Assembly (NCBI GenBank): GCA_026986785.1
Contig: JALSNW010000007.1
Coordinates: forward strand, 1-58,174
Direction of reading: 5' to 3'
From: Deltaproteobacteria bacterium
Lineage (GTDB): Bacteria; Desulfobacterota; Dissulfuribacteria; Dissulfuribacterales; QOAL01
Length of the DNA: 58,174 nucleotides
Shown here: piece by piece, positions 1 through 58,174 of the stretch
Position numbering within the stretch: the stretch's first letter is position 1
Layout of the letters: each line of letters begins with the position of its first letter
Program-made: the position numbers and the translations under genes
Notes under the pieces: model-generated
Told to the model about the DNA's origin: nothing
What the model saw: only the letters and a program-made list of their open reading frames with translations
The model's database searches: none

Positions 1-177
1 AGCGGCAGGGCCTTGATTGGTAAGCTGAATGTGGATGAAAATCCCATTACCGCCCAGAGGTTTCAGATACAGAGTATCCCAACCCTGCTGTTTTTTAAGA
101 ATGGTAGGATAGAGGATTCCATCATTGGGTTGGTGCCCGGGCAAGAAATAAGACAGAGGCTTGCTGCCCTCATGTAA
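1..177 (+). CDS. Thioredoxin, C-terminal part (5' end outside window)
   Basis: The first 58 codons in frame 1 end at TAA and match the C-terminal half of a thioredoxin: an NVDENP segment, then SIPTLLFFKNG with the conserved cis-proline loop, then a G-x-V-P-G-Q stretch and a final helix. The CGPC active site would lie upstream of the window and is not seen. Thioredoxins are small cytoplasmic dithiol reductants that serve peroxiredoxins, ribonucleotide reductase and others. The fold is clear from the conserved strand and proline. Which thioredoxin paralogue this is cannot be told from the fragment. Confidence 0.85.
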   Translation, partial: SGRALIGKLNVDENPITAQRFQIQSIPTLLFFKNGRIEDSIIGLVPGQEIRQRLAALM

Positions 178-237
178 AAGGCCCCATTGTCCCGGCAGGC
201 AATAAGTAGGCCCTTGGAATGTCGAGCTATGAGGATA

Positions 238-257
238 GTCCCAGTCCGAGCTGGGAC
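238..257 (+). terminator. Possible hairpin after the thioredoxin gene
   Basis: A perfect 7-bp inverted repeat (GTCCCAG, loop TCCGAG, CTGGGAC) lies 60 nt after the thioredoxin stop and before aroB. There is no T-run after it, so it is not a classical intrinsic terminator. It may be an RNA hairpin protecting a 3' end or chance. Confidence 0.25.
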
Positions 258-360
258 ATGTCAGGATGTCTCGCCTGTGGAATGCCTGCCCTGCGCTATA
301 TTTTCATATCCCATCCTTTTGTGATACATTAGCCAAAACGAGATTCGAAAAGGTTCAGAA

Positions 361-1497
361 ATGGGAAAAGAGATTAGTTTCGGAACTGGGGCCAAATGCA
401 AACCAGAAGATATCGTCCATGTATGGGAACGGGTCGAGGTCCCCTTGGCAGAGCGTTCCTATGAGATTCTTATAGGCCCAGGCCTATTGACAGAACTCCC
501 CGACAGGCTTCGAGAACTTGGCGTACCCAAGAGGCTTTTTATAGTTACCGATACAAATGTGGAAGATCTCATAGGCTATGATCTCCAGGCAATGTTGAAT
601 GACTCAGGTTTTCATGCGCACTTGTTGTCGTTTCCAGCAGGGGAAGAATCGAAAAACATGGATACCGTGGTGGATCTTGCCAGGAGGCTCGTCCAGCTTG
701 GAGCAGACAGAAGATCCATGCTCCTTGCCCTTGGAGGAGGGGTTAGTGGTGATATCGGGGGGTTTGTCGCATCTATCTTCATGAGAGGGATTTCCTTTAT
801 TCAGATCCCTACAACACTCCTGGCCCAGGTGGACAGCTCGGTCGGTGGAAAGACAGGGGTGGATCTACCAGAGGGGAAAAACCTATTGGGCACATTTGCC
901 CAGCCTGTGTCGGTGTTTGCAGATATTGGGGTCCTGACATCTTTGCCAGCATCAGAACTCAGAAACGGAATAGCTGAAATAGTAAAATATGGCATGATAA
1001 GGGACAGTTACCTTTTTGATTTTATCGAGAAGAAATGGTGGGATATCATAAATCTTGAACCTGAGACCACAAGTTTTATTATCAGGCGTTCCTGTGAAAT
1101 AAAGGCAGAGGTTGTCTCTAAAGACGAAAAAGAAGGTGGGCTCAGGCGGATATTGAACTTTGGCCATACCATAGGGCATGCAGTAGAGGCCGTGTCAGGT
1201 TACACCATCCCCCACGGAGAGGCCGTCTCTATAGGTATGGTGGCTGTATCGAAGATCTCTGTATCAAGGGGCCTTTTGACACCTGGACAATTATCGAGGC
1301 TCCAAGGGGTCCTGGAACAGTTCAAGCTACCCATAGAGATCCCAGATGGGATGGAGCCGGATTCCATCATACGCCATATGAAAAGGGACAAGAAGGTCCA
1401 GGATGGTAAGGTCCATTTCGTCCTCCCTGATGGCATTGGAAATACGGTGATCGTAAACGATGTTACCCAAAAGGAGCTGGAACTGGTATTTGGATAA
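361..1497 (+). CDS. aroB: 3-dehydroquinate synthase
   Basis: Cytoplasmic NAD- and divalent-metal-dependent enzyme converting DAHP to 3-dehydroquinate, step 2 of the shikimate pathway. The 378-residue protein has the glycine-rich GGGVSGDIGGF segment, PTTLLAQVDSSVGGKTGVD around residues 155-175, and RRILNFGHTIGHAVEA with metal-binding histidines. The length is slightly above the usual 350-360 because of an N-terminal extension of about 20 residues. The ATG at 361 has an AAAAGG-like ribosome site about 7 nt upstream, so I keep it, but a later start is possible. The preceding step, a DAHP synthase, is encoded separately at 34823-35836. Confidence 0.95.
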   Translation: MGKEISFGTGAKCKPEDIVHVWERVEVPLAERSYEILIGPGLLTELPDRLRELGVPKRLFIVTDTNVEDLIGYDLQAMLNDSGFHAHLLSFPAGEESKNMDTVVDLARRLVQLGADRRSMLLALGGGVSGDIGGFVASIFMRGISFIQIPTTLLAQVDSSVGGKTGVDLPEGKNLLGTFAQPVSVFADIGVLTSLPASELRNGIAEIVKYGMIRDSYLFDFIEKKWWDIINLEPETTSFIIRRSCEIKAEVVSKDEKEGGLRRILNFGHTIGHAVEAVSGYTIPHGEAVSIGMVAVSKISVSRGLLTPGQLSRLQGVLEQFKLPIEIPDGMEPDSIIRHMKRDKKVQDGKVHFVLPDGIGNTVIVNDVTQKELELVFG

Positions 1498-1509
1498 TGT
1501 CCCTTCGTG

Positions 1510-1550
1510 AAAAAACCCCTGTCTTTTCATGGACTGAAAAGTACAGGGGT
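1510..1550 (-). terminator. Rho-independent terminator of the chemotaxis operon
   Basis: A long inverted repeat (ACCCCTGT-CTTTTCA, 5-nt loop, TGAAAAG-T-ACAGGGGT, one bulged base) lies between aroB and the MCP gene. On the minus strand the stem is followed by a run of five to six T (the A-run at 1510-1515). This orientation fits termination of the minus-strand che operon. On the plus strand it may also block read-through from aroB. Confidence 0.75.
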
Positions 1551-1573
1551 TGTGGTCTCCTATCGAGATTGCC

Positions 1574-3895
1574 TTAGACCTCGACCAGCTTCTTGTCCTC
1601 GAGATTGTTCAGTATGGTCCTTACGAGATGAAGCATTTCCATGAACTTGGGCTGTATGGTATCCATGTAGAGGGCAAGTCTTTCCTGCCTCGATGCGCCC
1701 TTTTCTGTCATTTGTTTGAGTTCCTTTGCATATTCATGAAGTTCTACATGGAGTGAGATGAGCTTTTTCATGTCAGCACCAGTAACACTGATATCATCCT
1801 TATATCTTTCTATCCACTTTCCTATAAAGCACTGGTCTGGATCGTATTTTATCTCAGGGACCTTGTCCTCCATTATGGCAAGCCTGATGCTTTCGAGCCA
1901 GGCAAACTGTCCGAGCATGCTACCAGTAAGTTGGACCTTGGGTGTGGCATATCTTGAGACCTCATGAAGTACATCATATTCTACACTGTATAGGTCGGTC
2001 ACATCAGAGAGCTGATTGGAGAATGCCACAGTTATATTCTGCACGGTCTCTATGGTCCTTGCTATGTGGGAGAAGTCTTTGGCCTGTTCAGCAAGCGTGT
2101 GGGCCTGGGCCTCCAGGGTCTTCACCTTGTTGGCCCCTTGAGACACGCTCTCGTTTATCTCGGACACGGTTGCCGTCTGTTCTTCTGCTGCGCTGGCAAT
2201 GGTATTGGCAAAGTCATTTACCTCGGATACGCTTGTCGTGATCTCCTGGACCGATGTGACTGCCTCTGTAGTACCTTTTTGGATGACCTGTATCATCCTG
2301 GTTATCTCATCGGTTGCCTCTGAGGTCTGCTTGGCCAATTCCTTTACCTCGTTTGCAACGACGGCAAAACCCTTGCCTGCCTCGCCTGCCCTTGCTGCCT
2401 CTATGGTGGCATTGAGGGCCAAAAGGTTTGTCTGCTCTGCTATGGAGTTTATGACCTGGATTATACCCCCGATCTTTTCGGAGTTCTCTCCAAGCTCCTT
2501 TATGACCTTATTGGTATATTGGGCCTTTTCCTTGGCTTCATTGGTGGCCCTTGCAGTGTCCGCCACGTTATGGGCGATCTCATTGGTGGCATCTGCAAGC
2601 TCTTGGGTGGAATTTGCAACATTTTCCAGGGTGGCCGATGCCTCTGAAGAGGACTCTGCCACCTCTTTTGCTGCCTGGTCTATGTCTGTGGATCCGTCTT
2701 TGACTATCTCAGTGGCTGCTGTCAGCTCCCTTGTGGTGTCTTTGAGACCCAGAGACTGTTTCTTTAGGAGGTTGAGAAGATGTCCTGTGGTATATATGAC
2801 ATTGTTTGCCATCTTGCCTATGTTTCTGATCTCAAGGGCTCCGTGTGGTCTCACATACTTCGTGAGGTCTCCATGGGTTGTCTTTTCCAACACTGCCATT
2901 GTCTTTGCCAATGGTTCTTGGAGGGTCATCTTGAGTCCTATTATAGTAAAGACTATGGCGAGAAATCCTGCTACTACAGCTATGCCGCTTGAGGTCATCA
3001 TCTGTTTATGGACAAGCCCGTGAAGGGCACTGAGGTCTATATACTGGACACATACACCTGTAGGAGAGTTGTTGTAGTCCGGGATCTTGACAGCTGCTAT
3101 CAATAGATTCCCCAGGTTCTTTATTGCCTGACCATCTGTGATGGCCTTATCCAGAAAGGCCTCATCCACCTCCATCTTGTCCAGTGGATTTTTCGTGAGG
3201 ATCGCATACTTGCCCAGGTATTTCAGCTTGGAGCTTGCAGCAGTGGTCTTTACCCTTTGGAGGGCGAAAAGTTGTATCTTTCCATTGATGGAGCTCTCCA
3301 TCTCCTTGGCAACCGCGGACAAGCTGGTAGCGACCTCCACACTGGCCATTGGCGTTTTTTCTCCATCACGAAATATTGGAGCAATTCCCCTTATGGCAAG
3401 TCCAACCCTGCCTGCCTCAATACCTTTGACTGTCTTTCCGTTGGTCAGTACGTCCACCACAGTCTTTCTAAAGCTTGAGATGTCGTCTCCATTTTTATTT
3501 GGTTTCCACACCCTGAGAAAGGAGATGCCAGGTGGCAGATGAAAATGCACCTTTATCTTCACGTCCCTTCCCTTGTTTATGCTGTCGATGATGGGTTTTA
3601 CCGTGGCATAGAGAAGCTGTCTGTCCCTGTCTTCTATAGCCTTTTTCACCTTTTCCATGTTGGCGAAAAGGATGGCCAGCTCCATATTGGTGTCAGCTAG
3701 GATATCGGCCTTCTTTATCAGGGCGTCCTTGTTCTTTAAGGCGGATTCAATGATCTGTTTTTCTTCAGAGGAGGCTGAAGAATTGAGGATTATTATCTGT
3801 ATGCCTGTAAGGACGAAAACAATGATTGCTATGCCCATGAGTATGCGAAATACAAGCGTTGTGTTTTTATATCTATCTACCAATCCCTTTAACAT
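1574..3895 (-). CDS. Methyl-accepting chemotaxis protein with C-terminal CZB-like domain
   Basis: Inner-membrane chemoreceptor of 773 residues. Order: short cytoplasmic N-terminus, TM1 around residues 12-37, a periplasmic sensor of about 260 residues resembling a dCache-type domain ([16 protein letters not shown] motif), TM2 around 305-328, HAMP, then the signalling hairpin with [19 protein letters not shown], and a C-terminal CZB-like zinc-binding domain. In the CZB part the Cys of CFIGKW (C689) and the HVELH pair (H716, H720) are present, but the first His ligand position of the usual HxxW motif reads Q663-F-A-W666. I chose the ATG at 3895 because AAGGAGG lies 9 nt before it; an upstream ATG at 3943 has no good site. 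Last gene of the che operon, so probably its cognate receptor. Ligand unknown. Confidence 0.93.
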
Positions 3896-4008
3896 CCTAA
3901 CTGACCTCCTTGAGTTCCTAAAGTCTTGAGTAAGAGCCGTCATTATCCATTTTATCGGCAGCTATTTTTCTTTTCTAAAGCCTGATCTCCTATATGGACG
4001 GATTAGAA

Positions 4009-5025
4009 TTATTTTTTTCTCTGCCTGTCTCCTTCCAAGGATCTCAGCTCAAAGCCTTTGGCTGGCCATAATGTCTTCAGGATATGTAGATAGGCCCTTG
4101 CAAGGGGAGGGCATGGTCCTGTTGGCCGTTTGATCTTCACAGAGAAGATATGATCTCCTCGGCGGCCTTCTTCGTCTATCCAACCACATCCAGGGACCTT
4201 GATGGTGTCTGATTGTAGGGAGCCGGCCCTCAGTTTTATGCAGCGGAGGCCTTCAAGGGTCTGGACATGAACCTTCCCTCCACCAAGGCTGCTCCAGCAG
4301 TCCACCTCTATAGTGGAGACAATGTCCTTGCCTTTGATCTTCCAACCAGGTGGCATCTCCACTTCTATGGTCAAAAAAAGGCAGGTTGGCCTGCCTGATT
4401 TCGGGTCCTTTGGTCCCAGGCCTGGATACTTTATGACCTGTCCATCCCTTACACCCCTTGGGACCGAAACAGTAATGTGCTGCTCTGTGAAGATCTTTCC
4501 GCGTCCTTTGCATATGTGGCAGGCCTTGAGGCTTGCCGAACCAGTGCCACTGCACCTGGAACATACGATTCTCAGATCTTCTCCAGCCCATGGTATGGAT
4601 ACGACCCCACGTCCAGAGCATTCTGGACAGTCCCGCCTGGATGCAGGTGATGGGATATTGCCCAGGCCTTTGCAATGTGGGCAGAAGTCTTCCTGCCCTG
4701 TAACCCTGAGGGTCAGCTCGGTTCCATGAAGTGCCTGGGAGAGTGAGATCTTACCAAAGATGAAAAGGCCATCCTGGCCTTTTTCTCTCCTTGCCCGCTC
4801 CTCATAAGATCTATCCCCAGATTGGGGGGCGGGTGAGTGTTTTTTGAGGAGAAAGGAATAGGCATCCTTTATGGCAAGAAACCTCTTGATGTTTGCCATG
4901 CTCTTGCCACAAACATCTGGATGGAACCTGCGGACAAGTCTTCTATAGGCCCTTTTAATCTCGGAGGGACCCGCATCCGGTGATATGTTTAGGAGGATAT
5001 ATGGGTCCTTTTCCTGGAAGTTCAT
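4009..5025 (-). CDS. DnaJ-family co-chaperone without G/F linker
   Basis: A 338-residue Hsp40. The J domain (about residues 5-65) carries HPD at 35-37 for stimulating DnaK ATPase. The usual Gly/Phe-rich linker is missing; a short charged linker leads to four CxxCxGxG zinc-binding repeats (CPHCKGLG, CPECSGRG, CSRCSGTG, CHICKGRG, about 115-176), then two C-terminal beta domains for substrate binding. It is shorter than housekeeping DnaJ (about 370-380). It lies between cheW and the MCP gene on the same strand, with gaps of 93 and 65-113 nt, so it is probably in the chemotaxis operon, which is unusual. It may be a second, specialised DnaJ; a grpE/dnaK neighbour is absent here. Confidence 0.88.
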   Translation of the reverse strand: MNFQEKDPYILLNISPDAGPSEIKRAYRRLVRRFHPDVCGKSMANIKRFLAIKDAYSFLLKKHSPAPQSGDRSYEERARREKGQDGLFIFGKISLSQALHGTELTLRVTGQEDFCPHCKGLGNIPSPASRRDCPECSGRGVVSIPWAGEDLRIVCSRCSGTGSASLKACHICKGRGKIFTEQHITVSVPRGVRDGQVIKYPGLGPKDPKSGRPTCLFLTIEVEMPPGWKIKGKDIVSTIEVDCWSSLGGGKVHVQTLEGLRCIKLRAGSLQSDTIKVPGCGWIDEEGRRGDHIFSVKIKRPTGPCPPLARAYLHILKTLWPAKGFELRSLEGDRQRKK

Positions 5026-5118
5026 GAGGCCTTTCTGGCTGACTCAGCAGATCAATTTTACCTAAGGAACAGGCTTCATGGCTCGGTATACATTACCGGG
5101 CACTCCCTTGTGCCCTTG

Positions 5119-5643
5119 TCAATTGGCCCCACTGGTGCCTGCACTTGCCTCTTCCAGGGCCTGACTGTTGAGGATGATCAAGAGCTGATCTTTGAGTTTA
5201 CAGACCTGGCTCACATATTTGGTGTCAATCCCCTGGATCATATCTGGAACCGACTCTATCTTCTCAACAGGAATGGACATCACATCTCCAATCTTTTCCA
5301 CCAGCAAGCTCACTGGCTCCTCCCGGTTTCCCATGATAACGTTGTTAAGTCGTACCTCACCATTTCCTTCCCACTGAGAAACAAGCCCGATCCTCTCTGC
5401 GAGATTGATGGCAGTGAGAATTTGTCCCCTCAGATTGATGACACCTGAGACATAACCAGGGGCCAAAGGGACGGGTGTTATGTCCAGGGCCTTGTTTATC
5501 TCTATGACCTCGTCTATTGGAAGTCCAAAAAAATGCCTGCCAAAATAGAAGGTTACGAACTGTCGCTGTTCATTCACCCTGAGATCTTTTACTTGTGCCT
5601 TTTCTGGCATGGATGGCAGATTTTTGTCTGCTGGTTTAGTCAT
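5119..5643 (-). CDS. cheW: Chemotaxis coupling protein CheW
   Basis: A 174-residue protein with one CheW/SH3-like domain (FVTFYFGRHFFGLPIDEVIEI, then SGVINLRGQILTAINLAERIGL, and VSLLVEKIGDVM). CheW bridges chemoreceptor tips and CheA in the cytoplasmic arrays. The start has AGGAG 8 nt upstream. It follows cheA by 23 nt. The tail after the domain ends in a short Ala/Gly-rich stretch. Function is clear from the fold and the operon. Confidence 0.95.
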   Translation of the reverse strand: MTKPADKNLPSMPEKAQVKDLRVNEQRQFVTFYFGRHFFGLPIDEVIEINKALDITPVPLAPGYVSGVINLRGQILTAINLAERIGLVSQWEGNGEVRLNNVIMGNREEPVSLLVEKIGDVMSIPVEKIESVPDMIQGIDTKYVSQVCKLKDQLLIILNSQALEEASAGTSGAN

Positions 5644-5666
5644 GGTATCTTCTCCTGTTGTTAGAA

Positions 5667-8360
5667 TTATGCTGCATCTTCCAGGGTACGTTTATTCAGC
5701 AAGGTGCTCACTGCCTGGAGTACCTGATCCCTGTCAAGTTTTGCCTGGTAGTCACTTATGCCTGCCTCTGCCCCTTTCTGTCTGTTTTCCTCTCCTGACA
5801 AAGAGGTCACAGCTATTATGGGGATGTCGTTATTCTGGCTCCTTATCTTTCTGGTGAGCTCCAGGCCATCCATGTGGGGCATCTCTATGTCTGTTATTAC
5901 GAGATCTACCGGTTCTGACTGAAAGATCTGCCATGCCTTGAGACCGTCTTCAGCCTCTATGACTTCATACCCAGCAGCAGTGAGGTATGAGGTGAGCATG
6001 TTTCTGTAGAAGGTTGAGTCCTCTGCAAGTAGAATCCTTGCAGGTTCTTCTGCATGAAGCTCCTCTGTGACGAAGAATTCCGGATCATGCATATTTATTA
6101 TCTGATACACATCGAGGAACAAGGTGGTTCTGTTCTTGATGATTGCCGAACCTATGATGCCCTCTTGTTTGAAAATGCCTTCCTCCACGTCAATGGCAAG
6201 ATCGAGACTGTCCTCGATCTGGGATACCAAGAAAGCTATGTCCTTGTTGTTCATATGAAAGACTATGAGGTGATATTCTTCCTGATCGGGGAGAGGGGAA
6301 ACGGAAAGATAATTCTCCAGGCGGATCACTGGCATGGAATGGCCCCTGTATTGGATGACCTCCTTGCCTCCTACATATTCAAGGTCAGAGGCCTTGATCT
6401 TGTCCAGTCTGTTGACCAGGGCCAAGGGCAGTGCGAAAAATTCCTGGGGATCCACTGAGCAAAGAAGCAGGAACTGGTGCTCGTCTTCCATGCCAGCCCC
6501 TGTTACACTGGATGCCTGTTTCATGGAATCTTCTCCCGAACTGGAGATGGCCGATGTTATTCCAACTATGTCCAGTATAAGGGCAACTCGACCATCGCCC
6601 ATAAGCGTTGTGCCGGCGAAGACCGGGATATTCTTGAGATGGCTTCCCAGGGGTTTGACAACGATCTCTTCCGAATCGCTGATGGCATCCACGACCAGTC
6701 CAAAGAGCCTGCCTCCTGCGTTCAACACGACTATATTGATGCCGGTGTCTTCTTCGCTCTGGTCGTCTTCTGGAATTGCCAGGGCCTTTCTCAGCCTGAT
6801 GAGCGGCAGGATTTCGCCTCTGAGGCGATAAAATTCGGAATTTCCGATAATCTGTACATCTGATCGTGCAGCCTGGGGATTTAGATGGACCAACTCGACC
6901 AGGTTTACCTGGGGTATGGCATAGCGTTGTCCAGCAGTCGTAACGATGAGCGCTGGTATTATTGCCAAGGTCAGGGGGATCTTTATCTTGACAGTGGTGC
7001 CTGTGCCAACTTCACTCTCCAACTCTACCGTGCCACCGAGTTTTTCTATGTTGGTCTTGACCACGTCCATTCCAACCCCTCTGCCCGATATGTTGGTCAC
7101 CTTTTCTGCAGTGGAAAAACCGGGTTGGAAGATGAGCATCAGGGCCTCCCGGTTACTAAGGGTCCGGGCCTGTTCATCGGTTATGATGCCCTTTTCCACA
7201 GCCTTTGTACGAAGTTTGTCTGGGTCTATTCCCGCACCGTCGTCCGTGATCTCTATGATGACCTGGCCACCTTCGTGATATGCCTTCATGGTCAGGCTGC
7301 CAACAGGGGGTTTTTCTTTCTGGACCCGGATATCTGGAGGCTCGATGCCATGATCTATGGAGTTTCTGACCATGTGGGTCAAGGGATCTTTTATGCTTTC
7401 GATAATGGATCGATCCAGTTCAGTCTCTGCCCCTACGATCTTTAGTTGAACCTTTTTTTCCGCTGTCTTTGCCAGGTCCCTGACGATTCTTGGAAACTTG
7501 TTGAAGACATTGCCTATCGGCTGCATTCTGGTCTTCATTATCTGTTCCTGCAGTTCAGTCACCACCAGGCTCATGCGCTGGTTTGCAGTGACAAAGTCAG
7601 GATCGTTCAACTTGCTTGCAAGCTGGGTCATTCTGTTCCTGGACAAGACCAGCTCTCCTGCCAGTGTCATCAACTGATCCAGAAGGTGTACATCTATCCT
7701 TACGTGGGTCTCGGTAAGATGGGCAGAGGGAGGCTGGGGCACCTTCTTCTTTTGTTTTGGAGCCGGCTTGTCGGCCTTTTTATTCTCTGGTGGCTTGGCA
7801 GGGGTGGTCTCCTGCTTTGTATGCTTGGCCTCTTCCTTGGCAGCATCTGGCTCCTGTTCAGCTTCTGGTTCACCTTCCTCCTTTTTTGCCTTTTCAGGCC
7901 CAGCCTCTTTCTTTTCTTCCGCTGTTTCTTGGTCAGAAGGCCCTTCAGATGCCTCAGAGATATTTTTTGCGATCTTTTCGGAGAAATTCCGCAGCTCCAC
8001 TATGAAATCCAGGTATTCAGTATCGACTGGTTCCTGCCCTGAACTCTCCAGTTCCGCGAGTATTGCCTTTATGTAATCGACAGATTGAAGGAGAATGGTG
8101 GTAATCTCCTCATTCACCTGTACTACTCCATCTCTCAATTTGGAGAGGATGTCTTCGGCAAAATGGGCTATCCCCTCCAGGGTTGTGAAACCAAAGAAAC
8201 CAGATGTACCCTTTATGGTGTGAATCGTCCTGAAGATACTCTTTATGAGCTCTTCATTGTCTGGCTCCTGTTCCAACTCTACAAACTGCTGATCCAGTAA
8301 TTCCAGGTTTTCCTTGGATTCTGCCAGAAAATCTTTCAAGATATCGTCTTCCATACCCAT
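5667..8360 (-). CDS. cheA: Chemotaxis histidine kinase CheA with second CheW-like domain and receiver
   Basis: An 897-residue hybrid kinase. Order: HPt domain with H47 in IHTIKGTSGFFG (1-105); a Lys/Glu/Pro-rich low-complexity linker (about 140-210) with no obvious P2 CheY-binding domain; P3 dimerisation helices; P4 ATPase with N box HMVRNSIDHG, DDGAGID and GRGVGMDVVK; P5 CheW-like domain; a second CheW-like domain (about 640-765); and a C-terminal receiver with phospho-acceptor Asp in LVITDIEMPHMDG. It phosphorylates CheY and CheB in response to receptors. The fused receiver may act as a phosphate sink or adaptation device, since no CheZ or CheC is in the window. The start ATG has AGGAGA 9 nt upstream. 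Confidence 0.95.
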   Translation of the reverse strand: MGMEDDILKDFLAESKENLELLDQQFVELEQEPDNEELIKSIFRTIHTIKGTSGFFGFTTLEGIAHFAEDILSKLRDGVVQVNEEITTILLQSVDYIKAILAELESSGQEPVDTEYLDFIVELRNFSEKIAKNISEASEGPSDQETAEEKKEAGPEKAKKEEGEPEAEQEPDAAKEEAKHTKQETTPAKPPENKKADKPAPKQKKKVPQPPSAHLTETHVRIDVHLLDQLMTLAGELVLSRNRMTQLASKLNDPDFVTANQRMSLVVTELQEQIMKTRMQPIGNVFNKFPRIVRDLAKTAEKKVQLKIVGAETELDRSIIESIKDPLTHMVRNSIDHGIEPPDIRVQKEKPPVGSLTMKAYHEGGQVIIEITDDGAGIDPDKLRTKAVEKGIITDEQARTLSNREALMLIFQPGFSTAEKVTNISGRGVGMDVVKTNIEKLGGTVELESEVGTGTTVKIKIPLTLAIIPALIVTTAGQRYAIPQVNLVELVHLNPQAARSDVQIIGNSEFYRLRGEILPLIRLRKALAIPEDDQSEEDTGINIVVLNAGGRLFGLVVDAISDSEEIVVKPLGSHLKNIPVFAGTTLMGDGRVALILDIVGITSAISSSGEDSMKQASSVTGAGMEDEHQFLLLCSVDPQEFFALPLALVNRLDKIKASDLEYVGGKEVIQYRGHSMPVIRLENYLSVSPLPDQEEYHLIVFHMNNKDIAFLVSQIEDSLDLAIDVEEGIFKQEGIIGSAIIKNRTTLFLDVYQIINMHDPEFFVTEELHAEEPARILLAEDSTFYRNMLTSYLTAAGYEVIEAEDGLKAWQIFQSEPVDLVITDIEMPHMDGLELTRKIRSQNNDIPIIAVTSLSGEENRQKGAEAGISDYQAKLDRDQVLQAVSTLLNKRTLEDAA

Positions 8361-8393
8361 ATCGTATTCTCCTTTTTTAGATCAAAAATTGCT

Positions 8394-9212
8394 TTATCCA
8401 GTCTTTTGCCAACATGTTGCCCTGCCAAAGGTCTTTCTCTTCATGTTTGGAGGAAGTCCCACGGGTGTCTCAGTGGCTCCAAGGAAGAGATATCCTCCTG
8501 GATTGAGGGCCTTGACCAGCTTTGCCAATATGTCTTTCTTGGTCTTTTGATCAAAATATATGAGGACATATCTACACATGATTACATCTATACTTGAGAT
8601 GCCTATGAAAGGTCCCATGAGATTTACCTTTTTGAACCTGATCATGTTTTTCAATCTTGCATCTACTATCCAAAAGGCCCCGTTTTGCTTGAAGTATTTG
8701 ATCAACAATTGGATGGGTAGACCCCTGTTCACTTCGACCTGGGTAAATCTGCCTTCTTTGCCTTTATTGATCGCCTGTTGGGAGATATCGGATGCAATAA
8801 TCTCAACCCGCCAGTTGTTGAGGGCCTGAAAGTGTTCCTTCAGGATCATGGCGATGCTGTATGGTTCTTGGCCTGTAGAACAGGCAGCACTCCAGAACTT
8901 GAGCCTCTTTACATCCTTTTTGACCTTTATGAGTTCTGGAATCACGTGATTTTTCAAGGCATCAAAGGGGTGTTGATCCCTGAAAAAATAGGTCTCATTG
9001 GTGGTCATCGCCTCAACAATCTGTTCCTTGAGTTTTGGGGTGGGCTGAAATTTTGTCTTTCTGTACAGTTCCTCAATATCTTTGAGCCCAAGGACCCTGG
9101 CCAGTTCATTCAGGCGACTCTCAAGGAGGTATTCCTTGCCTTTTTGGAGGGAGATACCACTTGTCTGTCTGACCATTTCCGAAAAGAACCGGAACTGTTC
9201 CGGATTAATCAT
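8394..9212 (-). CDS. cheR: Chemoreceptor glutamate methyltransferase CheR
   Basis: SAM-dependent enzyme that methylates glutamates of MCPs for adaptation. Residues 1-75 form the N-terminal helical domain; the catalytic domain has TTNETYFFRDQHPF, FWSAACSTGQEPYSIAM (SAM-binding loop) and VIMCRYVLIYFD. An upstream ATG at 9290 would give 26 extra residues and overlap cheB by 50 nt. The ATG at 9212 gives the usual N-terminus, 272 residues, and a 28-nt gap from cheB, with GAGG 11 nt upstream, so I prefer it. The start remains uncertain. Confidence 0.93.
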   Translation of the reverse strand: MINPEQFRFFSEMVRQTSGISLQKGKEYLLESRLNELARVLGLKDIEELYRKTKFQPTPKLKEQIVEAMTTNETYFFRDQHPFDALKNHVIPELIKVKKDVKRLKFWSAACSTGQEPYSIAMILKEHFQALNNWRVEIIASDISQQAINKGKEGRFTQVEVNRGLPIQLLIKYFKQNGAFWIVDARLKNMIRFKKVNLMGPFIGISSIDVIMCRYVLIYFDQKTKKDILAKLVKALNPGGYLFLGATETPVGLPPNMKRKTFGRATCWQKTG

Positions 9213-9240
9213 TGTCCCTGTTACCTCGCTGAAGATCTTT

Positions 9241-10368
9241 TCAATATCTCTGCCCCGAAAATTCCATGATTGTCGGGGTAATATTGCCAAGGGGGATTAC
9301 TCTGTCTGCTATGCCTGCCTCGGCCACCAATTTGGGCATTCCCCAAACCACACTACTCTGCCTATCTTGTGCAATGATCCTGGCACCTTTTTGCTTCAAT
9401 AGTTTGGCACCTTCAAATCCATCATGTCCCATGCCAGTGAGCACGACTGCCACAACCCTTTCTCCGTATATCTCGGCTACCGATTTGAACAATACGTCTA
9501 CAGCGGGCCTGCAACTGTTTACAGGGGGGTCCTGAGTTAGACGGATGATCTTGGCCTTGTTCTTTCTTGATACAACCATGTGGTAATCGCCAGGGGCCAC
9601 ATAGACAGTTCCAGGCCTGATTCTCATCCCATCCTGGGCCTCCACTACGGTCAGTTTTGATTTCTGGTTCAGTCTCGAGGCCAACTGGGAAGTGAACACA
9701 GGAGGCATGTGCTGTACCAGGAAGATTGGAAGCCTGAAAGAGGAGGGGAACCTGGGAATAACCTGATTCAGGGCATTGGGGCCACCTGTAGAGACCCCTA
9801 TGGCAACGGCTTCGGCCTTGAAATGCACCCCCTTTGACAAAGGCCTCGATGCCCTTATTCCCTCCTCTGCTCTCTTTTGTTCATGGGAACAACAAGTGGT
9901 CTGCCTGTTGACAACAGGTCTTTTTTTAAGACGCCTTGTTGTGAATCTGTCTTTTCTCCCGTTCTTGTTTTGTCCAAATGCCTCTATCCTGGGTATGAGT
10001 TCCTGTTCAATACATTTCACGCTCTGGGCAAAGGCACCTGTGCCCGTGGGTTTGGCCACAAAGTCAAATGCGCCCTTTGAAAGGGCCTCAATGGTGGTTT
10101 TGGCTCCAGAGGAGGTTAGGGTGGAAAACATTATCACGCCTGGTCTTAGACGTTGTCTTCTAAGCTCGTCCAGGGTGGCAAGGCCATCCATTTCGGGCAT
10201 TTCCACATCGAGGACTACCAGATCCGGCTTAAGGAGTCTGACCTTTTCTATGGCCTCTTTCCCATTTCGGGCACTGCCAGCCACCTGGATACCTGGATGT
10301 CGTCCCAAGGCCTCCCCAAGGATCTTTCTGAAAACGACGGAATCGTCGACGATCAGAACCTTTGTCAT
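9241..10368 (-). CDS. cheB: Chemotaxis response regulator protein-glutamate methylesterase CheB
   Basis: A 375-residue two-domain enzyme. The receiver (1-120) has the phospho-acceptor Asp in LVVLDVEMPEMDG. A linker of about 60 residues with basic stretches leads to the esterase domain with the catalytic Ser-His-Asp set in GVSTGGPNAL, FLVQHMPP and VLTGMGHDGFEGA. It removes methyl groups from receptor glutamates (or deamidates glutamine) when phosphorylated by CheA. Its ATG overlaps the cheY stop (ATGA), so translation is coupled. Confidence 0.96.
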   Translation of the reverse strand: MTKVLIVDDSVVFRKILGEALGRHPGIQVAGSARNGKEAIEKVRLLKPDLVVLDVEMPEMDGLATLDELRRQRLRPGVIMFSTLTSSGAKTTIEALSKGAFDFVAKPTGTGAFAQSVKCIEQELIPRIEAFGQNKNGRKDRFTTRRLKKRPVVNRQTTCCSHEQKRAEEGIRASRPLSKGVHFKAEAVAIGVSTGGPNALNQVIPRFPSSFRLPIFLVQHMPPVFTSQLASRLNQKSKLTVVEAQDGMRIRPGTVYVAPGDYHMVVSRKNKAKIIRLTQDPPVNSCRPAVDVLFKSVAEIYGERVVAVVLTGMGHDGFEGAKLLKQKGARIIAQDRQSSVVWGMPKLVAEAGIADRVIPLGNITPTIMEFSGQRY

Positions 10369-10736
10369 AATTCCAGCACCATTCTGACCTTTTCTTCCAA
10401 CATCTCCGGTGTAAAGGGCTTCATGAGATACTCGTTTGCCCCAGCCATGACGGCCTTGACCACGTTGTGATGCTGATTTTCAGTGGTGACCATCATGACC
10501 TTGGTATCATTCCATTCTGGCTTCTTTCGGATCTCAAGCAGGCAGTCATAGCCCTCCATCTTGGGCATGTACCAGTCGAGTAGTACGATATCGAACGGTC
10601 CTTCGTCTTTCAGTTTCTCCAAGGCATCGAGACCGTTTTCTGCCTCTACGATCTGGTCGAAATGTTCCATCTGTTTAAGGCCTGATCTGACGATATTGCG
10701 CATGGATTTGGAGTCATCCACCACTAATGCCTTCAT
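10365..10736 (-). CDS. cheY: Chemotaxis response regulator CheY
   Basis: A 123-residue single receiver domain. VVDDSKSMRN supplies the acidic Mg pocket, DIVLLDWYMPKMEG the phospho-acceptor, the MMVTTENQ strand the switch Thr, and YLMKPFTPEML the conserved Lys. It carries the signal from CheA to the flagellar switch. First gene of the minus-strand che operon; GAGG lies 8 nt before the ATG. It faces ileS divergently across a 192-nt gap that must hold both promoters. Confidence 0.95.
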   Translation of the reverse strand: MKALVVDDSKSMRNIVRSGLKQMEHFDQIVEAENGLDALEKLKDEGPFDIVLLDWYMPKMEGYDCLLEIRKKPEWNDTKVMMVTTENQHHNVVKAVMAGANEYLMKPFTPEMLEEKVRMVLEL

Positions 10737-10849
10737 AAAGATGTCCTCTATGTGTTTTTTTTAAAACTGTTCATCCATTCATAGACCTTATCGACTTCAA
10801 GTGCTGATTCATTAAGCCAGCAATTAGATGAATTTTTACAAAATGCTCC

Positions 10850-10878
10850 TTGAGTGATTGATAAAAATGGGCTATGAG
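10850..10878 (+). promoter_or_regulatory. Candidate sigma-70-type promoter for ileS
   Basis: TTGAGT and TATGAG are separated by 17 nt and lie 51 nt before the ileS start, inside the 192-nt divergent gap with cheY. Each hexamer matches consensus at four of six positions. Support is by pattern only. Confidence 0.35.
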
Positions 10879-10928
10879 AAGGCGGACATAAAATTTGAAC
10901 CCTGATTACTTGGAAAAACGAGGCATAA

Positions 10929-13823
10929 ATGGACTATAAAAAGACACTGAATCTGCCAAAGACCAAATTCCCCATGAAGGCCAATCTGAACCAGCGGGAG
11001 CCACAGATGCTCAAACGCTGGGCTGATATGGATCTCTATGGAAAACTGAAGGAAATGAAGGCCCAGCAGCCCTCATTCATACTTCACGATGGCCCACCAT
11101 ATGCCAACGGGCACCTTCATCTCGGACATACGGTAAACAAGGTCCTCAAGGATATAATTGTCAAATCGAGGCTCATGACCGGGCATTATGCCCCATTTGT
11201 GCCGGGTTGGGACTGCCACGGGCTTCCAATTGAGCACAACGTGGAAAAACAGTTGGGCAAAAAGAAGTCAGAGATGTCCAAGCTATCCATTAGAAAGGCA
11301 TGTAGAAAATACGCTGGAAAATTCGTGAAGATCCAGAGGCAGGAGTTTGAGCGTCTCGGGGTCCTGGGTGACTGGGACCATCCCTATCTCACCATGAACT
11401 ATGGATACGAGGCCTCTATTGCAAGGGAATTCTGTAGGATATTTCTGGATGGTCACGTGGTCAAGAGCACCAAACCCGTATTTTGGTGTCCCACTTGTGT
11501 AACCGCATTGGCTGAGGCAGAGGTGGAATATGCCCCGCACAGCTCTGCCTCCATAACTGTGAAGTTTCCCTGTTCAGAGGATTTCAGGGCCTGGCTGGAG
11601 AAAAAGATTGGCCTTGGCCTCGATGGCAATGCCTTTATCCTCATATGGACCACCACCCCCTGGACCTTGCCTGCCAACAGGGCAGTGGCAGTGCACCCGG
11701 AATTCGAATACTCTGCAGTCAAGCTCTCCTCTTCTGCGCTGGCAAAGATAGGCACAGCAAAAGAGCCAGATGTGAAATACGAGATCTGGATCGTCGCCTC
11801 AGAGAGGGTCATGCCTCTTGTCAACTCCCTTGGCCTGGAACAGGCAGACGTAGAGATCCTGGCAGAGTTCAGGGGTACTGAGATCGAAAACATGACAGTG
11901 GCTCATCCATTCATCCACAGGAAAGGGCTGGTGATAAATGCCCAATACGTCACCTTGGATTCTGGTACAGGGTGTGTGCACATAGCCCCTGGCCACGGTG
12001 CGGAAGACTATGAGAGCAGCAGAGAATACGATCTCGAGGTCTACTCTCCTGTGGACGACCGGGGCTGTTTCACCGGGGAGGTGAAGCAGTTCCAGGGCAT
12101 GAACATATTTCGGGCAAACCCTGAGATAGTGGGTCTATTGAAGGAAAAAGGGATGTTGGTCCATGAAGAAGAACTTGAACACAGCTATCCCCATTGTTGG
12201 AGATGCAAAAGACCAGTGATCTTTCGGGCGACTGCCCAGTGGTTCATCTCCATGGATAAAAAGGGCCTTAGGAAAGAGGCCTTGGAAAATATTATGAAAG
12301 TAAGATGGATTCCCTCCTGGGGAAGGGAGCGGATCTATGGAATGGTCGAGGCCAGGCCGGATTGGTGTATATCCAGACAGAGGGCCTGGGGGGTGCCGAT
12401 AACCGTCATTGTGTGCAAAAGGTGTCAGAGGCCATACATGGATCAAGAGATTGCAGATAGGATAGTGGGGCTTTTCGAGAAAGAGGGCGCCGATTCCTGG
12501 TTTTCACACCCCATCGAGGACTTTCTCCCCGCGTCGGTCAAGTGTCCATCTTGCGGAGCAAGGGATTTTGAAAAGGAGGAAGACATCCTCGATGTATGGT
12601 TTGATTCGGGTGTGAGCCATGCTGCTGTCTTGGAACAAAGACAGGATCTTGGATGGCCTGCCAATATGTATCTCGAGGGCAGTGACCAGCACAGGGGATG
12701 GTTTCAGAGCTCACTGTTGACATCTGTGGCCACAAGGCATGAGGCTCCCTATAGAGAGGTCTTGACCCATGGCTTTGTGGTAGATGCCAAGGGAAAGAAG
12801 ATGTCCAAGTCCGTGGGCAATGTCATTCCACCAGACAAGGTCATCAAGCGTTTTGGAGCAGAGATCCTGAGGTTGTGGGTATCAGCAGAGGATTATCAAG
12901 ACGATATCAAGATATCGGACGAGATCCTCCAGCGCCTGACAGAGGCCTACAGGAAGATTAGAAATACCATAAGATATCTGCTTGGCAATCTCTATGACTA
13001 TGATCCATCCCAGGATATGGTCTCGGTGGAGGATATGGAACCAATTGACAGGTGGGCACTTTTCAGGACGAGGCAGGTTATGGAAAAGGTACAAACTGCC
13101 TACAAAGACTATAGGTTTCATGTGGTGTTTCATAGGTTGTATCAATTTTGTACAGTTGATCTCAGTGCACTCTACCTTGATATATTAAAGGATAGATTAT
13201 ACTGCGAGGTTCCCAATGGCAGATTGAGGCGTTCTGCCCAGACCGCCTTGTATGAGATATGTAAGAATCTCGTCATAAACATGGCACCAGTTCTTTCCTT
13301 CACCTCTGAGGAGGCATGGCTACACCTGACTGGCCAGGAAGATTCATCAGTGTTTTTTCAGGAGTTTCCCGAGTTGCCAAAGGCCTCCTTGTCCCACGAG
13401 GAGACTACCTATTGGGACAAGATATGGCAGATTAGGGGAGAGGTCACCAAGGCCTTGGAGCTTGCAAGAAAAGAAAAAAGGATAGGGCTTGCCCTGGATG
13501 CCAAGGTCATGTTGAAGCTCCCCGAGGATCCAGATATTTCTTCTCGACCTGATTTGAAACCAACGTTGAAACTTGTTACCATTGTATCACAACTGGAGCT
13601 TGTTGAGGATTTCGGCACCGAGGAGGAAGATGAAGCCAATATCTGGGTCAGTGAAGACCTGCCAGGTCTGTCTTGCCTGGTCCTTCCGGCATCAGGGAAA
13701 AAATGTGAAAGGTGTTGGACCTGGAGTAAAGATATTGGAGAGGACGAAAGGTTTCCAGACGTGTGCCCAAGATGTGCCAGGGTACTAAGACAGCTCGATC
13801 CAGGGACTGATCAGCCTGGATGA
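10929..13823 (+). CDS. ileS: Isoleucyl-tRNA synthetase
   Basis: Class I aminoacyl-tRNA synthetase of 964 residues that charges tRNA-Ile. PPYANGHLHLGH near residue 57 is the HIGH-type ATP motif, a large CP1 editing domain follows (TTTPWTLPANRAV, GCVHIAPGHGAEDY), and KKMSKSVGNVI is the KMSKS loop. The C-terminus has a zinc site (CERCWTW...CPRC) as in bacterial-type IleRS. Length is normal. GAGG lies 5 nt before the ATG. It begins a plus-strand run with the phosphatidyltransferase, rsmI and kdsB. Confidence 0.97.
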   Translation: MDYKKTLNLPKTKFPMKANLNQREPQMLKRWADMDLYGKLKEMKAQQPSFILHDGPPYANGHLHLGHTVNKVLKDIIVKSRLMTGHYAPFVPGWDCHGLPIEHNVEKQLGKKKSEMSKLSIRKACRKYAGKFVKIQRQEFERLGVLGDWDHPYLTMNYGYEASIAREFCRIFLDGHVVKSTKPVFWCPTCVTALAEAEVEYAPHSSASITVKFPCSEDFRAWLEKKIGLGLDGNAFILIWTTTPWTLPANRAVAVHPEFEYSAVKLSSSALAKIGTAKEPDVKYEIWIVASERVMPLVNSLGLEQADVEILAEFRGTEIENMTVAHPFIHRKGLVINAQYVTLDSGTGCVHIAPGHGAEDYESSREYDLEVYSPVDDRGCFTGEVKQFQGMNIFRANPEIVGLLKEKGMLVHEEELEHSYPHCWRCKRPVIFRATAQWFISMDKKGLRKEALENIMKVRWIPSWGRERIYGMVEARPDWCISRQRAWGVPITVIVCKRCQRPYMDQEIADRIVGLFEKEGADSWFSHPIEDFLPASVKCPSCGARDFEKEEDILDVWFDSGVSHAAVLEQRQDLGWPANMYLEGSDQHRGWFQSSLLTSVATRHEAPYREVLTHGFVVDAKGKKMSKSVGNVIPPDKVIKRFGAEILRLWVSAEDYQDDIKISDEILQRLTEAYRKIRNTIRYLLGNLYDYDPSQDMVSVEDMEPIDRWALFRTRQVMEKVQTAYKDYRFHVVFHRLYQFCTVDLSALYLDILKDRLYCEVPNGRLRRSAQTALYEICKNLVINMAPVLSFTSEEAWLHLTGQEDSSVFFQEFPELPKASLSHEETTYWDKIWQIRGEVTKALELARKEKRIGLALDAKVMLKLPEDPDISSRPDLKPTLKLVTIVSQLELVEDFGTEEEDEANIWVSEDLPGLSCLVLPASGKKCERCWTWSKDIGEDERFPDVCPRCARVLRQLDPGTDQPG

Positions 13824-13898
13824 ATCTTTCCCTTGGTCCAAAACCATATCCATACCCGGGCAAAAGGGCACGGCATGTAAAAAAATGAGGAAAAGAGC

Positions 13899-14498
13899 TT
13901 GAGTGAGGGCGCCCTTAGCGACAAGATGAGACAGTGGTCTCAACCCATTCTCCTTCCTTCCGCCCGTTTCCTTGGACGGTTAGGTCTAACCCCCAATATG
14001 CTCACTATCCTGGGAATGTTTGCATATATGGCGGGTGCACTTATCTTGGCTCTGGGACATCCCAATTGGTGTGCTGTCATATTGATAGTATTCAGCCCTT
14101 TAGATGTCCTTGATGGCACCCTTGCCAGAGACAGTGGGCTGGAATCGAAATTCGGTGCATTCCTGGATGCCACTGTAGATAGATATGAGGAATTTTTTGT
14201 ATATGTAGGGCTCCTCTATTATCTTCTCGCCCACCTCCATCAAGGGCCCCTTGCAGCCGTACTCGTCGTCACGGCCCTTTCTGGTTCTTTTTTCGTGAGT
14301 TATACCAGGGCCAAGGCCGAGGCCCTGGGCTTTGAATGCAGTGTTGGTATCCTCACCCGATTCGAGAGGATAGTCTTGTTTATCTTTGCCATAGTAACCG
14401 GATGGATCGAGCCGGTTCTGCTGGTGATATCTATTCTTACCTTTATCACTACATTTCAGAGAATGGCTGTTGTAGCAAGGCAGGCCAAGACCAGATGA
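13899..14498 (+). CDS. CDP-alcohol phosphatidyltransferase family membrane protein
   Basis: A 199-residue integral membrane enzyme with about six hydrophobic segments. The family signature is complete: DGTLAR, eight residues, G, three residues, D, three residues, D (LDGTLARDSG...GAFLDATVD). Such enzymes transfer a phosphatidyl group from CDP-diacylglycerol, or a phospho-alcohol from CDP-alcohol, to make phospholipids. The specific alcohol cannot be told; a PgsA-like or inositol-phosphate-type enzyme is possible. The start is TTG at 13899 with GAGG 8 nt upstream; an ATG follows at 13925. Its stop overlaps the rsmI start (ATGA). Confidence 0.85.
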   Translation: MSEGALSDKMRQWSQPILLPSARFLGRLGLTPNMLTILGMFAYMAGALILALGHPNWCAVILIVFSPLDVLDGTLARDSGLESKFGAFLDATVDRYEEFFVYVGLLYYLLAHLHQGPLAAVLVVTALSGSFFVSYTRAKAEALGFECSVGILTRFERIVLFIFAIVTGWIEPVLLVISILTFITTFQRMAVVARQAKTR

Positions 14499-15346
14499 AC
14501 TCCCCACATGGTTCCCTTTTTATCGTGGCCACACCCATAGGCAATTTGAAAGACATCACCTACAGGGCAGTTGAATGTCTGAAGGATGTAACCCTTGTGG
14601 CAGCAGAGGACACTCGTCGCACCAGGAAACTTTTGAGCCATCTTGGACTACAGAAGAAGATCATCAGCTGTAACGAGCACAACGAGTTGGAGAAGGCAGT
14701 CCAAATCCTTGGGTATCTCGAGCAAGGCTCCTCATGTGCCCTGGTTTCAGATGCTGGTACCCCTGGCCTGTCAGATCCAGGGGCAAGGCTTGTCGAAAGG
14801 GTAAGGAAAAGAGGTGTCGAGGTCATACCCATACCTGGTCCATCGGCAATAACCGCAGCACTTAGCGTTTCTGGTTTTGTTGCCAGGACGTTTTATTTTG
14901 CAGGTTTTCTTCCACCCAAACCAGGACAGAGGAGGAGATATCTTCAGGGTTTGTCTTCGATGGAGACGATAATGGTTTTTTTCGAGGCCCCACACAGGTT
15001 GATGAAGAGCCTTAATGACATGTTTTCCATCCTTGGAGACAGAAAGGTGTTCTTGGCACGCGAGATGACCAAATGTCACGAGACCTACATCTCTTCGTCC
15101 ATATCGGGATTGATAAATGGCCTGGAAGGGGAAGAAGGGATCAAGGGGGAGATAACCCTAGTGGTCGAAGGTAGCCCTGGAGGGCATCATCCATTTGATC
15201 AAGCATTGGCCAAAAAGGTCCTCGATTGTCTCCTTGGAAGGAGGTATGTTTCTGTGAAAGAGGCAGTGACAATGTTGTCTGGTCTTACTGGTCTCAACAG
15301 AAGCAGCCTGTATGAAATGGCCCTTGAGGCCAAAAAAGACCTATAA
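14495..15346 (+). CDS. rsmI: 16S rRNA (cytidine-1402 2'-O)-methyltransferase
   Basis: SAM-dependent tetrapyrrole-methylase-fold enzyme acting on C1402 in the ribosomal P site. Motifs: FIVATPIGNLKDIT at the N-terminus, AAEDTRRTRKLL, VSDAGTPGLSDPG, VIPIPGPSA and FAGFLPP. The ATG at 14495 gives 283 residues and the normal N-terminus. The frame is open to 14336, but that would overlap the phosphatidyltransferase by 160 nt. The real start forms an ATGA overlap with the upstream gene. Confidence 0.95.
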   Translation: MNSPHGSLFIVATPIGNLKDITYRAVECLKDVTLVAAEDTRRTRKLLSHLGLQKKIISCNEHNELEKAVQILGYLEQGSSCALVSDAGTPGLSDPGARLVERVRKRGVEVIPIPGPSAITAALSVSGFVARTFYFAGFLPPKPGQRRRYLQGLSSMETIMVFFEAPHRLMKSLNDMFSILGDRKVFLAREMTKCHETYISSSISGLINGLEGEEGIKGEITLVVEGSPGGHHPFDQALAKKVLDCLLGRRYVSVKEAVTMLSGLTGLNRSSLYEMALEAKKDL

Positions 15347-15354
15347 AAATCGAT

Positions 15355-16116
15355 ATGGGGATTTTCGCTATCATACCAGCCCGTCTCGGCTCTTCGAGGC
15401 TCCCTGGAAAGCCGCTGGCAGACATCTGTGGGAGGCCAATGATTGTCAGGGTTGTGGAACGGGTGAAGGTATTTGATTGCATCCATGGTGTAGTAGTCGC
15501 CACTGATAGTGAGCAGATTGCCAGCTGTGTGGAGAAAGATGGATATCAGGCTGTAATGACAGACAGTTCCCATCCTTCGGGGACGGATCGAATAGCCCAG
15601 GCGGCCTCGCTCTTGGGGCTCGATTCGGATGATATAGTCGTAAACGTCCAGGGGGATCAGCCACTTGTGGAAGAAGGCTGTATCAGGTCCATTCTCGGTG
15701 CACTTAGTAGGGACAAAGAGGCTGAAATGGCTACGGCAGCCTGTCACATCTCAGAAGCAGAGGCCAGGGATCCCAACAGGGTCAAGGTGGTGATAGATCG
15801 TTCAGGCAGGGCCCTCTATTTTTCCAGGGCATTGATACCTTTCGACCGAGACGGCTTCTTCAAGCCGGGACAAAGGCCATATCTGCGGCATCTTGGCCTG
15901 TATGCCTATACGGTTGATTTCTTGCAAAGATTTGTGGAACTGACTCCCACAAGGCTTGAGCTCATCGAAAAGCTGGAACAACTTAGGGTGCTCGAAAATG
16001 GTTATAAGATAACGGTATCCATGGTGGATGAGGCCCCTATGGACGTGGATACCCCAGAAGACCTTGAAAGGATCAGACAGGAGTTCAGGGCATTTTCAGA
16101 TCAGGGCAATGGTTGA
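15355..16116 (+). CDS. kdsB: 3-deoxy-manno-octulosonate cytidylyltransferase (CMP-KDO synthetase)
   Basis: Activates KDO with CTP for lipid A/LPS core synthesis; its presence implies an LPS outer membrane. The 253-residue protein starts with IIPARLGSSRLPGKPL (nucleotide-binding loop) and has VVNVQGDQPLVE, a metal-site Asp region, and a C-terminal MDVDTPEDLERIR typical of KdsB. It begins 8 nt after rsmI. Its last 32 nt overlap the 3' end of murI on the opposite strand. Confidence 0.95.
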   Translation: MGIFAIIPARLGSSRLPGKPLADICGRPMIVRVVERVKVFDCIHGVVVATDSEQIASCVEKDGYQAVMTDSSHPSGTDRIAQAASLLGLDSDDIVVNVQGDQPLVEEGCIRSILGALSRDKEAEMATAACHISEAEARDPNRVKVVIDRSGRALYFSRALIPFDRDGFFKPGQRPYLRHLGLYAYTVDFLQRFVELTPTRLELIEKLEQLRVLENGYKITVSMVDEAPMDVDTPEDLERIRQEFRAFSDQGNG

Positions 16117-16909
16117 AATCAGCCCTTTCAAGCTCTACCTTTCTCCCCAAAAACGATGCCACGATCTTGTTTGTGTGAGGAGTCAAATCGGATAGAAAAA
16201 ACCTGTGTCTTTGTCCCATCTCTCCGTGGTCCATGTTGTCGACCTTGGTCCCAATCCTTGCTATTTCACCTGCAACCTGTCTTGCCACCTCATACGAGGG
16301 ATCCACTATCCTGATCCTCTTGCCAGCCTTTTCCTGGATTATCTTTTTTAGAAGTGGGTAATGGGTACATCCAAGGATCAGGGTATCTATCTGTTTGTCT
16401 TTGAGGGGCCTGAGATATGTCTTGACTATCATCCTGGTCTCTCTGCGCCTTAGCCAGCCTTCTTCGACAAGGGGTACGAGGAGAGGGCAAGGCTGCTGGA
16501 ACAATCTTGCACCTGGAAGCCTTTTGGGTATCTTCCTGTCGTAGATATTGCTGGCTACAGTTGCCCTTGTGCCTATCAAGCCGATCCTTTTAGTCTTCGT
16601 TATGGAACATGCCTCTTCTATAGATGGGGTGACCACTTCGAAGACGGGTATATCGAGTTTTTGCTTCAGTACCTCTGAGGCAGTACTTGCAGCACTGTGA
16701 CAGGCAATGACTATTATCGTGGCTCCATGGCCCAGCAGGAATTCCACGTCTTCCAAGGCAAATTTTATCAAGGTCTGCCTGCTCTTTGTGCCATAGGGGG
16801 CCCTGGCTGTATCACCAAAATATACAACGGGTACGTGGGGAACCAGTGCGAAGAGTTCCCTTACAACGGTAAATCCACCAACTCCAGAATCGAATACACC
16901 AATTTTCAT
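16085..16909 (-). CDS. murI: Glutamate racemase
   Basis: Cofactor-independent racemase giving D-glutamate for peptidoglycan. The ATG at 16909 gives 274 residues starting MKIGVFDSGVGGFTV, the family N-terminus. The open frame reaches 17041, but the extra 44 residues are not family-like. Catalytic cysteines lie in VIACHSAAST (first) and LGCTHYPLL (second). The first loop reads C-H-S rather than the common C-N-T, a modest departure. FGDTARAPYGTKS is conserved. The gene is convergent with kdsB (32-nt overlap) and divergent from the phosphofructokinase gene. Confidence 0.92.
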   Translation of the reverse strand: MKIGVFDSGVGGFTVVRELFALVPHVPVVYFGDTARAPYGTKSRQTLIKFALEDVEFLLGHGATIIVIACHSAASTASEVLKQKLDIPVFEVVTPSIEEACSITKTKRIGLIGTRATVASNIYDRKIPKRLPGARLFQQPCPLLVPLVEEGWLRRRETRMIVKTYLRPLKDKQIDTLILGCTHYPLLKKIIQEKAGKRIRIVDPSYEVARQVAGEIARIGTKVDNMDHGEMGQRHRFFLSDLTPHTNKIVASFLGRKVELERADFNHCPDLKMP

Positions 16910-17055
16910 GGTCTCAATGGTTTTTCCCTTCAGGCTGTGATATCTTTTATCCAGCATCATAGGGTGAAAACAGGAATATTTCTTAAAATGAACAGGTCCA
17001 AAGATCTCCCTCTGTTTAGTATCAATCAATACAAAAGGCAATAGGAGGCAAGACA

Positions 17056-18405
17056 GTGACTGAAATCTGTAACATCAAAAGCCTTGTGGACGAAATAGAC
17101 AATCCTGAAGAGATAGATACAGGTATCAAGGTCCTTGGGAAGTCAACCATATTATCACCTCTTTCCAAAAAGGATTATACCTGTTTCGTGTCGGACCAGG
17201 ACAGGGTACTCGTTTTGGCATCGGCCCTTTCTGTCCAAGCAGATGAAAAGAGAAAGGAGCCCTTGAGTTTCGAGCTGGCCGGTCCAAGAAAGGAGATCTA
17301 TTTCGATCCTGCCAAGACCAAGTGTGCAATAGTGACATGTGGTGGTCTTTGTCCAGGCATAAACGATGTGATCAGATCCATTGTGATGACCTGCTATTAT
17401 GGTTATGGGATCCAGACAACCCTTGGTATAAGATATGGGCTTAGGGGGTTCATCGCTGACTATGGCCTGCCGGTGATTGAACTGACCCCCCAGAGGGTGG
17501 ATCGCATCCATGAATATGGTGGTACAATACTCGGTTCTTCCAGGGGCCCTCAGCCACCTGATGCGATTGTGGATTCCCTCGAGAAGATGAATGTCTCCAT
17601 CCTTTTCACCATTGGGGGAGATGGGACATTCAAGGCAAGCGCCAAGATCGCCGAGGAAATAGAAAAAAGGGGCAGAAAGATCGCTATAATCGCAATCCCC
17701 AAGACCATAGACAATGATATCTTTCTGGTATCCAAGACATTTGGTTTCGATACTGCTGTCCAGATGGCCTGCGAGGCCATAAGATGTGCACATACCGAGG
17801 CCCTCGGTGCGCCGAATTGCATAGGCCTTGTTAAACTCATGGGACGCTATGCCGGTTTTATAGCAGCAGCGGCTACCATTGCCCTCAGGGAGGTCAATTA
17901 TTGCCTGATCCCTGAAAGTGATTTTGACTTGGATGGGGAAAAAGGTCTTTTAAGACACCTGGAACAACGGCTTGATAACAGGGGACATGCAGTGATAGTG
18001 GTGGCCGAGGGGGCAGGCCAGAAATTCTTTGAAGACCAGCCACGCGAGACAGATCTTTCTGGCAATGTCAAGCTTGGAGATATTGGTAAACTTCTCAAGG
18101 AAAGGATCCAGGCCCATTTTTCCTCAGCTGGGAAGGAGATCTATATCCGCTACATCGATCCCAGCTATATAATCAGAAGTGTACCTGCAAACGTAGACGA
18201 TAGCCTTTATTGTGGCAATCTTGGTCAAAATGCAGTACATGCGGCAATGGCTGGTAAGACAGCCATGATGGTGAGCCTTTGGAACGATCGCTATGTGCAC
18301 ATCCCCCTTGTAAGTGCCATAAAACGTAGAAAGAGGGTCAAGTTGAACAGCCGTTTTTGGATGAGTGTGCTTGAGGCCACAGGTCAGCCCTCCCTCAAAA
18401 ACTAA
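17056..18405 (+). CDS. 6-phosphofructokinase, long ATP-type of the PKTIDND clade
   Basis: A 449-residue PFK. An N-terminal region of about 90 residues precedes the core: VTCGGLCPGIND, ILGSSRGPQ, FTIGGDGTFKAS and IAIPKTIDNDIF, then GLVKLMGRYAGFIAA. The GGDG glycine predicts ATP use, because PPi enzymes carry Asp at the next position; PKTIDND with Lys is shared with PPi enzymes and with long ATP-PFKs such as those of trypanosomatids. It phosphorylates fructose 6-phosphate in glycolysis, consistent with pyk and glgP in the same window. The start is GTG at 17056 with GGAGG 7 nt upstream. Confidence 0.9.
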   Translation: MTEICNIKSLVDEIDNPEEIDTGIKVLGKSTILSPLSKKDYTCFVSDQDRVLVLASALSVQADEKRKEPLSFELAGPRKEIYFDPAKTKCAIVTCGGLCPGINDVIRSIVMTCYYGYGIQTTLGIRYGLRGFIADYGLPVIELTPQRVDRIHEYGGTILGSSRGPQPPDAIVDSLEKMNVSILFTIGGDGTFKASAKIAEEIEKRGRKIAIIAIPKTIDNDIFLVSKTFGFDTAVQMACEAIRCAHTEALGAPNCIGLVKLMGRYAGFIAAAATIALREVNYCLIPESDFDLDGEKGLLRHLEQRLDNRGHAVIVVAEGAGQKFFEDQPRETDLSGNVKLGDIGKLLKERIQAHFSSAGKEIYIRYIDPSYIIRSVPANVDDSLYCGNLGQNAVHAAMAGKTAMMVSLWNDRYVHIPLVSAIKRRKRVKLNSRFWMSVLEATGQPSLKN

Positions 18406-18434
18406 GGTGACTACAAAGACAAATGGAGCTTTTC

Positions 18435-20717
18435 ATGGACAGACGAAATCTAAGGATCTTATCTATTGTAATGGTGTTGTCATTTCTCTTCTTAGCCGGA
18501 TGTAGCTCCCCTGAAGAAAGAAAGGCAGAATTTTTCAAGAGGGGGAAGGAATATGTAGAAAAGAACAAACTGAAATCCGCTGTCATAGAATTCAAAAATG
18601 CAATCCAGATAGATCCAAAATTTGGCCCTGCCCACTATCAACTTGCCCTTTGTGACATAAAGCTCGGCAGGTTCCATGAAGCCCTTTCAGAACTCAGAAA
18701 GAGTGTGGACGTTGATCCTGATAACAGAGATGCCAGAATCAGACTCATCCAGTTTCTCATACTTGCCAAACAGAACCAAGAGGCAGAAAAACATATCGAG
18801 TATCTCCTAAATAAAAACAGCTCTGATGTAGAGGCACTCATCTTGAAATCCACCCTCGATATGAAAAATGCCAAGATGGATCAGGCAATAAAGACCCTGG
18901 AGAAGGCTAACGAGGCAGATCCCCAAAATGCCAAGGTCTATCTGGCCCTTGCCAATGCATTTGCCAGCAAGAAGGAATTTTCTCAGGCAGAGGATGCACT
19001 CAAAAAGGCTATTTCTTTCAGTAAGACTCCAAGGGAAAAGATGCAGGCCGAATTAATGTTGGCCAGTTTGTATGAGGTGAATGGAAGGGTTGAAGAGGCC
19101 AAGAATGTTCTGTCAGAGGCGATAAAGGACAACCCAGACAAGTTGGTACCAATGATCTCCCTGGCAAAATTCTATCTCAGGCAAGGCCAGGCAGATGCTG
19201 CTAGATCTATTCTCGATAAGGCCATAAAGGCCTTTCCAAAAAAGGCCCTGCCCCTGGCCATGAGGGCAGATTTGGCAATCCGTGGCAATAGGCTTTCAGA
19301 GGCGGAAAAACTCCTTGAAAGCGCCCATGAAATCGCTCCCAAGAACGCAAATATCACAGCAAAACTCGCCCTCATAAAACTAAATCTCAACAAGAAAGAC
19401 GAGGCCAAGAAACTCTCCGGACAGGTATTGAAAAACAATCCTGCAATCCCCCTGGCCCTTTTGGTCAAGGGGCGCATAGCACTCATGGATAGAGATTTTG
19501 ACAGTGCAATCAAATGTTTCGAACAGGTTCTCCAGAAGGCGTCCAAGGACTCTCAGACACTCTATTTCAGGGCCTTGGCATATCTTGGAAAGGGCAAGAT
19601 CAAGGATGCAGAAGACGATCTTGTCAGTTGTACAGCCCAGGCCCCCAATTTTCTAAAGGCAAGGCTCCTCCTTGCTGATCTGTATATCAGAGAACGTAGG
19701 GCCGATGATTCACTTTATCAATCTGAATACATACTGAAAAGGGTGAAAGATGAACCCCTTGCCCTGATTTTTCATGCCTCTGCCCTCATGCTAAAAAGGG
19801 ATTTCAAGGCTGCTGCTTCAGACCTAAAGAAAGTGATCGAGAAAGAGCCTGGAAATCTGCGAGCCAGATATCTACTCGCCAATGTGGAGCTTGGCCTGGG
19901 AGACAAGGCCAGGGCAGAAGAGATACTAAAGGCCCTAATAGCCCAACAACCCGACTACTTGCCGGCAGTTGTTACCCTGACTGCCATCTATATGAAAGAG
20001 AAGAGGCCTGAACAGGCCCTGGCCCTCTGCCAGGAACTTGAAAAAAAGGTGCCCAAGGATCCAGCAATCTTGTTGGTGAAGGGTAGGGTGCTCATGGCCA
20101 TGAAAAGATTCAACGAGGCAGAAAAGGTATTTAAAAAGGCCCTCTCATTAAATGAAAACCTCGTAGAACCCTATGTTGCCCTTGCAAAGATTTACGTATC
20201 CACAGGCAAGGCCGACAAGGCCATTCATGAATATGAAAGACTTCTGAAGAAGAAGCCGGATCTTGTAATGGCCTATATGGCAATAGGCTCCATACAACAA
20301 AAACTTGGCCGTGTGGACAAGGCGGAAACTGCCTATAGAGATGCCTTGAAGGTGAAGCCAAATTTTGCTCCAGCTGCAAATAATCTTGCCTGGCTCCTGA
20401 CAGACAAGAATCAGCTTGACGAGGCCTTCATCTATATACAAAAGGCCAAGGAGTCTGCGCCTGAACAGCCTTCTATCCTTGATACCTCTGGCTGGATCCT
20501 GGCAAAGAGGGGCAATTTCGACCTCGCGGTTGCCGATCTTTCCCAGGCCTTGAAGAAATGGCCAAATCAACCCACCATCAATTATCACATGGCAGTAGCC
20601 CTCAAGGGGCTTGGAAAAAAGAAATTGGCCATAGAGCACCTGAAGAAGGCACTTGAGTCCAAGGGCCCTTTTCCAGAAAGAAAAGAGGCGGAGAAGCTCT
20701 TTCAGGAACTTTCATGA
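18435..20717 (+). CDS. TPR-repeat lipoprotein (PrsT-like)
   Basis: A 760-residue exported lipoprotein. The signal peptide ends in the lipobox FLAGC, so Cys20 should be lipidated. The rest is about 20 tetratricopeptide-type repeats (for example SAVIEFKNAIQIDPKFGPAH and the repeated A-x-x-x-L-x-K-A-L pattern). The composition and start resemble PrsT, the TPR lipoprotein of PEP-CTERM/exosortase loci, but no exosortase is in the window. A role in envelope complex assembly or polysaccharide export is only inference. The ATG at 18435 has GGAG 6 nt upstream; the ATG at 18423 lacks a good site. It overlaps rlmN by 4 nt (ATGA). Confidence 0.85.
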   Translation: MDRRNLRILSIVMVLSFLFLAGCSSPEERKAEFFKRGKEYVEKNKLKSAVIEFKNAIQIDPKFGPAHYQLALCDIKLGRFHEALSELRKSVDVDPDNRDARIRLIQFLILAKQNQEAEKHIEYLLNKNSSDVEALILKSTLDMKNAKMDQAIKTLEKANEADPQNAKVYLALANAFASKKEFSQAEDALKKAISFSKTPREKMQAELMLASLYEVNGRVEEAKNVLSEAIKDNPDKLVPMISLAKFYLRQGQADAARSILDKAIKAFPKKALPLAMRADLAIRGNRLSEAEKLLESAHEIAPKNANITAKLALIKLNLNKKDEAKKLSGQVLKNNPAIPLALLVKGRIALMDRDFDSAIKCFEQVLQKASKDSQTLYFRALAYLGKGKIKDAEDDLVSCTAQAPNFLKARLLLADLYIRERRADDSLYQSEYILKRVKDEPLALIFHASALMLKRDFKAAASDLKKVIEKEPGNLRARYLLANVELGLGDKARAEEILKALIAQQPDYLPAVVTLTAIYMKEKRPEQALALCQELEKKVPKDPAILLVKGRVLMAMKRFNEAEKVFKKALSLNENLVEPYVALAKIYVSTGKADKAIHEYERLLKKKPDLVMAYMAIGSIQQKLGRVDKAETAYRDALKVKPNFAPAANNLAWLLTDKNQLDEAFIYIQKAKESAPEQPSILDTSGWILAKRGNFDLAVADLSQALKKWPNQPTINYHMAVALKGLGKKKLAIEHLKKALESKGPFPERKEAEKLFQELS

Positions 20718-21772
20718 CCGATATAAAGTCCCTAACCCGTATTGAGCTCGAATCCCTGGTGCAGGAAATATCCCTTCCTGCCTTTAGGGGAAGGCAGCTA
20801 TTCAAGTGGCTCTGGAAACGGGGAATCGAATCCATCCATGAGATCACAGAGTTCTCTCTGGCACTTAGAAGAGAGCTTTCAGGGGCATTTGAGATCTATA
20901 GCCTGGAGCAGATACGTAAGGAGCACTCTGTTGACGGTACTATCAAGTGGGGCCTGAGGTTGAATGATGGCCTTGTGGTCGAGTCTGTACTCATACCTGA
21001 GAAGGGGCACACCACCTTGTGCATCTCTACTCAGGCTGGATGCGCAATGGGGTGCAGGTTTTGCCTCACAGGCAGGATGGGTTTTTTCAGAAATCTCTTG
21101 CCATCGGAAATAGCAGGCCAGGCCTTGCATGCAATCAAGGACCTGCCTGGGGAGGCGAGGCCAAGAAATTTGGTGTTTATGGGCATGGGAGAGCCGTTAT
21201 CCAACTTTGAAAATCTCCTCAAGGCCATAGAGATCCTGACCGATGACCTGGGTTTGAACTTTTCACAACGAAGGATCACGGTCTCCACATGTGGCATAGC
21301 GCCAAGGGTCGTTGAGCTGGGGCAGATGACCAATGTAGGCCTTGCCATTTCCCTTCATGCCACGACGAATCCTCAAAGGGACAGGCTTATGCCTATCAAT
21401 AAGGTCTATCCCTTGGAGGCACTCTTGGAGGCCTGCAGGAGATTCCGGCTTTCTCCACGAAGGAGGATCACATTCGAATATCTGCTCTTGAGGGGCATAA
21501 ATGACTCTGAGGGAGATGCCAACAGGTTGTCGGGTCTGTTAAGGGGGATCCCTTCCAAGATCAATCTGATACCTTTTAATGAATGCCGTGGGCTTCCATA
21601 CAAAGAACCCTCCAAAGGGACAGTCCTCAGATTTCAAGAAGTCTTAAAGGGGCTAAATCATACTGTCATAATAAGAAAGAGTAAAGGCAGGGACATAAGT
21701 GCCGCGTGTGGGCAACTGTTCTCTAAGCAGGCCAAATTGGCCAAAGGGCAAGCAATCTCTATGGATTGTTGA
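20714..21772 (+). CDS. rlmN: 23S rRNA/tRNA adenine-C2 methyltransferase RlmN
   Basis: Radical-SAM enzyme methylating C2 of A2503 in 23S rRNA and A37 in some tRNAs. The 352-residue protein has the 4Fe-4S motif CAMGCRFC, the STQAGC approach, FMGMGEPLSNF, and the catalytic Cys near the C-terminus (ISAACGQL). The N-terminal helical accessory domain (LPAFRGRQLFKWLWKRGI) is present. Translation is coupled to the TPR gene through ATGA. Its final 14 nt overlap the 3' end of ihfA on the opposite strand. Confidence 0.96.
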   Translation: MTDIKSLTRIELESLVQEISLPAFRGRQLFKWLWKRGIESIHEITEFSLALRRELSGAFEIYSLEQIRKEHSVDGTIKWGLRLNDGLVVESVLIPEKGHTTLCISTQAGCAMGCRFCLTGRMGFFRNLLPSEIAGQALHAIKDLPGEARPRNLVFMGMGEPLSNFENLLKAIEILTDDLGLNFSQRRITVSTCGIAPRVVELGQMTNVGLAISLHATTNPQRDRLMPINKVYPLEALLEACRRFRLSPRRRITFEYLLLRGINDSEGDANRLSGLLRGIPSKINLIPFNECRGLPYKEPSKGTVLRFQEVLKGLNHTVIIRKSKGRDISAACGQLFSKQAKLAKGQAISMDC

Positions 21773-22043
21773 TCTTGTTTCTCAGTACGCCAGAAGGCTT
21801 GAATGTCACGACCCGTCTCGGCGATAATATCAGGTCTTCTCCAGTATGGGGATTCCTCCCCCTCCTTGCCCTCTTGTCCTTCACTGTGAACTTGCCAAAA
21901 CCACTAATAAGTACATTTTCACCATTTTCCAATGTCTGTTTCACAATCTCTAACACGGCCTCTACTGCCTCAACTGCTTCGGCCTTTGTCAGGACCTCGG
22001 ATTCATAAAGTTTATTGACTAAGTCTGCCTTGGTAAGAGTCAT
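21759..22043 (-). CDS. ihfA: Integration host factor alpha subunit (HU/IHF family)
   Basis: A 94-residue DNA-bending protein. It begins MTLTKADLVNKLY and has the DNA-binding arm GRNPHTGEDLILSPRRVVTF, where the Pro intercalates in the minor groove. ISARR-like and VVTFKPS features favour IHF-alpha over HU. Partner IhfB is not in the window. The ribosome site GGGGAGA lies 5 nt before the ATG. The gene is followed upstream by a 245-nt AT-rich gap shared with the plus-strand epimerase gene, in which I could not place promoters confidently. Confidence 0.9.
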   Translation of the reverse strand: MTLTKADLVNKLYESEVLTKAEAVEAVEAVLEIVKQTLENGENVLISGFGKFTVKDKRARRGRNPHTGEDLILSPRRVVTFKPSGVLRNKINNP

Positions 22044-22288
22044 TTGATCTCCCCGCTCCTCCGTGCTCCAAAAAAAATTTTTCTCAAGCTCTAATAACTC
22101 TTTTTAATTAAAGGAAAAATATTCAGTAGTCAAGTAATGAAATAATTATTTTTTTATTCGAGTTATGTTATTATTTTTTATTCATGTGGTGGCAGGCACA
22201 AAAAAATATGTTTTAATTGCCTGAAGGGCAAGTGACAGGATTCATCTCTCTCATAAAATTATAGGCCAGCACAAGTACACATGAGATC

Positions 22289-23122
22289 ATGAAAATAGCA
22301 GTAACAGGTAGTACCGGCTTCATAGGTTCTTATCTCATCTCGTTCTTTGAAGATGCCATTCCTATAACCAGAAAGGATTTTCAATCGGATCTTCTTGTAA
22401 AAAAGATAGCCAGTGCAGATGCAGTCATAAATCTGGCAGGCATGCCCATCATAAGGAGGTGGAGCGAGTCCTACCGTTATGACCTTGTGACGAGCCGTAT
22501 AGAGACTACAAGACAGGTGGTCAAGGCAGTGAACGAGACGGGGACAGCCCACTTGATATCTGTATCAGCCGTGGGCATCTATCCCGATGGCAAGGTCTGT
22601 GATGAAGATTGTCCAGAAAGGGCAAGGGATTTTTTGGGCGACCTGGCTGCCATGTGGGAGGAGGAGGCTTCGCATTGTGTCAATCGGCTTACAATTACAC
22701 GCCTTGGCGTTGTCCTCGGAAAGGGCGGTGGAGCACTTTCCAAGATGCTGGTGCCATTCTGGCTGGGTATAGGCGGTCCTATTGGAAATGGCCGCATGAT
22801 CATGAGCTGGATTGCCATGCACGATCTGGCAAGGCTTTTTCGGTTCATACTGGAATCCGAGCTCACTGGCATAGTCAATGCGGTTAGCCCCATCCCTGTC
22901 ACCAACAGGGAATTTACCAGGGCCTTGGCATCTGTCTTAAATAGGCCTGCCTTTATCCCGGTCCCGATGTTCGTGCTGAGATTGCTCTATGGAGATGCAG
23001 CTTCTGTGCTGACTGCCAGCAAGGAGGTATATCCCAAAAGGGCACTGAAGGCGGGTTTCAGATTTGAATATCCCGAAATCCGCCCAGCCCTTGAGAATAT
23101 CCTGCTGAAACAGAAACATTGA
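22289..23122 (+). CDS. TIGR01777-type NAD(P)-binding epimerase-like protein
   Basis: A 277-residue extended SDR protein. Residues 1-15 give the nucleotide loop TGSTGFIGSYL; DAVINLAGMPI and RWSESYRYDLVTSRIETTRQVV follow as in the YfcH/TIGR01777 group. The C-terminal part (about 230-277) corresponds to the DUF1731-like helical tail. The family is widespread but its substrate is unknown; no neighbouring sugar operon helps. The ATG has only a weak GAG upstream. Confidence 0.85.
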   Translation: MKIAVTGSTGFIGSYLISFFEDAIPITRKDFQSDLLVKKIASADAVINLAGMPIIRRWSESYRYDLVTSRIETTRQVVKAVNETGTAHLISVSAVGIYPDGKVCDEDCPERARDFLGDLAAMWEEEASHCVNRLTITRLGVVLGKGGGALSKMLVPFWLGIGGPIGNGRMIMSWIAMHDLARLFRFILESELTGIVNAVSPIPVTNREFTRALASVLNRPAFIPVPMFVLRLLYGDAASVLTASKEVYPKRALKAGFRFEYPEIRPALENILLKQKH

Positions 23123-23145
23123 TTTTTATTTTTATCTTAGAGGAC

Positions 23146-23829
23146 TTAATTTCTTTTTCTTGGGATATTGGACAGGTCTTCCTTTATGACATATAGGACC
23201 TTGAAGTCCTTTTTGAGGGATTCGACCAATTGGTCAAGTTCCTGCTCCGGCATGTCTTTCAGCCTGATATAGACCTCCCTTCTTCCAACTGGCATGTGTT
23301 CATGGGAGGTTAGTACGCTTACGATTCTACCTCCTTGTTCACGAATGGCATTTAGCAGCTTGTTTAGGGAGCCAGGCCGGTCCTCCATGTCAAAGGCAAG
23401 CTGGATAGGGCTCCTGTAGGCACCAGTTATGCTCACCATGACCTTGAAGACATCGGTCTCGGTAATGATGCCTATAACGTGGTTGTCATCATCCACTATT
23501 GGCATCCCAGAGATACGATTTTCAAGCATGATTACGGCTGCTTTTTCTACAGAGTCATTTTCCTTGAGGGTTATGGGGTCTGGGGTCATGATATCTTTTG
23601 TCTTGATCTCAGAGAGAAGATAATAGAGTTCATGGACATCCAGAGAGGTGGCCTTTGATGGGGCTGCCTCCTTGATATCACGATCACTGATAATGCCTAT
23701 CAAGCGCCCATCCCTCACGACTGGAATCCGCCTGATATTGTTTTCCTTCATGATCTGAGTGGCCTTCATAATCGAAGTATTTTCGTCCACCACTATCGGC
23801 TTGGTAGCCATCCATTCCTTGACAAGCAT
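23146..23829 (-). CDS. CBS-pair and ACT domain protein (AcuB-like)
   Basis: A 227-residue cytoplasmic protein: two CBS motifs (MATKPIVVDENTSIMKA... and IMTPDPITLKENDSVEKA...) followed by an ACT-type domain (QLAFDMEDRPGSLNKLLNAI). CBS pairs usually bind adenosyl ligands and ACT domains bind amino acids, so this is a likely ligand-sensing regulator. AcuB proteins have this layout. The target is unknown. GGAGGG lies 7 nt before the ATG. Convergent with the epimerase gene. Confidence 0.85.
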   Translation of the reverse strand: MLVKEWMATKPIVVDENTSIMKATQIMKENNIRRIPVVRDGRLIGIISDRDIKEAAPSKATSLDVHELYYLLSEIKTKDIMTPDPITLKENDSVEKAAVIMLENRISGMPIVDDDNHVIGIITETDVFKVMVSITGAYRSPIQLAFDMEDRPGSLNKLLNAIREQGGRIVSVLTSHEHMPVGRREVYIRLKDMPEQELDQLVESLKKDFKVLYVIKEDLSNIPRKRN

Positions 23830-24143
23830 GGAGTGCCCTCCTAAATCTGATTTTTACACCTGTATCTTAATGCGTTATCATAAAAAGATTAATAGATATT
23901 ATACAAAAGATTAATAATTGATTTCCTGTATTTTTTGCTCTATTTCTTGGAAAGATATTAAGATTTGCTCTGTGTAATAGGCCGAGCAAGTGCTGTCAAG
24001 TTAAACAATATCTCATAGTGGGCCACCACCAAGCAATAAAGGCCACAAAAGAGGGCATCTGATTGTGCCGAGATTTACTTGGCATGATAACAGTTTGTAA
24101 TCAATAAAATATTTTTATCTTAAACCAATATGGCCAGATTGTC
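23830..24143. promoter_or_regulatory. 314-nt AT-rich divergent gap with -10 box and paired direct repeats
   Basis: No gene is seen here. On the minus strand a perfect TATAAT lies at 23898-23903, a likely -10 for the CBS-ACT gene, without a good -35. It is flanked by two copies of AAGATTAATA (23885-23894 and 23907-23916) 22 bp apart, about two helical turns. The panE side has no clear promoter. Confidence 0.4.
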
Positions 24144-25121
24144 ATGTCTCACATCGTAGTTGTCGGTCCAGGGGCCTTGGGTATCCTTTTTTCCGTTCGC
24201 CTTTCCAAGGCAGGACAACGGGTTTCTATATTTGATTATCGGCCAGACAGGGCTGAATATCTAAATGAATTTGGCCTCAAGCTCTTGGAGGGTCAAGAAG
24301 AGGTCTGGGCGAACCCTGTGGTCTTTGTTGATCCTACAGAGATTGATGCTCCAGATTTTGTGATGGTGCTTGTAAAGGCTCATCAGACTGAAGGTGTTGT
24401 CCGGGAACTCAAGGCCATCTGTTCAGAGCAAACCCTGGTTGTCAGCTTGCAAAATGGGATCGGTGCAGGAGAAATATTAAAAAAGGCAGTTGATGAGAAA
24501 AATATTTTTCTTGGGACCACGACCCACGGTGCCAACAAGATCTCCTGGAACCAGGCAAGGCACGCTGGCGCAGGTCCCACGGTACTTGGTCCGTTAATGC
24601 CACAAGAAAGATTGTCCGAAAGAATAGATAGATTTGTACAAATCCTCTGTGACGCAGGATTCGAGACCAAAGCTGTATGTGATATCTATCCCCATCTATG
24701 GAAAAAACTCTTAATAAATATAGCGATAAATCCTTTGACTGCCCTGACAGGCCTTAAAAATGGTATGCTGTTGGAACATGTCCAAACGTTGAGGCTTCAG
24801 GAAATGGTACTCAAAGAGGCATTCACAGTGCTCTGCGCCTCTGGAGTGGATCTTGGCATGGATCTTGATGGCTGTATGGCACTTGTGAAACAGGTATGTG
24901 AGGCCACTGGTGAAAATGTATCATCCATGTTACAGGACAGATTGAACTGCAGGGAAACAGAGATAGATTTCATGACAGGTGCAGTTTTGAACAAGGCAAG
25001 GGAGATAGGAATAGAGGCCCCTATAAATGAGATGTTTACTAATCTGATACGTTTCAACTCCAAGACGAAATGGCAACAGTTCAGGAAGCGACTTCCAGAA
25101 TATCCGGACAATGCTCTATAG
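24144..25121 (+). CDS. panE: 2-dehydropantoate 2-reductase
   Basis: NADPH-dependent ketopantoate reductase of pantothenate (coenzyme A) synthesis. The 325-residue protein starts with VVVGPGALGILF (Rossmann loop). It has VLVKAHQT, LQNGIGAGE and the catalytic-region Lys in LWKKLLINIAINPLTAL, and the C-terminal helical domain. Related ApbA/PanE paralogues exist with other ketoacid substrates, so the exact substrate is probable rather than certain. Confidence 0.88.
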   Translation: MSHIVVVGPGALGILFSVRLSKAGQRVSIFDYRPDRAEYLNEFGLKLLEGQEEVWANPVVFVDPTEIDAPDFVMVLVKAHQTEGVVRELKAICSEQTLVVSLQNGIGAGEILKKAVDEKNIFLGTTTHGANKISWNQARHAGAGPTVLGPLMPQERLSERIDRFVQILCDAGFETKAVCDIYPHLWKKLLINIAINPLTALTGLKNGMLLEHVQTLRLQEMVLKEAFTVLCASGVDLGMDLDGCMALVKQVCEATGENVSSMLQDRLNCRETEIDFMTGAVLNKAREIGIEAPINEMFTNLIRFNSKTKWQQFRKRLPEYPDNAL

Positions 25122-25153
25122 TTAGCCACGCCCTGGGATTTCTTTTAAAAAAG

Positions 25154-25169
25154 ATGTTGACGTCAACAT
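25154..25169. promoter_or_regulatory. Perfect 16-bp palindrome upstream of rho
   Basis: ATGTTGACGTCAACAT is a perfect palindrome in the 289-nt gap between panE and rho, 33 nt after the panE stop. It has no loop, so it reads as a dimeric protein-binding site rather than a terminator. The regulator is unknown. Confidence 0.4.
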
Positions 25170-25410
25170 GCTAAGTGGATATATAGGTAACTGTCAGTCA
25201 TTGAAGTCTGAACGACTTACCAATCCAGGCGGCTAAATATTCCACATTATAACAATAGTGGACTTAGATATATTCATCAGGCATCCTTTTTTCCTTCAGT
25301 GAAAAGAGCAGGGCTTCGAATAATTTCCTTTTAGGACGAAAAGAGATTTTTCTGTTTTTTTTAACTCCCCTAATATTACAAAAGCATATTTTGAGGTTGA
25401 GGTAACTCGA

Positions 25411-26781
25411 ATGGCCAGGCGAATTAAAACCAATAAAAAAGGAACTTCCGAGGAGAAATCTTCTCAAAAGACAAATGTTACTTCCAATTCTCGTGGGAAA
25501 AACAGCAATAACAACTCTTCCCCACCCCAAACACTTTTTCTTGATGAACTGAAGAAAAAAAGTGTCAGCGAACTGTTCAAGGTGGCCCAAGGATTGGGTA
25601 TAGACGTCTCCCACACCAGAAAGAAGCAGGATGTGATCTTCAGTATATTGAAGGCCCAGGCCGATCAAAAGGGTACAGTCTATGGCAATGGTGTCTTAGA
25701 AATACTACAGGACGGTTTTGGCTTTCTAAGAAGCCCTGATTATAATTATCTGCCCGGCCCCGATGATATCTATGTCTCTCCTTCACAGATCAGGAGATTC
25801 AACCTCAACACGGGGGATACGATCTCTGGTCAGATCCGTCCTCCAAAGGAAGGGGAGCGTTATTTTGCACTCCTGAAGGTGGAAAGCCTCAACTTCGATC
25901 CTCCAGAAAAGGCCTTCGAGAGGGTACACTTTGACAATCTGACACCCCTTTATCCAGAAGAGCAGCTTAAGCTCGAGACTACTCCAGACAATCTGGGCGG
26001 TAGGATCATGGATCTCATGACACCCATTGGAAAGGGGCAGAGGGGATTGATAGTAGCGCCACCTCGTACAGGCAAGACCATGTTGCTCCAGTCAATAGCC
26101 AACTCCATTTCATACAACCATCCAGAGGTCTTCCTCATAGTGCTTTTGATCGACGAAAGGCCAGAAGAGGTCACGGATATGCAGAGGTCTGTGGAGGCAG
26201 AGGTGATAAGTTCCACATTTGATGAACCTGCCCAGAGACATGTACAGGTTTCAGAGATGGTGATCGAAAAGGCCAAACGCCTGGTAGAACACAAAAAGGA
26301 TGTCGTAATCCTGCTTGACAGTATCACCAGGCTTGCAAGGGCCTACAATACCGTGGTACCTCCAAGTGGTAAGATACTTTCCGGTGGTGTAGACTCCAAC
26401 GCACTTCATAGGCCAAAAAGGTTTTTTGGTGCAGCAAGAAACATAGAAGAGGGGGGTAGCCTCACAATAATAGCAACAGCCCTTATAGATACAGGGAGCA
26501 GGATGGATGAAGTGATCTTTGAGGAATTTAAGGGTACCGGTAATATGGAGATCCATCTGGACAGGAAATTGACAGAAAAAAGGATATTCCCTTCAGTGGA
26601 TATAAATCGTTCAGGCACCAGGAAAGAGGAGCTATTGTTACCTCCAGATGTCTTAAACAGGGTATGGATATTGAGGAAATTGCTCTCACCCCTTAACCCT
26701 ATAGACAGTATGGAGTTTCTATTGGACAAGATGAAGGATACCGAGAGCAATGCTGAATTCCTTGCATCCATGAACAGATGA
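25411..26781 (+). CDS. rho: Transcription termination factor Rho
   Basis: Hexameric RNA helicase ending transcription at rut sites. The 456-residue protein has an N-terminal polar extension of about 40 residues rich in Ser/Asn/Lys, then the Rho N-terminal and RNA-binding domains ([14 protein letters not shown]), Walker [13 protein letters not shown], Walker [17 protein letters not shown], and the Q-loop/R-loop region with [26 protein letters not shown] lies 8 nt before the ATG. The upstream gap may contain its leader; Rho genes are often autoregulated. Confidence 0.97.
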
Positions 26782-26851
26782 TGATCTTTGATGCTATATG
26801 TCCTGTCAATGTCAAATGATGCAAATTAACGGCTTGACTTTGCCCCCATAA

Positions 26852-26868
26852 GCCTTTTATAAAAAGGC
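26852..26868 (+). terminator. Weak hairpin downstream of rho
   Basis: GCCTTTT-ATA-AAAAGGC gives a 7-bp stem with a 3-nt loop, 70 nt after the rho stop. There is no T-run after it, so its role as a terminator is doubtful. Confidence 0.25.
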
Positions 26869-26966
26869 GCTTGTGACAACAGCTTTCTCTGAAACAACAG
26901 GGGCGTATTGTGGTAGATGGATAAATTTTTTTCTTTAACTTTAATGAAAGGGAGCAAAAGATAACC

Positions 26967-27182
26967 ATGAAAAAGGGAATACATCCGGAATATCACGTGG
27001 CAGATGTGAAATGCGCATGTGGCAATGAGTTTCAGGTAGGTTCTACCCTCAAGACCATAAAAGTAGAGATCTGTTCGCAATGCCATCCGTTTTTTACTGG
27101 CAAGCAAAAGCTCGTTGACACTGCCGGTAGGGTGGAAAAATTCATGAGAAAATACGGAAACACCCTGGACAAGAACAAATAG
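26967..27182 (+). CDS. rpmE: Ribosomal protein L31, zinc-binding form
   Basis: A 71-residue large-subunit protein beginning MKKGIHPEY. It has the four-cysteine zinc set (C16, C18 in KCACGN and CSQC near 37-40) of the C+ form, then [20 protein letters not shown]. It lies upstream of prfA, a common arrangement. The zinc form implies no zinc-starvation paralogue is needed here. Confidence 0.96.
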
Positions 27183-27239
27183 GACTTTCCCTATCCCTAC
27201 TGCCTCGAAGGTCAGATTTAGATCCCAGGTGACACCCAG

Positions 27240-28313
27240 ATGTTTCAACGGCTTGACGGAATCCAAAAACGCTTTTACGAGCTGGAAAAGGAGCTGAGCA
27301 CTCCTGAGATAGTAAAAGATCAAAATCGTTTCAAAAAGATCGCCAAGGAGCATGCCGACCTGGGAGAGATAGTCAGGACCTATAACAGGTTTCTGGAGGT
27401 GGAGAAGCAGATAGAGGAAAACAGGCAGATGCTTGTCGATCCTGATCCGGAGATAAGGCAGCTTGCCAAGTCCGAGAATGAAGAGCTCGCCAAGGAATCC
27501 GAGGAACTGAAGGAAAAATTAAAGCTCCTTCTACTGCCCAAAGACCCCAATGACGAAAAAAACATACTCCTTGAGATAAGGGCTGGTACAGGTGGTGAGG
27601 AGGCCGCTCTTTTCGTGGCCGATCTGTTTCGTATGTACAGTCGTTATGCCGAGAGGAAGGGCTGGAAGGTCGATATCCTTTCAGCCCACGATACTGGCAT
27701 GGGGGGCTTCAAGGAGATCATTGCCCTCATCACTGGGGACAAGGTCTACAGCAGATTGAAGTATGAGAGTGGGACCCATAGGGTCCAAAGGGTGCCAGAG
27801 ACAGAGACCCAGGGCAGAATCCATACCTCTGCCGTAACAGTGGCAGTATTGCCCGAAGCAGATGATGTGGACGTGGAAATAAATCCAGCGGATCTACGGA
27901 TCGATGTTTACCGGGCATCTGGCGCAGGTGGCCAACACGTCAACAAGACAGAATCTGCTGTGAGGATCACCCATATCCCTACAGGTCTTGTGGTTCAATG
28001 TCAGGACGAAAGGAGCCAGCACAAGAACAAGGCCAAGGCCATGAAGGTATTGGCTGCAAGGCTCTTGGAGCTAAAGCAGCGTGAACAACAGCAACAGCAG
28101 TCTGAAGAACGTCGCACCATGGTGGGTACAGGGGATAGGAGTGAACGAATCCGTACCTATAATTTTCCCCAAGGTAGGATCACAGATCATAGGATCGGAT
28201 TGACCATTTACCGCCTGGAAGACGTACTTCAAGGCGATCTCGACGAAATAATAGAACCTCTCGGTACCTATTTCCAGGCCAAGGCACTGGCTGCAGAATC
28301 TTCAGGTGGCTGA
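27240..28313 (+). CDS. prfA: Peptide chain release factor 1
   Basis: A 357-residue class I release factor for UAA and UAG. The stop-codon reading motif is P-E-T in [12 protein letters not shown] (RF1-type PxT, not the SPF of RF2), and [15 protein letters not shown] holds the catalytic GGQ. AGGTGA lies 7 nt before the ATG. It overlaps prmC, which methylates this GGQ glutamine, by 8 nt. As an RF1, it does not read UGA, which matters for the UGA codon at 52287. Confidence 0.96.
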
Positions 28314-29169
28314 GACCATAAAACAGGCCCTTTCCTGGGCAGTCGCAACATTAAGACAACATTCGATAGAATCGGCCCATATAGATGCCTGGCTTCTTGC
28401 AGGCCACTGCCTGAAAAGGCAAAAGGCATATCTACTGGCTCATCCTGAATATATATTGTCAGATGAGGAATCCTCTTGTCTGAGGGATCTTATCGAGCGA
28501 AGATGTTCACATGAACCTGTAGCCTATATTATCGGGGAAAAAGAGTTCTGGTCCAAGCCCTTTCTCTGTAATCCCGCCACCCTTATCCCCAGGCCAGAGA
28601 CAGAACTTGTCGTGGAAACTGCACTGGAATTTTTTGCCAAAAGGCAGACACCTCCCCAAAGGCTACTCGATCTTGGTACTGGGACCGGTTGTATAGGTAT
28701 TAGTCTTGCCCTCGAATGGCCTGGCATCATGTTGGTGCTGACCGATGTGGATGCCGATGCCCTAAGGGTGGCAAGACAAAACGTATCCCAACTCCTTGGT
28801 GACAAGGAAAGGTCATATTTAGTATGCACAGACTGGTTTCAAGCCTTGTCGACTGGAGAGAAATACGACCTTATCACAGTCAACCCGCCTTATGTCAGCC
28901 ATGAAGATGCACCATCTCTTTCAGAGGACATTATGGGCTATGAACCTCACAAGGCACTTTTCAGCCCCAAGCGAGGACTATTCGAGATAGAAAGGATATT
29001 TGGCAATGCCCATAGATATCTCTCTCCAAAAGGGGCTATAATATGTGAAATCGGATGGAATCAGGGTGAGAGGGTCCTTTGCATGGTCAAAGATCTAAAC
29101 CTGTATGGAGCCGTCTTTGTCAAAAAGGATCTCTCTGGCCATGATAGGGTGATAGTAGCAACCCTTTAG
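28306..29169 (+). CDS. prmC: Release factor glutamine methyltransferase PrmC
   Basis: SAM-dependent enzyme methylating the GGQ glutamine of RF1 and RF2. The 287-residue protein has an N-terminal helical domain, [41 protein letters not shown] (SAM loop) and the NPPY motif in [10 protein letters not shown]. The start is GTG at 28306, overlapping the prfA end by 8 nt. Confidence 0.95.
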
Positions 29170-29283
29170 GAGCCTGTTATGCAGTTTGCAAGTTTGCCGA
29201 ATAGGTGGCTTGAGGCCTGCCAAATCCATTTGAACCTGGCAATATATTCCTACTAAAATACCTTCTTTCAAAATATCTCCTAT

Positions 29284-29342
29284 TGATGCCATTTTTTTCA
29301 CTGTTATATCAGTTGATTAAAGCAATATGACTTATGGCATCA
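29284..29342. repeat. Spaced inverted repeat upstream of motA
   Basis: TGATGCCAT (29284-29292) and its exact complement ATGGCATCA (29334-29342) are 41 nt apart in the 222-nt gap between prmC and motA. This could be a pair of regulator half-sites or a long hairpin. There is no convincing sigma-28 box around it. Confidence 0.3.
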
Positions 29343-29391
29343 GCCTTGCTTTTTATCTGCCAACAAATCATGTAAAAGGCGGTGCGTTGCC

Positions 29392-30213
29392 ATGAATCTC
29401 AGATCATTGTCAGCTGTCTTGGCCATGTTGATCTTTCTTGGATATGGTTTTCTAAAAGGCATAGATATTGGGCAATTACTTAATCTTCAGTCACTCATGA
29501 TAGTCTTCGGAGGGATATGCCTGGTCTTGTGGTTTGGCTTTTCCCAAGATGAAATAAAGCGGAGTTGGGTGTCAATACGCAATATATTTAAAGGAAAAGA
29601 TCAGCTTGCAGACGAAAATGAGCTCCTGTCCGATGTGTTGAGGCTTGCCAGGGTATATCGTATGCATGGCCCTGTTGCCCTTGAAAAGGCTATCGCCAAT
29701 GTTAAGGACGATTTTCTTCGTTTCGGCGTCATCCTTGTCGCAGAGGGCTATGAAAGAATGGATCTTTATACGGCCCTTGAAAGGGAACACAGGGTCAGAT
29801 GTGCCATAGATCTTGGGCCGATCAGGATGTTCAGGACCCTTGCCAGGCTTTCTCCTGCCCTGGGGATGGCAGGTACGGTTATAAGCCTGATGAAGGTGAT
29901 GCAGGATCTGGGACAGGTCGATTTCATAGGTAATTCCCTGGGGCTGGCACTTAGCTCCACACTTTACGGTATCTTGCTTGCCAATCTTTTTTTTCTGCCG
30001 ATTATGCTAAAAATAGAACGCCTTGCAGAGAAAAGAGCTGCCATGAGGATCATGTTGACCGAGGCAGTCATGGCCCTCCACAAAGGAGAACATCCCTTGA
30101 GAATTGCAGAGCGCCTAAATTCCTTTGACCTGTATTGTAGGATAAATGGGAAAAAGGCCCCCTGTCATGTTTCCGGCAAGAAGGCTGTCTTAAAGCAGAT
30201 AGCAGCTGGTTGA
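29392..30213 (+). CDS. motA: Flagellar motor stator protein MotA
   Basis: A 273-residue inner-membrane proton/ion channel subunit of the flagellar stator. There are four hydrophobic segments (about 5-24, 33-52, 150-172 and 185-207) with a large cytoplasmic loop between the second and third. SPALGMAGTVISLMKVM and GLALSSTLYGILLANLFFLP carry the conserved prolines. It pairs with the next gene. No flagellar structural genes are in the window, but the che operon is at 1.5-10.7 kb. Confidence 0.92.
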   Translation: MNLRSLSAVLAMLIFLGYGFLKGIDIGQLLNLQSLMIVFGGICLVLWFGFSQDEIKRSWVSIRNIFKGKDQLADENELLSDVLRLARVYRMHGPVALEKAIANVKDDFLRFGVILVAEGYERMDLYTALEREHRVRCAIDLGPIRMFRTLARLSPALGMAGTVISLMKVMQDLGQVDFIGNSLGLALSSTLYGILLANLFFLPIMLKIERLAEKRAAMRIMLTEAVMALHKGEHPLRIAERLNSFDLYCRINGKKAPCHVSGKKAVLKQIAAG

Positions 30214-30231
30214 TGAGAAGGAAGATCTCAA

Positions 30232-30879
30232 ATGACCAACAAAAATATCTTGATTCAAAGGCTGCCCCAACCCTTTCAGGAAAATATACTCACAGACCAA
30301 CACGATGATGCTTGGGTGCTGAGCCTGAGTGATCTCATGTCTCTACTTTTGATATTCTTTCTTGTTTGGACAACTGTCAAGATTGCCAATCTCAAGAAAC
30401 ATCAGGCCAGCTCGGAGGCCGGGGTGCAAATGGCATTTTCTCCGCGTCCAAATTCCCTCGAGGGGTTGAAAGATACGTTGATGGAATTTTCGCCTGTCAC
30501 TACCTCCGATGGCAACGTGGTAATAGTCTTGGAGGAGGATCTGTCCTTTGATTCGGCCTCTGCCAAACTTTCTCCGACAGGGAAGAGGATAATAAAAAGG
30601 ATAGCCCAAAAACTGAAGACCGGTAGCCATTACCGTATACGTGTTTTGGGTCATAGTGACAATATGCCAATCCCTTCCAACTCTAAATGGGAAGACAATT
30701 TCGAACTATCCCTCTACAGGGCAGCTGCTGTAGCAAGCCAGCTCATCTCTGATGGTATCCCTCCAGGTAGGGTCACGTGTCAAGGCTTTGGTGCAATGTA
30801 TCCCCTCCAAAAAAACGATGACTCAAGGAGGCATTTCAATAGGAGGGTCGAGTTGGTAATAGAACCCCTGAAGGGATGA
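30232..30879 (+). CDS. motB: Flagellar motor stator protein MotB
   Basis: A 215-residue inner-membrane protein. One transmembrane helix follows WVLSLSDLMSLLL, in which the Asp is the ion-binding residue (equivalent to D32 of E. coli MotB). A periplasmic OmpA-like peptidoglycan-binding domain follows (LSFDSASAKLSPTG, RVLGHSDNMPI, RAAAVASQLI, FNRRVELVIEP). It is 18 nt after motA. It anchors the stator to the cell wall. Confidence 0.92.
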   Translation: MTNKNILIQRLPQPFQENILTDQHDDAWVLSLSDLMSLLLIFFLVWTTVKIANLKKHQASSEAGVQMAFSPRPNSLEGLKDTLMEFSPVTTSDGNVVIVLEEDLSFDSASAKLSPTGKRIIKRIAQKLKTGSHYRIRVLGHSDNMPIPSNSKWEDNFELSLYRAAAVASQLISDGIPPGRVTCQGFGAMYPLQKNDDSRRHFNRRVELVIEPLKG

Positions 30880-30897
30880 GATCCCCCAGGTCTCTCC

Positions 30898-31998
30898 TCA
30901 AGAGTCCTGGGCACAAACCCCTTCCATGGCTGTGATGAGGGCAATGTTGTCCGTTGTCATCCTGGGGCTTATGCGTATGTATTCACCGCGAAGGCCAGAA
31001 AAATTATTACAATTCCTTATGAGCATACCACGTATTTTAAGGCGCTCATAAATGATCTTGGCACTCAGTGGTTCGTGGATCTCGAACAAAGTAAAGTGTG
31101 TGACCCCGTTCATGGGCACGATGGCCTTGATATTTGATAACCCAGAAATTATTCGTTGTTTTTCGTCTTGACAGTACTGTCTAACCTTGAGCTCGAAATC
31201 AGGCCGTCTAAGGAGGAAGTCTGCTGCGAGTTGGGCCATCCTATTGACAGCCCAGGGGCGTTCCCTGCTATGAAGCCTGCCAAGGACCTTTCCTGTTGTT
31301 ACAAGACAACCGATCCTCAATCCAGGTATCCCGTAAATCTTCGAAAAGGAACGAAGGATGATGATGTTTGGAGGTAGTCTTTCGGAAACGGAAAGAAGGG
31401 AGCTTTTCGAGTCATCGGATACGAAAGGGGCATATGCCTCATCGATGATCCATGTGCCCACTTGTCGTGTCTCAATGATCTCCAGGAGGGACATTGGTGG
31501 GATAAATAGCCCTGTAGGATTGTTGGGATTACACACAAAGACCACGGAGTCCTTTAGTTTGTCGGCCTTGAGGGATGACAGCTCGTCCATGATTCTGTCT
31601 GTAGAATCCTGGCTTCCATCAGGATATGGGCCAAGATATTCAACATCCAGGCCCGAGGCTATACATGCATCTCTGTAATCCGAGTAGGTTGGCAGGGGAA
31701 TAAACGCCCTCTTGGCCCCAAGGATACGGGGTAGGGAATATATCCACTGGGTGGTGCCGTTTCCGAGAAGAAAACAATCTGGCGAAAGGCCATATCTATC
31801 AGATAATCTTTCCCTCACAGAGTGGCTGTCCACCTCTGGAAGCAGATGGAGCTGGTCTATATTCTCGCATAGGTATCTTTTTAGGCCTTGTGGATAGGGT
31901 AAGGGGCTACAATTCGAACTGAAATCGAGTACATCTGTAGGATCGATTGCAAGCTCCCTGCTCAGGGAATAGACATCGCCTCCATGGCCAAACAACAT
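30898..31998 (-). CDS. cobD: Threonine-phosphate decarboxylase (CobD-type)
   Basis: PLP-dependent class I/II aminotransferase-fold enzyme making (R)-1-amino-2-propanol phosphate for the cobalamin nucleotide loop. Its 366 residues begin MLFGHGGDVYSLSREL, then VLDFSSNCSPLPYP, both CobD-like; VCNPNNPTGLF and RSFSKIYGIPGLRIG (PLP Lys) follow. The frame is open to 32109, but the ATG at 31998 avoids overlap with the upstream gene and matches the family. HisC paralogues are similar, so the substrate call is likely, not proven. No other cobalamin gene is in the window. Confidence 0.85.
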   Translation of the reverse strand: MLFGHGGDVYSLSRELAIDPTDVLDFSSNCSPLPYPQGLKRYLCENIDQLHLLPEVDSHSVRERLSDRYGLSPDCFLLGNGTTQWIYSLPRILGAKRAFIPLPTYSDYRDACIASGLDVEYLGPYPDGSQDSTDRIMDELSSLKADKLKDSVVFVCNPNNPTGLFIPPMSLLEIIETRQVGTWIIDEAYAPFVSDDSKSSLLSVSERLPPNIIILRSFSKIYGIPGLRIGCLVTTGKVLGRLHSRERPWAVNRMAQLAADFLLRRPDFELKVRQYCQDEKQRIISGLSNIKAIVPMNGVTHFTLFEIHEPLSAKIIYERLKIRGMLIRNCNNFSGLRGEYIRISPRMTTDNIALITAMEGVCAQDS

Positions 31999-32017
31999 GG
32001 ATACGCAGCCCCCCTTT

Positions 32018-32578
32018 TTATTTTTGGGCTGGGCCAAAGGATCTTTCGAAAAGCTCCCTGATGGCCTTTTTGCCCTTGTCTGTAAGGTGTCTCGTGCCAG
32101 TACCAGCAAAGGTCTTGTACTCTATCTTTGGCCTATCTTCTTGCCAGGAATTGTCTTTCCATGTGAACCACTTGTTCTTGTCCTGGTCATAGACACTCAC
32201 AGGCCTGTTGAAAAGCTTTCCGAGTTCTACGGCCCAACCAGTGCCTCCCTTTACTGTATCGTCAGGCTGGATCCAACCTATGGCAAAGATCTGGTATCCA
32301 TTGTTGACCACGTGAAATATTGACTGGATGACCTTTCTTATCTTGTCAGCCTCAGCGTAGGTCCTGTGCATGCGCTTGGAAACTATTTCCATACTGATAT
32401 CACCCTGCTTCAGTTCCTCTTCGGAAAGGACTCGGACGTCTTTCACCCTGTCCATTTTGTGGCCTTTGAATGAGAAGTTAACCTCCTGAATCCCCCATTC
32501 TTCAGCGCATCTACCAAATTCTGCCTCTGCTCCTTTGAGTCCACCACTGTAGAGTGTGTAATCCGAGATATCTGTCAT
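32018..32578 (-). CDS. Uncharacterised protein, possible SLOG/Rossmann fold
   Basis: A 186-residue soluble protein I cannot name. Near the N-terminus YTLYSGGLKGAEAEFGRCAEE resembles the SGGAxGAD loop of SLOG-superfamily nucleotide-binding proteins, and near residue 110 KGGTGWAVELGKLFNRPVSVYDQ resembles the GGTxW...L..P-V-Y-V-D segment of the same group. SLOG proteins bind nucleotides or their derivatives. It sits between rdgB and cobD on the same strand, 19-28 nt from each, so it is probably co-transcribed with them. Confidence 0.7.
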   Translation of the reverse strand: MTDISDYTLYSGGLKGAEAEFGRCAEEWGIQEVNFSFKGHKMDRVKDVRVLSEEELKQGDISMEIVSKRMHRTYAEADKIRKVIQSIFHVVNNGYQIFAIGWIQPDDTVKGGTGWAVELGKLFNRPVSVYDQDKNKWFTWKDNSWQEDRPKIEYKTFAGTGTRHLTDKGKKAIRELFERSFGPAQK

Positions 32579-32606
32579 TTCTTTTTATCCTCCTGGGATC
32601 GTATCT

Positions 32607-33209
32607 TTAACATCTCTTACTCAAAAAATCCTTCAATTGTCCTTTGAGGGCCATGATGGCCTTGGCCCTATGGCTTATGCTGTTTTTTTCTTCCTTTGTC
32701 AATTCTGCCATTGTCCTGGAGTCTCCCTTGGGCACGAATACAGGATCATAGCCAAAGCCCTGTCCACCCCTTGGTGCCTTGCTTATATAGCCTTTACAAC
32801 TACCCTGTGAAGAGATGTATTCCCCATCGGGCCTACACGCAACCATAACACACCTGAACCTGGCTGTACGTTTGCCATCGGGCACATTTTCCATCTCAAC
32901 AAGTAGTTTCTGATAGTTTTCTTCGTCACTCGCCCCAGTTCCAGCATATCGGGCCGAATATACCCCTGGTTGACCACCAAGGGCATCCACCTCCAGGCCA
33001 GAATCATCTGCTATGGCTATGAGTCCAGTTGCCTTGGATACTGTAAGGGCCTTTTTCATGGCATTTTCTTGGAAGGTGCGACCGTCCTCTACTATTTCAG
33101 GGACAGGCTCTATCTCATCCATAGCTATTATCTCTACCCCAAGATCATCAAGGAGGGCCTGAAGTTCTGAGACCTTCCCCCTATTTTGTGTGGCAAGTAC
33201 AATCTTCAT
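32607..33209 (-). CDS. rdgB: dITP/XTP pyrophosphatase
   Basis: House-cleaning nucleotidase hydrolysing dITP, ITP and XTP to monophosphates. The 200-residue HAM1-family protein begins KIVLATQNRGKVSEL, then ENAMKKALTV, ADDSGLEVDALGGQPGVYSARYAG, GFGYDPVFVP, and NSISHRAKA. AAAGG directly precedes the ATG and AGGAGG lies 10 nt upstream. Its first 29 nt overlap the end of the polyferredoxin gene. Confidence 0.96.
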   Translation of the reverse strand: MKIVLATQNRGKVSELQALLDDLGVEIIAMDEIEPVPEIVEDGRTFQENAMKKALTVSKATGLIAIADDSGLEVDALGGQPGVYSARYAGTGASDEENYQKLLVEMENVPDGKRTARFRCVMVACRPDGEYISSQGSCKGYISKAPRGGQGFGYDPVFVPKGDSRTMAELTKEEKNSISHRAKAIMALKGQLKDFLSKRC

Positions 33210-34080
33210 CCTTTAATTGCCTCCTGGTCTTGGAAAATTCAACTGTTATTGCCCCTCCAGGACAGAAGTTGAAGCACCTCATACAACGAATACACTTTGT
33301 GGAATTGATATCGTCTCGTCCATCTGCAAAGGAGACGCCGGTCGGGCATATCAGTTCACAGGCCTTGCAATCGACACAGATGTTGTTGTTAAATTTCAAC
33401 CTCAGCCAACTGACCTTGTTGAAAAAACCCAATATCAATCCCAATGGACATATGGCCCTGCAAAAGGGTCTCGAGTTTATGCTACTCCATGCGATGAATA
33501 GAAAGAGTAGGGTGAGTTTGCTAAAAAAAAGTGTTCCAATTATGCTCCTTAGCCCTGGATCAAGGGCAATAAGGGGCAGACCCGCCTCCATTGTACCTGC
33601 AGGACATATGAATTTGCAGAACCATGTCTGGCCAAAACCTGCTGCATCGGTCACGAAGATAGGGAGGATGATCACAAAAAGGAACAAGAAAAGGTATCGC
33701 AAGTGGGATAACGGGCGCCAAAAAGCCAATTTGGGTACCTTTACCAACTTGAAGACCATATCCTGGAATAGGCCAAAGGGACAGAACCAGGCACATGGCA
33801 TTCTTCCCATGAAAGCACCGATCATACCAATTGATCCAATGACATAAAGACCAAAATCAGGTCTGCCGAGTTGTAGGTTCATCTTGAGGGATGCAAAGAC
33901 GTTTTGTAGTGCACCCAGGGGGCAGGAGGTGATGGCAGCAGGACACGAGTAGCAATTTAGACCAGGAAAGCAGATAAACTTGAGGGGACCAGTATAGATA
34001 GGGCTGGATGGTGTAATCCAGAGCCTACAGTTTGCTACGAAGGCAGCAGTGAACTGGATGAATCGCCTGAAGCGCTCCAT
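33181..34080 (-). CDS. Membrane polyferredoxin (NapH/4Fe-4S family)
   Basis: A 299-residue inner-membrane iron-sulfur protein. The N-terminal part has CFPGLNCYSCPAAITSCPLGAL, then transmembrane helices with CAWFCPFG, CKFICPAG and CRAICPLG motifs (CxxxCP). The C-terminus carries two 4Fe-4S ferredoxin motifs (CVDCKACELICP, CIRCMRCFNFCPGGA). It is like NapH, NosR or RnfB-type electron-transfer partners. An electron route across the membrane to a periplasmic or cytoplasmic reductase is inference. The ATG at 34080 overlaps the upstream stop as TAATG; a TTG lies at 34098. Confidence 0.85.
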   Translation of the reverse strand: MERFRRFIQFTAAFVANCRLWITPSSPIYTGPLKFICFPGLNCYSCPAAITSCPLGALQNVFASLKMNLQLGRPDFGLYVIGSIGMIGAFMGRMPCAWFCPFGLFQDMVFKLVKVPKLAFWRPLSHLRYLFLFLFVIILPIFVTDAAGFGQTWFCKFICPAGTMEAGLPLIALDPGLRSIIGTLFFSKLTLLFLFIAWSSINSRPFCRAICPLGLILGFFNKVSWLRLKFNNNICVDCKACELICPTGVSFADGRDDINSTKCIRCMRCFNFCPGGAITVEFSKTRRQLKDEDCTCHTK

Positions 34081-34214
34081 TAACCAATCCCTATGCAACT
34101 CAGGCAGATAGTGACGCCTTTTTGAAACACATTGCCTGCTTCATCCAACAAGATACCTGTTATGAACATGAGCAGAAAAAAGACAAATATGAAAAGGGGT
34201 AGTCTTTCCTTCAT
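34080..34214 (-). CDS. CD1871A-type CXXC membrane microprotein
   Basis: A 44-residue ORF too short for the usual cutoffs. It starts MKERLPLFIFVFFLLMFITG (one hydrophobic segment) and ends with C-L-S-C-I-G-I-G. The C-terminal ICxxCIGIG matches the CD1871A family of CXXC proteins as I remember it. Its ATG overlaps the upstream stop (ATGA) and its stop overlaps the polyferredoxin ATG (TAATG), so translation of all three genes is coupled. The CXXC near the C-terminus may bind metal or form a redox disulfide; function is unknown. Confidence 0.8.
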   Translation of the reverse strand: MKERLPLFIFVFFLLMFITGILLDEAGNVFQKGVTICLSCIGIG

Positions 34215-34507
34215 AGCTTTTCCATTACTGCATCGGTCTTCTCACCCAAAAGACTTTTTTTATCCCTTCTGTCATCTATCTTGATAACCGTATAGATCCT
34301 TTGGATACCATAGTCGAAAAGGGCCTTGTGCATCCTGGATGCAAGGAGGAATAGATCATCAATGTCGCCTTGAACAGTTGTTCCCATGTCGTGTAGTTGA
34401 AAATTTAGTCCTGACTCCTTCACCAGCCTAAACAGGTGAGCCACATACTGAGACAGGCTAGTCTGAGCAGTTCCTATGGGAACGATGGATATTTCCATGA
34501 AAGCCAT
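34211..34507 (-). CDS. MTH1187/YkoF-type thiamine-binding-like protein
   Basis: A 98-residue cytoplasmic protein of the MTH1187 (DUF77) family. Motifs: ISIVPIGT at the N-terminus, FQLHDMGTTVQGD, a central helix, and RIYTVIKIDDRRDK near the C-terminus. Some members bind thiamine or its HMP part; cellular role is unclear. It is the first gene of the three-gene coupled set, with GAGG 8 nt before the ATG at 34507. A Met at position 4 is an alternative. Confidence 0.85.
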   Translation of the reverse strand: MAFMEISIVPIGTAQTSLSQYVAHLFRLVKESGLNFQLHDMGTTVQGDIDDLFLLASRMHKALFDYGIQRIYTVIKIDDRRDKKSLLGEKTDAVMEKL

Positions 34508-34692
34508 CTTTACAACCTCTATTGCCTAATGCCAATGGCAGATTGCCTTCCCGCGGCCTGAAAAAGGTTTGTCAAGGCTGGGGATAAACAGATACGTTTT
34601 TTAGATATGTGGTCATTCACTGATTTTATTAAGGATGCTATAAAAAAGGAAGCAAGCTAAAAGGCCTGGATTCAAGGACTGAATACAAAAAA

Positions 34693-34768
34693 TGGAGGCG
34701 GCGCCCGGATTCGAACCGGGGAATAACGGTTTTGCAGACCGTCGCCTTAGCCACTTGGCTACGCCGCC
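34693..34768 (-). tRNA. tRNA-Cys (anticodon GCA)
   Basis: Full cloverleaf on the minus strand: acceptor GGCGGCG/CGCCGCC, anticodon loop CTGCAAA within CGGT...ACCG, T arm GGTTCGAATCC. The discriminator is U73, as expected for tRNA-Cys. The CCA end is encoded, followed at once by a T-run, which may end the transcript. Located between aroF and the thiamine-binding-like gene. Confidence 0.97.
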
Positions 34769-34822
34769 TCAGACGGATTCAGTTCATTAACATATAGAGC
34801 CTTTTTTGACAAGACCAAAGCC

Positions 34823-35836
34823 TCAAAGATTGATATTCATATCCTTTAGACCTGCAACAAGTTCATGAAACTGTCTTGGATACAAGGATTGAGGGCCATC
34901 CGACAATGCCTTTTCAGGTTGGGTATGCACCTCTATGAGAAGGCCATCCACCCCCATGGCAGCCACTGCCCTTGCCAATGGGATCACCTGATCCCGCCTG
35001 CCTGCTGCATGGCTGGGGTCTACTACTATGGGCAGGTGGCTCTCTTTTCTCATATAGGGTATGGCGTTTACATCAAGGGTATTTCTGGAATGGCGTGTGA
35101 ATGTCCTTATTCCCCTCTCGCACAAAAGCACCTTGTCGTTGCCTTCTGACATGATGTATTCGGCAGCCATCAAAAATTCGTCCATCGTGGCCCACATCCC
35201 CCTTTTCAGGAGTACGGGTTTCTTGGCCTGCCCAGCCCTCCTTAGAAGCCTGTAATTCTGCATGTTCCTGGTGCCTATCTGGATGATATCGGTATATTCC
35301 TCTACGATGTCACACACCTCGTGATCAGTGGCCTCGGTAATTATGAAAAGACCTGTCTCCTCCCTGACCCTTGCAAGGATCTCCAGGCCCTTTTTACCAA
35401 GTCCCTGAAATGAATATGGAGAAGACCTTGGTTTGAAGGCGCCACCTCTGAATAGCTTGGCACCCGCCTCCTTGACGGCATGTGCTATTTCCAGGGCCTG
35501 GTTTTCTGACTCTACTGCACATGGACCAGCCATCAAAACAAGGTTTTGGGAGCCGATCTCAACAGCATCTTTTCCTTGGCCCAAGGTGATGACCGTATCG
35601 TTGGAATGCATCTCCCTACTCACCAGTTTATAGGGTTTGGAAACAGGTATCACATCCCTGACCCCTGGCAGATCCAAGAACAAGGCAGGATCTACAGGTC
35701 CTTTGTTTCTGAGTACCCCAATGGCTATTCTTTCACCGCCAGGGATAGGCTTGGCCTCCCATCCATGATCCTCGATACGCTTGATCACTGCATCGAGGTC
35801 TTGCTGTGTGGCCTCTTTATGCATTACTATGAGCAT
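34823..35836 (-). CDS. aroF: 3-deoxy-7-phosphoheptulonate (DAHP) synthase
   Basis: First shikimate enzyme, joining PEP and erythrose 4-phosphate. The 337-residue protein has an N-terminal ferredoxin-like regulatory domain (about 1-65, LIVMHKEATQQDLDAVIKRI) as in the feedback-regulated type I-beta enzymes of Thermotoga, then the TIM barrel: MAGPCAVESENQA, FRGGAFKPRSSPYSFQG, KRGMWATMDE and VVDPSHAAGRRD. The 337-residue size and N-terminal domain match that group. aroB is at the other end of the window. Confidence 0.95.
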   Translation of the reverse strand: MLIVMHKEATQQDLDAVIKRIEDHGWEAKPIPGGERIAIGVLRNKGPVDPALFLDLPGVRDVIPVSKPYKLVSREMHSNDTVITLGQGKDAVEIGSQNLVLMAGPCAVESENQALEIAHAVKEAGAKLFRGGAFKPRSSPYSFQGLGKKGLEILARVREETGLFIITEATDHEVCDIVEEYTDIIQIGTRNMQNYRLLRRAGQAKKPVLLKRGMWATMDEFLMAAEYIMSEGNDKVLLCERGIRTFTRHSRNTLDVNAIPYMRKESHLPIVVDPSHAAGRRDQVIPLARAVAAMGVDGLLIEVHTQPEKALSDGPQSLYPRQFHELVAGLKDMNINL

Positions 35837-35851
35837 TTACTGTGTCCTCCA

Positions 35852-35903
35852 ACAAAAAAGCTTCTTGACTGGCCCTGATTCTCAAAGGCCCACAAGAAGC
35901 TTT
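35852..35903 (-). terminator. Strong Rho-independent terminator after fmdB
   Basis: An 11-bp perfect stem (AAAGCTTCTTG/CAAGAAGCTTT) with an inner GGCC/GGCC pair is followed on the minus strand by a T-run. It lies between fmdB and aroF, and ends the carboxylase-birA-fmdB operon. Confidence 0.85.
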
Positions 35904-35927
35904 GGGGCAATGAAGATATTATGCTTC

Positions 35928-36218
35928 CTATGTAGTAGAGCTGGAAGGAGTACTGTCAGACTTCTTGGTCTTCTTCTCAGCAGGACTGTGTTTCTCCTTG
36001 GAGCCTGTCTTTCTTTCTGGGCTCGAAGAGCCATTTTTTCTACCAGCATAGTCAGTTACATACCAGCCTGATCCCTTGAGGTGAAACGAGGATTGGGAAA
36101 TGAGCTTTTTCATCCTGCCTCCACAGACCTCGCATACCTCAAGTGGGGGATCAGTGATCTTCTGCCAGTTTTCTACTATATTTCCGCACGACTCACATTG
36201 ATATTCATATATGGGCAT
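35928..36218 (-). CDS. FmdB-type zinc-ribbon protein
   Basis: A 96-residue protein. The N-terminal zinc ribbon is [14 protein letters not shown]...CEVCGGRM (CxxC pairs), then a short conserved helix and a Lys/Ser/Pro-rich tail of about 40 residues that is probably disordered. The FmdB family is thought to act in regulation of formamidase and related genes, but its function is not established. GGAGG lies 8 nt before the ATG. Last gene before the terminator. Confidence 0.88.
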
Positions 36219-36232
36219 ACCTACGACCTCCT

Positions 36233-36769
36233 TTAGACAGCCAATCTTACTCGGTCTTCTCGTTTAAAGAATTCTATTATATCTCCAAGTCTTGGAATGG
36301 GAACCCTGGAGAGTATCTTATTCGTGATATTGTGCACCTTTTCTTCCTCCATGACCTTGTCTTCTTTGTCCACCAGGCATTCAAATCTGGAAAATCTTGT
36401 AATGTGGACCAACTCATGGGTCATGATATATACGAGAAAAGGACGTAACACCTCTTTGAGTCCCTGGGTTACCTCAAGGATCCTATGGTCATAGATCTGG
36501 ATCCTGTAGAGATATCTGTCGTCAGTACCCGAATCCTTCTGGCTGAGTATCTTTCCATACTTGGTCAGATGGGCATAGACCCGCTCGGGCGTATCCACTG
36601 TGTTGGCTTGCCTCAATGTCCTGACCTCATAGGGATTCCTGATCCAGTAATCAGTCGTCAGACTAAAATAATCACTGATGATATCCTCGGCAAGCCGTAC
36701 CGCATCGTCAAGCAATAGGATATGAGAAGGCAGAAAATATGCCTTTTTCAAAGGTTGTTCATAGGGCAT
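36233..36769 (-). CDS. Uncharacterised protein with HExxH motif
   Basis: A 178-residue soluble protein I cannot assign to a named family. H118-E119-L-V-H122 sits in a helix after IMT, and H146 or nearby glutamates (E141-E143, E130) could give a third metal ligand, so a zinc metalloprotease is possible. The rest is helical with no signal peptide. It is 14 nt upstream of fmdB and on the same strand as birA, so it is likely in that operon. Target unknown. Confidence 0.75.
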
Positions 36770-36877
36770 TTTCAGCCTTTTCTCAGCACATGAAGATATT
36801 TTTCAGATTAAAATTAGTTTCGGCCCATGTATGTGTCAAGGTGAGAAGAGTCTATGTCACAACATATTTTCATATGT

Positions 36878-37657
36878 TCAGGGATACTCCACAGTAGCCG
36901 ATTCGATGCCTTTGAGCCGTCCATCTGGGGTTTGGACCATGAGGCGCCCAAGATCATCCAGGCCTATGATGATGCCCTTGTCCTGTCCATCATTGAAGCT
37001 GATCTGTCTCCCAATGGAATTGGACGCCTGTTCCCAGAGCTGAAAGATCTTTTTTCTTTCCCTTACATTCTCAGCCCTCAAGAGGATGGAGTCTATCTCT
37101 TTCGCCAATGGGGCTAACAATCTCATAGGGGATGTCTCTATACCATGTTCTGAAAGGGTAGTTGCCTTTCCCCTCAACTCCGTTGAGAATTGGGAAGAAT
37201 CCCCGGATATATTGATTCCTATACCTATGACAACAGCCTTGAGGTCCTGATGAAGCCTGGATTCACACAGGATGCCACAGACCTTTTTATTTGCCAACAG
37301 GATATCGTTTGGCCATTTTATGGAAAGCTCTTTAGCGCCCAGGGCCTTTAGTATCCTAAAGACTGCCAGACCTGAAAAGATCGTCATGGATGGGATGAGA
37401 TTTACATCCAGACGTGGATGCACTACGAAAGAACAGAAAAGATGGCTGCCTGTACCTGCTTCCCACTGCTTGCCCTTGCTTCCTCTTCCCTTGGTCTGTC
37501 GCTCAGCCATGACGACAAGGCCAGCCCGTTCAAGTACAGAGCGGTTTTCCAGACAAAACAGGTTCGTGGAGTCAATGGAGGCAAAACGTAAAAGGAACCG
37601 GCCTGCATAGGTCCGGTTCCTATCAAAGTCCTCTATTCGAGATATAATCTGTCTCAT
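36878..37657 (-). CDS. birA: Biotin--[carboxylase] ligase (monofunctional)
   Basis: Attaches biotin to carrier Lys via biotinyl-AMP. The 259-residue protein has STNLFCLE, GRGSKGKQWEAG (nucleotide/biotin loop), SIKWPNDILLANKKVCGIL and GIGINI. There is no N-terminal helix-turn-helix, so it should not repress biotin genes. It follows the biotin-carrying carboxylase subunit by 73 nt, its expected substrate. Confidence 0.92.
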   Translation of the reverse strand: MRQIISRIEDFDRNRTYAGRFLLRFASIDSTNLFCLENRSVLERAGLVVMAERQTKGRGSKGKQWEAGTGSHLFCSFVVHPRLDVNLIPSMTIFSGLAVFRILKALGAKELSIKWPNDILLANKKVCGILCESRLHQDLKAVVIGIGINISGDSSQFSTELRGKATTLSEHGIETSPMRLLAPLAKEIDSILLRAENVRERKKIFQLWEQASNSIGRQISFNDGQDKGIIIGLDDLGRLMVQTPDGRLKGIESATVEYP

Positions 37658-37730
37658 CTCCGAGCAAGCATGTCCAGAAAGGATGTACTCGGGTATAGAT
37701 CTACTCCCATCTTATCATCGAGGCTGTGGA

Positions 37731-39764
37731 TCAGAGTTTTTTCAATACGAATAGGAGTTGGCCCTCTTGGACCTGGTCATTTAGTTTTACTGCTATCTCT
37801 TCTACCTGCGCATCAAAGGGGGCAATAATGGCGTTTTCCATCTTCATTGCCTCAAGGTTGGCTATCTCCTCACCTTGGTGGACAATGTCTCCAACCTTGA
37901 TGGTTCCCCGGTCTGGATTGCCTATGCGCCATACATTGCCATTTATGGGGGCTCCAATTTCCTTTTCTCCGCTGGCCATCCTTATTTCTGCCTTTTGTGC
38001 CCTTGGTGTCTCCACCTTGTAGACATTGGTCTTATTGTTGATCTTCATGACTACATGAATAAGACCATCGTGCTCTGCCCCTACTGATAGGAGCTCAATG
38101 CAATAGGGCTTGCCCCAGAGCTCGAATTCTACCTTGTCACCAGGGTTCTTGAGACCCTCTCGCCACACATTTGTTGGCAGGACAAGGGGGCTTTCACCGT
38201 ATTTCTCCCTGAATTCTATATAGTTGATGGTATCTTTCGGGTGCATGAGATAGAGGGTAAACTCTTCATCCGTGGGCTTCCTACCCAAAGTGACACCGAG
38301 ATCGTTTTTTATCCTTTCAAGGTCGTCATGCTTGAGAGAATCGAGGGGAGAGGAATCATCCCTTTCCTTTATCTTTTCCTTCCATTCCTCACCAAAGGTA
38401 CTCTCATAGACCCAATCGGCTGGCCAACCCATGGGAAGTCTGCCATATCCCCCAAGGATAAGGTTCTTGAAATCCCCTGGGGCGTTCCTGAAAAGTTGCA
38501 ACAGCTCTTTTTGCTCCTCGGGTTCCATTGCATCGAAATCCTGATCCTTCTCATGGACAAACTTCGTCAAGAGCTCAATGATATGTTGTACACCAGATGC
38601 CCCGAGTTCCTTTTCGTACTTGTTTATTATGCCGCTGCAAGTAACCCATGTAATCTGGGATCCAGGGGTAACGTCAAAGTACTTGACTATCTTGTTGTAC
38701 AGAGACATGAGCTGAAGGATTGCCGGCATGAGGTGTAAAAATCCACCCTTTTCCGCCTGTTCAAAGGAGCTTGGAAAGGCGCCTCCTGGCATCCTGTGGA
38801 AGGTGACCTGATGGTCGAAGCCCTTGAATGGGGACTCGGCCCACTCATATTGGCCAATCCACTCCCTGATCTTTTGTACGGCCATGACTGCCATATCCCT
38901 ATCAAGTACCACTTTTATACCCGACTCCTCAAGGTAGCTTTGAAGGGCCAGAATAGGGGCCTGGCCGTAGAATCTTGTAAGGGAATCCTCCTCTGCATCC
39001 AGCACTGTCGCACCAGCCTGGGCCGCTGCAAGAAGTGCAGGCATAGCAAGGCCATCTGTGGCATGCCTGTGATACTGGACGACTAGATCCGGATATTTTT
39101 GTTTTATGGCATCCACCAGGCTTTTGATGCGGGAAGGGCTGCCCACACCAGCCATGTCCTTGATGCACAGGACTATTTCATCAGTGCCTGCACAAAGGGA
39201 GACAATGTCGTCCACGAGGCCCAGATAATATTCATTGGTGGTCCAATCTGCCTGGGTGAAAGAGATGGCAGGTTGAAAGAGCCTGCCACGTTTCATGACG
39301 ATCTCAGCGACTGTGCGCATGTTTCTTATGTCGTTGAGGAATGAGAAACACCGCCATACGTCTATATCGACTCGCTCAACGACATATTCGATAACATTTT
39401 TAGGATAAGGCCTGTAACCCCAGAGATTCGTCTCCCTGATGAGGGTTTGAAGCAATACACTGGGCATTTGTTTTCTGAAGAGATCTATCTCCTCAAAGGG
39501 ACTTTCCTTCCTATTCATTATGCCGACGTGCCACCTGGCACCACCGTGACATTCTGAACTGAATAACAACATGTCTTCGTAGTAGGGACAAAGTGTTGTA
39601 AGATCATGGATCCGGTGTCGATTTTTGAAGTCGGATTGCCCAGCATCCCTCATCCCTGTACACGTAAGGGCTACTCCGTCTAATTCTCTAAGTTTCTTGA
39701 CGATCTCTGCTGGAGTCATTCCAGGCCTGATCCAGTTTTCTTTTTGAATATTGGCTGCATCCAT
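37731..39764 (-). CDS. Pyruvate/oxaloacetate-type carboxyltransferase with biotinyl domain
   Basis: A 677-residue protein with an HMGL-like carboxyltransferase barrel and a C-terminal biotinyl domain (EAMKMENAI, biotinyl Lys). Conserved are the metal-site region RDAGQS, the likely carbamylated Lys in CIKDMAGV, and HRHATDG (HxH metal pair). However, other motifs differ from pyruvate carboxylase: CTGMRDAGQSDFKNR rather than TTxRDAxQS, and MPGGAFPSSF rather than MPGGQxTNL. Probable subunit B of a two-subunit pyruvate carboxylase, with the substrate not settled; no decarboxylase membrane subunits are nearby. The ATG at 39764 has AGGAG upstream; a GTG at 39776 would overlap the upstream gene. Confidence 0.85.
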   Translation of the reverse strand: MDAANIQKENWIRPGMTPAEIVKKLRELDGVALTCTGMRDAGQSDFKNRHRIHDLTTLCPYYEDMLLFSSECHGGARWHVGIMNRKESPFEEIDLFRKQMPSVLLQTLIRETNLWGYRPYPKNVIEYVVERVDIDVWRCFSFLNDIRNMRTVAEIVMKRGRLFQPAISFTQADWTTNEYYLGLVDDIVSLCAGTDEIVLCIKDMAGVGSPSRIKSLVDAIKQKYPDLVVQYHRHATDGLAMPALLAAAQAGATVLDAEEDSLTRFYGQAPILALQSYLEESGIKVVLDRDMAVMAVQKIREWIGQYEWAESPFKGFDHQVTFHRMPGGAFPSSFEQAEKGGFLHLMPAILQLMSLYNKIVKYFDVTPGSQITWVTCSGIINKYEKELGASGVQHIIELLTKFVHEKDQDFDAMEPEEQKELLQLFRNAPGDFKNLILGGYGRLPMGWPADWVYESTFGEEWKEKIKERDDSSPLDSLKHDDLERIKNDLGVTLGRKPTDEEFTLYLMHPKDTINYIEFREKYGESPLVLPTNVWREGLKNPGDKVEFELWGKPYCIELLSVGAEHDGLIHVVMKINNKTNVYKVETPRAQKAEIRMASGEKEIGAPINGNVWRIGNPDRGTIKVGDIVHQGEEIANLEAMKMENAIIAPFDAQVEEIAVKLNDQVQEGQLLFVLKKL

Positions 39765-39766
39765 AA

Positions 39767-41224
39767 TTACATCCACTCCTGTGGGCCAAGGGCCGTTATT
39801 TCTGCAACGAATTTTGCTATCTTCAAGACCTCGTCTTGACTATCCGTTTCCCTGAAGGTGGACACCAGTTCATCCAGGTGGTTCTCGATGAACCTCGTGG
39901 AAAATGCCCCCCTCTTGAAGGCCTCATGCCTTATGATGCTCAGGAGAAGGGGGGCCAGGGTCTTTACCCCCTCAACCCGGAAATTCCGGCTAAGGGTCCT
40001 GTCCATTACCTTGATGGCTCCATCCCTGGTTCGTCCACTCGTCATGAGAAGCATGAGCAATGAATCATAATAAGGGGGGATGTCTGCGCCTTCGTATACA
40101 CCAGTAGCTACCCTGACACCTGGGCCTGTGGGCACTTGAAGTCTCGTAATGGTTCCAAAGGAAGGGCTGAAGGTTTTGGGATCTTCTGCATTCACGCGTA
40201 CTTCAAGGGCCCATCTGTTCATATGGATCTTTTCCTGTTTTAGGGTAAGTTCCTTGCCCTCAACTACATCCATCATTAGACCAACGATGTCAAGGCCTGT
40301 AATAAGCTCTGTAACACCGTGTTCAACCTGGAGTCTGGTATTGACCTCGAGGAAATAGAATTTCTTGGTTGAGCTGTCAAAGATGAATTCTACCGTGCCA
40401 GCGGTATTGTAGGCTATTTCCCGCATGAGTCGAACAGCAGTAAAACAGATCTCATGACGGATATTTTCGTCAATGGAAGGGGAGGGCGCCTCTTCTATGA
40501 TCTTCTGGTTGCGTCTTTGCAATGTACATTCTCTCTCAAAAAGATGGAAAACATTGCCAAAATTGTCTGAAACTATCTGCACCTCTATATGGCGTCCTCT
40601 CTCAATATATTTTTCAGCCAAGAGGACATCGTCGTCAAAGCTCTTCTTTGCCTCTGATTTAGCCTGGGCCAATGCCATTGGCAGTTCAGATGCCTCCGAG
40701 ACCTTGACCATGCCCTTGCCACCCCCACCAGCAGCAGCCTTGATCATGATTGGATATTCTATGGATTCCCTTTCCATCCATTGAATTATCTCATCCACGT
40801 CCTTCACATCGCTGATGCCTGGGATGGTGGGTACATTGGCCTTTTGGGCCAATCTCTTGGCCTCTATCTTGTCTCCCATCATACGGATGACTTTGGGATT
40901 TGGGCCTATCCATTTGAGCCCGCTGTCAATCACCATCTGTGCAAAGTCTGCATTCTCGGCCAAGAAACCCCATCCGGGATTTACAGCATCGGATCCGGTT
41001 TGATGGGCAGCCTCAATGATCTTCTCCATATTGAGATAGGATTCTATGGGAGGCGCTTCCCCGATATGGACGGCCTTGTCCGCCATCATTACATGATAGG
41101 AAAGCCTGTCAGGTGTGCTGTAGATGGCCACAGTAGGTATGCTTCTATCCCTGCAGGTGTGCATGATGCGTACTGCAGGTACCCCTCTGTTGGCTATTAG
41201 CATGCGCTTGATTTTTTCTGCCAT
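39767..41224 (-). CDS. Biotin carboxylase subunit (PycA/AccC family)
   Basis: ATP-grasp enzyme that carboxylates biotin with bicarbonate. The 485-residue protein starts MAEKIKRMLIANRGVPAVRIM, has AVNPGWGFLAENADFA, KAAAGGGGKGM (ATP loop), HIEVQI, FLEVNTRLQVEHGVTE (catalytic region) and C-terminal biotin-carboxylase domain. The ATG at 41224 has AGGAG 8 nt upstream. Its stop is 2 nt before the carboxyltransferase ATG, so the two form the complex. First gene of the operon. Confidence 0.92.
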   Translation of the reverse strand: MAEKIKRMLIANRGVPAVRIMHTCRDRSIPTVAIYSTPDRLSYHVMMADKAVHIGEAPPIESYLNMEKIIEAAHQTGSDAVNPGWGFLAENADFAQMVIDSGLKWIGPNPKVIRMMGDKIEAKRLAQKANVPTIPGISDVKDVDEIIQWMERESIEYPIMIKAAAGGGGKGMVKVSEASELPMALAQAKSEAKKSFDDDVLLAEKYIERGRHIEVQIVSDNFGNVFHLFERECTLQRRNQKIIEEAPSPSIDENIRHEICFTAVRLMREIAYNTAGTVEFIFDSSTKKFYFLEVNTRLQVEHGVTELITGLDIVGLMMDVVEGKELTLKQEKIHMNRWALEVRVNAEDPKTFSPSFGTITRLQVPTGPGVRVATGVYEGADIPPYYDSLLMLLMTSGRTRDGAIKVMDRTLSRNFRVEGVKTLAPLLLSIIRHEAFKRGAFSTRFIENHLDELVSTFRETDSQDEVLKIAKFVAEITALGPQEWM

Positions 41225-41610
41225 GATACACACTCCTTTTACCTCAGCCCCCTAAGATCTGTTTATGGTTCAGTACGCAGTCTTAAGCCTCAGGATCCCT
41301 GATCCCTGTTCTTCGTGAATGAGTACTGAAATTTTGAATAGGTGGGCTTCTCGGCTTAATCAATAAACACAGGAAAACGTCCAAACGACCATGGGACTAC
41401 ATTGGCCATACGCTTTCCTGTTTTTGTGGAAAAAGGCCTTTAATCAAGATAAAGACCTTCCAGAAGATGACGCCTTCAAGGGCATATTGCCTTAAAACCT
41501 ATTTTATCTTGCCTGAATTTTTCTAAAATGACAGGTTACTCTAATAAGAGCGAGGTTTCAACCAGAAGGCCATATTTTGCGTGAATTAAAGGTGATCCCG
41601 CAGGTAAAAT
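41225..41610. other. 386-nt gap with a 12-bp imperfect inverted repeat
   Basis: No gene is seen between the carboxylase operon and tRNA-Val. ACAGGAAAACGT (41369-41380) and ACGCTTTCCTGT (41410-41421) form a 12-bp stem with one G-T pair; on the plus strand it is followed by five T. Nothing on the plus strand needs a terminator here, so it may be a leader structure or a regulator site. The operon promoter should be in this gap but was not found. Confidence 0.35.
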
Positions 41611-41685
41611 TGGTGGGCGGTACTGGGTTTGAACCAGTGACTTCCACCGTGTGAAGGTGGCACTCTCCCGCTGAGTTAACCGCCC
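41611..41685 (-). tRNA. tRNA-Val (anticodon CAC)
   Basis: Minus-strand cloverleaf: acceptor GGGCGGT/ACCGCCC, anticodon stem CCACC/GGTGG with loop TTCACAC (anticodon CAC reading GUG), T arm GGTTCAAACC, discriminator A and encoded CCA. It stands alone. Confidence 0.97.
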
Positions 41686-41989
41686 ACGCAGCCCATACAT
41701 TAGCCCAGGAAGAAAGATATTGCAAGATAGTGCCGTGATCTCCAGTTACCAGTCCATGTCTTGGCATGGGATAAGGGAAATTTCATTACACTTTTAGGTA
41801 AAAATACAATGGTCAGATACATTTCAACCATGCAATCATCCAAAATGAACGTCTTTTTCAGGCATTTTAAGTGCATGATCTGGGATGAATCTTTAGACTC
41901 CTATTGCTGATTCCAAGGGATTAGATTAACAAAATGGGCAAAAGATCGGTTCCTTATAATAGGACTGGGCCAATCTTCTATAAAAAAAT
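41686..41989. promoter_or_regulatory. 304-nt gap with perfect -10 box before pabB
   Basis: A perfect TATAAT lies at 41955-41960, with no good -35. Transcription from it would start about 20 nt before the pabB ATG, leaving a very short leader with no clear Shine-Dalgarno site. Nothing else is recognised between tRNA-Val and pabB. Confidence 0.35.
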
Positions 41990-43183
41990 ATGATGAGCAC
42001 AATCGACTGGAACAGCCCCGATATCGTATTACTGGATTCCATCAGAAAAGAGGGAGAGGATAACAGAACATATCTTTTTACCCATCCTATAATGGTCTTG
42101 GAGGTATATACCGCCCAAGATGTCTCTGTCTTTTTCTCAAGGCTCCAACATGCCTTGGAACAAGGCTATTATGCTGCCGGATGGTTTTCGTACGAGTTTG
42201 GATATCTTTTGCATCCTTCTCTCTCGCACCTCCTGGAAGAGCGCACGCCCAATGTACCCTTGGTCTGGATGGGCATTTTCCCCAGACCGAGAAGGCTTGA
42301 CGAAAAGGCCCGTGTGAAACTTGCCAGGCGTAAGACCTTAGAGAACATGCACCTTCATCTCAATATCTCCAAAAAACAATTCATGGATTCCATTAGAGAG
42401 ATCCATGAATACATCAAAAAGGGCGATACTTATCAAGTAAATTTTACTATCAAGGCCCTATTCGAATTCAGCCAAATCAATGCCAACAACCCCTTTGATC
42501 TCTATTGTAATCTCAGAAATAGGCAGTCGGTAAATTATGGGGCCTTTATCCGGGCAGCTCAGGTGGAGATACTGTGTTTGTCTCCAGAGCTTTTTTTCAA
42601 GAAACATGGGCAGAAAATATGGTCCATGCCCATGAAAGGCACCATTCATCGAGGAAGTGACGAGGCAGAAGACCATCGTCTCTACCGAGAATTGCAAAAC
42701 GATGAAAAGAACCGGGCGGAAAACGTCATGATAGTGGATCTCATACGTAACGATCTTGGTAGGATATGTCATATAGGCAGTGTAAATGTGCCTGGACTTT
42801 TCACTGTGGAGAGATATGAAACCCTTTTTCAGATGATTTCCAGGGTGGAAGGCAGGGTAAAAAGAGATTTTTCATGGCCTTCGTGCCTAAGGGCCCTTTT
42901 CCCCTGTGGCTCCATAACAGGTGCCCCAAAACTCAAGACCATGGAGATCATAGCTGGACTCGAGAGAGCCCCCAGGGGTGTATACACCGGGGCAATTGGT
43001 TTCATCTCTCCTGAACAGGATGCCTGTTTCAATGTGGCCATAAGGACCATCGTCCTCAAGGATGGGATAGGTGAACTTGGTATAGGGGCTGGTATAACCA
43101 TTTATTCGGATCCAGAGAAAGAATTTGAAGAGACACTGTTAAAGGCAGGGTTTTTCACCAAAGATATTACCTATGAGCCATAG
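41990..43183 (+). CDS. pabB: Aminodeoxychorismate synthase component I
   Basis: Makes 4-amino-4-deoxychorismate for folate. The 397-residue chorismate-binding enzyme has IKKGDTYQVNFTIK, MPMKGTIHRG, ENVMIVDLIRNDLGRI, SITGAPKLKTMEII and GAIGFISPEQDACFNVAIRT, all PabB-type. The frame has two adjacent ATGs at the start. The glutamine amidotransferase PabA is not in the window. It overlaps pabC by 11 nt. Confidence 0.94.
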   Translation: MMSTIDWNSPDIVLLDSIRKEGEDNRTYLFTHPIMVLEVYTAQDVSVFFSRLQHALEQGYYAAGWFSYEFGYLLHPSLSHLLEERTPNVPLVWMGIFPRPRRLDEKARVKLARRKTLENMHLHLNISKKQFMDSIREIHEYIKKGDTYQVNFTIKALFEFSQINANNPFDLYCNLRNRQSVNYGAFIRAAQVEILCLSPELFFKKHGQKIWSMPMKGTIHRGSDEAEDHRLYRELQNDEKNRAENVMIVDLIRNDLGRICHIGSVNVPGLFTVERYETLFQMISRVEGRVKRDFSWPSCLRALFPCGSITGAPKLKTMEIIAGLERAPRGVYTGAIGFISPEQDACFNVAIRTIVLKDGIGELGIGAGITIYSDPEKEFEETLLKAGFFTKDITYEP

Positions 43184-43868
43184 GATGAAACCGAGAAGGG
43201 ATTTTTACCTTATTGAGACAATAGGATGGACGCCTACTGGGCAAGGGCCTGGGAAGTATTGTCCCTCTGGGTTTCTATTTCGTGAGCTACACCTGAAGAG
43301 ACTGGGGCGTTCTGCCCATTTCTTTGGCTTTTTCTTTCCTGAAGACCAGATAAACGAAGTACTGGATAGGATATCCGCAAGACTGTCCAACATGGCTGCA
43401 GGAGGCACTCACAGGTATAGGCTAAGGTGCGTACTCTACCGAGACGGCCGGTTTCGGATTACAAGTGTAGATGCAATCAAGGAGATAGAGGGCCCTGTAA
43501 GGATAGACGTATCAGATAGAGTAGTAGATCCTCGGGATGAGTTTTTGTATCATAAGACCAGCCGCCGCCGCTTCTTCGATGAGGAAAGATGCCGCCTCGA
43601 AAAGAAGGGGTTTTTCGAGACCATCTTCCTGAACACCAAAGGAGAGCTTACCCAGGGCACCATTACCAATCTGTTTCTGGACATGGGCCATGGGCCCTTG
43701 TTGACACCTGCCCTGGAAAGCGGTCTTTTGCCAGGAGTATTGAGAGAATACCTGCTGGGAAGAGGCAAGAGCCGTCAGGCGATCCTCCATCCTGAAGATC
43801 TCCAAAAGGCACGGGGTATATTTGTAGGGAATTCTGTCAGGGGCCTTCTAAGGGCTGAGCTCTCCTGA
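43173..43868 (+). CDS. pabC: Aminodeoxychorismate lyase (class IV PLP enzyme)
   Basis: Splits aminodeoxychorismate to p-aminobenzoate and pyruvate. The 231-residue protein has the PLP Lys in YHKTSRR, ELTQGTITNLFL, LLTPALESGLLPGVLRE and IFVGNSVRGL. It overlaps pabB by 11 nt, so the two steps are made together. Another start is the ATG at 43185, just after the pabB stop. Branched-chain or D-amino acid aminotransferases share the fold; the partner gene makes PabC most likely. Confidence 0.9.
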   Translation: MSHRMKPRRDFYLIETIGWTPTGQGPGKYCPSGFLFRELHLKRLGRSAHFFGFFFPEDQINEVLDRISARLSNMAAGGTHRYRLRCVLYRDGRFRITSVDAIKEIEGPVRIDVSDRVVDPRDEFLYHKTSRRRFFDEERCRLEKKGFFETIFLNTKGELTQGTITNLFLDMGHGPLLTPALESGLLPGVLREYLLGRGKSRQAILHPEDLQKARGIFVGNSVRGLLRAELS

Positions 43869-43920
43869 AAGTCATAATACATCTAACCAGGGGCAGTTGT
43901 AAGCGCTCTATATCCTGGTA

Positions 43921-44631
43921 TCAGATCTCAATGCTCTGGCCAGGCTCCATGACCTCTAAGGTCGCATCGATGTGATGGGCCTTGAGCTGACGCTTGAACT
44001 CTCCAACCGTGCCAGTGAGAGCAGGAAACGTGCCATAGTGCATGGGGATGATTACCTTTGGATCAAGAAGTTTACATGCATAGGCCGCCTCCCTGGGCCC
44101 CATTACATAGTGATCTCCAATGGGCAACATGGCAATAGAGGGATGGTAGAGTGTGCTTAAGATGGCCATGTCTCCAAAGAGTGCCGTATCACCTGCATGG
44201 TAAAGTTTGAGTCCATCTTCCAGGGTGACGACAAAACCTGCTGCCTCACCTGCATATATCAGTTCCTGGCCATCTTGTATGGAAGAGCTGTGTATGGCAG
44301 CAACCATGGTTATATTTATTCCCTTGGTGTAATAACTTCCTCCTATGTTCATACCAGTTACATTGGGGAAGCCCTTTGCCAGCAAATATTGTTGGACCTC
44401 GTGTATCGCAATGACCTCGGTGGCCGAAGAGTTTACCATCTCCATGCAGTTACCTATGTGGTCACTGTGTCCGTGGGTGATCAATATAAGATCGGCAGAG
44501 ATGTCATCCTTGGAGTTTTCCGGGGCCAAGGGGTTGTCCAACCAGGGATCTATCCAGATCTTGAGTCCTTCCTTTGTTACGATTTTAAAGGCTGCGTGGC
44601 CGAAAAAGGTCAGTTGGTTCTGTTTCAACAT
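43921..44631 (-). CDS. Metallo-beta-lactamase-fold hydrolase (UPF0173 type)
   Basis: A 236-residue predicted metal-dependent hydrolase. ITHGHSDHIGN holds the HxHxDH metal motif, LYHAGDTALFGDM the bridging Asp, and IPMHYGTFPAL the last His. UPF0173 members are widespread and their substrate is unknown. The ATG at 44631 has GGAGG 5 nt upstream; a TTG four codons earlier is not needed. Convergent with pabC. Confidence 0.88.
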   Translation of the reverse strand: MLKQNQLTFFGHAAFKIVTKEGLKIWIDPWLDNPLAPENSKDDISADLILITHGHSDHIGNCMEMVNSSATEVIAIHEVQQYLLAKGFPNVTGMNIGGSYYTKGINITMVAAIHSSSIQDGQELIYAGEAAGFVVTLEDGLKLYHAGDTALFGDMAILSTLYHPSIAMLPIGDHYVMGPREAAYACKLLDPKVIIPMHYGTFPALTGTVGEFKRQLKAHHIDATLEVMEPGQSIEI

Positions 44632-44665
44632 GTTTTCCTCCAATTTGAGTATCCGCCAGACAGTT

Positions 44666-45196
44666 TCATATATCTTCTGGTCTTAGATCCAGCCTGGAAA
44701 AGATCATCTGTTCCATTAGTCTGGCCTGGTGATAGAGTTCATTGATTTTTCTCATAGCATCCTTATTGGTTCCATATCTTGCAACGAGATCTGCAAATCG
44801 TTCCTCAAGGCCTACTACTTTTGTGTGCATGACCCGCTTGTCAGCATAGTTTACCACAAGTTCCTCAGATAGGTGCCTCTGTTTTTCAACTGGTCGTGGC
44901 AGATATACATGGTGCCGGACAATCCGGGCAATCCGTTCATAACCCTGGGCCTCGAGGATACGCGCACCAATCTCTGCATGGTCGCCTCCAAGCTTCAAGG
45001 CCTTTATCTTGGCAATGTCGTGAAGTAGGGCACCAGCTCGGATAAGGTCCATATCCAGGCCATGGCCTTTTTGAATCAGGTCACTACCTATCTTACAGGC
45101 TACTTGTGAGACCTTTACACAGTGTCTGATCACATGAACAGGTACTCTTTCATGGTGCAAAATCTTGACACATGTCTTATTGTCAATGGTGTCCAT
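44666..45196 (-). CDS. HD-domain phosphohydrolase
   Basis: A 176-residue soluble protein. The HD superfamily ligands are in HVIRHCVKVS (first His), ALLHDIAKI (HD pair) and IVRHHVYLP. The frame is open to 45352, but the family-like part starts at the ATG at 45196, which also avoids overlap with the divergent gene; there is no clear ribosome site. Such proteins cleave phosphate esters of nucleotides; the substrate is unknown. It is 34 nt upstream of the metallo-hydrolase on the same strand. Confidence 0.82.
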   Translation of the reverse strand: MDTIDNKTCVKILHHERVPVHVIRHCVKVSQVACKIGSDLIQKGHGLDMDLIRAGALLHDIAKIKALKLGGDHAEIGARILEAQGYERIARIVRHHVYLPRPVEKQRHLSEELVVNYADKRVMHTKVVGLEERFADLVARYGTNKDAMRKINELYHQARLMEQMIFSRLDLRPEDI

Positions 45197-45277
45197 GGAC
45201 AAAATATGCCAAAAGAAGCACCTTATTACAAGAAGAGCTGTGGGAACAAAAGAGGTATTCAGGGAGGACGATACGAG

Positions 45278-45613
45278 ATGAAAAGGTTGAGGAAATATCT
45301 GGACAAGCCCATGGATATCCATAGGGCTGTGGATAAAGACAGGCTTGCCCAATGGGGTATTTCTGTTAGATATGCCCCAGAGTCCCCAGAGGATTTTGAT
45401 GAATTCGAGTTCGGCCTCGATTATGAAGGCAAACAGGATATTGCTTTTGTAACCACCATTGAAAAAGGTGAGATAAAGCGGATGATGTTTGGCCGGCCAG
45501 ACAAGGACAATCCGGAGATCCTTCGCCCTATGGATGATGCCACCATTGCCGATCTCATGGAAAAGAAGGGGTTGGATATAATCGCCTTTTTCGATTTTAT
45601 CACGAGGGCCTGA
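45278..45613 (+). CDS. Small conserved-looking protein, function unknown
   Basis: A 111-residue acidic protein that starts MKRLRKYLDKPMDIHRAVDKDRLAQWG at the ATG at 45278, with GGAGG 10 nt upstream. The open frame begins earlier at 45122, but that part overlaps the divergent HD gene. I recognise no domain. It contains DFDEFEFGLDYEGKQDIAF and a Lys-rich C-terminal half with many Asp/Glu. It is 16 nt upstream of bcp and may be in an operon with it. Confidence 0.6.
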   Translation: MKRLRKYLDKPMDIHRAVDKDRLAQWGISVRYAPESPEDFDEFEFGLDYEGKQDIAFVTTIEKGEIKRMMFGRPDKDNPEILRPMDDATIADLMEKKGLDIIAFFDFITRA

Positions 45614-45629
45614 AGGGGAGGTTCATGCC

Positions 45630-46127
45630 ATGATTGATACAGGAGATAGGGCGCCAGACTTTATACTTGAAGACCCAGAGGGGAAAGAGGTATCTCTTTC
45701 CAATTTCAAGGGGAAATGGATCGTTCTATATTTCTATCCCCGGGACAATACCTCTGGTTGCACCAAAGAGGCCCGTGATTTCACAGAACTAAGGCCTGCC
45801 TTCAACCAATTGAACGCGGTCGTAATAGGTATAAGTCCAGACAAGCCCGCTACTCACGAGAAATTCATTGCAAAACACGATCTGGATATAATTCTCCTTT
45901 CGGATCCGGACAAGAAGATCCTGAAGGCCTATGGGGCCTGGGGAAAGAAAAAGAATTATGGAAGGGAATACGAAGGGGTTATAAGATCCACCTTTATAAT
46001 CTCTCCAGATCAGCGCATTGCGGCTTTATGGAGGAATGTCAGGGTGAGGACCAAGAGAAAGGGAGAGCAGATACGCCATGCCGATTTGGTGAAGGCCAAG
46101 TTGGAAGAACTCCAGAGAGAGATTTGA
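45630..46127 (+). CDS. bcp: Peroxiredoxin of the Bcp/PrxQ type, single-Cys
   Basis: A 165-residue thiol peroxidase reducing hydroperoxides. DRAPDFILEDPEGKEVSLSNFKGKW and FYPRDNTSGCTKEARDF are typical of Bcp, with peroxidatic C44. Many Bcp proteins have a resolving Cys five residues later (E. coli C50); here that position is R49 with no other Cys in the protein. It should use a 1-Cys cycle with an outside thiol. GGGAGG lies 8 nt before the ATG. Confidence 0.92.
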   Translation: MIDTGDRAPDFILEDPEGKEVSLSNFKGKWIVLYFYPRDNTSGCTKEARDFTELRPAFNQLNAVVIGISPDKPATHEKFIAKHDLDIILLSDPDKKILKAYGAWGKKKNYGREYEGVIRSTFIISPDQRIAALWRNVRVRTKRKGEQIRHADLVKAKLEELQREI

Positions 46128-46165
46128 TCACATTCAAAAGAGATAAAGAGTAGACAAACCTTTTA

Positions 46166-47023
46166 ATGAAGACCAACTTTGACTGTTTCCCCTGTTTTCT
46201 CAGGCAGACTGCTCGTACCAGCAAGATCCTTGGCATGGATGAGACCTCCATCTGGGAACTCATGAAAAGGGCAGGATGCATGCTCTCAACAATGGATCCT
46301 GCCAATCCACCTCCCCAAAATGCCCTGGGAATCTATGACATGATCTCAGAAAAGAGTGGGGAGAGGGACCCATTCAATGGGATCAAAAAAGACAGTACAG
46401 CCCATGTACTTTCGCTCTATCCTGAACTAAAACAGACTATACAAAGACATAGAGATCCTCTTGAAGCAGCCGTCCGCTATGCTGTATGTGGAAATGTCAT
46501 CGATTACGGGGTAAGCTCAGATTTCGATATCCAAGAGGCCATCAACACCATTTTGGAGCAGGATTTCTTCGTGTGGGAATTTGAACGTTTTCGATCGAGA
46601 CTCACCCAGGCCCAATGGGTACTCTATCTCGGAGACAACTGCGGAGAGACCGTCTTTGACCGTCTCCTCATTGAAACAATGGACAAACCCACGACCTTTG
46701 TCGTCAGAGATGCCCCCATTATAAACGATGTCACCATGGAAGATGCAAAACAGGCAGGCCTCGACAGGGTAGCAACAATCATTTCTTCTGGTTGCAGGGC
46801 ACCTGGCATTATAATAGGGCAGACTACCCATGACTTCAGGATGCTTTATCGGGAGGCACCCCTGATCCTGAGTAAGGGGCAAGGAAACTTTGAGACCCTT
46901 TGTGATGAACCCAGGGAGATATTTTTTCTATTCAAGGTAAAATGTAATGTGGTGGCCGACTACTTGAATTGTCCCCTGGGTAGCATGTTTTTTGGTCCGG
47001 TAGACAATCTGCCTGCCTCTTGA
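46166..47023 (+). CDS. DUF89/ARMT1-like protein
   Basis: A 285-residue protein of the DUF89 family. The N-terminus has CFPCFLRQTARTSKIL (CxxC, as in the prokaryotic subgroup), then a middle helical region, YLGDNCGETVFDRLLIE, VVRDAPIINDVTMEDA and a C-terminal core. Family members are metal-dependent phosphatases thought to remove damaged sugar phosphates; others were called ARMT1. The exact substrate is unknown here. The ATG is preceded only by a weak ribosome site. Confidence 0.85.
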   Translation: MKTNFDCFPCFLRQTARTSKILGMDETSIWELMKRAGCMLSTMDPANPPPQNALGIYDMISEKSGERDPFNGIKKDSTAHVLSLYPELKQTIQRHRDPLEAAVRYAVCGNVIDYGVSSDFDIQEAINTILEQDFFVWEFERFRSRLTQAQWVLYLGDNCGETVFDRLLIETMDKPTTFVVRDAPIINDVTMEDAKQAGLDRVATIISSGCRAPGIIIGQTTHDFRMLYREAPLILSKGQGNFETLCDEPREIFFLFKVKCNVVADYLNCPLGSMFFGPVDNLPAS

Positions 47024-47249
47024 TATGAGACCGCTCAGCCCAAAGGCCCTTAAGGAAAGTATGCTTTAAAGGGTGTATATGGTGATATCGTAAGGCTCGA
47101 CATCCCCTTTCAGGTAGTCTTGAGCCCAAGATGTCGGGAGAAGAATTGGCAAGAAGAGAGGGGATAGAGATTGATCTTGAAGAAAGGCACACTGGCATGG
47201 GAAGACAGATCTTTTCAACTAACCCGATCAGATAGACAAGAGGGTACAA

Positions 47250-48701
47250 ATGAATAGACTCCCCCTTCACAAGACCAGATTGGTCTGTACCATTGGGCCT
47301 GCTTCTGATTCTTCAAAGGTGCTCGAAAAAATGATCTTGGCAGGCATGAGTGTGGCGAGGCTCAATTTCTCCCATGGTAAATTCGAGACCCATGGCAAGA
47401 CCATTGAAAAGATCAGGCGAGCTTCAGAAAAGACTGGCATGCCTGTTGCCATAATGGCAGATCTTCCAGGCCCCAAGATGCGCATAGGGGATTTTGAGAA
47501 AGAGCCAGTGCTATTGAAGAAAGGCAGGCGTTTCACCCTCACGACAAGGAAGATTAAAGGCAATGACGAGGCTGTCTCCATCACCATGGAAGATCTCCCC
47601 AGGTTGGTCAAAGAAGGAGATCTGCTCTTTCTGAACGATGGTCTGATTCAGCTCAAGGTGGAAGAGATCCATGAAAAGGATATCGTCTGTAGGATACTGG
47701 TTGGGGGAGAGCTTCGCTCCCGTAAGGGGCTGAATATCCCTGGCATAAGGTTGGGCAGTAGTGCCTTTACACCAAGAGACCATGAATGCATGGAATTCGC
47801 CCTCAAAAATGGAGTAGATGCCTTGAGTCAGTCCTTTGTCGGCTCGGCCCAGGATGTACGGGATGTGAGAGAGGCAGCCAGAAGACTTGGTTACTCTCCT
47901 TTTATTATCGCCAAGATAGAGCGTTCTAGTATCCTTGAAGAAATAGATGAAATAATAGACGAGTCAGATGGTATAATGGTGGCCAGGGGGGATCTTGGCG
48001 TTGAAATACCTATAGAACGGATAGCAATAGCACAAAAGTTTATCACGAAGAAGGCCAATGTGAGGGCCAAACCCGTGATCACAGCCACTCAGATGCTACA
48101 GTCCATGACCCATAACAGACGGCCCACAAGGGCCGAGGCGACTGATGTAGCAAATGCTATCTTGGATGGTACAGACTGTGTAATGCTGTCCGAGGAATCC
48201 GCAATGGGTGAATTTCCTGTAGAGGCAGTGAGAATGCTGGCAAAGATCTCTCAGGCCACCGAACCCTACATTGAACGATCTCACTTTCGCCATGCCAACG
48301 AGGTCTTCTCATCCAATCGGGGTGAGAGGATATTGGACCTTATAGCATCGAGTGTGGACAACATCGTTGACAAGATAGATGCAGCAGCAGTCTTTTGTCC
48401 TACCGATTCTGGGAGCACTGCGAGAAATGTGACGAGATTCAGGCTGCCATGTTGGATTCTGGCACCAAGTGTGAGCAAGAAGACATGCCAAGATCTCTTG
48501 TTCTCATATGGGGTATGGCCCTTTTTGAAAAGGGATAAGCCGATGAAATGGCGTCAGACAGTGAGGGATCTCGTGAAGAAATTCGGCCTTGAGGGAGATA
48601 CCGCCTTGGTCACTGAAGGGCCATCCCAAAAGCATCCCATGACTGATCACAGGCTTGAAATAGTAAACCTTAGACAATATCCGATGAATAGCAATAGATA
48701 G
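47250..48701 (+). CDS. pyk: Pyruvate kinase
   Basis: Glycolytic enzyme making pyruvate and ATP from PEP and ADP. The 483-residue protein has CTIGPASDSSKVLEKMI, MSVARLNFSHG, DLPGPKMRIGDF (in place of the common DTKGPEIR), IIAKIERSSILEEI, GIMVARGDLGVEIP and ITATQMLQSM. The C-terminal domain has the usual FRLPCWILAPS. The 226-nt upstream gap has a 34-codon ORF of doubtful reality. With the phosphofructokinase and glgP it points to a working glycolytic/glycogen route. Confidence 0.95.
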   Translation: MNRLPLHKTRLVCTIGPASDSSKVLEKMILAGMSVARLNFSHGKFETHGKTIEKIRRASEKTGMPVAIMADLPGPKMRIGDFEKEPVLLKKGRRFTLTTRKIKGNDEAVSITMEDLPRLVKEGDLLFLNDGLIQLKVEEIHEKDIVCRILVGGELRSRKGLNIPGIRLGSSAFTPRDHECMEFALKNGVDALSQSFVGSAQDVRDVREAARRLGYSPFIIAKIERSSILEEIDEIIDESDGIMVARGDLGVEIPIERIAIAQKFITKKANVRAKPVITATQMLQSMTHNRRPTRAEATDVANAILDGTDCVMLSEESAMGEFPVEAVRMLAKISQATEPYIERSHFRHANEVFSSNRGERILDLIASSVDNIVDKIDAAAVFCPTDSGSTARNVTRFRLPCWILAPSVSKKTCQDLLFSYGVWPFLKRDKPMKWRQTVRDLVKKFGLEGDTALVTEGPSQKHPMTDHRLEIVNLRQYPMNSNR

Positions 48702-48753
48702 AGATCAACGACACACTTCATGCATCGAGGTATGATCTGATAGGAGCACAGAA

Positions 48754-51273
48754 ATGGGCAGGACAAAAAAGGCAAAGAGGGCGAAACAATTTGATAGAAA
48801 GGAGATAAACGAGTTGAAAAGGGCCTTTGCCTACAACCTATTTTACAATCAAGGCAAAGCTCCGGAGACCGCGGTGTTGAATGATTATTTTATGGCCGTT
48901 TCCCACACCATCAGGGATAGGATGCAACACCTCTTTATCAACTCTGTTGAAAATATATTAGAAAGACCTGTAAAGATCGTATGTTATCTATCAGCTGAAT
49001 TTTTGCTGGGTCCCCATCTTGCCAACAACCTCATCAACCTTGGAATCTACGAGCAGGTGGAAAAGGCCTTGGAAGAGACAGGGCTCGATCTGGGTGAAAT
49101 CATAGACCACGAGGTGGAGCCAGGGCTTGGAAATGGGGGCTTAGGACGCCTTGCAGCATGCTATCTCGACTCCATGTCTTCCTTGCGCATCCCTGCTATA
49201 GGTTATGGCATACGGTACGAGCATGGGATGTTTCACCAGACAATTGAAAACGGCTGGCAAAAGGAACTGAGCGATATGTGGCTTCATTATGGCAATCCCT
49301 GGGAGATCAAGAAACCAGAGATATGCTATCAGATTGGTTTTGGGGGCCATACAGAGTCGTACACGGATGAAAATGGCAAATACCGAATGCGCTGGGTGCC
49401 TGCACGCATGGTTAATGCCGTGGCTTATGATACCCCAATCCCTGGATACAAAGTGAACAATGTCAATGTACTACGTCTATGGAGTGCGGAGGCGGTAGAA
49501 TCCTTCGATTTCGAGGAGTTCAATATAGGTGATTATTTTGGTGCCATAGAGGAGAAGGTAAAGGCTGAAAACATAACCAAGGTCTTGTATCCCAATGATG
49601 AACAGTGCCAAGGCAGACAGTTGCGCCTTGAACAGCAGTTTTTTTTCGTATCTGCCTCCCTTCAGGATATGATCCGGATTCATCTGAAAAAGCATGGGTT
49701 CCTTTCAAATTTCCATGACGGTTTTGCCACCCAGTTGAATGATACCCATCCGTCTGTAGCCATCCCTGAGCTCATGCGGCTTCTCATGGACGAACATGGA
49801 ATGGGATGGGAAGATGCCTGGGAGATAACCACGAAGACCATGGCCTATACCAATCATACCTTGTTGCCAGAGGCCATGGAAAAATGGCCAATAAGTCTTT
49901 TTGCCTCCCTTCTGCCAAGACATCTCGAGATCATCTTTGAGATCAACAGGAGATTCCTCGACATGTTGAAAGAGAGATATCCTGATGACGATCAGCGCCT
50001 AAGACGCATGTCCATAATCGATGAAGATGGAGGGAGGTTTGTGCGCATGGCAAACTTGGCCTGTGTAGGCACCCATGCAATAAATGGCGTGGCAGCCATA
50101 CACACTTCCCTGCTTAAAAGACACACCCTCCGGGACTTTGACGAATTATGGCCTGGCAAGATAAGTAACAAGACCAATGGGGTTACTCCAAGACGCTGGA
50201 TGCTTGTGGCAAATCCTCGCCTCAGTTCCTTGATAACAGAGGCAATAGGTGAAAAGTGGATAACAGACCTGTACCAGTTGAAGAGGCTCGAAGGTTTTGT
50301 AGACGATCCTTCCTTCCGAGAGGCATGGCAGAGGGTACAAGAAGAAAACAAGAAGGAAGTGGCCGAAAGGGCAATGGCCAAAGGCGTGCAGGTTGATCCA
50401 AGATCCATGTTCGATGTGCAGGTCAAGCGCATCCATGAATATAAACGCCAGCACCTCAATGTACTCCATATCATAACCCTGTACAATCGGATCAAGGCGA
50501 ATCCAAGTATCGACATTGCACCGCGATCCTTTGTCTTTGGCGGCAAAGCAGCCCCAGGCTATTACATGGCAAAACTCATCATAAAATTGATAAATTCCGT
50601 GGCCAATGTGATAAACAACGACAAGGATGTAGATGATCGACTGAAGGTATTTTTTATAAGCAACTATAATGTAAAGACTGGCCACACGGTCTATCCCATG
50701 GCAGATCTTTCAGAACAGATCTCCCTGGCAGGAAAGGAGGCCTCGGGCACTGGCAACATGAAATTTTCAATGAATGGCGCCCTTACCATTGGCACCCTTG
50801 ATGGGGCAAATGTTGAGATCAGGCAGGAGGTAGGCCCTGAAAACTTCTTTTTGTTCGGACTTACTGTGGATGATGTCATGAAAACAAAGGCCTCCGGCTA
50901 CAATCCCCAGGATTATTATCATGAAGACGAAGAGTTGAGACATGTCATTGACCTCATAAGTTCTGGTTACTTTTCAAATGGGGATAGGGAGCTTTTCAGG
51001 CCATTGGTCGATTCCTTGCTCTTTCACGACGAATACATGCTATTTGCCGATTACAGGCCTTATATCGACTGTCAGGACAGGGTAGGCCGGGCTTTTCTGG
51101 ATCAGGACCGTTGGACCAGGATGTCCATAATGAATGTAGCCAGGATAGGAAAATTTTCCTCTGATAGGTCCATCAGTGAATATTGTAGGGATATTTGGGG
51201 TGTTACTCCATTTCCTGTGAGGCTAAAGTGGAAGAAGATTCCAGAAAAAGGGATAATTTTGCGGAGAAAATGA
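48754..51273 (+). CDS. glgP: Glycogen/starch phosphorylase
   Basis: PLP-dependent enzyme releasing glucose 1-phosphate from alpha-1,4-glucan. The 839-residue protein has LAACYLDSMSSLRIPAIGYGI, KRIHEYKRQHLN and the PLP Lys region EASGTGNMKFSMNGA, plus GTLDGANVEI. Length and motifs match the family. AGGAG lies 8 nt before the ATG, 52 nt after pyk. It should feed glucose 1-phosphate to glycolysis after conversion by phosphoglucomutase. Confidence 0.97.
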   Translation: MGRTKKAKRAKQFDRKEINELKRAFAYNLFYNQGKAPETAVLNDYFMAVSHTIRDRMQHLFINSVENILERPVKIVCYLSAEFLLGPHLANNLINLGIYEQVEKALEETGLDLGEIIDHEVEPGLGNGGLGRLAACYLDSMSSLRIPAIGYGIRYEHGMFHQTIENGWQKELSDMWLHYGNPWEIKKPEICYQIGFGGHTESYTDENGKYRMRWVPARMVNAVAYDTPIPGYKVNNVNVLRLWSAEAVESFDFEEFNIGDYFGAIEEKVKAENITKVLYPNDEQCQGRQLRLEQQFFFVSASLQDMIRIHLKKHGFLSNFHDGFATQLNDTHPSVAIPELMRLLMDEHGMGWEDAWEITTKTMAYTNHTLLPEAMEKWPISLFASLLPRHLEIIFEINRRFLDMLKERYPDDDQRLRRMSIIDEDGGRFVRMANLACVGTHAINGVAAIHTSLLKRHTLRDFDELWPGKISNKTNGVTPRRWMLVANPRLSSLITEAIGEKWITDLYQLKRLEGFVDDPSFREAWQRVQEENKKEVAERAMAKGVQVDPRSMFDVQVKRIHEYKRQHLNVLHIITLYNRIKANPSIDIAPRSFVFGGKAAPGYYMAKLIIKLINSVANVINNDKDVDDRLKVFFISNYNVKTGHTVYPMADLSEQISLAGKEASGTGNMKFSMNGALTIGTLDGANVEIRQEVGPENFFLFGLTVDDVMKTKASGYNPQDYYHEDEELRHVIDLISSGYFSNGDRELFRPLVDSLLFHDEYMLFADYRPYIDCQDRVGRAFLDQDRWTRMSIMNVARIGKFSSDRSISEYCRDIWGVTPFPVRLKWKKIPEKGIILRRK

Positions 51274-51313
51274 CGGGATTCGTCCTTGATTGTCTTCGTA
51301 CGCTCCAAGGCAA

Positions 51314-51342
51314 TTGACACCATCTTTCGAAGATGGTATCAA
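51314..51342 (+). promoter_or_regulatory. Promoter for tRNA-Leu with inverted repeat in the spacer
   Basis: TTGACA (51314-51319) is a perfect -35. After exactly 17 nt comes TATCAA (51337-51342). The spacer is nearly all an inverted repeat: ACCATCTT, TCG, AAGATGGT (51319-51337). The start would be about 22 nt before the tRNA. The repeat may be an operator or a hairpin ending glgP, though no T-run follows. Confidence 0.5.
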
Positions 51343-51370
51343 GGGCTGAAACTTATTGGATGTAAAAAGT

Positions 51371-51457
51371 GCCGGAGTGGTGGAACTGGTAGACGCGCTG
51401 GACTCAAAATCCAGTGGACCTTGGTCCGTGCGAGTTCGACTCTCGCCTCCGGCACCA
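51371..51457 (+). tRNA. tRNA-Leu (anticodon CAA)
   Basis: Class II tRNA of 87 nt with a long variable arm. Acceptor GCCGGAG pairs with CTCCGGC; anticodon stem CTGGA/TCCAG has loop CTCAAAA, so the anticodon is CAA for UUG; T arm is GAGTTCGACTC, and CCA is encoded. Confidence 0.97.
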
Positions 51458-51486
51458 TCAAACCAGCCGAAAGAAGGCCTTGATGT

Positions 51487-51891
51487 TCATCCTTTCATCA
51501 TTTCCTCGTTCAGCATCTTGGCAATCGGTCTGAAGGCCTCGCAATTTTTGCACATCTCTATCTTGTTTCGTGGGCTGTTGCTGAGACATTTCTCGCAAAA
51601 TGTACCATTGATGAACCAACATAGCCTGCCAACATTGAACTGCCACGCAGGACAACCCTCTCTTACTTTATCAGCACACCGATTCACCTCCCAACAGGGA
51701 TGAAGTGCCTCATTGACTCCAGCCATTCTTGAAAGAAAGAAATATATCTGTCTTTCTATATGGACAGGGATCGAGCGCCAACCCTGTTCATAACTCGATA
51801 CTGCCTTGAGGGAAGTCCCAAGTAATTGGGCCATTTCTTTTTGTGTCTTTCCAAGAATCCTTCTTGCAGCTACAAATTCTCGTTTCTCCAT
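51487..51891 (-). CDS. XRE-type helix-turn-helix regulator with cysteine-rich two-CW domain
   Basis: A 134-residue protein. Residues about 5-50 are an HTH of the XRE group (ILGKTQKEMAQLLGTSLKAVSSYEQGWR). The C-terminal half has cysteines and tryptophans arranged as in two-CW proteins (PCWEVNRC, EGCPAW, RLCWF, CEKC, MCKNC). Ten Cys suggest bound metal or a redox sensor. It is divergent from the selenocytochrome operon, so it is a good candidate regulator; this is inference. The ATG at 51891 is preferred over a TTG ten codons upstream. No clear ribosome site. Confidence 0.8.
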   Translation of the reverse strand: MEKREFVAARRILGKTQKEMAQLLGTSLKAVSSYEQGWRSIPVHIERQIYFFLSRMAGVNEALHPCWEVNRCADKVREGCPAWQFNVGRLCWFINGTFCEKCLSNSPRNKIEMCKNCEAFRPIAKMLNEEMMKG

Positions 51892-51970
51892 AGCGTTCAA
51901 TTTAATTAATGTCAAAATCAAAGGACAACACTTTCTCTATTAGAAAGATAATTTTTTGTTGAAAAATAAG

Positions 51971-52036
51971 TTGACAATTCAAGTTTTCTGAGATATGTGA
52001 AAAGTTATACTACTACCACAATGTGGTACTACCACA
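51971..52036 (+). promoter_or_regulatory. Promoter and repeated operator of the selenocytochrome operon
   Basis: TTGACA (51971-51976), 17 nt, TATGTG (51994-51999) gives one promoter; TATACT (52006-52011) is an alternative -10. Just downstream lies a 15-bp palindrome TACCACAATGTGGTA (52014-52028), and a third TACCACA at 52030-52036. Three identical half-sites placed at the start site suggest repression by a dimer with an extra half-site. Gene start follows at 52098. Confidence 0.5.
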
Positions 52037-52097
52037 ATACATTGATTCTGGCAATCCATGGTTTGCTGAAAACGGGAGACAAGAGGAGGTATTTCGG

Positions 52098-53444
52098 ATG
52101 AAAAGTCCACTTTCCAAAGGATTTCTACTGACAGCGCTAATCTTGATCATTTCCCCATGCATGAATGCGTGGACGGCAGAAGAAGATACGTCTGACAGCA
52201 GTCAGTGCGTAGCCTGCCACACAGACCTCGAAGAGATGGATGATTATGGTGCAAAGGCAGCCAGCGCTGCTGCTGCGGTGGCTGGCTGAGGTGTCTCTGC
52301 ACCCCAGGTAAGGGGGCGCGATACCTTTGGAGTAGCCAAGGATTTCTTAGATACACCTCACGGTGAACTTGGCTGTCGTTACTGTCACAAGGGCCAAAAT
52401 GTAGACGACGAAGAAGAGGCCCACAAAGGCATTATAAAAGATCCATCCGATGCCCAGGGCGGGGGGGTCTGTAGGGAATGTCACGAGGACATCACTTCAA
52501 CCTATAAGGATTCCATGCACTATACCCTCAATGGGATAATGGACATAGTCAAGACTATTTCCCAGCCTCATAAGCTAAAAGACACCCTGCTTCCAGAGGC
52601 ATGGAAATTGGATTGTGCTGAATGTCATGCCAGCTGTGGAAGCTGCCACGTGGCTTGGCCCCATGTGTCAAAGGGTGGACTAATCGACCGACACAGGTTC
52701 CAAAAGAAGCCGCCCATGGAAAAGACCTGTTTTGGTTGTCATGGTTCCCGCTTTGCCGGTGAATATGTAGGTTTCCTTGGGGAGAATGCAGATGTTCATT
52801 ACTCCAAGGGCCAGATGGAGTGTTACGACTGTCACAAGGGCTCGCAATTTCACGAAACCAAACCCAAGGGAGTAAAACGCTATTATGCCACAGAAACACC
52901 AAGGTGCGAACAGTGCCACCCAGATGCAGTGCCAGGCAGATCAAGGATACCCATGCACAATGCCCACGGGAAAAACGTACTGGCCTGTCAGGTGTGCCAT
53001 GCCACTACATACTTCAACTGCCAAAACTGCCATGTATCTCTCGATGTAAAGAAAGAAGGGGAAATAAAGGTAATATTTCCATCTGATCCACTCTATACCT
53101 TCAAGATCGGGAAAAATATAGATATTGGTCCAAACAATCCATACAAGTACAACCTTGTAAGGCATTCTCCCATGAGGAAGGATTCCCTGGCATCCTTGCG
53201 CTATTTCCAGGCCGTGATCAAGGGAAAGCCTGGTCCCAAGGACCTGATTGCCAACTGGGATGCACTTCCTACCTGGAATTCCGCTGCTGTTCACAGCATC
53301 CAGAGAAAAACGAGACAGAACCAATCGTGTAATTCCTGTCATGGGGTCAAGGAGCTTTTCCTCACCAAGGACGACATAAGGCCAGAAGATCCCAAGGCTA
53401 ACTACAAGGTGGTGGCAAAGGTTCCACCCAAGATAAAGAAATAG
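52098..53444 (+). CDS. Predicted selenocysteine-containing undecahaem c-type cytochrome
   Basis: Read through the in-frame TGA at 52287-52289 as selenocysteine 64, giving 448 residues. GAGGAGG lies 8 nt before the ATG. A signal peptide (MKSPLSKGFLLTALILIISP...) is followed by CVACH at 37-41, an Ala-rich stretch AASAAAAVAG, Sec64, then ten more CxxCH motifs: CRYCH, CRECH, CAECH, CGSCH, CFGCH, CYDCH, CEQCH, CQVCH, CQNCH, CNSCH. Eleven haems in total, in the periplasm. No stop lies between TGA and 52515, and CRYCH and CRECH fall there before any ATG. Read as two genes, the second would start at 52515 and lose these haems and a signal peptide. First gene of the four-gene operon. Function unknown; Sec suggests chemistry with Se, S or a redox centre. 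Confidence 0.85.
52290..52325 (+). promoter_or_regulatory. Bacterial SECIS-like stem-loop after the in-frame TGA
   Basis: Directly after the TGA: GGTGTC (52290-52295) pairs with GATACC (52320-52325) using one G-T pair, and CCCC (52302-52305) pairs with GGGG (52312-52315) around the apical loop AGGTAA (52306-52311). Inner bases 52296-52301 and 52316-52319 form an irregular internal loop with a few possible pairs. The loop GGT is 17 nt after the TGA; the known bacterial loop of fdhF is AGGUCU at a similar distance, as I remember it. Confidence 0.75.
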
Positions 53445-53471
53445 CGGACGAACCAGGAAAGGAGTGGCCAA

Positions 53472-54443
53472 ATGCACAAGATAATACAAGGCAACATGAT
53501 ATGTTTACTGGTGATGGTGGTATTAGCTTCTGCCGTCAGTTCCCCTGGCTGGGTATCGGCGGCCGGGACAGCCCCACTGGTTTCAACTGATTGGCTGGAC
53601 AAGCACAAGTCGGACAAGGCGGTTGTCATCGTAGATGTACGTAGCGATGCAAACTACGGCTTTGCTCACATACCAAATGCAGTGAGTATCCCCTATACGG
53701 AACTGGAGCCCAAATCGACCACTGGACTCTTTGTGGTACCTGGGGAGAAGAAATTGACCGAACTATTCCAAAAGGCAGGGATAAACAAGAATTCCCATGT
53801 GGTCGTTTATGCCCATGGAAATACCGTTAGTGATGCCTCGAAGGCAGGGGCATCTTATTGGATATTCAAGGCCATGGGGCACAAGAAGGTCTCTATGCTC
53901 AACGGTGGATTCACCAAGTGGACTTTTGAAGGCAGAGTTGTGACCAACAAGGTCCCAAATAGGAAACGAGGCAATATCGTGGCCAAGAAGGACCCGTCTA
54001 TCTTTGCGGATTTCCATGAGGTGGCCAGGGTTGTTCAAAAGGGTGGTGCCATTCTCATGGATGCCAGAAATTCTGTTCAATATTTCGGCCATGAAAAAAG
54101 GGCAGACGTGCCATGTTATGGACATATACCCGGTGCCATTAATCTACCTGCTGATTTTCTGACCCACGCAGGTATCAATAGGGCTCCAGCCACCCTGAAG
54201 GAAAAAAAGGACCTGCAAAGGATGGTGACAGGTGTAGGTGTTCCCAGCACCAAGTCCACTACCATAATAGTTTATTGCAACACCGCTCAGTTGGCGGGGC
54301 TGAATTATTTGGTGTTGAAAGACATGCTTGGTTACAGAAATGTCAAGGTATACGACGGTTCAATGCTGGAATATTGCAAGCTCAAGGGAAAACTCCCAGT
54401 GGAAATTTTTTCCTGGAGCATAAACCCGCCCAAAAAACTGTAG
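53472..54443 (+). CDS. Exported tandem-domain rhodanese, catalytic Cys present
   Basis: A 323-residue periplasmic sulfurtransferase. The signal peptide is about 1-30 (ICLLVMVVLASAVSS...VSA). Two rhodanese domains follow: the first (about 35-160) has VVYAHGNTVS where the Cys should be, so it is the usual inactive half; the second (about 175-320) has the catalytic Cys at C269 in VYCNTAQLAG. Second gene of the operon, 27 nt after the cytochrome, with AGGAG 7 nt before the ATG. It could move sulfane sulfur or a selenium equivalent. Confidence 0.9.
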   Translation: MHKIIQGNMICLLVMVVLASAVSSPGWVSAAGTAPLVSTDWLDKHKSDKAVVIVDVRSDANYGFAHIPNAVSIPYTELEPKSTTGLFVVPGEKKLTELFQKAGINKNSHVVVYAHGNTVSDASKAGASYWIFKAMGHKKVSMLNGGFTKWTFEGRVVTNKVPNRKRGNIVAKKDPSIFADFHEVARVVQKGGAILMDARNSVQYFGHEKRADVPCYGHIPGAINLPADFLTHAGINRAPATLKEKKDLQRMVTGVGVPSTKSTTIIVYCNTAQLAGLNYLVLKDMLGYRNVKVYDGSMLEYCKLKGKLPVEIFSWSINPPKKL

Positions 54444-54464
54444 CAGGAGAAGGAGGGATACGAT

Positions 54465-55430
54465 ATGCGCCTCAAAATACGACTGACTATTGCCACAGTA
54501 GTGATGACTGCGGTGCTGATATGTGCAGGACTCGTCGCACCGCGGCAGTCTTCAGCTGCAAATGGTCTTGTGACAATCGAATGGTTATCGAAGCACCTCA
54601 ATGACAAAGGATTGATAATCCTGGATGTGAGGACTTTCCCTAAGTACATCAAGAGTCATATCCCAGGTGCCATCAGGGCCTTTGGGCCCTGGCAGGTAAC
54701 AAATGCCGACTTCATTGGTTTCATGACACCGCCAGTGGAACAATTGGAAAATATGCTCAGGGGATTTGGGGTATCAAACGACTCCCTGATCATAATCTAT
54801 GATCAGGGCATGACTTCCAGTGATACCTCGAAAAGTGCAAGGGCACTGTGGACATTGCACTATCTTGGACACACCAAATGCGCCATCTTAAATGGCGGAT
54901 TCAATGCCTGGGAGCAGAGGGAAAAACCCATCACTACCCAGCCAGCAGTACCCATGACAGGAACATTCAAGGCCAAAGTTGTGTCCAACAAGCTTATAAC
55001 CCTTGACGAGGTGAAGAAGAAACTCGGCAAAAAGAATTGCTGGTTTGTAGATCTCAGACAGCCCCATGAGCACTTTGGCCATGAAAAGAAGAGCTATATA
55101 TCTCGTTTTGGCCACCTTAGAGGCTCTCTTCTCATGCCATCTGCATATATGACCATAGGAGGACAGGATTTTTCACCTGCTTATCTAAGGAGCAAAGACA
55201 AATTGAGGCATATGGCAGCCGGGTGCGGTATCCCATCCGATCCGAATGCAGAGATTGTTGTCTATAGCAATACAGGTCTTGATGCTGCTCTGGGATATTT
55301 TGTCCTGAACGAGATCCTGGGTTACAAAAATGTAAGATTGTTTGATGGTTCCATGCTTGAGGCTTCCAAAGACAAGGATGTGCCAATCACCAGGTATTCC
55401 TGGGGTTGGAATGATTACAGAAATAAATAG
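54465..55430 (+). CDS. Exported tandem-domain rhodanese, catalytic Cys replaced by Ser
   Basis: A 321-residue paralogue of the preceding protein, with a signal peptide (MRLKIRLTIATVVMTAVLIC...). The first domain has IYDQGMTSSD at the active position; the second has VVYSNTGLDAALGYF, with Ser268 (codon AGC) in place of the catalytic Cys. It is not a recoded TGA. It should not be an active sulfurtransferase, and may bind ligand or partner. GGAGG lies 8 nt before the ATG and the gap from the previous gene is 21 nt. Confidence 0.9.
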   Translation: MRLKIRLTIATVVMTAVLICAGLVAPRQSSAANGLVTIEWLSKHLNDKGLIILDVRTFPKYIKSHIPGAIRAFGPWQVTNADFIGFMTPPVEQLENMLRGFGVSNDSLIIIYDQGMTSSDTSKSARALWTLHYLGHTKCAILNGGFNAWEQREKPITTQPAVPMTGTFKAKVVSNKLITLDEVKKKLGKKNCWFVDLRQPHEHFGHEKKSYISRFGHLRGSLLMPSAYMTIGGQDFSPAYLRSKDKLRHMAAGCGIPSDPNAEIVVYSNTGLDAALGYFVLNEILGYKNVRLFDGSMLEASKDKDVPITRYSWGWNDYRNK

Positions 55431-55457
55431 ACGAAGGGTGAGGGAGGTAAAAAACCT

Positions 55458-56336
55458 ATGAGGAGAAGTTGTATTAGCGTTACAATCGTAATAGCTGCTG
55501 CATTCATACTGACAGCCATTGGGAATGCCCGTGCAGGGGCACCACTGACCAATGCGGAAGGTGTTGGAGGGGTTGCCCTAAATCCCATGGCATATATCGC
55601 CAATCCTATCAAAGAGGGAGAAAAGGGTCTTTTTGGTGCTGGTATCGTATCAAAACCCCAACTTGGTATCTGGAATATCAGATTGTCTGAAAGCGGGGTA
55701 AACTGGTTTACCATAGGCGGTAATATCTCTTTTTTCAACAGGCTGGAACTCGGCTATTCCCATGAATTCATCGACATAGAAGACGTTCCAAAAACTGTTG
55801 ACAAGAACAATTTCACATTCAAGTTGAATCTTATCAAGGAAAATGATTTTGGCACGAAATTCCTACCAGCATTGTCTTTCGGAGGCATCTATAAGACAAC
55901 CGATGCTGACGATGACTTTGCCCTCAAAGACACAGAGGACTTCGACTTTTATTTCGTGGCCACGAAGATGATTCCTGGATTGCCTGTACCACTCATCCTC
56001 AACGCAGGTGTGCTCAACACCAAGGGTTATGTAAGAGGAGTTCTTGGTTTTGGAGATGACAGGGCCTGGGTATTTTTTGGCAATATAGATACAATACTCT
56101 TCGACAAGTTCATCGTTGGCTGGGAGTATGAACAAGAGGCCGAGGTAGGAGACGTGTTCAAGGGAGAAAAAGGGCAAAAACACACTACCCACTCCATGTG
56201 GGAGGCACATGTAGCATATATGTATAATGAGCACCTGACACTTGTAGGTTCATGGGCCTACACTGGGGATAGTGACTCGAGTGGCCAGGCTGCATTCGAT
56301 CATGCCTATGTCCTCTCACTGCAATACGCTTTTTAG
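55458..56336 (+). CDS. Outer-membrane beta-barrel protein (DUF3034-like)
   Basis: A 292-residue exported protein: signal peptide 1-27, then many amphipathic strands (LGIWNIRLSESGVNWFTIGGNIS, LELGYSHEFIDI, FKLNLIKENDFG, GFGDDRAWVFFGN, HVAYMYNEHLTLVGSWAYTG) and a terminal Phe (LQYAF), as expected of barrels assembled by Bam. It resembles the DUF3034 group by memory. Last gene of the operon, GGAGG 10 nt before the ATG. A porin for the substrate or the outer part of an electron conduit is inference. Confidence 0.85.
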   Translation: MRRSCISVTIVIAAAFILTAIGNARAGAPLTNAEGVGGVALNPMAYIANPIKEGEKGLFGAGIVSKPQLGIWNIRLSESGVNWFTIGGNISFFNRLELGYSHEFIDIEDVPKTVDKNNFTFKLNLIKENDFGTKFLPALSFGGIYKTTDADDDFALKDTEDFDFYFVATKMIPGLPVPLILNAGVLNTKGYVRGVLGFGDDRAWVFFGNIDTILFDKFIVGWEYEQEAEVGDVFKGEKGQKHTTHSMWEAHVAYMYNEHLTLVGSWAYTGDSDSSGQAAFDHAYVLSLQYAF

Positions 56337-56395
56337 ATAGGACTTGGAATCAATATAAGCAAAATAGCAGGGGAACCATCCATAATACGCTCTAC

Positions 56396-56424
56396 GGGCC
56401 CTTTGAAAGGGCCCTTTCTATTTT
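56396..56424 (+). terminator. Strong Rho-independent terminator after the porin gene
   Basis: GGGCCCTT, loop TGA, AAGGGCCC forms an 8-bp GC-rich stem followed by TTTCTATTTT. It is 59 nt after the porin stop and closes the cytochrome-rhodanese-rhodanese-porin operon. Confidence 0.9.
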
Positions 56425-56648
56425 ATCCGATTGGTCTTTTCGTCGAGGGGCTGGCTTGCGCCCAAAGGCTCCAGACAACAACCCAAGCCTACAGAAAAAT
56501 ATTCGACATACGCTTCCCATTCAGCCTAATCAGCAACCCTTGCGAGCTGCATAATCTGGGTTTAACTTCCAGGGGCTATAATTTGAGATCCTGTCTATAA
56601 TACTGTTTGTTTTCGATATCCATTTATAATGAAAGAGGCTTAGTAAGG
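56425..56648. promoter_or_regulatory. Gap with three TATAAT boxes before the HAD gene
   Basis: Three perfect TATAAT hexamers lie on the plus strand at 56576-56581, 56596-56601 and 56625-56630, none with a good -35. The last would give a very short leader for the gene at 56649. No gene is recognised between the terminator and the HAD gene. Confidence 0.3.
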
Positions 56649-57293
56649 ATGAATGATCGAGCACTACTTCTCGATATGGACGGTGTGGTTTTGGACAGCA
56701 TGCATTACCATGTGGCAGCCTGGATGAAGGCCCTTGCCGAAAAGGGCTTCAACGTGAAAAAGGAATTGCTTTACCTATACGAGGGGGCCCTTGAACCAGA
56801 TGTCGCAGTGAGACTATTCTCTTCCCAGGGTTGTAAAATGGATAGACAAAGGTTTCATGCAATACTCAAACGTCAGAAAGAGATCTTTGTAACGGAATAC
56901 AAGGGGTTTGTAAGGCCCTTTCCAGAGATACAGGACGTAATTTCAACTATCAAAGCTAATGGGGTGAGGCTTGCCCTTGTGACCAGTTCCCACAAGGAAA
57001 TACTGGATGCGGTGTTGCCAGAGAAACTTGTCTGCTTATTTGATGAGGTTATCACCGGGGACCAGGTAATAAGGAGAAAACCTCATCCAGATCCTTATCT
57101 ACAGGCCTTGAAGGCCTTGGCCCTGGACAGAGGGACAGGGGCCACTGCAGTTGAAAACGCCCCTTCTGGGATAAAATCTGCCAAGGCAGCAGGGTTGAAG
57201 ACGATTGCCATCACCACGACTCTGTCTCCAGAGCGACTCAAGGAGGCAGATGTAGTTATTGAGCATCATCGCCAGTTACTGGACATGATATGA
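56649..57293 (+). CDS. HAD-superfamily phosphatase (beta-phosphoglucomutase-like)
   Basis: A 214-residue HAD-IA hydrolase: motif I LLDMDGVVLDSMHYH (nucleophile Asp), motif II LALVTSSHKEI, motif III Lys in RRKPHPDPY, and motif IV VENAPSGIKSAKAAG. A helical cap lies between motifs I and II. The start is ATG at 56649; the open frame from 56607 adds 14 residues unlike the family. GAGG lies 10 nt upstream. Sugar phosphate phosphatase or phosphomutase; the exact substrate is unknown. Confidence 0.88.
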   Translation: MNDRALLLDMDGVVLDSMHYHVAAWMKALAEKGFNVKKELLYLYEGALEPDVAVRLFSSQGCKMDRQRFHAILKRQKEIFVTEYKGFVRPFPEIQDVISTIKANGVRLALVTSSHKEILDAVLPEKLVCLFDEVITGDQVIRRKPHPDPYLQALKALALDRGTGATAVENAPSGIKSAKAAGLKTIAITTTLSPERLKEADVVIEHHRQLLDMI

Positions 57294-57327
57294 AAAAATA
57301 TAGGCTCATCCCAAAGGGGATTTCAAT

Positions 57328-58174
57328 TTGACTGAACAGCCTGTTTTCAAGGCCGTTAGCCCCACGAGGTTATCAAAGATCTTTCATCCATCTGCTCGAT
57401 TGGATGGACGGGCCATTAGAATATTGGGCCCCAGACTGATACTTCCTTTTATCTTATTTGCCGTCTGCTTTCCCAATGATCTCCACGCCTCTGTCAAACA
57501 GCACGTGGATGTAACTGTTACAGGGGTAGAAGGTAGACTCAAGGAGAATGTACTAAAACTCCTTGAAATCTACAGGGAAAGAACAGGGCCAGGGCTTAGT
57601 CCTGGCAGGATAAGGTTTCTTCACAAGAAGGCCTGTGAGGATATAAGCCATGCCCTTGAACCATTTGGCTATTTCAGATGTAGCATACAAAGCAACCTCA
57701 GTCCCCCGGAAAGAGAGGGCCAACCCTGGAAGGCTACCTATAGAATAGATCCGGGGCCGAGGATAAGGATAGCTCAGGTTATTTTCCAGATAAAAGGCCC
57801 TGGCAAGGGCCTGAAAGCCTTCTCCACACCCCTTCCTTTTAAGAGGGGCCAGCCACTGGATCAGCAGGCATACGAAGGGTTCAAGGAGAAGCTGCTGGCC
57901 TTGGCCAAGGCCAATGGGTTTGTTGATGCCCATTTTGTCAAACACAACATAATAATCGATCTCAAGAGATATGAAGCACGTATAGAGCTCGTCTTCGATA
58001 CAGGCCCCCGATATTTTTTTGGCCATGTCTCCTTTGCAGGTACAGGGCTGAGCCCTGATTTTTTAAAAGGATATGCAGAGATAAAGGATGGTGAAGTCTT
58101 TGACCAGGCCAGGCTTGTCAAGATAAAGGCCAGGCTTCTCGATTCTGGATATTTCAAGAGTGTGGAAATACGCC
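57328..58174 (+). CDS. TamA/BamA-like outer-membrane assembly protein, N-terminal part
   Basis: Open to the window edge with no stop; 282 codons seen. It starts TTG at 57328 with AAGGGGA 7 nt upstream; no ATG precedes the first domain. A hydrophobic signal segment LGPRLILPFILFAVC (about 33-47) leads to POTRA-type domains: VDVTVTGVEGRLKENVLK, YRIDPGPRIRIAQVIFQI, FDTGPRYFFGHVSFAG and ARLLDSGYFKSVEIR. The order matches TamA, which inserts outer-membrane proteins with TamB. The barrel is outside the window. 34 nt after the HAD gene. Confidence 0.85.
   Translation, partial: MTEQPVFKAVSPTRLSKIFHPSARLDGRAIRILGPRLILPFILFAVCFPNDLHASVKQHVDVTVTGVEGRLKENVLKLLEIYRERTGPGLSPGRIRFLHKKACEDISHALEPFGYFRCSIQSNLSPPEREGQPWKATYRIDPGPRIRIAQVIFQIKGPGKGLKAFSTPLPFKRGQPLDQQAYEGFKEKLLALAKANGFVDAHFVKHNIIIDLKRYEARIELVFDTGPRYFFGHVSFAGTGLSPDFLKGYAEIKDGEVFDQARLVKIKARLLDSGYFKSVEIR

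Follow-up and report, generated by a model that had tools for sequence, protein, structure and literature searches.

The Cytochrome Gene and Its In-Frame TGA

Does the in-frame TGA that divides a multihaem cytochrome gene in this DNA end a protein, or is it read as selenocysteine (Sec), and what would such a protein do? In the window, by which we mean the whole stretch of 58,174 nucleotides that was analysed, the open reading frames beginning at 52098 and 52515 share one frame. The sole stop between them is the TGA at 52287-52289, and the next in-frame stop is a TAG at 53442. The first-pass annotation had described a single TGA at 52287 within a shared frame of 52098-53444 containing 11 CxxCH motifs, and reading of the ORFs and translations confirmed this, with one motif before the TGA and ten after it. 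The features of the gene are as follows.

52083-52089, plus strand: ribosome-binding-like GAGGAGG, recognized by sequence, 8 nt 5' of the cytochrome start
52098-53444, plus strand: gene for an 11-haem c-type cytochrome with predicted Sec64, 448 aa by read-through (11 CxxCH motifs; orthologues with the same TGA)
52098-52178, plus strand: probable signal peptide, about residues 1-27 (sequence; fast-evolving segment)
52287-52289, plus strand: in-frame TGA, residue 64, predicted to be read as Sec (TGA in 49 of 50 column-spanning relatives)
52374-52484, plus strand: stretch 3' of the TGA with CRYCH and CRECH, ahead of the earliest restart at 52515
52515-53444, plus strand: ORF from a restart at Met140, with no signal peptide and only 8 haem sites

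The annotation had also placed two haem motifs between the TGA and any ATG. Both CRYCH (52374-52388) and CRECH (52470-52484) were indeed found there. Because the ORF listing puts the start of the downstream ORF at 52515, there is no in-frame ATG, GTG or TTG between the TGA and this position. The ATG at 52515 is the earliest possible restart, and a protein begun there would therefore lack three haem sites as well as the signal-like N-terminus. The protein matches the Pfam models Cytochrome_C7 and Cytochrom_c3_2 and is predicted to be an exported, periplasmic multihaem c-type cytochrome. The Sec position is flanked by Gly on one side and Gly or Ala on the other (Gly-Sec-Gly/Ala), after haem site 1 and before haem site 2, and no resolving Cys adjoins it. 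The earlier description of Sec64 as following an Ala-rich segment and the first haem held, with the limit that among the relatives the Ala-rich stretch is confined to the order of the window. A PDB sequence search with the cytochrome returned no match, and AlphaFold prediction from six sequences gave a mean pLDDT of 28.7 and no usable structure.

Conservation of the TGA Among Relatives

The phylum was scanned (395 genomes) with five orthologues as queries, and a repeat with 28 members as queries recovered the same set. The cytochrome gene was found in 47 of the 395 genomes. Among the 50 relatives spanning the Sec column, as counted from the table for the 395 genomes, 49 have TGA, representing 21 families, and one has TAC (Tyr). 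None of the 50 has Cys, Trp, TAA or TAG at this column, so that the codon check suggested with the original prediction gave TGA throughout except for one Tyr, and neither TGC nor TGT. Gly63 and position 64 are invariant in the 28-member alignment, and distant relatives retain only a G-U-[G/A] core around Sec. In the window's family, the gene is present, with one TGA, in four genomes (G001, G017, G014, and G015), and the other 14 genomes searched had no comparable match.

After the family members, the scores fall sharply to about 88 bits or less, and such matches miss the Sec region. Approximately 24 genomes gave matches of about 58-88 bits to the central part of the model only, in frames without stops and mostly of 350-420 aa. 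These cytochromes are possibly distant cousins without Sec.

The exceptional Tyr (GKGYM) stands in locus L077 (G352:C82, about 255-2387, minus strand), where a tandem rhodanese is joined to the C-terminal end of the cytochrome. SelB is present in this genome, and Sec is therefore not absolutely needed there. A second cytochrome-rhodanese fusion was seen at L078 (G019:C219), on a contig that begins after the Sec region.

Compared with the closest orthologue, the differences at codon positions 1, 2, and 3 numbered 5, 3, and 35 in residues 65-139 and 22, 9, and 156 in residues 140-448. The excess at third positions in residues 65-139 indicates that the stretch from the TGA to Met140 is selected as protein. 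These results bear on the simplest alternative, namely that the locus holds two separate operon genes or one gene disrupted by a nonsense mutation or a sequencing error. Two ORFs do exist mechanically, and a two-gene alternative was raised for the Geobacter cytochrome ExtKL by Fujita et al. (PMC1914089). However, TGA is the only stop at a single column in 49 relatives, there is no start before Met140, and the intervening haem sites are conserved and under purifying selection. A chance TGA is excluded by its retention in 49 of the 50 relatives, which also bears out the earlier view that a nonsense mutation is not the explanation. We therefore rejected this alternative as refuted in practice by conservation, and its remaining probability is negligible.

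Selenocysteine Machinery and Genetic Code

Family searches were made in the genome to which the window belongs (2.59 Mb, 99% complete). SelA (contig C22, 603 bits), SelB (contig C23, 350 bits), SelD (contig C28, 367 bits), and a tRNA-Sec (selC) with the anticodon TCA (contig C22) were all found, so the four genes that the first-pass annotation had named as a check are present. SelD has one in-frame TGA of its own (L053, G000 C28:10066-10989) and is itself a predicted selenoprotein with the segment SGUAAKIGPEDL. Its gene resembles that of the cytochrome in that a hairpin loop is predicted at a similar distance from the TGA, but the proteins are unrelated and the SelD hairpin was no stronger than its shuffles (z 0.12).

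SelB was detected in 40 of the 41 genomes checked. The exception, G051, carries a TGA-bearing member (L130, G051:C210:147-1460), yet its 94%-complete bin gave no SelB match. Family genomes without the cytochrome gene carry SelB too; SelB is therefore necessary but not discriminating.

If the code were variant, or the stop simply read through, the TGA could stand for Trp or another residue, and the frame is indeed open once the TGA is passed. But TGA terminates 18 of the 32 selected window genes, the code being otherwise normal, TGG occurs at the column in no relative, and both the Sec machinery and a hairpin are present. Accordingly, a variant code was rejected, and decoding as any residue other than Sec is very improbable.

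A SECIS-Like Hairpin Downstream of the TGA

Bacterial SECIS elements are hairpins lying just after the UGA, with a G within the first two bases of the loop. The window has a structure of this kind, as the original prediction of a SECIS-like loop directly 3' of the TGA had claimed.

52288-52327, plus strand: SECIS-like hairpin, apical stem 52302-52305/52312-52315, loop AGGUAA at 52306-52311 (folding, sister-group covariation, synonymous-codon null)

The hairpin had an energy of -20.7 kcal/mol (z -2.4), and 3 of 200 shuffles were as good. Its loop begins 16 nt past the UGA, and the distance is 16-17 nt across the relatives. G-[G/T]-T was found at the matching place in nearly all sequences of three groups of relatives. 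In the second (sister) group of 16 sequences, 94.6% of the stem cells were paired and three pairs were changed on both sides. The covariation score of this group was 0.383 compared with a shuffled mean of 0.168, a value that none of 500 shuffles reached. Pair covariation was weak in the window's own clade, and the third sister group had a conserved hairpin with no covariation. At A3 columns 17-18/26-27 of the second group, a swap between Ala-Pro-Leu-Glu and Glu-Pro-Leu-Ala coincides with one between GGCTCC...GGAGCC and GGAGCC...GGCTCC, as if the RNA structure were driving the amino-acid change.

A synonymous null, in which the protein was kept and synonymous codons were resampled, was applied with a threshold of p ≤ 0.05. 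The local hairpin beat this null in 19 of 29 sequences compared with 3 of 99 control stretches; the sequences are related, and a combined p should not be taken at face value. The window's own hairpin gave p values of 0.16 (local) and 0.07 (whole). The Rfam search returned no SECIS match.

Together, the Sec machinery, the conservation of the TGA, and the hairpin back the recoding proposed by the first-pass annotation. On this sequence evidence, the TGA at residue 64 is almost certainly recoded to selenocysteine. Sec64 would be inserted at the UGA by SelB and tRNA-Sec together with the hairpin just downstream.

The Operon and Its Rhodanese Partner

The cytochrome gene is followed on the same strand by two genes for tandem rhodaneses and one for a DUF3034 protein, in this order.

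53472-54443, plus strand: secreted tandem rhodanese 1, second domain with a catalytic-type Cys (YCNTAQLAG)
54465-55430, plus strand: secreted tandem rhodanese 2, probably non-catalytic, with the Cys replaced (YSNTG)
55458-56336, plus strand: DUF3034 protein with a signal peptide and a C-terminal Phe, probably an outer-membrane barrel
56396-56414, plus strand: terminator-like hairpin closing the four-gene operon

A tRNA-Leu (CAA) lies just 5' of the operon, at window positions 51371-51457. Most genomes of the family lack the operon, and the flanking DNA varies among the carriers, so the operon may be mobile. In the congeners searched for an empty site, the phosphorylase was present, and the operon genes and the flanking HAD gene were absent from the adjoining stretch.

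In 24 of the 25 loci examined, a rhodanese is the next gene downstream on the same strand or, in G352, is fused to the cytochrome. The partners are of at least three kinds, namely CNT/CDT tandem, CKxGGR single, and CRSGSR single. They retain the catalytic-type Cys, with the exception of the window's rhodanese 2, and those that were fully read have signal-like N-termini. Since the association is kept with differing kinds of rhodanese, it seems functional rather than one frozen operon. In the loci examined from other orders, the rhodanese alone is kept, and no DUF3034 relative adjoined the gene. Loci of a third group (L114, L115, and L118) hold further genes after the cytochrome-rhodanese pair, for two large multihaem cytochromes of 7-9 haems and an additional tandem rhodanese.

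Proposed Function

We propose that the cytochrome is a periplasmic redox enzyme for sulfane sulfur (persulfide, polysulfide, or elemental sulfur) or for Se/Te oxyanions. The rhodanese Cys would load sulfane sulfur or its selenium or tellurium equivalent, the Sec selenol would accept the sulfane sulfur from the rhodanese as an Se-S adduct, and the haem chain would supply or remove electrons. There is no Cys beside Sec for a UxxC couple, and Sec accepting sulfane sulfur from the rhodanese is therefore the simplest reading. As to substrate, direction, and what Sec does in this scheme, our confidence falls slightly short of even odds.

In another arrangement, Sec would be a haem ligand or would tune a conduit for extracellular electron transfer, with the rhodanese as a maturation or protective partner. 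The multihaem character of the protein, the barrel-like neighbor, and the large multihaem neighbors in the third group fit such a conduit. However, many loci show no conduit genes, and the strict pairing with differing rhodanese kinds better fits a substrate partner, so we consider this arrangement improbable.

Combining the Sec call with the sulfane-sulfur mechanism, the explanation as a whole is given a probability of roughly 80%. A further step would be to see here a novel class of enzymes, undecahaem cytochromes that depend on Sec, with a dedicated periplasmic rhodanese as the source of sulfane sulfur (or Se/Te), an Se-S intermediate, and reduction or oxidation by the haems, present in approximately one in eight of the sampled phylum genomes. 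This proposal is more tentative still than the mechanism itself.

The family is a well-supported addition to the short list of selenocysteine cytochromes. Its gene, which standard ORF calling splits or truncates, is carried by approximately 12% of the genomes sampled from a major anaerobic phylum. Moreover, the steady pairing with a rhodanese provides a concrete hypothesis of a periplasmic sulfur (or selenium) redox step.

Comparison With Known Systems

ExtKL of Geobacter is a multihaem cytochrome with Sec that was predicted in 2007 (PMC1914089), and its cluster holds a rhodanese and a porin (PMC6148476). The deletion of extI impairs the reduction of selenite and tellurite, and preliminary data implicate ExtKL (PMC5877670). 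The comparison with ExtKL recommended at the outset held in one respect and failed in another. As an analogue it stands: in both clusters, a multihaem c-type cytochrome with one predicted Sec is accompanied by rhodanese (ExtH in Geobacter) and by an outer-membrane barrel (ExtI) or, in the window, the DUF3034 protein, a putative barrel that matches no ExtI model. As a matter of family it does not. ExtKL has 5 haems with Sec after haem 5 (IPDGUPTPNR), whereas the window cytochrome has 11 haems with Sec after haem 1. The ExtKL model NF040886 (curated cut-off 250 bits) gave no match to the window cytochrome at E ≤ 10 and none to its relatives at E ≤ 0.01, and in a profile comparison only 23 columns around one CxxCH aligned. 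Membership in the ExtKL family was rejected on these grounds and on the different place of Sec. NF040886 itself scored above its cut-off in 40 of the 395 phylum genomes, nearly always with one TGA. A separate stop-less cytochrome in the window's genome (L042:6559-7896, G000 C13) matched it weakly at 56.7 bits and has Ser (HSIPSGS) at the Sec place of ExtKL.

The resemblance raises the prospect that the window cytochrome belongs to a selenite or tellurite reductase equivalent in function to extHIJKL, rather than to a sulfur enzyme. The matching kinds of gene cluster together, and the extI phenotype and the preliminary ExtKL data point the same way. Yet the homology to ExtKL is limited to the neighborhood of one CxxCH, outside the window's order only the rhodanese is kept with no DUF3034 relative seen adjoining, and ExtKL itself is without a proven substrate. 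We judge such a reductase unlikely, if a little less so than the conduit, and retain the sulfane-sulfur scheme as the preferred proposal. Rhodanese 1 resembles both ExtH (NF040901, 71.6 bits) and 3-mercaptopyruvate sulfurtransferase (106 bits), below the curated cut-offs of 200 and 250 bits, respectively.

Like the window cytochrome, the octahaem cytochrome of the tetrathionate-reductase family (TIGR04315), which PMC13188914 lists, is a multihaem cytochrome with Sec; its model gave no match to the window cytochrome at E ≤ 10. NCBIfam 20.0 has no entry for the cytochrome family, and the 119 families of a 2026 selenoprotein inventory (PMC13188914) include ExtKL and the octahaem family and none that fits the window cytochrome. 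The cytochrome is apparently a separate, uncatalogued family working in an ExtKL-like setting. As the cytochromes show no overall homology, the parallel with the ExtKL/ExtH/ExtI cluster suggests that one chemistry may have been put together on two occasions.

Follow-up and report, generated by a model that had tools for sequence, protein, structure and literature searches.

A hairpin that directly follows an in-frame TGA codon in a multihaem cytochrome gene is read here as a bacterial SECIS element, with the UGA being decoded as selenocysteine (Sec64) by SelB-dependent insertion (probability about 0.95). The gene lies in a 58,174-nucleotide stretch of DNA from a Deltaproteobacteria bacterium (contig JALSNW010000007.1), the whole of which is called the window. 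Judging from its sequence, the encoded selenocytochrome is a periplasmic protein with 11 haems, and the selenoprotein family that it represents is uncatalogued. A SECIS-like hairpin had been proposed at this site in the preliminary description, and the proposal is borne out by the position, the loop, the folding energy, the UGA in about 50 homologues, the covariation in a sister clade, and the Sec machinery of the genome. The features of the locus are listed in Table 1.

Table 1. Features of the selenocytochrome locus, in window coordinates
Feature	Position	Strand	Basis
HTH/two-CW domain gene, divergent	51487..51921	-	NF045718, HTH_3
Palindrome TACCACAATGTGGTA	52014..52028	.	Between divergent HTH/two-CW gene and selenocytochrome
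Putative ribosome-binding site AGGAGG	52084..52089	+	8 nt 5' of ATG; by sequence
Selenocytochrome gene	52098..53444	+	448 aa, TGA read through; full-length homologues
UGA codon, predicted Sec64	52287..52289	+	Nearly every full-length homologue has TGA in this column
Predicted SECIS hairpin	52290..52325	+	Fold; clade A conserves the upper stem better than the lower
Hairpin lower stem GGTGTC/GATACC	52290-52295 with 52320-52325	+	Sequence, fold
Hairpin upper stem CCCC/GGGG	52302-52305 with 52312-52315	+	Sequence, fold
Apical loop AGGTAA	52306..52311	+	AGG(U) in 7/8 clade A sequences, AGUU in one
Rhodanese 1, exported, two-domain	53472..54443	+	PF00581, sequence, synteny
Rhodanese 2, exported, two-domain	54465..55430	+	PF00581, sequence, synteny
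DUF3034 protein	55458..56336	+	PF11231; conserved clade A neighbour by synteny

The in-frame UGA and its hairpin

The TGA interrupts a single open frame, and reading it as Sec joins the two parts into one protein. Eleven CXXCH haem motifs were counted in the product, and its N-terminus is hydrophobic and signal-like. Sec64 is located between haems 1 and 2 in a glycine-rich loop, which reads VAG-U-G in the window protein and GEG-U-[GA]G in most relatives. Pfam recognises general haem-motif families only, including a match to PF13435 in 14 of 24 family members, and an NCBIfam scan of the family returned nothing above cut-off.

The coordinates and letters first given for the hairpin are correct, and the GGT of its loop lies, as claimed, exactly 17 nt downstream of the TGA. 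Folding of the 44 nt from the TGA yields the expected stable stem with GGT in the loop,.((((((((..(((.((((......))))))).)))))))), at -22.1 kcal/mol. Dinucleotide shuffles of the hairpin give -13.25 +/- 2.35 kcal/mol (z -3.77), with 2 of 200 being as good. When the shuffles preserve the protein, the energy of the hairpin is mildly unusual (p 0.048), with p 0.23 for the apical stem alone. By itself, the hairpin is thus mildly to moderately unusual with the protein held fixed, and the case therefore rests on the homologues.

The hairpin agrees with all four constraints of the bacterial SECIS model (bSECIS), which was used as published (PMC13188914, Fig. 2). The loop of 6 nt and the upper stem of 4 bp, plus 3 past a bulged A, fall within the ranges of 3-9 nt and 4-16 bp, and the loop AGGUAA has a G at position 2, where at least one G is required in positions 1-2. 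The spacing between the UGA and the apical loop is 16 nt (52290-52305), the lower limit of the 16-37 nt allowed, and the minimum free energy is below the -7.5 kcal/mol threshold. Rfam reports no SECIS family at threshold at the hairpin site, just two chance matches with E > 1.

The genome, which is 99% complete, contains tRNA-Sec, selA, selB, and selD, with matches of 371 bits for SelB, 603 bits for SelA, and 367 bits for SelD. The selD gene (L133, 1501-2424) has an in-frame TGA of its own, in SGUAAK, and the SelD of this genome is probably itself a selenoprotein.

Conservation in three clades

Homologues were drawn from two samples of the phylum and one of the order. About 50 of them, in 47 of 395 genomes of the phylum, have a single in-frame TGA in the same column, although these counts come from mutually related sequences and are not independent events. 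In nearly all full-length homologues the UGA is conserved together with the protein frame on both sides, which is the pattern that a selenoprotein test looks for. Three sequences depart from it: L116 has tyrosine (codon TAC) at the Sec column, the match in G001 is a fragment that starts after the Sec site at a contig edge, and the second copy in G357 is broken. No Cys homologue was seen in about 400 genomes of the phylum, and the family is apparently always made with selenium. The deep-Sep method, by its own account, may misjudge selenoproteins without Cys homologues (PMC12013277), and the new family looks like a case that it could miss. If the assignment is true, this is a Sec-only family that searches requiring a Cys homologue would overlook.

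The tree contains three deep clades, namely clade A with the window and VAG-U-G (support 100/100), clade C with GEG-U-AG (100/100), and clade B with GEG-U-GG (88/87 for the grouping). Their stems differ, and the apical G(G/U) is found about 17-18 nt after the UGA in all of them. Within clade A, the stem as originally drawn holds in its upper part, CYCC/GGGG being present in 8/8 sequences, whereas the third pair of the lower stem (GGTGTC/GATACC) is broken in 6/8; the lower stem appears less certain than the upper. Conservation of the loop, AGGU in seven of the eight sequences, fails only in L012, which has AGUU. Compensatory changes had been suggested as a further check. Covariation is found in clade B, whereas two-sided covariation for the drawn structure is absent from the eight sequences of clade A, and the codon-preserving test is weak there.

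Clade B forms its own stem type around a GUU loop. Its covariation score is 0.390 versus 0.185 +/- 0.027 for shuffles (0/500 as high), with much of the signal coming from one event in a seven-member clade, and 90.8% of cells are paired versus 35-49% on sliding. In the codon-preserving stem test the median p is 0.003 for clade B and 0.006 for clade C. A swap of two base pairs in clade B converts GGCUCC/GGAGCC into GGAGCC/GGCUCC and, in the protein, APLE into EPLA. The EPLAP sequences form one clade of 7 rows (support 100/98), with L017 and L092 (GGPLAPLEL) outside it, so that the swap is, on this phylogeny, a single inherited event. Since it exchanges Ala and Glu, the predicted RNA stem is seen to have shaped the protein, from Ala-Pro-Leu-Glu to Glu-Pro-Leu-Ala, and would illustrate cleanly how an RNA element can steer the sequence of a protein. 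Further paired changes occur in L020 and L118 and, in clade C, in L126. The loop codon of clade B is TTG in 17/19 sequences and GTG in the other two, meaning that every Leu at this position (17/17) is encoded by TTG; the share of TTG among the Leu codons of the same genes is 19%. The clade C stem, UCCGCC/GGCGGA, shows one two-sided change, in L126.

These comparisons bear on two other accounts of the codon. If the TGA were a true stop, arising from a pseudogene lesion or an assembly error, the hairpin would be incidental; the standard code indeed splits the gene into frames 52023-52289 and 52515-53444, and the hairpin alone is not extreme with the protein fixed, but the same TGA in independent assemblies from many families, with the protein conserved on both sides, and the covarying stem of clade B already contradict this account, which is exceedingly improbable. 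Insertion of Trp, Gly, or some other amino acid at the UGA without selenium, whether through an altered code or a near-cognate tRNA, has nothing direct in its favour and can hardly be right, given that neighbouring genes end normally in TGA (e.g., 51271-51273), that every clade has a specific hairpin after the codon, and that the window genome has the complete Sec machinery. For selenocysteine insertion, the preferred reading, SelB loaded with Sec-tRNA would bind the AGGU apical loop, presumably by contacting its GG, and the UGA immediately before the hairpin would be decoded within the cytochrome.

Neighbouring genes and proposed function

The usual gene order in clade A is the divergent HTH/two-CW gene, the selenocytochrome, rhodanese 1, rhodanese 2, and DUF3034. 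The HTH/two-CW gene adjoins the cytochrome in 5/7 clade A relatives and probably encodes a regulator. The half-site of the palindrome TACCACAATGTGGTA occurs again at 52030-52038, while the exact site is a single copy in the 2.59 Mb genome. Of the 7 clade A promoters, 6 contain the palindrome in a form close to TACCACANTGTGGTA, with an A in place of T in one arm in one of them and a C in another. It is absent from the L044 promoter, and the HTH/two-CW gene was likewise not found there. The palindrome is probably a locus-specific operator and is put forward as a candidate.

A rhodanese adjoins the selenocytochrome in all three clades. In clade C, a two-domain rhodanese is next in all nine loci that extend far enough, and in clade B a rhodanese is next in 8/8 loci scanned. 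Rhodanese 1 of the window has a Cys in its second active-site loop (YCNTA) alone, and rhodanese 2 is without Cys in both loops (YDQGM and YSNTG); one of the partners may be a non-catalytic carrier or scaffold. In L116 (252-2387, minus strand), a single fusion protein of 711 aa combines the Tyr-variant cytochrome with two rhodanese domains.

We think that the selenocytochrome works in the periplasm on sulfane-sulfur or selenium species, either as a redox enzyme or as a carrier of electrons. As a redox-active selenol in the glycine-rich loop, Sec64 would exchange sulfane sulfur or some form of selenium with the rhodanese encoded beside it, and the haem chain would carry electrons in or out for the selenol. 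A sulfur species as the substrate is a tentative proposal, slightly short of even odds.

An unlikely though serious alternative is that the protein serves selenite, tellurite, or metal reduction in the manner of ExtHIJKL, not sulfur chemistry. ExtKL and the rhodanese ExtH form a comparable pair, for which links to the reduction of selenite and tellurite (PMC5877670) as well as of Fe(III) and Mn(IV) (PMC6148476) are on record. On the ExtH model the two rhodaneses of the window score 72 and 58 bits, short of the 200-bit cut-off. However, the cytochromes belong to different families, and no ExtI-like conduit partner in the outer membrane was identified. Less probable again is a role of Sec as a structural or axial haem ligand that tunes the potential of a neighbouring haem and is not a nucleophile. 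Its position between haem motifs 1 and 2 would suit such a role, as would the Tyr of the single variant L116, which could also ligate iron, but the flexible glycine-rich context and the rhodanese partner suit a reactive selenol better.

Of two AlphaFold models, one (pLDDT 54) was too poor and the other (pLDDT 74) was usable, the latter with a pLDDT < 50 in the Sec loop. Foldseek gave no match against the PDB at E 0.001, and a profile search of PDB sequences gave local haem-motif matches only. A second structural comparison found weak similarity to octahaem enzymes of the HAO-like and MccA kinds (Z 2.3-4.6), consistent with no more than a remote relationship to multihaem redox enzymes. The combined picture of a Sec-only family of 11-haem periplasmic cytochromes, with a selenol that works with a dedicated rhodanese and an RNA stem that dictates an amino-acid swap in one clade, is somewhat favoured. 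If correct, it adds one more selenoprotein family, and a role in sulfur or selenium redox chemistry in anaerobic Desulfobacterota becomes open to test through the pairing with rhodanese.

Comparison with known selenoproteins

The SECIS of Escherichia coli fdhF, a hairpin directly after its UGA with an apical AGGU about 17-18 nt downstream, resembles the window hairpin in these respects. The stem and the host gene differ.

Like the new family, ExtKL (Geobacter GSU2937-2936) is a multihaem periplasmic cytochrome whose single Sec is encoded by an in-frame TGA, and its gene cluster includes a rhodanese. It differs in having 5 haems and a Sec near residue 300 in AGHxIPDGUP, compared with 11 haems and VAGUG here. 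The ExtKL model (NF040886) was tried as a home for the gene and rejected; its cut-off is 250 bits, and an NCBIfam scan to E 10 gave no match. The loci of the new family had no match to NF040886 in the genomes checked, and hhalign aligned ExtKL with the family over 23 columns only, around one haem motif. Another multihaem frame of the window genome (L057, G000:C13:22663-23457), which has no TGA inside, is weakly similar to the ExtKL model (56.7 bits) and is the only NF040886 match of this genome. An unnamed Sec 'cytochrome c family protein' is listed under pfam13435 in a 2022 review, and a 2026 review names the same entry ExtKL. No paper using 'selenocytochrome' or near terms was found in a literature coverage that is partial and leaves most subscription journals outside. 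No name for the new family was found either, though a subscription journal or a database entry could already describe it.

The octahaem tetrathionate-reductase-like family (TIGR04315) is also multihaem, and some of its members contain Sec. It was rejected as a home as well: the genome has no match at E 1e-30, and the best member of the new family scores 25 bits against a cut-off of 375. The hhalign comparison nevertheless aligns TIGR04315 with residues 119-307 of the new family (97.9%, E 4e-13), suggesting a distant relative over this region. At NNF[U/C], the Cys of some TIGR04315 octahaem cytochromes of the phylum corresponds to an in-frame TGA in many others (e.g., L139 and L142). In TIGR04315, too, the Sec comes between the first and second haem motifs of the chain, but the Sec columns of the two families are not aligned. 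TIGR04315 has 8 haems, Cys members, and distinct loci, in contrast to the 11 haems of the new family and the lack of any Cys member seen. On these comparisons, the new family is distinct from both multihaem selenocytochromes so far recorded, ExtKL and the octahaem tetrathionate-reductase-like family, and would represent a third kind.

Follow-up and report, generated by a model that had tools for sequence, protein, structure and literature searches.

The ExtKL/MccSep family (NF040886) is the only multiheme cytochrome c selenoprotein for which we found solved structures; the MccSep entries in the PDB (9wt8, 9wt9 and 9wta-9wtc) belong to it. This family and the Geobacter extHIJKLMNOPQS operon share several traits with the locus described here: a secreted multiheme cytochrome c carries one UGA-encoded selenocysteine (Sec), and its operon also encodes a rhodanese and an outer-membrane barrel. 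However, ExtKL has 5 hemes and its Sec lies behind them at about residue 310-325, in the motif PDGUPTPN, whereas our cytochrome has 11 hemes and Sec64 sits between heme 1 and heme 2, in the motif G-U-[GA]. Furthermore, ExtI, ExtM, ExtN and ExtO are not present in the unit studied here.

Two other enzymes are relevant for comparison. The octaheme tetrathionate reductase (OTR; 1sp3, TIGR04315) and the octaheme sulfite reductase MccA/SirA are likewise multiheme periplasmic cytochromes, and they reduce sulfur oxyanions. They show weak profile and fold similarity to the part of the cytochrome behind Sec. In contrast to them, the present family has 11 hemes, an additional N-terminal module made of a heme and Sec, and a rhodanese partner. 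By analogy, it would resemble the polysulfide/thiosulfate reductases Psr/Phs in its wiring, OTR/MccA as a multiheme sulfur enzyme and the ext system in its parts.

A further parallel comes from Dethiobacter alkaliphilus, in which dsr, sat and psr are reported to be missing. In strain AHT1, the multiheme cytochrome DealDRAFT_1917, encoded right beside the rhodanese DealDRAFT_1918 and termed SirA-like, is upregulated on thiosulfate versus ferrihydrite (PMC10376724, PMC5609068). The pair is annotated there as octaheme or sulfurtransferase, the wide family to which we turn below is undescribed in these papers, and the word 'selenocysteine' is absent from the main text of both. The cytochrome-rhodanese arrangement with the UGA is present in a 3.1 Mb genome that belongs to the same family as the Dethiobacter MAG and may be that of D. 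alkaliphilus. DealDRAFT_1917 likely belongs to the 11-heme Sec-cytochrome family.

Organization of the locus

The window, i.e. the whole stretch of 58,174 nucleotides that was analysed, contains a unit of four genes (52098-56336) which are read in one direction and separated by gaps of 27, 21 and 27 nt. Their starts are preceded, in order, by the Shine-Dalgarno-like sites AGGAGGT, GGAAAGGAG, AGGAGGG and GGGAGGT. The N-termini of all four proteins display a hydrophobic signal-like stretch in sequence. Pfam domains across the unit comprise cytochrome c7/c3, PF00581 in two proteins, and DUF3034. The features are the following:

52098..53444, + strand: 11-heme c-type cytochrome selenoprotein with N-terminal signal peptide and UGA as Sec64 (one in-frame TGA, 11 CXXCH)
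52287..52289, + strand: selenocysteine codon UGA, residue 64, motif G-U-[GA] (same site in relatives)
52288..52327, + strand: SECIS-like hairpin with apical loop AGGTAA at 52306-52311, 16 nt past the UGA (fold, bSECIS-like rule, covariation, synonymous-codon constraint)
53472..54443, + strand: RhoA, exported two-domain rhodanese with catalytic-loop Cys269, codon 54276-54278 (PF00581 twice; YCN loop)
54465..55430, + strand: RhoB, exported two-domain rhodanese in which Ser268, codon 55266-55268, replaces the catalytic Cys (PF00581; YSN/YSD loop)
55458..56336, + strand: DUF3034 protein, probable outer-membrane beta-barrel with C-terminal Phe, accessory (PF11231, 4e-16)
56396..56414, + strand: intrinsic terminator hairpin GGGCCCTTTGAAAGGGCCC, then TTTCTATTTT, closing the unit
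51487..51921, - strand: divergent HTH regulator with a two-CW domain (PF01381, NF045718; place conserved in the window's clade)

In this clade, the divergent two-CW HTH protein likely regulates the unit. The first-pass annotation had proposed a four-gene unit, and the gaps of 21-27 nt, ribosome sites, export signals and terminator at 56396-56414 confirm it. Its term 'Sec-cytochrome' could be read as selenocysteine-containing or as Sec-exported; the selenocysteine reading is the correct one, and a signal peptide is present too. The description of one rhodanese as active-looking holds for RhoA (C269), but the 'Cys-less' partner lacks cysteine only at its active site (S268), as RhoB has other cysteines.

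Selenocysteine recoding

The cytochrome reading frame comprises 449 codons including the stop, starts with ATG at 52098 and is interrupted solely by the TGA at codon 64. This UGA separates the signal peptide and the first heme from the remainder of the protein. A standard ORF finder places the start at 52515 and misses the signal peptide and three hemes.

The interruption is shared by relatives. A protein search of 148 genomes gave 21 matches in 19 of them, among these the window's own; exactly one in-frame TGA is found in 20 of the matches, the remaining sequence being cut off by the contig start. Scanning of genome contigs identified 196 relatives. When the TGA position was compared in the best 80 of these, it occupied the same codon in 78; the two others have a leucine (TTG, L129) and an unreadable N-terminus (L136), and none of the 80 carries Cys in place of Sec. 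The same UGA is also found in the window cytochrome and six distant relatives. Sampling of 400 Chloroflexota genomes gave 14 matches, of which 13 have the TGA and the remaining one does not extend to the site. A 78-row alignment, where Sec is written as C, shows no variation in the Gly-Sec pair, and residue 64 is invariant in a 20-row alignment too. Sec-bearing relatives reach down to about 30% identity and at least six phyla, with protein conservation on both sides of the TGA.

The RNA downstream of the codon is constrained as well. The bacterial SECIS rule requires a loop 16-37 nt past the UGA, with a G within its first two bases. The window cytochrome has a hairpin of this kind, and so do 78 of 84 UGA sites, versus 1235 of 4200 in-gene control positions (29%), and mean hairpin dG is -17.4 at UGA sites versus -10.1 at the controls. 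Position +20 is T in 84/84 and +18 is G in 82/84. The stem pairs +12/+26 and +13/+25 are kept in 74/82 and 75/82 sequences by several pair types (expected, about 43 and 40). Leucine codons in the loop are TTR (TTG or TTA) in 57/57 cases versus 17% elsewhere in these genes. Some of the sequences behind the UGA and SECIS counts are related, and the events counted are not independent; nevertheless, a chance origin of the conserved UGA is untenable because of its spread over phyla. Rfam at gathering score returned only tRNAs in the window, so the evidence for the SECIS is that of the fold, the bSECIS-like rule, the covariation and the codon usage.

The genome encodes the required machinery (SelA, SelB and tRNA-Sec), and SelB is present in four carriers from other phyla. 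Judged from this comparative sequence evidence, the in-frame UGA at 52287-52289 almost certainly encodes selenocysteine. That it is a true stop, leaving a pseudogene or two separate proteins, has virtually no probability, as nothing but the TGA itself speaks for it and the recurrence of this codon in at least six phyla and at identities as low as about 30%, the conserved flanks, the SECIS constraint and the Sec machinery all speak against it.

The cytochrome family

The 11 CXXCH motifs of the window cytochrome are conserved in its relatives. No NCBIfam model scored above its cut-off for this protein or for members scanned singly, and the matches of other family members are to general multiheme families. 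Heme number and profile do not fit the octaheme tetrathionate reductase family: there are 11 and not eight hemes, and TIGR04315 matches were weak and limited to 2 of 20 members, with none among the eight scanned singly and none for the window protein.

Identity with ExtKL is ruled out, as the cytochrome has no NF040886 match (cut-off 250 bits) and no similarity around Sec. The only NF040886 match in the window's genome is another gene (C13, 56.7 bits). The rhodaneses are not ExtH, scoring 71.6 and 58.1 bits against the 200-bit cut-off of NF040901, and the DUF3034 barrel has no NCBIfam match. The resemblance to Geobacter ext noted in the first-pass annotation is thus rejected as a matter of membership.

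An AlphaFold model based on the 78-row alignment reached a pLDDT of 81.7 and a pTM of 0.81; a 20-row run was poor (pLDDT 51). The Sec loop is poorly defined in the model, with a pLDDT of about 50. The structure comparisons covered the VIA-list families. The best fold match was the Shewanella octaheme tetrathionate reductase 1sp3, with a Z of 8.6 at the edge of significance (286 residues, rmsd 5.2). The alignment spans residues 59-422 of the mature chain and leaves the heme-1/Sec segment as an N-terminal addition. The MccA sulfite reductase followed with a far lower Z. Foldseek against the PDB gave nothing with E < 0.001 for the cytochrome model, and P0001 alone as query did not find a solved relative.

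Relatives include members of Desulfurivibrionaceae and Dethiobacter; none was found on viral contigs. In the tree, the Bacillota sequences form one clade and most Chloroflexota sequences group with Actinomycetota. A Nitrospirae MAG nests within the Desulfobacterota clade, which transfer or a binning error could explain.

The cytochrome belongs to a protein family that is apparently undescribed and occurs in at least six bacterial phyla. Beside ExtKL/MccSep, to which it is unrelated, this is a second family of multiheme cytochrome c selenoproteins. Its Sec sits at a different position, and a Cys counterpart has never been seen. Annotation easily overlooks the family, as the UGA severs the signal peptide and the first heme from the rest of the protein. 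In the portion consulted of the May 2026 inventory, which counts 119 prokaryotic selenoprotein families, the heme-related entries are ExtKL, GSU2204 and the GenBank-annotated TIGR04315 protein WP_331457571, and none of them is defined like the 11-heme family (PMC13188914). That portion holds no entry for the family itself, the TIGR04315 Sec protein being compared by description only. Our literature search found no paper describing the 11-heme cytochromes as selenoproteins, and none on MccSep.

Rhodanese linkage and other neighbors

The cytochrome and the rhodanese form the conserved part of the locus. By profile search, 72 of 88 loci from several phyla have a rhodanese adjacent to the cytochrome gene, on the 3′ side in most Desulfobacterota and in Bacillota and on the 5′ side in most Chloroflexota and in Actinomycetota. 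Sixteen loci have no adjacent rhodanese, and about seven of these end near the cytochrome on the side where it would lie. Within about 2 kb of the cytochrome, 92 rhodanese reading frames were counted in 301 kb, compared with 2 in the other 803 kb of flanking sequence, an enrichment of about 120-fold. At four loci (L053, L079, L108 and L137) the two proteins are fused. On these comparative grounds the linkage is well supported.

Both RhoA and RhoB contain PF00581 domains, and only RhoA has the catalytic-loop Cys that activity calls for. This division is stable in the clade: RhoA has Cys (YCN) and RhoB has Ser (YSN/YSD) in 18 of 18 readable orthologues each.

Outside the window's clade, neither the DUF3034 barrel nor the divergent two-CW regulator accompanies the cytochrome. 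Thus the widespread core consists of two genes, for the cytochrome and the rhodanese, and the four-gene set is its local form. The first-pass annotation had made its reading depend on the genes staying together in other genomes; the cytochrome and the rhodanese do so, but the barrel is an accessory of this clade.

Some Chloroflexota loci contain additional subunits. At L102, an Fe-S subunit (Fer4_11) and NrfD join the set; at L115, L132 and L138, Fer4_11 is accompanied by cytochrome b561 (in the latter two by similarity to L115). These four loci are reminiscent of Psr/Phs (PsrABC), which combine an NrfD or b-type membrane subunit, an Fe-S subunit and a rhodanese. The difference is that the Sec-cytochrome occupies the place where the molybdopterin subunit is expected, and no such subunit was recognized among their listed reading frames, part of which were scanned.

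Proposed mechanism

Rhodaneses are carriers of sulfane sulfur. Sec is a strong nucleophile and readily reduced, and a heme chain is a wire to the quinone pool. The most likely reading, to which we give about even odds, is that the two core proteins form a redox enzyme for sulfur in the periplasm, a sulfane-sulfur oxidoreductase in which the selenolate receives sulfur from the rhodanese and electrons travel through the hemes.

For this pair we infer a reaction, with its selenium-sulfur adduct, substrate and direction, along the following lines. The exported rhodanese would load a sulfane sulfur on its catalytic Cys, the donor being polysulfide, elemental sulfur or thiosulfate. The sulfur would then pass to the Sec64 selenolate of the cytochrome to form a selenium-sulfur adduct, from which electrons of the heme chain would free sulfide and restore the selenolate. 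The rise of DealDRAFT_1917 on thiosulfate agrees with such a release of sulfide (PMC10376724, PMC5609068). In the reverse option, the heme chain would take electrons out of sulfide. Against the adduct, the sequence has no Cys near Sec64 to resolve it.

In Chloroflexota, the membrane b-type or NrfD/Fe-S subunits may connect the hemes with the quinone pool. In the window's organism, whose genome encodes DsrA, the redox partner of the cytochrome would be encoded elsewhere. The barrel probably serves substrate passage or outer-membrane anchoring. Of the envelope sulfur or selenium handling suggested at first, the movement of electrons and sulfane sulfur fits the cytochrome-rhodanese linkage, while selenium as a substrate finds no support; selenium enters as the Sec residue.

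Other roles of the selenocysteine and of the unit

Sec64 might instead be a heme ligand that tunes the potential or the spin state, in which case the cytochrome would only shuttle electrons and the rhodanese would bind or deliver sulfur. About nine to ten histidines outside the CXXCH motifs are conserved for eleven hemes, so one or two hemes have no obvious distal His, and Sec lies just past heme 1, ahead of heme 2, without a CxxU-type partner. However, a ligand role normally tolerates Cys, Met or His in distant members, none of which was seen, and the fusion with an active rhodanese suggests that sulfur gets to the cytochrome. We therefore consider a ligand role rather unlikely.

The pathway may also run in reverse, as an oxidation of sulfide or polysulfide. 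Either the quinone pool or extracellular acceptors would then receive the electrons, and electrons or sulfur would leave through the barrel. The relatives in Desulfurivibrionaceae and Dethiobacter represent sulfide-oxidising or iron-linked groups, and in strain Z-1002 the DealDRAFT_1917 homologue is expressed during Fe(II) oxidation, which is a poor fit to a pure sulfur reductase (PMC10376724). Upregulation on thiosulfate in strain AHT1 (PMC10376724) argues against this direction, and the loci contain no genetic sign of direction. An oxidative role appears improbable, if worth considering.

Much less plausible is the reduction of selenite or tellurite by a functional counterpart of the Geobacter ext operon. 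The parts are alike (Sec multiheme cytochrome, rhodanese and outer-membrane barrel; PMC5877670), and L058 has cysteine desulfurase-like and TusA-like genes beyond the unit. Yet cytochrome, rhodaneses and barrel all fail the ext family models, the barrel is not conserved, and the family is widely distributed among sulfur-cycling lineages of several phyla.

Significance for sulfur metabolism

With sulfane-sulfur transfer to Sec as the preferred reading, it is conceivable, if on balance doubtful, that the family represents an undescribed class of respiratory enzymes: a molybdenum-free, Sec-based reductase of sulfane sulfur (polysulfide or thiosulfate), which would replace the catalytic subunit of Psr/Phs and supply the missing sulfur-reduction step in, e.g., Dethiobacter alkaliphilus. 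The tie to rhodanese makes the family a testable candidate for sulfane-sulfur respiration in bacteria without molybdopterin sulfur reductases. It may also be a candidate for the as yet unexplained initial step of sulfur disproportionation.

A Sec-less variant and possible Sec-less relatives

The ExtKL family, a different group of multiheme cytochrome selenoproteins, apparently differs from the Sec-cytochrome family in having Sec-less members. True ExtKL genes with UGA were found in three genomes of the same order as the window (G022, G026 and G028). Matches above the cut-off but without an in-frame stop, some of them in mutual tandem, occur in G337:C10, G072:C12 and G263:C132. The window's own genome encodes a weakly ExtKL-like protein, also free of in-frame stops.

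G000:C13:22663-23457 (L140): multiheme cytochrome, 56.7 bits to ExtKL (cut-off 250)

Within the Sec-cytochrome family, one Anaerolineae member carries TTG (Leu) at the UGA position and nevertheless retains the CCGTTGG loop sequence. It is a rare case of Sec loss without change to Cys. A stop-free Chloroflexota protein, whose similarity is confined to the middle part of the family, is a possible Sec-less relative.

L129 9001-10194: family member with Leu at the UGA site
G370:C30:27077-27844 (L167): Chloroflexota multiheme protein

Extended paralogues

A single Anaerolineae MAG encodes two extended paralogues, in which additional heme motifs are accompanied by a C-terminal hydrophobic segment.

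L119 602-2758: Sec-cytochrome, 18 heme motifs in total
L126 484-2058: Sec-cytochrome, 12 heme motifs in total

Gene neighbourhood

The likely regulator of the four-gene unit is encoded divergently from it, at a position kept in the related loci L059, L061, L062, L063, L044 and L067. L062 and L063 have another two-CW stretch 3′ of the unit.

Window 51487-51921 (-): HTH protein with two-CW domain

In another relative, two genes near the Sec-cytochrome together call to mind a system that donates sulfur or selenium.

L058 1-4500: cysteine desulfurase-like and TusA-like genes
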